From: Candidatus Hydrogenedentes bacterium CG07_land_8_20_14_0_80_42_17
Lineage (GTDB): Bacteria > UBA8481
Assembly (NCBI GenBank): GCA_002780065.1
Contig: PEWQ01000166.1
Span: 1-13,720, forward strand
DNA length: 13,720 nucleotides
Direction of reading: 5' to 3'
In this document: piece by piece, positions 1 to 13,720 of the stretch
Numbering within the stretch: position 1 is the stretch's first letter
Layout of the letters: every line of letters begins with the position of its first letter
The notes under the pieces: generated by a model
Told to the model about the DNA's origin: nothing
Database searches by the model: none
The model's input: only the letters and a program-made list of their open reading frames with translations
Translations under genes and position numbers: made by a program

Positions 1-1106
1 CAAAATATTTTCAGAATATTGTAAAGGGTATCTCTTTGAGCAGGAACTCTGTTCATCGCTCGGATTGTTTTGACAAAATCTTCCGGAGCTAATTCGTCAG
101 GATTATTTCCGCCTGCGGCTCTCGTTATATTTTCGCCCATAAGAGTTCCTCCGAAATCGTTTCCTCCGCACTGCAATGCCTCGCAAGCCAGCTCGATTCC
201 AAGCTTTACCCATGAGACCTGAATATTGTCTATCTGTCCTTGAAGCAGAATTCTCGCAACTGCATGCACCTTTAGATGCTCCTCACGCGTCGCTCCTGCT
301 CTGGCTATTCCTGCGATGAATATCGGAGTTTTCCACGGCATGAAACCGAGCGGAACGAATTCAGTGAATCCTCCGGTTTCCTCTTGTAATCTTCTTAACC
401 TTAAAATGTGATCTGCCCATTCTCTCGGACCGTCAATATGACCGTACATCATCGTGCATGTCGTAGGTATTCCTGTTTCATGAGCAGTGCGAACAATTTC
501 GAACCACCTATCGGTTCCGATTTTTTTAGGAGATAGTTTTTTTCGGACTTCGGGATCGAAAATTTCAGCGGCAGTTCCCGGCATGGAATCAAGCCCGGCT
601 TTTTTTAACTCTGCAAGATATTTTTTTACGCTTATGCCTTTTCGTCTTGCTCCAAAATCGACTTCGAACGGAGAGAATGCGTGGATATGCAGTTCAGGTA
701 ATTCTTCTTTGAGCTTCGACAATAATTTTATGTAAAAATTTTCTGCAAGTCCGGCATCTATGCCGCCCTGCATGCATATCTCGGTGGCGCCGCGCTCTTT
801 TGCTTCTTTTGCTTTTTCAATTATCTCTTCAATAGAAAGTCTGTAAGAATCGCTGTCTGATTCGCGCCTTGCAAATCCGCAAAAACTGCATCCGGTTCCG
901 CATATATTCGTAAAATTTATGTTTCTGACATTTACAAAAGTTATTGTATCGCCTTTGAGTTCTCTTCTTACTTCGTCGGCAATTCTGAAAAGTTCTTTTA
1001 ATTCATCGCCTTCAAGTTTGAAGAGTTCAGTTGCTTCTTCAAGATTAAATGCTTCTTTGGCGACTGCTTTTTTAAGCAGAGCTGAATCCTTTAAATTTGA
1101 GTTCAT
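1..1106 (-). CDS. cofH: FO synthase subunit 2, CofH (radical SAM), 3' end cut off by the window
   Basis: Radical SAM enzyme that, with CofG, makes FO (7,8-didemethyl-8-hydroxy-5-deazariboflavin), the chromophore of coenzyme F420. In this family CofH joins a tyrosine-derived radical to 5-amino-6-ribitylaminouracil. The reading frame is open from the ATG at 1106-1104 to the window edge, about 368 codons, so only a short C-terminal tail should be missing. The [4Fe-4S]-binding motif CGTGCSFC gives C69, C73 and C76, and is followed by GFARRESDS. Further family-like stretches are MQGGI, HIHAFSPFEV and TTCTMMYGHID. The start is supported by a Shine-Dalgarno AAGGA (complement of 1115-1119) that overlaps the cofG stop codon, with only 11 bases between the genes, which suggests translational coupling. 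The CofH rather than CofG or MqnC assignment rests on the overall pattern and the adjacent cofG. Confidence 0.9.
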   Translation of the reverse strand, partial: MNSNLKDSALLKKAVAKEAFNLEEATELFKLEGDELKELFRIADEVRRELKGDTITFVNVRNINFTNICGTGCSFCGFARRESDSDSYRLSIEEIIEKAKEAKERGATEICMQGGIDAGLAENFYIKLLSKLKEELPELHIHAFSPFEVDFGARRKGISVKKYLAELKKAGLDSMPGTAAEIFDPEVRKKLSPKKIGTDRWFEIVRTAHETGIPTTCTMMYGHIDGPREWADHILRLRRLQEETGGFTEFVPLGFMPWKTPIFIAGIARAGATREEHLKVHAVARILLQGQIDNIQVSWVKLGIELACEALQCGGNDFGGTLMGENITRAAGGNNPDELAPEDFVKTIRAMNRVPAQRDTLYNILKIF

Positions 1107-1117
1107 AATTAATTTCC

Positions 1118-2182
1118 TTAATCTTTCAAATAACCTGTCTTGTCCGCTAATTTCAGAATTTTTTTCTTCGCCGGCTCTAGAAGCCACTCATTTGCATTAT
1201 GAATATAGCGAGGATACACGGTCAAACGCTTTTTCAAATTATATCCTAACTTTGCGGCGATATCACTCAATCTTTCTATTTCAGGCCAACTCTTTTCAGG
1301 ATTTATTTCATCTTTAGTCACTGCCGAAATTCCACCCCAATCGTTCAAACCAGATTGAATGTAATCTTCGAGCTTGCCCTGAGAGAGATTTGGCGGAGCC
1401 TGCAGACTTACGCTTTCAGGCAAAATAAGTCTTGCCGCTGTTATTGTGCGTAGAATGTCGTCGTGATCAGGCTCATCAAAATTTGCCATTGCGGTTCCTT
1501 CATGCGCTATAAAATTTTGAATGATAACTTCTTGAATTGCGCCGTAAGCTTCAGCTATTTTTGCTATGATTCGCAGAGACTCGACGCGTTCGTTAAAACT
1601 CTCTCCGATGCCAATAAGTATTCCTGTCGTGAAAGGAACTTTTTCCAGAGAAGCATTTTTCAGCATTTCAATGCGCAGAGCCGGAACTTTACCAGGCGAC
1701 GCTTCATGAGCAAATCCATGCTGTTGAAATCTCGATGAGTGAGTTTCAAGCATCAGCCCCATCGAGCCGCAATAAGGCTTTAGCAATTTAATTTCATCGC
1801 GAGTTAAAATTCCTGCGTTGACATGAGGAATTAAATTTGACTCTTTCAATATTAATTCGCAAATGAAACGAATGTAGTGCACTGTGCTTGAAAATCCGAG
1901 TTGATCGAGCTCAAGCTTTGCTTTTCTTGAAACAGATTCGGGCCTTTCACCGAGAGTAATCAGAGCTTCAGCGGCTCCCTTCAATTCACCGAGTTTTACT
2001 ATCTGCATTACTTCTTCCGGAGTCAGATAACCGGATTCAGGATCGGAATCTTCTCTGCGGAATGCGCAATAACCGCATTTATTTCTGCAGTTGCGAGTTA
2101 ACGGAACAAAAACTTTTGGTGAATATGTTAATGTTTTTCCAAATATTTTGTCTCTGACTTTTTGAGCTTCTTCACTTGTCAT
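1118..2182 (-). CDS. cofG: FO synthase subunit 1, CofG (radical SAM)
   Basis: Partner of CofH in FO synthesis. It performs the second radical SAM reaction that closes the deazaflavin ring. The motif CRNKCGYC (C32, C36, C39 from the ATG at 2182) binds the iron-sulfur cluster, preceded by VPLTRN as in this family. Later stretches include LGERPES, GLMLETHS, TTGILIGIGE and QNFIAHEGTAM, the last a CofG/FbiC-like signature. The protein is 354 residues, a normal family length. I chose the ATG at 2182 because MTSEEAQKVRDKIFG begins the conserved fold. A GTG at 2209 would add nine residues encoded by an adjoining repeat element. No Shine-Dalgarno is visible upstream of 2182, because the repeat runs almost to the start codon. 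cofH follows 11 bases downstream. This separate-gene arrangement differs from the fused FbiC of actinobacteria. Confidence 0.92.
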   Translation of the reverse strand: MTSEEAQKVRDKIFGKTLTYSPKVFVPLTRNCRNKCGYCAFRREDSDPESGYLTPEEVMQIVKLGELKGAAEALITLGERPESVSRKAKLELDQLGFSSTVHYIRFICELILKESNLIPHVNAGILTRDEIKLLKPYCGSMGLMLETHSSRFQQHGFAHEASPGKVPALRIEMLKNASLEKVPFTTGILIGIGESFNERVESLRIIAKIAEAYGAIQEVIIQNFIAHEGTAMANFDEPDHDDILRTITAARLILPESVSLQAPPNLSQGKLEDYIQSGLNDWGGISAVTKDEINPEKSWPEIERLSDIAAKLGYNLKKRLTVYPRYIHNANEWLLEPAKKKILKLADKTGYLKD

Positions 2183-2185
2183 AAA

Positions 2186-2275
2186 ATAAACCACGAATAA
2201 ATAAACCACGAATAAACACTAAGGCACACTAAAATTTTATAAATAATTCGTGTTTATTCGTGTCTATTCGCGGTT
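2186..2275 (-). repeat. Hairpin-forming repeat element upstream of cofG
   Basis: The 102-base gap between the oxidoreductase stop and cofG is almost filled by an inverted repeat. The left arm AACCACGAATAAACAC (2204-2219) pairs with GTGTCTATTCGCGGTT (2260-2275) over 16 positions with two mismatches. Both mismatches become G-U wobbles in the minus-strand transcript, the direction in which cofG is read. Each arm also carries a second, partial copy of its own motif (ACCACGAATAA at 2190-2200; TTCGTGTTTATTCG at 2247-2260). Such elements with CCACGAATAAACACGAAT-like arms occur dispersed in many bacterial genomes. Whether it acts as an RNA processing or attenuation signal, or is a neutral mobile remnant, cannot be told here. 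Confidence 0.7.
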
Positions 2276-2283
2276 CTAATTTT

Positions 2284-3294
2284 TTACCACTTATTAACTT
2301 CGGGAATTATCTCCTTAATGTAAATATCAAGAATACGTTCTTCGTCATCGGACATTAGATAGAGATTGAATTGATCGACTCCGGCTTTCTTTAAAGCTTT
2401 CAGCTTATTAATATGATCCTCGACTGAGCCAACTATGCAGAAACGATCAACAACCTCATCCGTGATCCAATTGAGATGATTTGAATCTTTGTCCGCGTGT
2501 TGACGGTAGTCGTAGCCTTTTCTGCCGGATATCGCTTTTGTGAATGCTTCAGGTACGTTGCCGCCGGTCTCTCCATACTTCATAACAATATCTGCTACGT
2601 GATTTCCTACCATTGCCGGGAACCATTTGACATGCTTTCTGGCAACCGATTTATCCGAATGAATAAAAACCGGAGCGGCAGACAAAACCTTAATTGAGTT
2701 CGGATCTCTTCCCGCTTCTTTCGCTCCCACATGCGCTCGTTCAATAAACCATGGAATCAGATCAACATCGGCTATTTGAAGAATTATTCCGTCAGCATAT
2801 GTTCCGGCATCTTTCAAAACTTTGGGACCGTAACCTGCAATCCAGATCGGAAGTTTGTAATCAGGGTTTGCCCAGCCGAGCCATTGCTCTTTTCCTTCAT
2901 AGGTGATTTTTTCGCCTTCAGCCATCTTTCTGATGAAGAGCGAAAATTCTTTCATTGTTTGAATAGTCATCGGCTTTTTACCGAGAACGCGCCTGGAGGA
3001 ATCACCGCGCCCGATTCCGATGGCTGCTCTTCCACCTGAAACAACATTTAGTCCGGCAAAGGTTGAAGCAACAACAGTCCAATCTCTGACTCCTGGATTC
3101 GTTACGCACGGACCTAACTTAACTATCGAAGTATTTGCCGCCAAGTATCCGAGCATTACCGAACTTTCACGCCACAGCACATGCGAATCAAATATCCAGA
3201 TATACGTGAACCCGCCTGCTTCCGCGCGCTTTGCAAGTTCTATCGTTCTGCCCGGCGCCATATCTCCCTTGAAAGTGATTCCGAAATTAAGCAT
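2284..3294 (-). CDS. LLM-class flavin/F420-dependent oxidoreductase
   Basis: Luciferase-like monooxygenase-fold TIM-barrel enzyme of 336 residues, of the type that uses reduced F420 (relatives include methylene-tetrahydromethanopterin reductase). Its substrate cannot be predicted. Family marks are an N-terminal FGITFKGDMAPGRTIELAKRA segment, FDSHVLW near 35-41, GGRAAIGIGRGDS at 87-99, LPIWIAGYGPK at 148-158, ADGIILQ at 167-173, and C-terminal CIVGSVEDHINKL at 286-298 followed by AGVDQFNLY. The ATG at 3294 is chosen because MLNFGITF starts the first beta strand and GGAGGA lies just upstream (complement of about 3299-3304). A start at 3384 would add 30 non-conserved residues across the promoter region. 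The neighbouring cofG and cofH make the F420 chromophore, which supports F420 rather than FMN as cofactor, but that is inference. Confidence 0.88.
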   Translation of the reverse strand: MLNFGITFKGDMAPGRTIELAKRAEAGGFTYIWIFDSHVLWRESSVMLGYLAANTSIVKLGPCVTNPGVRDWTVVASTFAGLNVVSGGRAAIGIGRGDSSRRVLGKKPMTIQTMKEFSLFIRKMAEGEKITYEGKEQWLGWANPDYKLPIWIAGYGPKVLKDAGTYADGIILQIADVDLIPWFIERAHVGAKEAGRDPNSIKVLSAAPVFIHSDKSVARKHVKWFPAMVGNHVADIVMKYGETGGNVPEAFTKAISGRKGYDYRQHADKDSNHLNWITDEVVDRFCIVGSVEDHINKLKALKKAGVDQFNLYLMSDDEERILDIYIKEIIPEVNKW

Positions 3295-3327
3295 AAACTC
3301 CTCCAATCTGAAATGAATTACACAATT

Positions 3328-3356
3328 AGAATGAAAAATAATCTGCCTTTTGTCAA
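3328..3356 (-). promoter_or_regulatory. Putative sigma70-type promoter for the LLM oxidoreductase-cofG-cofH operon
   Basis: On the minus strand a perfect -35 TTGACA (complement of 3351-3356) is followed after 17 bases by CATTCT (complement of 3328-3333), a weak -10 with three of six matches. TCTAAT slightly further on is a better -10 sequence but at about 20 bases. Transcription would start about 25 bases before the GGAGGA and ATG of the oxidoreductase gene. The -35 box and the position are convincing; the -10 box is uncertain. Confidence 0.4.
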
Positions 3357-3375
3357 ATAATTTTATTTTAAATAC

Positions 3376-3408
3376 GAACCACAAAAATAAAATTAGTGCG
3401 CATTAGTG
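3376..3408. repeat. Short intergenic repeat remnant between the cyclase and oxidoreductase genes
   Basis: The gap holds GAACCAC (3376-3382), an AT-rich stretch, and TTAGTG twice (3393-3398 and 3403-3408) around CGCA. The composition recalls the element upstream of cofG, which has AACCAC-ended arms and a TTAGTG-like centre, so it may be a decayed or half copy. The match is short and could be chance. Confidence 0.3.
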
Positions 3409-3411
3409 AAA

Positions 3412-5697
3412 TTATTTTGTCTCTTGATTGTAAACTCCAGTCCAGTTTTTGTCCGGAGGCGAATTTATAAATTTTTCAGTTAGCTTGAGATAAATCTGCG
3501 ACGGTCCGTCTTTAGGCGAAATTTCAAGAACCTCTTTGAATTTTTGCATAGCAGAAATAAATTCGCGCTCACAATATAAAGAATATCCTTCACTGAAAAG
3601 CTGAAGTGCCTTCAGTTTTAATTCGTCGAACGTATTTTTTAATCCAACAAGTTCGAAGACTTTAAGTGGCTTGATCATGCCTTTTAATATGACTCTGCCG
3701 ATTTCTCTGAAGAACATATTGCTGTCATCTTTCTCGGCAAATTCTTTTGTTGTTTCAGATATCAGGCAGGTGACTCCAAAATCCTTGCAAAGGGGCTCCA
3801 GCCTTGCCGCTGTATTTACCGTGACACCCAGCGCTGTATAATCGAACAATTGATCCGAGCCCATATTGCCGACAACTGCGGCGCCCGAATTAATTCCTAT
3901 TCTGAATTCAAACGGTTTCTTCCCCTCTTTATTCCATTTTTCATTTAACTGTTCAAGTTCGCTCAACATGTCGATTGCGGTTCTACAAGCTCTTGCGGCA
4001 TGATCTTCGCTCGGTATCGGAGCACCAAATTCAGCCATCACAGCGTCTCCGATATATTTGTCGAGTATTCCGTGATTGCGGAATACACAGCTCGTCATAT
4101 GAGTTAGGTATTCGTTTAACATTGACGATACAATCTCGGGATCAATATTTTCGGAATATGTTGTGAACGATTTAATATCGCTGAACAAAACCGAGACATT
4201 GCGCCGTTCGCCTCCGAGCCTGAGCTTAGACGGGTCGGAAAGAATATCTTCCATTACTGCCGGAGCCAGATAACGGCTGAACGCGGATTTGATTCGGTTC
4301 TTCTCGCGCAGTTCGGTCATGTATTTATAAGTTAGAAGTGTTAGATATGAAAGAGCAACAGCTATTGAAGGAACAGCGATTTCGAGCCATACATCCGCAA
4401 GATAAAATATTAAAATGGAAAAAGATATGTAGCCGGAAAGTATCAGCAATGTCCAGATTAAACTTGTGATTGGCTTGAGCCTGAAGCCGATCATTGATGT
4501 CAAGAGCGCGAGCAGAACTGATAACAGAGGAATGAACCATGATGGAGTTGAACGTAAGAATCGGTTTGAAAGAATATTTGAGGCGACATGATAATGTATC
4601 TCGGAACCCGGAGTTATGGAGGACAGGGGAGTGGCTCTGAGATCGAAAAGTCCTGCGGCGGAAGAACCTATGAATACAAGTTTATTTTTAAAATATCCTT
4701 GAGGCAAAAGAGGAGGTTTTCCTTCGGCTGCAAGCAAACTTGAAAGAAGCACATTTACAAAAGAAACTGAAGCAGAATCCTTAGAGGTGTTATGAAATAA
4801 AATGTGATAACGGCCTTGCGAGTCCAGAGGAAGAATTCGATCGGCTATTTTGAGGCTATTGTGTTCAAGTTTAATATCTTTTACGGAAACACCGAGATAT
4901 GCGGCGCAGGCGGCAATAGGAAGCGAAGGAACTAGAATATCCAGATAACCTGAAATAGGATAAGTCCACCTCGAAGGCCCGTCTAAATCAGAATTGAAAT
5001 TTATGTGAGCGACTCCTTTTGAAGAGAGAGCCAATGCGGATAAAGGCAGAGTGACGTCGTCGAAGACAGCTTCACGCGAAATAATTTTTGAGCCAATAAC
5101 TTCCGACACAGTTTGAGATAATGCGGATTTTGAAAGTAATCTTTTTTGATTCTCGATTTCAGTATCGGTGCAATGTTGCAAAGATTTTGTAAAGATACTT
5201 GCGTAAATTACATTGCCCGCGGCCTCGCTGACTCGAACAAGAGCATCGTCGCCGGCTGAAGGCTTCAAAGAATTTATTTCGGAGCGAAGTTGCCCGATTG
5301 AAGATGATGTTTGATGCTGTTCGATTTTATCGATGAGTCCAATCAGATCTTGAATCTTTTTTTCATCAACTTCTTTACGCGCAGTCCGCTCTGAAAAAAG
5401 TATATCGAATGCGATTACCTTTGCGCCATCGCGGACAAGATAGCTGATCAGATTTGCGTGAACTTCTCTAGGCCATGGCCAGCGTCCAAGATCAGGTTCA
5501 AGATCTTTAATTGCGTCTTCGTTTATATCGATAATTACAATGTTGGATTCATTTGAAAATGGCCGAACAAAATTTCTGAATTTTATATCGAGTGTTTGCC
5601 GCTCGAGCGCCTGAATGAAATCAGTATTTCCAACTGCTAAAGCCAATACAGCTCCAAGCATTCCGATAGCAAAAGAAAAAATAATTTTTTTCTTCAT
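3412..5697 (-). CDS. CHASE2-domain class III adenylate cyclase, membrane-bound
   Basis: Predicted sensor that turns an extracytoplasmic signal into cyclic AMP. Numbered from the ATG at 5697 (761 residues): an N-terminal membrane helix (about 4-23), an extracytoplasmic CHASE2 domain (about 30-380, with VIIDINEDAI, RWPWPRE and VFIGSSAAGLFD), three membrane helices (about 388-457), then a class III cyclase domain (about 500-650). The catalytic set is complete: metal-binding D507 (LFSDIKSF) and D551 (KYIGDAVMAEFG), purine-selecting K547 and D619 (FDYTALG), and N628 and R632 (VNTAARLE). The Lys/Asp pair points to ATP rather than GTP. The tail (about 695-740) looks TPR-like. The ATG at 5697 is preferred because MKKK directly precedes the membrane helix and a promoter places transcription start there; a GTG at 5745 would give 777 residues. 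It is divergent from a FecR-domain gene, a recurrent partner of CHASE2 proteins. Confidence 0.9.
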   Translation of the reverse strand: MKKKIIFSFAIGMLGAVLALAVGNTDFIQALERQTLDIKFRNFVRPFSNESNIVIIDINEDAIKDLEPDLGRWPWPREVHANLISYLVRDGAKVIAFDILFSERTARKEVDEKKIQDLIGLIDKIEQHQTSSSIGQLRSEINSLKPSAGDDALVRVSEAAGNVIYASIFTKSLQHCTDTEIENQKRLLSKSALSQTVSEVIGSKIISREAVFDDVTLPLSALALSSKGVAHINFNSDLDGPSRWTYPISGYLDILVPSLPIAACAAYLGVSVKDIKLEHNSLKIADRILPLDSQGRYHILFHNTSKDSASVSFVNVLLSSLLAAEGKPPLLPQGYFKNKLVFIGSSAAGLFDLRATPLSSITPGSEIHYHVASNILSNRFLRSTPSWFIPLLSVLLALLTSMIGFRLKPITSLIWTLLILSGYISFSILIFYLADVWLEIAVPSIAVALSYLTLLTYKYMTELREKNRIKSAFSRYLAPAVMEDILSDPSKLRLGGERRNVSVLFSDIKSFTTYSENIDPEIVSSMLNEYLTHMTSCVFRNHGILDKYIGDAVMAEFGAPIPSEDHAARACRTAIDMLSELEQLNEKWNKEGKKPFEFRIGINSGAAVVGNMGSDQLFDYTALGVTVNTAARLEPLCKDFGVTCLISETTKEFAEKDDSNMFFREIGRVILKGMIKPLKVFELVGLKNTFDELKLKALQLFSEGYSLYCEREFISAMQKFKEVLEISPKDGPSQIYLKLTEKFINSPPDKNWTGVYNQETK

Positions 5698-5703
5698 AAA
5701 TGA

Positions 5704-5732
5704 ATTATAGAAAATATTTGAATTAATGCCAT
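5704..5732 (-). promoter_or_regulatory. Putative promoter of the CHASE2 adenylate cyclase gene
   Basis: On the minus strand a perfect -10 TATAAT (complement of 5704-5709) follows ATGGCA (complement of 5727-5732; four of six matches to the -35 consensus) after exactly 17 bases. The expected start of transcription falls at about 5697, the first base of the preferred ATG. No Shine-Dalgarno precedes that ATG, so a leaderless mRNA is a consistent reading. If this promoter is used, the GTG at 5745 cannot be the start codon. Confidence 0.45.
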
Positions 5733-5750
5733 AAAACTTGTTCACGGCAC

Positions 5751-5779
5751 TTGAAATAAAGAAATCGTTGACCTAATAT
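5751..5779 (+). promoter_or_regulatory. Putative promoter of the FecR-domain lipoprotein gene
   Basis: TTGAAA (5751-5756, five of six to the -35 consensus) and TAATAT (5774-5779, four of six to -10) are 17 bases apart. Transcription would begin at about 5786, the A of the start codon, and no Shine-Dalgarno is seen, so this mRNA too could be leaderless. The -35 boxes of the two divergent promoters are only 18 bases apart, leaving room for one shared regulator site. A competing TATAAT at 5780-5785 has no -35 box at a suitable distance. Confidence 0.38.
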
Positions 5780-5785
5780 TATAAT

Positions 5786-6694
5786 ATGAAATTAAAAAAT
5801 CTGATTTTGCTATTAATCTTTTCTATAACGATCATCGGATGCGGTAAGGCTAAAGTTTCTCCTAGAGTTGAAGAGAATATGGGTTCGCAGGTCGAAGGAC
5901 TTGCAACTATGGTCAAAGGCACTGTTGAGATTCAAAAGCCTTCTTCAGAGGAATGGGTTATATTAAAAGTCAAAGATGGAGTTCCGGAAGGGAGCCGTTT
6001 GAAAACGGGAGCTGACGGAGAAGCAGACATTCTTCTTGCAGATAAAGCGGCAGTGCGAATAAAACCAAATTCCGAATTGGAAATCACCGGCAACCGTATG
6101 AAGAACGAAGTGGCGAAGATAGATGTCAAGCTGAATATGGGCAGATTGCTTCACAGATTTGATAAGATGCCGACAGGTTCTGAATATCATGTAACTACTC
6201 CGACAGCCGGAGCAGTCATCCGCGGCACTCAGTTTGATATGTCGGCCACAGAGAATAAAACTAATTTCCGAGTTTTAAACGGTAAGGTTGTTGTTTCATC
6301 CGCTAACGGTTCTATTGAGGTTAAAGAAAAGGAAGGCACATCAGTTGCGTCAGGACAGGCGCCTGAAGAACCGAAAACTTTAGGTCAAAAAGATATTGAT
6401 GAATTGATGGAATGCTCTTTGGTAAAATTTACTGTAGCTCTGGAACGAAGTCGTAAGATGGCTACACAAGCCGAGATGCGAAACGTTTCAGTTCCGCTGG
6501 AGGTATGGGCGGCTTCTCATGACGGACTATATCCAAATGCTCTTGAAGAGGTTGACAAGAATTTATTACAAGACAATTGGAACCGGCCTTATCGATATCA
6601 AGCGATAAACGGGAACAAAGGATTTGTTATAACTTCAAGCGGACCTGACAAGATATTTAATACTGAAGACGATTTGGAGTATCGAAGAGATTAA
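5786..6694 (+). CDS. FecR-domain lipoprotein with a pseudopilin-like C-terminal segment
   Basis: A 302-residue predicted lipoprotein. Residues 1-19 form a lipoprotein signal (MKLKN, hydrophobic LILLLIFSITI, lipobox IIGC with C19). Residues about 40-190 are a FecR-type beta-rich domain: VKGTVEIQ, W57, VPEGSRLKTGADGEADI, a charged amphipathic central part, and TPTAGAVIRGTQFDM, the last being the characteristic stretch. The protein does not look like the TonB-coupled iron-dicitrate sigma regulator; it belongs to the broad periplasmic FecR group often next to CHASE2 proteins. Residues about 225-302 resemble the C-terminal part of the type II secretion major pseudopilin GspG: LEVWAASHDGLYPN, then DNWNRPYRYQ, SSGPDK and TEDDL, like the calcium-binding end of GspG. 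The prepilin N-terminal helix is absent. It is divergent from the CHASE2 cyclase gene, suggesting a joint envelope-sensing role (inference). Confidence 0.85.
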   Translation: MKLKNLILLLIFSITIIGCGKAKVSPRVEENMGSQVEGLATMVKGTVEIQKPSSEEWVILKVKDGVPEGSRLKTGADGEADILLADKAAVRIKPNSELEITGNRMKNEVAKIDVKLNMGRLLHRFDKMPTGSEYHVTTPTAGAVIRGTQFDMSATENKTNFRVLNGKVVVSSANGSIEVKEKEGTSVASGQAPEEPKTLGQKDIDELMECSLVKFTVALERSRKMATQAEMRNVSVPLEVWAASHDGLYPNALEEVDKNLLQDNWNRPYRYQAINGNKGFVITSSGPDKIFNTEDDLEYRRD

Positions 6695-6724
6695 CAATAC
6701 TGAAGTTTTCCGAAAAATTATTTT

Positions 6725-6797
6725 GCTACAGAGACCCCGAGCTACGGAGATTTTTTAAATAATTTTTTATCTATATTTTCTCCGTCTCTTTGTGCCG
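6725..6797. repeat. Imperfect inverted repeat in the convergent gap between fecR-like and aminotransferase genes
   Basis: Left arm with ACAGAGACC and ACGGAGA (6744-6750), an AT-rich centre of about 28 bases, and right arm TCTCCGT (6779-6785) followed by CTCTTTGTGCCG. ACGGAGA and TCTCCGT pair perfectly over seven bases; the outer parts pair only loosely. It resembles dispersed CACAGAGACACAGAGA-type intergenic elements found in many bacteria. It may end transcription from both sides, but there is no U-run typical of an intrinsic terminator. Confidence 0.45.
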
Positions 6798-6833
6798 CCT
6801 ACTCCATAAAGAAAAAAGTTAATTCACACTTAA

Positions 6834-7946
6834 CTAACCCAATATCGCTTTTGTTACCTCGTTAACTTCTGATTCAGTCATACCGGGAAATATCGGTACC
6901 GAAATTATTTTTTTGCATAATGATTCAGAAATAGGAAAATCTCCTTCTTTGTATCCGAGATTTGCAAAGCCCTTCATTGTATGAACAGGAAGCTCGTAAT
7001 GAAGTCCCCATGCAATGCCGGCTTCGTTTAGTCGTTCAATTATCTCCGCGCGATTATCAGCAAGGATGACATAAAGATGATATACATGTGTTCGATTCTT
7101 TCCAACAATAGGAACTCTGATTCCAGTCTTACCTTTTAATCGAGAGTCGTACCACCCTGCCGCTCTTCTTCGCTCATCATTCCATTTATCGAGATGGGGA
7201 AGTTTCACACGAAGCACTGCGGCTTGCAGTGTGTCAATTCGCGAATTATCGCCCTTCTCGATCGATTCAGTTTTTGAGCCTCGACCGTGAATGCGTATTC
7301 TTGCCATTCGCTCAGCTAGAGCCTTGTCATCGGTTAAACAAATACCGGCGTCTCCCATTGCACCAAGATTCTTCGACGGGAAGAATGAGAAAGCCGAGAT
7401 GATCCCAAATGTTCCGACTTTTTTTCCTTTCCAAGTTGCTCCGTGAGCTTGAGCGCAGTCTTCAATTACAAAAAGTTTTCTGCGGTTTGCAATCTCCATG
7501 ACAGCATCCAAATCCGCGGCCTGACCGTAGAGATGAACCGGAATGATCGCTTTAGTTCGAGGCGAGATAGCTTTTTCAATCAGCTTCGCATCAATGGTAA
7601 AAGTTTCGGGCTCTACATCGACTAAAATAGGTTTTGCTCCTGTGCGTTCGATTGCGCCGACTGTTGCCATGAAAGTGTAAGGAACAGTAATGACCTCGTC
7701 GCCAGGCCCGATATCCAGAGCCTTCATTGCAATGTAAAGCGCATCCGTTCCGCTTGCACATCCTACGCCGAATTTTGCTCCGCAATACTGAGCAAATTCT
7801 TCTTCTAATTTTGCAACGTCGTGGCCAAGAATAAAACTGTTTGCGTCGATATTTCGTTTCAGCGCGTCCATTATTTCATTCATCAACGGTTTATGCTGCC
7901 GTGATAAATCCAAGAGCGGAATTTTAATTGTTTTCTTTTGAGTCAT
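6834..7946 (-). CDS. DegT/DnrJ/EryC1/StrS family PLP-dependent sugar aminotransferase
   Basis: Fold-type I, PLP-dependent aminotransferase of 370 residues, a typical length for the family that transfers an amino group to keto-sugar nucleotides in surface-polysaccharide or antibiotic-sugar pathways. Visible marks: PLLDLSRQH at the N-terminus, GTDAL at 66-70, PGDEVITVPYTFMAT at 81-95, D163 in IEDCAQAHGA (binds the pyridine nitrogen), and SFFPSKNLGAMGDAG with K192 as the likely Schiff-base lysine. The usual GDGG after the lysine is GDAG here. C-terminal WGLHYELPVH and ISVPIFPGMTE fit WbpE/DesV-type members. The start ATG has AGGAGA eight bases upstream. No nucleotide-sugar dehydratase, epimerase or glycosyltransferase lies nearby, so the exact substrate cannot be inferred. 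TTGAC boxes at the complement of 7994-7999 and 8007-8012 may belong to its promoter, but no convincing -10 goes with them. Confidence 0.9.
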   Translation of the reverse strand: MTQKKTIKIPLLDLSRQHKPLMNEIMDALKRNIDANSFILGHDVAKLEEEFAQYCGAKFGVGCASGTDALYIAMKALDIGPGDEVITVPYTFMATVGAIERTGAKPILVDVEPETFTIDAKLIEKAISPRTKAIIPVHLYGQAADLDAVMEIANRRKLFVIEDCAQAHGATWKGKKVGTFGIISAFSFFPSKNLGAMGDAGICLTDDKALAERMARIRIHGRGSKTESIEKGDNSRIDTLQAAVLRVKLPHLDKWNDERRRAAGWYDSRLKGKTGIRVPIVGKNRTHVYHLYVILADNRAEIIERLNEAGIAWGLHYELPVHTMKGFANLGYKEGDFPISESLCKKIISVPIFPGMTESEVNEVTKAILG

Positions 7947-8090
7947 GACATTCTCCTAATTTGTAGATTAGCATTAGATGAGAAACTACTTCCGTCAAAC
8001 CGAGAAGTCAAATCAGAATTAAGAGCGAGCTGGGAATGTAGAGATACAAAGTATGCCAGGAGATACGGCAGAATAAGGATGCGCCGCAAT

Positions 8091-8265
8091 CACAGGCGAG
8101 GCGTCCATTGCCGCGAGGCGTCCATTGACGCGAGGCGCCCATTGATGCGAGGGCGTCCATTGACGCGAGGCGCCCATTGACGCGAGGCGTCCATTGACGC
8201 GAGGCGTCCATTGACGCGAGGCGCCCATTGACGCGAGGGCGTCCATTGACGCGAGGACGCCCGTG
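8091..8265 (+). repeat. Tandem array 1: nine copies of a 17-bp palindromic unit upstream of atpE
   Basis: Nine head-to-tail units with consensus GCGTCCATTGACGCGAG start at 8101, 8118, 8135, 8153, 8170, 8187, 8204, 8221 and 8239; two joins carry one extra G. Each unit contains GCGTC, a four-base loop CATT, and GACGC, a perfect five-base-pair hairpin. Three units have GCGCC, which keeps a G-U wobble only in the minus-strand transcript. The array is bounded by CACAGGCG (8091-8098) and CGCCCGTG (8258-8265), imperfect inverted repeats with one mismatch. It occupies much of the 437-base gap between the aminotransferase and atpE. The rest of that gap holds the aminotransferase leader and the atpE leader. 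The 17-base period shifts frame, and the long open frames through it are not genes. Confidence 0.93.
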
Positions 8266-8292
8266 GCTCCAAGAAAAAGAAATTTCATATTA

Positions 8293-8320
8293 CTTACAAA
8301 AGCATTTGCAACTTTATAAA
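8293..8320 (+). promoter_or_regulatory. Possible promoter of the atpE-atpF-atpH operon
   Basis: CTTACA (8293-8298, four of six to -35) and TATAAA (8315-8320, five of six to -10) are 16 bases apart in an AT-rich stretch. Transcription would begin near 8327, giving a leader of about 57 bases that contains the inverted repeat at 8342-8359. TATATT at 8334-8339 is another -10 candidate without a -35. Weak evidence in AT-rich DNA. Confidence 0.3.
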
Positions 8321-8341
8321 ATTTATGGCAAATTATATTTT

Positions 8342-8359
8342 CACTCATAATGTTGAGTG
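8342..8359 (+). promoter_or_regulatory. Perfect 6-bp inverted repeat in the atpE leader
   Basis: CACTCA (8342-8347) and TGAGTG (8354-8359) are exact inverted repeats around a six-base centre, ending 24 bases before the atpE ATG and 12 before its Shine-Dalgarno GGAGG. It could be a small RNA stem-loop or a dimeric regulator site. An 18-base palindrome this short may also be chance. Confidence 0.35.
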
Positions 8360-8383
8360 TAAGAAATTAATGGAGGTAGATAG

Positions 8384-8611
8384 ATGCCGGATGCAATTAC
8401 AGCACTAAATTCGCTCGGACTTGGACTTGGATTGGGACTCGTTTTGATTGGAGCGGCAAAAGGTATAGCTCAAATCGGAGCGGCCGCTGTCGAGTCATCT
8501 GCACGTCAGCCGGAGATTACCGGCAAGTTACAGACAATGATGATTATTGCGGCAGGAATGATTGAAGGCGCGGCGCTTTTCGCAATTGTAGTACTCGGAT
8601 TCATTAAGTAA
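8384..8611 (+). CDS. atpE: F-type ATP synthase subunit c
   Basis: Membrane proteolipid of 75 residues that forms the rotating c-ring of the FoF1 ATP synthase. Two membrane helices are visible: the first with the glycine motif GxGxGxG (G12, G14, G16, G18) that packs the ring, the second with the ion-carrying carboxylate E61 in AAGMIEGAALF. The cytoplasmic loop has the conserved R41-Q42-P43 that contacts gamma and epsilon. The residue after E61 is glycine rather than the serine or threonine of sodium-binding rings, so proton coupling is likely. A strong Shine-Dalgarno GGAGG (8372-8376) precedes the ATG. atpF starts 13 bases after its stop. No subunit a gene (atpB) lies upstream; an unrelated minus-strand gene and the 17-bp array are there instead. 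Confidence 0.96.
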   Translation: MPDAITALNSLGLGLGLGLVLIGAAKGIAQIGAAAVESSARQPEITGKLQTMMIIAAGMIEGAALFAIVVLGFIK

Positions 8612-8624
8612 TTCAGAGACTAAG

Positions 8625-9194
8625 TTGAGCCTCTTTTACGTTACTCAATTTTCCATTCTTTTGTTGACTGCTTCTCCAGAAGCTGAATCCGGAAGTGCGG
8701 CTTTAGTTACGCCTGATTTTGCGGTTACGATTGCGACATGGATAACTTTTTTCCTACTGCTTTTTTTGCTCGCTAGATTTGGATGGAAGCCTTTTGTCAA
8801 TGCGTTAGATGAGCGGGAAGCGGCTGTTAGAGATGAAGTGAAACGCGCGGAAAATGCCAGACGTGAGGCGGAAGAACTGCTTCAGCAGTATGAGTTAAAA
8901 TTGAAAAACGTTCAATCCGAAGCTGATGCGATTTTGAATACCTCAAGACAGAGAGCGGAAGAAGTTGGAAATAAACTCGAAACTGATGCAAGAGCTTCTG
9001 CTCAGCAAATACTTGAAAAGGCGAAGTTGACAATTGAAGGTGAGCGTCAAAAAGCGGTTTCTGAACTCAAAGGAATCGTTGCAAATGCGGCTTCCGAACT
9101 TACAGAAAAGATATTGAAAGAAGAGTTGGACATGAGCCGCCACGAAAAGTTGGTTGAAGAAGTTGTATCTGGAATTGATCGAAAACGGAATTAA
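8625..9194 (+). CDS. atpF: F-type ATP synthase subunit b
   Basis: Peripheral-stalk subunit of 189 residues, linking membrane subunit a to the F1 head. TPDFAVTIATWITFFLLLFLLARFGWKPFVNALDERE (about 29-65) shows the single membrane helix and the conserved F-x-W-KP-x-x-x-L turn. Residues about 65-160 are a long charged coiled coil rich in A, E, K and R. The frame has no ATG before the coil; the first usable start is the TTG at 8625, with only a weak purine stretch (AGAGA) upstream. Residues 1-28 are an extra hydrophobic stretch and short linker before TPDF, seen in some b subunits and possibly a cleaved signal. A later TTG (8661 or 8664) is less likely, with no ribosome site. The gene sits 13 bases after atpE and 8 before atpH. 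Confidence 0.92.
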   Translation: MSLFYVTQFSILLLTASPEAESGSAALVTPDFAVTIATWITFFLLLFLLARFGWKPFVNALDEREAAVRDEVKRAENARREAEELLQQYELKLKNVQSEADAILNTSRQRAEEVGNKLETDARASAQQILEKAKLTIEGERQKAVSELKGIVANAASELTEKILKEELDMSRHEKLVEEVVSGIDRKRN

Positions 9195-9202
9195 TTAAGC
9201 CG

Positions 9203-9700
9203 ATGCTAAAAAATCCATCTCTTACGAAACGATATGCAAAAGGACTTTTTGAAGCTACAAAAGGAACTATAGATCTTGCTCGGCTGGAAGCGGGTCTCAT
9301 TGGAAAAGAAAAAGAGTTGTCACGGCCGAGAATGACAGTTAATGAATTGATTAAGCTTTGCGGATTCGAACCGCCGCGGCCGGTAAGAGCTCTTCTTGCT
9401 ATTTTGATTAGGAGAAAACGGCAAAACTTATTGCCGGAAATCGCAGAGGCATATCGGATAATCTCTGAAGAGATGCAGGGAATAAAGAGAGCAGAGGTGA
9501 CAACTGCAGTTCCTCTGAACTCTAAAACGAAAAAGAGAATTGAAGAAGAACTGACAAAGAAATACGATGCGAATAAAGTTATAGTTAATAACAGAGTCGA
9601 CAAATCGATCATCGGCGGTTTGCGAATAAAATTCGGAGACACATTGATTGATGGAAGCGTCGAAACATTTCTAAATGTATTTCGTAGCCGTGCATCGTAA
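9203..9700 (+). CDS. atpH: F-type ATP synthase subunit delta (OSCP)
   Basis: Delta subunit that joins the b stalk to the top of the alpha-beta hexamer. The protein is 165 residues, somewhat shorter than the usual 175-185. The N-terminus LTKRYAKGLFEATK matches the family; the helix bundle between about 35 and 65 looks compressed. The middle has LLAILIRRKRQNLLPEIAEAYRII, and the C-terminus has VTTAVPLN, then VDKSIIGGLRIKFGDTLIDGSVETFL, the clear delta signature (GG-x-x-I ... D-x-x-I-D-G-S). It starts 8 bases after atpF, and its stop is the end of the operon here: atpA, G, D and C do not follow. Instead array 2 begins 44 bases downstream and the next gene is convergent. Confidence 0.92.
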   Translation: MLKNPSLTKRYAKGLFEATKGTIDLARLEAGLIGKEKELSRPRMTVNELIKLCGFEPPRPVRALLAILIRRKRQNLLPEIAEAYRIISEEMQGIKRAEVTTAVPLNSKTKKRIEEELTKKYDANKVIVNNRVDKSIIGGLRIKFGDTLIDGSVETFLNVFRSRAS

Positions 9701-9708
9701 TAAAATCT

Positions 9709-9730
9709 AAAAATGAAAATTGCATTTCAT
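9709..9730 (+). repeat. Short AT-rich hairpin after atpH
   Basis: ATGAAA (9713-9718) and TTTCAT (9725-9730) are perfect six-base inverted repeats around ATTGCA, 12 bases after the atpH stop. No U-run follows, so it is at best a weak terminator. The 14-mer AAAAATGAAAATTG (9709-9722) recurs exactly at 13643-13656, where it forms one arm of a larger hairpin, which suggests a dispersed AT-rich repeat family. Confidence 0.4.
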
Positions 9731-9743
9731 CTGGTGGCATGCA

Positions 9744-9897
9744 CGCTATGCGTCAATGGCCGCTATGCGTCAATGGCCGCTCCGCGTTAATCGACGCTAC
9801 GCGTTGATGGACGCTACGCGTTGATGGACGCTACGCGTTGATGGACGCTACGCGTCAATGGACGCTACGCGTCAATGGACGCTCTCGCCTGTGCAAG
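9744..9897 (-). repeat. Tandem array 2: eight copies of the same 17-bp palindromic unit, inverted, downstream of atpH
   Basis: Eight exact 17-base periods begin at 9744, 9761, 9778, 9795, 9812, 9829, 9846 and 9863. Read on the minus strand, the main unit is GCGTCCATTGACGCGTA, identical to the array 1 unit except for the last two bases (TA instead of AG). Three units read GCGTTGATGG on the plus strand, which keeps a G-U wobble pair in plus-strand RNA. The minus-strand end begins with CACAGGCGAG (complement of 9884-9893), the same boundary motif as array 1, so the two arrays are inverted copies. The array starts 44 bases after atpH and its boundary runs up to the stop codon of the convergent hydrolase gene. 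The hairpins may end transcription from both sides. Confidence 0.92.
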
Positions 9898-11868
9898 CTA
9901 CCTAAATAAAAATTTTAGACACTGACCGATTCGTTTTCTCCAGAAAATTTCTTGATGAAAATGACCGTCTGCAATGTAGCCGAATAAATCTTTTCCGTCC
10001 GTCATCCATCGCTCTCTGCAAATTTTCAACAGCTTCAAAGTGATCAACGTGTAGTCATCTCTGTGTGGCTGATCCGGCGCCCAACGGGTGCCGCAGTCTA
10101 TGTACGCTCTTCTGAACGGCCTTTTATGAAGAGCCTCGATCTCTTTCAACTGCGGGTTTCCGCGAATGTAAGCGAATGAAAGAGCTCCGATTAATCCGAA
10201 TATATCTCCACGCCTCAACCCTGCATAAACGGAGACGTTTGCTCCGTATGAAGATCCAATCATTGCGATATGATATGGATCTGCTGAAATATTCCATTTT
10301 TCTCTAAGAAGAGGTAGCAATTTATTCGCAACCCAATCTATGTAGAGGTCGGCTCTGCCAAAGGGCGGCGGAAGATATGCTTTATTTCTGAACCTGTGGC
10401 AATTGATACCGACAAGTATTATTTCAGTCAGAGATCCTCGCTTGACTAACATTTCTGCGATGGAATCTGTATGCCAACCGTTCATTGCTCCCTTATTTGT
10501 CCATTGATTCTGTCCGTCATTTAGGAAAGCTATTGGATATGTATTTGAGTTATCGTAATTTCTAGGGAGCTTTACTGTCACTCTGAATTCATGGCTAAGT
10601 TCGGGACAAGGCACGGTCAAATGGACAAACTGAGGTTTTATTTCATCTATTGGCGGATTATAGGAATAAAAAATTCCGTCACGAAGCCATAATTCCTTTA
10701 ATGCAGGTTTGTAACACATTCCGTATGAAGGATGATCCTCTCCTGATTCGCCTTTGATGAAAAAACCTCTTTTTGAATTCATTTCGAATGTAGATTTAAA
10801 TAATTTTTCATATTGGATTCTTCCTTTGCCCGCTATCTTCATCATAAAGTCGTAATTCTTTTTTTCTTCCACGACCGAAATTATAGGTTTCGACCAGCCT
10901 GAAAAATATTTAAGATGAGTCAACACAGACTCTTTCTGCAGCACAAGATATGATTGTTGATTTTGCTTTGATGAAAAATATTTTTTCCTGCCTATAGCAC
11001 TTCTCTGAAGCACCGGATCGAATGCTATGGTTTTGAAATGCTTCATGATTCCTGTCGGGCATCCTGACGCAAGCCATGAGAGAACCATGCGGGTGATTCT
11101 GTCAGCTTTCGGATTGATCAGTAAACTTCCATGCGAGTATCCTTCGAAGGCATACCAGCTCATCTCCAATTCTCGATACATAATTTTATGGACAACATTG
11201 TTGGGATCGATTCCAAGTATTAACGCCGGGCAGTCTGCTTTTTTGATTTCAGGTCTTTCTATCTCCATCTCACGAAAAGCTTTGCCGGAAAGAAAAGTTT
11301 GTTTGAATAAATTAAGTTGCTCCTGATATTCCTTATCTGATACTCTGCGCCCCCACATCTCTTCGACTATCGCTTTGGAAGGAATAAACTGAATCACTTT
11401 TGGAAGATTGCCTCTCGAGTCGGTAAAATCTTTGGTCGGAGGAATTTTGGCAAGCATTGCAATTTCACGTGCCGGTGAAGGATCATAAAGCAATAACGCT
11501 TTAGCTCCGCCTTTTTCCGCAGAAAGCTGCGCCAGAAGCCCTCCGACTGAGTAGCCGAGAATAATAGTGTTTTCCAGTTTAAGTTCTTTTCTCACTATCG
11601 AAACGTCTTCGAGATAATCTCTGATTGAGAGGTTTGCAACGTCATTGAAAATACTTTTGTAGTAGCCGCGAGGATTCATTGAAAAGACCGGCCAGCCGAG
11701 CGCCGCCATAATCGGAGCAATTCTGGAAAAGATCCACGAGCCGTCAAATGCTCCTGGAATGCATAAAATAGGTTCTCTAGCTGCAACGGTTGAAGGATAA
11801 AAAGCTTCCACAAATAATTTGTTCGGACCTATTGTGTAAGTTCTGTATGAATATTTATCTTTTAACAT
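9898..11868 (-). CDS. Double alpha/beta-hydrolase fusion: N-terminal alpha/beta hydrolase plus C-terminal esterase domain
   Basis: A 656-residue protein without a visible signal peptide. The N-terminal hydrolase (about 15-270) has the oxyanion strand ILCIPGAFDGSW, nucleophile elbow GYSVG with S107, probable acid D221 in LILGID, and H246 in GYSHGS, a full triad. Residues about 280-415 are unrecognised. The C-terminal half (about 425-656) resembles the putative esterase family of enterochelin esterase and esterase D: HEFRVTVKLPRNYD, FLNDGQNQW, the nucleophile elbow GSSYG with S540, and DGHFHQEIFWRKR with H636 as likely catalytic histidine. Both sites therefore look active. The gene follows an ATP-grasp gene by 52 bases on the same strand, with a stem-loop between. 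No Shine-Dalgarno is seen before the ATG, and no upstream in-frame start exists. Substrate unknown; an ester, thioester or amide made by the ATP-grasp partner is a possibility. Confidence 0.8.
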   Translation of the reverse strand: MLKDKYSYRTYTIGPNKLFVEAFYPSTVAAREPILCIPGAFDGSWIFSRIAPIMAALGWPVFSMNPRGYYKSIFNDVANLSIRDYLEDVSIVRKELKLENTIILGYSVGGLLAQLSAEKGGAKALLLYDPSPAREIAMLAKIPPTKDFTDSRGNLPKVIQFIPSKAIVEEMWGRRVSDKEYQEQLNLFKQTFLSGKAFREMEIERPEIKKADCPALILGIDPNNVVHKIMYRELEMSWYAFEGYSHGSLLINPKADRITRMVLSWLASGCPTGIMKHFKTIAFDPVLQRSAIGRKKYFSSKQNQQSYLVLQKESVLTHLKYFSGWSKPIISVVEEKKNYDFMMKIAGKGRIQYEKLFKSTFEMNSKRGFFIKGESGEDHPSYGMCYKPALKELWLRDGIFYSYNPPIDEIKPQFVHLTVPCPELSHEFRVTVKLPRNYDNSNTYPIAFLNDGQNQWTNKGAMNGWHTDSIAEMLVKRGSLTEIILVGINCHRFRNKAYLPPPFGRADLYIDWVANKLLPLLREKWNISADPYHIAMIGSSYGANVSVYAGLRRGDIFGLIGALSFAYIRGNPQLKEIEALHKRPFRRAYIDCGTRWAPDQPHRDDYTLITLKLLKICRERWMTDGKDLFGYIADGHFHQEIFWRKRIGQCLKFLFR

Positions 11869-11895
11869 AAACGAAAAATTATTCTATCAATATTT

Positions 11896-11916
11896 AAGGC
11901 AAGAGGCTATTGCCTT
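11896..11916 (-). promoter_or_regulatory. Stem-loop between the ATP-grasp and hydrolase genes
   Basis: AAGGCAA (11896-11902) and TTGCCTT (11910-11916) form a perfect seven-base stem with a seven-base loop, extendable with flanking A/T bases. It lies four bases after the ATP-grasp stop and 27 before the hydrolase start. There is no U-run, so full termination is unlikely; transcript processing, partial termination or protection of the upstream mRNA is possible. Confidence 0.45.
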
Positions 11917-11920
11917 TAAA

Positions 11921-13438
11921 TTATCCCTCAGCTAAAGAACGGTAAGGGCATGGTTCAAGCTTCAAAGCATCGCGGACAAGTTCTACATTCTTCAGCCATT
12001 CGCCGGAAAGTATTCTCCAATTGATTGGATCAACAATTGATTTTCGAGTCATAATGTAGATCAGCGGAATTCCTTCGTCACCGTATCTCGGATGACCGAT
12101 TACAAGATCGTCCCACGGCACTCCGTTTGTCAAAACAAACTCGTCTTCATTTTGTGTATCCGAAAGAGTCCAGCCGTCACGGAGCCGAATAAGTCGCTCT
12201 CCTTCAAATCGATACACTCCCGAAGTAATGCCGCCAGTTGCTCTGAACGTTCCTTTATCTTTCGAATAAATAATCACGGCTGAACCTTCAACATCAGGCA
12301 GTTCATCGTTATAGGCGTCAATATCTTCCGCCTTCACGTCCAGTTCTAGATACTCCGCAAGATGAAAGAAAGTTAAAGGCACAATATCTTTCATTGCCTC
12401 GAAGTCAGCCATGTATTGGGATTCTCCGACGAGTCTGGCATTTATCTCACTTACGAATATTTCTTTAAGTTTAAATTTTTCATCGACAGTTGTAAGAAAA
12501 TCGACTCCGAAATTTCCGCGATATCCGTTCGAGCCGAGCCACAAGCCGATTTTTTTTATAATTTCAAAAACTTCTTCGCGCTCTCCGCTCGTAAGACCTT
12601 GCCGTGAAAAATCAGAACCGATATACATTGCAGGATTTGTTACTAGTCTTGGATCGCCTACTATTTGTATATCCGGAGGCGATACAGCGACTGTTCCGTT
12701 GACTACACAGCCGGTGCAATTTAGGCTTGGCCCGGAAAGAAATGGAGTTATCTTGACCGTGGTTCGATCAAATGACTTGCCGAGCATATTTCGTTTTTCT
12801 TCGATGACTTTTTGATAGTCGCCTTCACTGAAAATAAAATCTGTTCCGCCTCCATGCTGAGAATGCGGAACCTGAATGACGTAACCTTCTGGAAATTGCT
12901 GAATCAATTTTTGGTGAGAGACATTTGAGAACGGAGAGAGCATTGCTTGCGCAGGCAATGGGATTCCGATCTCTTCGGCTTTCCACGCAAGTAATGTTTT
13001 GTCCTCAAAGTAATCTTGAATTACGCATGTGTTCTGGAAGAACTGAAGTCTTGGAGCTTTTTTGAAGACGAAGTCGAGCAGCGTTTGAGAAGGTTGAAAA
13101 GGAATCATGAATATCTCGCCTTCTACTCTGTCCAGCGCCGCAAGTATCTCTCTCTCGTGGTCCTGATAAAAATAATTAATAAAGAGAGAGGATGTGCTGT
13201 GTCTTACTCTTTTATTTTTTTCGTATGAAAAGACAGGAGTGCCCCAGTCGCTTTCAATATGCTTTTGAACCTCTTCGCCATAATACTCGGCAATGACTGC
13301 CGCAATTGGCAGAAAGTGTTTGAACATGTGTGCTCCGAGCGGACCTAAACCATTGTAAACTACGGAGCGATTTCGAAACCAACCTTTTTGAGAAGAAACC
13401 TTTTTGAGTGTTGTAAGACTTTCAATCGGACTTGACAT
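11921..13438 (-). CDS. ATP-grasp fold ligase-like protein
   Basis: A 505-residue protein with an ATP-grasp core, the fold that joins a carboxylate to an amine or thiol through an acyl phosphate. In order: a Rossmann-like preATP-grasp part (about 20-135, with VVYNGLGPLGAHMFKHF), then FEDKTLLAWKAEEIGIPLPAQ (K147, the first ATP-binding lysine), VIQVPHSQHGGGTDF (glycine-rich loop G196-G198), an EINARLVGESQ metal-binding motif (E331, N333, R335) preceded by GNFGVDF (D313), and an unassigned C-terminal part (about 380-505). The family substrate cannot be named; it does not look like biotin carboxylase, D-Ala-D-Ala ligase or glutathione synthetase. The ATG has an excellent Shine-Dalgarno GGGAGGT (complement of about 13445-13451) and a good promoter. 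It is the first gene of a pair with the double hydrolase. Confidence 0.82.
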   Translation of the reverse strand: MSSPIESLTTLKKVSSQKGWFRNRSVVYNGLGPLGAHMFKHFLPIAAVIAEYYGEEVQKHIESDWGTPVFSYEKNKRVRHSTSSLFINYFYQDHEREILAALDRVEGEIFMIPFQPSQTLLDFVFKKAPRLQFFQNTCVIQDYFEDKTLLAWKAEEIGIPLPAQAMLSPFSNVSHQKLIQQFPEGYVIQVPHSQHGGGTDFIFSEGDYQKVIEEKRNMLGKSFDRTTVKITPFLSGPSLNCTGCVVNGTVAVSPPDIQIVGDPRLVTNPAMYIGSDFSRQGLTSGEREEVFEIIKKIGLWLGSNGYRGNFGVDFLTTVDEKFKLKEIFVSEINARLVGESQYMADFEAMKDIVPLTFFHLAEYLELDVKAEDIDAYNDELPDVEGSAVIIYSKDKGTFRATGGITSGVYRFEGERLIRLRDGWTLSDTQNEDEFVLTNGVPWDDLVIGHPRYGDEGIPLIYIMTRKSIVDPINWRILSGEWLKNVELVRDALKLEPCPYRSLAEG

Positions 13439-13464
13439 TTCTTACCTCCCTACTGACCTAATAA

Positions 13465-13493
13465 AGTATAGAGGCAACTACTAGTTTTGTGAA
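13465..13493 (-). promoter_or_regulatory. Sigma70-type promoter of the ATP-grasp/double-hydrolase operon
   Basis: On the minus strand TTCACA (complement of 13488-13493, five of six to -35) and TATACT (complement of 13465-13470, five of six to -10) are exactly 17 bases apart. Transcription would start near 13458, giving a leader of about 20 bases that contains GGGAGGT seven bases from the ATG. This is the best promoter in the window. Confidence 0.6.
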
Positions 13494-13550
13494 AGATAAA
13501 AAAATTTAGCAAACGTATCTCTAAACCGGGCTCGTGCAAGTAGCATTTTT

Positions 13551-13618
13551 GAACCACGCAGTTACCAAGACACTGAGATTTTTTATTTTATCTTTTTTTC
13601 CTTGCCTCCAGCCTATCT
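13551..13618. repeat. Remnant of a CACAGAGAC-type dispersed repeat
   Basis: GAACCACGCAG, ACCAAGACACTGAGA and an A/T-rich run (about 13551-13588) look like one arm of the element seen at 6725-6797. The other arm (TTTCCTTGCCTCC, about 13596-13608) is degenerate. No coding potential is seen in 13494-13720. Confidence 0.35.
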
Positions 13619-13637
13619 TCCAAAGAACGTGTGAAAT

Positions 13638-13695
13638 AATTGAAAAATGAAAATTGGAAAAATAAAATTTTCAATTTGCACTTTTCAATTTGCAC
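13638..13695. repeat. AT-rich hairpin with a duplicated 14-mer near the right edge
   Basis: AATTGAAAAATGAAAATTG (13638-13656) pairs with CAATTTGCACTTTTCAATT (13672-13690) over 19 positions with two mismatches. TTTTCAATTTGCAC occurs twice head to tail (13668-13681 and 13682-13695), so the right arm grew by an exact duplication. The 14-mer shared with 9709-9722 marks it as part of a dispersed family. It may be a terminator for an unseen gene to the right, but there is nothing to show that. Confidence 0.55.
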
Positions 13696-13720
13696 ACAAA
13701 TCAGCAAATCAGGGGACACA

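Follow-up and report, generated by a model that had tools for sequence, protein, structure and literature searches.

Two hairpin arrays around atpE-atpF-atpH are the tips of a dispersed REP/BIME-like palindromic element

Descriptions of REP and BIME elements usually give each unit a single hairpin. REP, BIME and REPIN sequences are short, high-copy intergenic palindromes with a tetranucleotide at the foot, a lower stem, an internal loop and an upper stem, and they form inverted pairs with conserved spacers, heterodimers and mosaics with alternating linkers (PMC3733652, PMC8266576, PMC6006769). In the pneumococcal BOX element, there is hardly any pairing between boxB and the ends, which lets the number of boxB modules vary (PMC3049150). 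The BrickBuilt MITE of Porphyromonas gingivalis exists in 19 copies and contains a minisatellite of 23-bp units (PMC4596501). In this study, the two hairpin arrays around atpE-atpF-atpH were found to be the tips of two copies of a dispersed palindromic element of REP/BIME-like kind, an unusual variant whose tip hairpin can be stretched. We consider it very probable that the arrays belong to such a REP/BIME-like element with an expandable tip, which would have spread as single-stranded DNA, grown locally and arrived independently at the two sides of atpE-F-H.

The window is the whole stretch of 13,720 nucleotides that was analysed. A sequence-only reading had described nine and eight 17-bp hairpin units, in opposite orientation, on the two sides of atpE-atpF-atpH, with the motif CACAGGCGAG outside each array, and this layout was confirmed. 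The left array has nine units at 8101-8252, where the unit reads GCGTCCATTGACGC on the + strand. The right array has eight units at 9750-9882, where the unit is read on the - strand. The outer motif lies at 8091-8100, and its reverse complement lies at 9884-9893. At up to 3 mismatches the window contained 33 matches to the unit, compared with 0.88 expected from dinucleotide shuffles. Tandem Repeats Finder gave a period of 17 for both arrays (scores 269 and 192), and an 86-bp higher-order repeat lies inside the left one. Two variable bases had been read between the units; the linker proved to be 3 nt, in some cases 4 nt, and it is mostly GAG in the left array and GTA in the right array. The genes between the arrays are neighbours only and lie on the + strand: atpE (F0 subunit c, 8384-8611, Pfam PF00137), atpF (subunit b, 8625-9194, Pfam PF00430) and atpH (subunit delta, 9203-9700, Pfam PF00213). 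The left array stands between divergent genes, in a promoter region, and the right array between convergent genes. The atpE-F-H genes (8384-9700) are apart from the other ATP-synthase genes; a genome from the same taxonomic order has an atpB-like gene upstream of atpE.

On the strand that carries GGAG, the element reads GGAG and then a 9-nt arm. A linker, mostly CTAC, leads to n units of GCGTC-AATG-GACGC, each followed by 3 nt, and a second, short linker leads to the matching arm. The number of units ranged from 0 to about 10. Where the arms were perfect, their spacing was quantised at about 3+17n, with peaks at 3-4, 19-21, 37-38 and 54-55 nt. The arms exist in three versions: A (GCACAGGCG/CGCCTGTGC), B (GCACGTGCG/CGCACGTGC) and C (GCACGCACG/CGTGCGTGC). 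Across 53 elements, 425 of the 477 arm positions match, compared with 384 (sd 6, maximum 411) when the partners were shuffled. In 19 unaltered elements with n=1, 96.6% of cells pair versus 91.0% after shuffling, and there were 18 double changes versus 6.8, a number reached in 0 of 500 shuffles. Compensatory changes between the three versions preserve the lower stem. When folded as single-stranded DNA, a single-unit element forms GGAG, 9 bp, an internal loop, 5 bp and AATG, with z values of -4.97 (A) and -4.38 (B). The hairpin measures 9 bp in the lower stem, 4/2 nt in the internal loop, 5 bp in the upper stem and 4 nt in the loop. The tetranucleotide at the foot is GGAG in 44 of the 53 elements and GTAG in none; the inner units have GTAG, GTGG or GAGG at their foot when the other strand is read. 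The array thus belongs to a larger element whose arms covary and fold, and CACAGGCGAG is one arm plus a linker. The outer motif of the sequence-only reading is present, but it is only one arm of a stem.

In other copies, the partner of CACAGGCGAG is CGCCTGTGCCTCC. In the left copy, which runs on the - strand, this partner has decayed to CGCCCGTGGCTCC (8258-8270), where GGAG forms the hairpin foot at 8267-8270 and the lower-stem arm CCACGGGCG, with 7 of 9 pairs left, occupies 8258-8266. Its nine hairpin units are 17-18 bp long, GCGTC AATG GACGC with CTC/CCTC linkers. The other lower-stem arm is the A-type CGCCTGTGA at 8090-8098, and beyond it lies a decayed 20-nt tail spacer at 8070-8089, which reads TTGCGGCGCATCCTTATTCT; the genome consensus is AAGCTACGCATGCTTATCCA. 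The right copy runs on the + strand. The end of an AT-rich head-to-head linker, TGAAAATTGCATTTCATCT, lies at 9714-9732 and matches the flank CTCCAGATGARATGYAATWTTC of other B/C-type heads. GGTG, a variant of GGAG, forms the foot at 9733-9736, and the C-like lower-stem arm GCATGCACG follows at 9737-9745. Then come the eight 17-bp units with TAC/TAT/TCC linkers and the A-type arm CGCCTGTGC at 9886-9894, in which only 5 of 9 positions pair with the C-like arm. In this copy the partner of CACAGGCGAG was swapped for another version, GGTG GCATGCACG (9733-9745); the right copy is therefore a mosaic of a C-like first arm and an A-type second arm.

The tail spacer of the right copy starts with AAGCTAC (9895-9901, + strand), which contains the TAG stop (9898-9900) of the convergent - strand gene at 9898-11868. 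This gene encodes 656 aa with alpha/beta hydrolase and esterase domains, and the insertion may have set the end of its protein, since the tail of the element supplies the stop. Elsewhere in the window (1118-3384), CofG, for F420 precursor synthesis, lies beside an F420-dependent LLM-class oxidoreductase (TIGR03842), and this pair suggests that the organism makes F420. The best CofG matches, at 43-52% identity, are spread over many phyla and give no useful placement. A 505-aa protein at 11921-13438 had no Pfam match and showed a weak, sub-cut-off similarity to biotin carboxylase (ATP-grasp-like).

The unit was counted in the whole 2.39-Mb genome. At up to 1 mismatch there were 221 units, 111 forward and 110 reverse, and the reversed-pattern control in the same search gave 0 matches. 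Arrays were surveyed in 101 genome stretches (1.08 Mb), picked partly for holding arrays, and 82 arrays with 212 units were found there. As the surveyed stretches hold 186 of the 221 units, the whole genome has about 97 arrays; the unit counts may be imperfect, because the assembly is fragmented and arrays often lie at contig ends. Where the gene context was readable, 33 of 34 sites were intergenic. Neighbouring arrays were paired as ++ (7), -+ (5), -- (5) and +- (4). Seven neighbour pairs were closer than 1.8 kb, against about 6.8 expected from random placement, and five of the seven were composites of less than 200 bp. In the only genome of the same taxonomic order that was compared, a distant one that lacks the element, atpE-F-H stand in the same gene order without arrays. 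The bracketing of atpE-atpF-atpH by two arrays is a coincidence. The sequence-only reading had itself named occurrence at many unrelated intergenic sites in random orientation as a sign of coincidence; the arrays stand at about a hundred sites in mixed orientation, and a special link to the atp operon was not supported. Its option of an insertable repeat that landed twice was supported, and its view that the shared boundary motif reflects common ancestry of both arrays was borne out.

The same reading had also offered a device that flips or excises the atp cassette. In favour of such a recombination device, the window arrays are inverted, their complementarity reaches 81% over 89 nt, and their best shared stretch is 21 nt at 95%. 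However, neighbouring pairs elsewhere occur in all orientations and at the spacing expected by chance, the sites are dispersed genome-wide, and no recombinase gene was found within the window. An invertible or excisable cassette would have a site-specific recombinase together with exact inverted sites that occur at that cassette alone, a combination that was not found here. We regard a flipping device as very improbable. The arrays could also be an artefact of assembly. For 48 of the 82 arrays there was no gene call on one side, mostly from nearness to contig ends, and some flanks contain N. But the units of the window arrays differ and are ordered, unique genes flank both arrays within one contig, and the arm spacing is quantised across independent contigs, so that an artefact is barely credible.

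Another explanation is that the elements persist chiefly because they terminate transcription or stabilise mRNA 3' ends, and not as mobile repeats. Convergent genes flank 9 of 33 sites, somewhat more than the convergent share of intergenic bases (12%, p 0.012) or of regions (15%, p 0.053) would give, and the RNA fold of the right array is strong (z -3.48). In the unit stems, G-T pairs outnumbered A-C mismatches on the GGAG strand by 43 to 13 (per array, p 7e-5), a count inflated by shared descent of the variants. Such an excess is expected of a functional RNA or single-stranded DNA strand, and it hints that the GGAG strand is the folding strand. Against this role, divergent genes flank nine sites, the arrays showed no T-run terminator, and the RNA fold of the left array was barely above shuffled sequence (z -1.70). 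We believe that a terminator or stabiliser role is possible but rather doubtful as the main reason for their presence. For a mobile REP/BIME-like element, any action would at most be local: the right copy, between convergent genes, could terminate transcription or protect 3' ends.

The arrays grow locally. Linkers were identical in 64% of comparisons within arrays versus 18% between arrays (permutation maximum 29%), and adjacent units were identical in 42% of cases versus 29% for distant units. This likeness of linkers and units, like the 86-bp higher-order repeat of the left window array, is consistent with slippage or unequal exchange once an element has inserted. A further scan, blind to sequence and leaving out the GCGTC family, looked for perfect 5-bp/4-nt hairpins repeated at least 3 times at one period of 15 to 30. 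It gave one case at period 28 and three at period 17, and the latter combine a GACAC or GAATC stem with a CATT-type loop and a 3-nt linker. Two further families of 17-bp hairpins were thus seen beside the GCGTC family. One, GACAC CATT/CATC GTGTC plus GTA/GTG/GTT, has about five sites (L092:7188-7286; L139:14-95; L052 near 13600-13660 on the - strand; L076; L078), most of which are flanked on one side by GTAGCAAAAGATTTAGGGAAACTCC. The other, GAATC CATT GATTC plus AAG, forms five units at L063:3181-3262, just upstream of a gene start. A 21-bp array of six units (L130:7083-7199) inside a REP-like repeat, which reads GTAGGGGCGAAC... on the other strand, looked similar but was not counted, as its outer stem is nested differently.

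That three families in one genome share a geometry but not a stem calls for a common mechanism; they may descend from one ancestor or have arisen by one process. A RAYT-type single-strand nuclease might take each 17-nt unit as a minimal substrate of tetranucleotide plus hairpin and build arrays, copying the geometry and not the sequence. If this were true, the GCGTC, GACAC and GAATC families would be products of one structure-templated amplification process; at present we think it unlikely. The two further families also bear on the idea that a sequence-specific DNA-binding protein, for instance one that organises the chromosome, uses the arrays as platforms. Tandem quasi-palindromic sites across many intergenic regions would suit such a protein, but the other 17-bp arrays keep the geometry and change the stem (GACAC, GAATC), and it is pairing and spacing that are conserved rather than one sequence. 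A binding platform therefore seems quite improbable.

The elements are also joined into inverted composites. Eleven intact inverted heterodimers were found, six A-B and five A-C, and never A-A. In the tail-to-tail joint, an A-type element meets a B- or C-type element across a fixed 20-nt spacer, AAGCTACGCATGCTTATCCA. An AT-rich module beside 21 of 42 A heads serves as the head-to-head linker, and B/C heads are followed by what looks like its other end. A second palindrome of the classical GTAG type, GTAGCCGCAGGCTTTAGCCTGCG, occurs in 29 copies at up to 2 mismatches, several of them beside array elements. At the contig end, the window has a short 14-bp repeat, TTTTCAATTTGCAC (13668-13695), which resembles the AT-rich linker; repeats of this kind seem to break the assembly.

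The REP/BIME-like element probably spread as a non-autonomous single-stranded DNA element, with the likely help of a RAYT-family Y1 HUH transposase. After insertion, the tip hairpin would have been duplicated locally, by slippage or unequal exchange between units, to give the 17-bp arrays, and the two copies around atpE-F-H would have arrived or been shuffled there independently. Four Y1_Tnp genes were found in the genome, each matching the NCBIfam model for REP-associated tyrosine transposases (NF047646) below its cut-off. None of the four is clearly flanked by array elements. An n=0 element lies 127 bp upstream of one of them, on contig C2, and this contig ends within the gene. We estimate that one such neighbour would arise by chance about half the time; with so many copies it is not significant, and adjacency was rejected as proof of partnership. 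Two other RAYT-like genes (L150:990-1925 and L152:985-1940) are flanked by long inverted repeats of their own, read by eye as GGGGTCAGGCTTGAAC... and GGTGCC..GTCTTATAGTTATATAGTTATT. The RAYT-like gene at L153:1387-2019 carries several GGGACAGGGCACCGCCCTGTCC-type palindromes within its reading frame, apparently in frame.

The element was also sought outside this genome, and no copy turned up in the genomes searched. In 60 relatives the unit gave only scattered matches, and the element head in 98 genomes was not accompanied by a hairpin in the contexts of its matches. Matches to GGAGGCACAGGCG in distant genomes were ascribed to chance, as none was followed by a hairpin. The period-17 CCATTG core, with 72 occurrences in its own genome, was absent from 385 other genomes, and ten viral matches to it were unrelated tandem repeats. 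The tandem unit pattern was not found in genome_contigs and viral_contigs, where records of the own genome were possibly excluded. The window gave no Rfam match and no tRNA, and a text search of the literature for the element sequences found none.

The sequence-only reading had argued that REP/BIME elements do not usually look like this, which is true of the strict 17-bp arrays. The remaining anatomy, however, is REP/BIME-like: a bulged hairpin, a fixed foot tetranucleotide, inverted pairs, two alternating linkers and intergenic dispersal. A REP hairpin has a paired lower stem of 7-20 nt, a small bulge, an upper stem and a short loop, and this form is found here; the internal loop of 4/2 nt is slightly above the 1-3 nt of the REP definition. 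Like REPs, the element is dispersed in high copy number, with about 97 arrays, and lies mostly between genes, as at 33 of the 34 readable sites. Its 11 A-B or A-C pairs with the 20-nt spacer correspond to the inverted pairs with conserved spacers of BIMEs and REPINs. RAYT-like genes are present in this genome, as with REP/BIME/REPIN, and their partnership with the element is putative. Described REPs have a GTAG/GTGG foot, whereas the foot here is GGAG; because the tetranucleotide differs, the element is not classed as a GTAG-REP. An upper hairpin in tandem, up to about 10 at a 17-bp period, was not found described in the parts of the REP literature consulted. Apart from the GGAG foot and the tandem tip, the element follows the REP/BIME/REPIN plan.

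For the tandem tip, other systems offer likenesses. BOX (boxA - boxB(n) - boxC) shares the plan of two end modules around a variable tandem inner module (PMC3049150), a likeness of architecture only. Its modules are larger, about 50 nt for boxA and boxC, compared with the 17-bp unit here; BOX resembles the ends of ISSpn2 and not REP, and no sequence relation to the present element is expected. BrickBuilt is also intergenic, with a minisatellite between leader and tail and small inverted repeats (PMC4596501). Unlike in BrickBuilt, the units here are hairpins themselves, and the ends pair as a covarying stem that has GGAG at its foot. A tip that expands from 0 to about 10 units above a covarying lower stem separates the foot and lower stem, which must be recognised, from a tip that varies freely. 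The many natural length variants are suited to testing the needs of single-strand transposases and RNA-processing enzymes. Overall, REP-like and BOX-like plans meet in one element.
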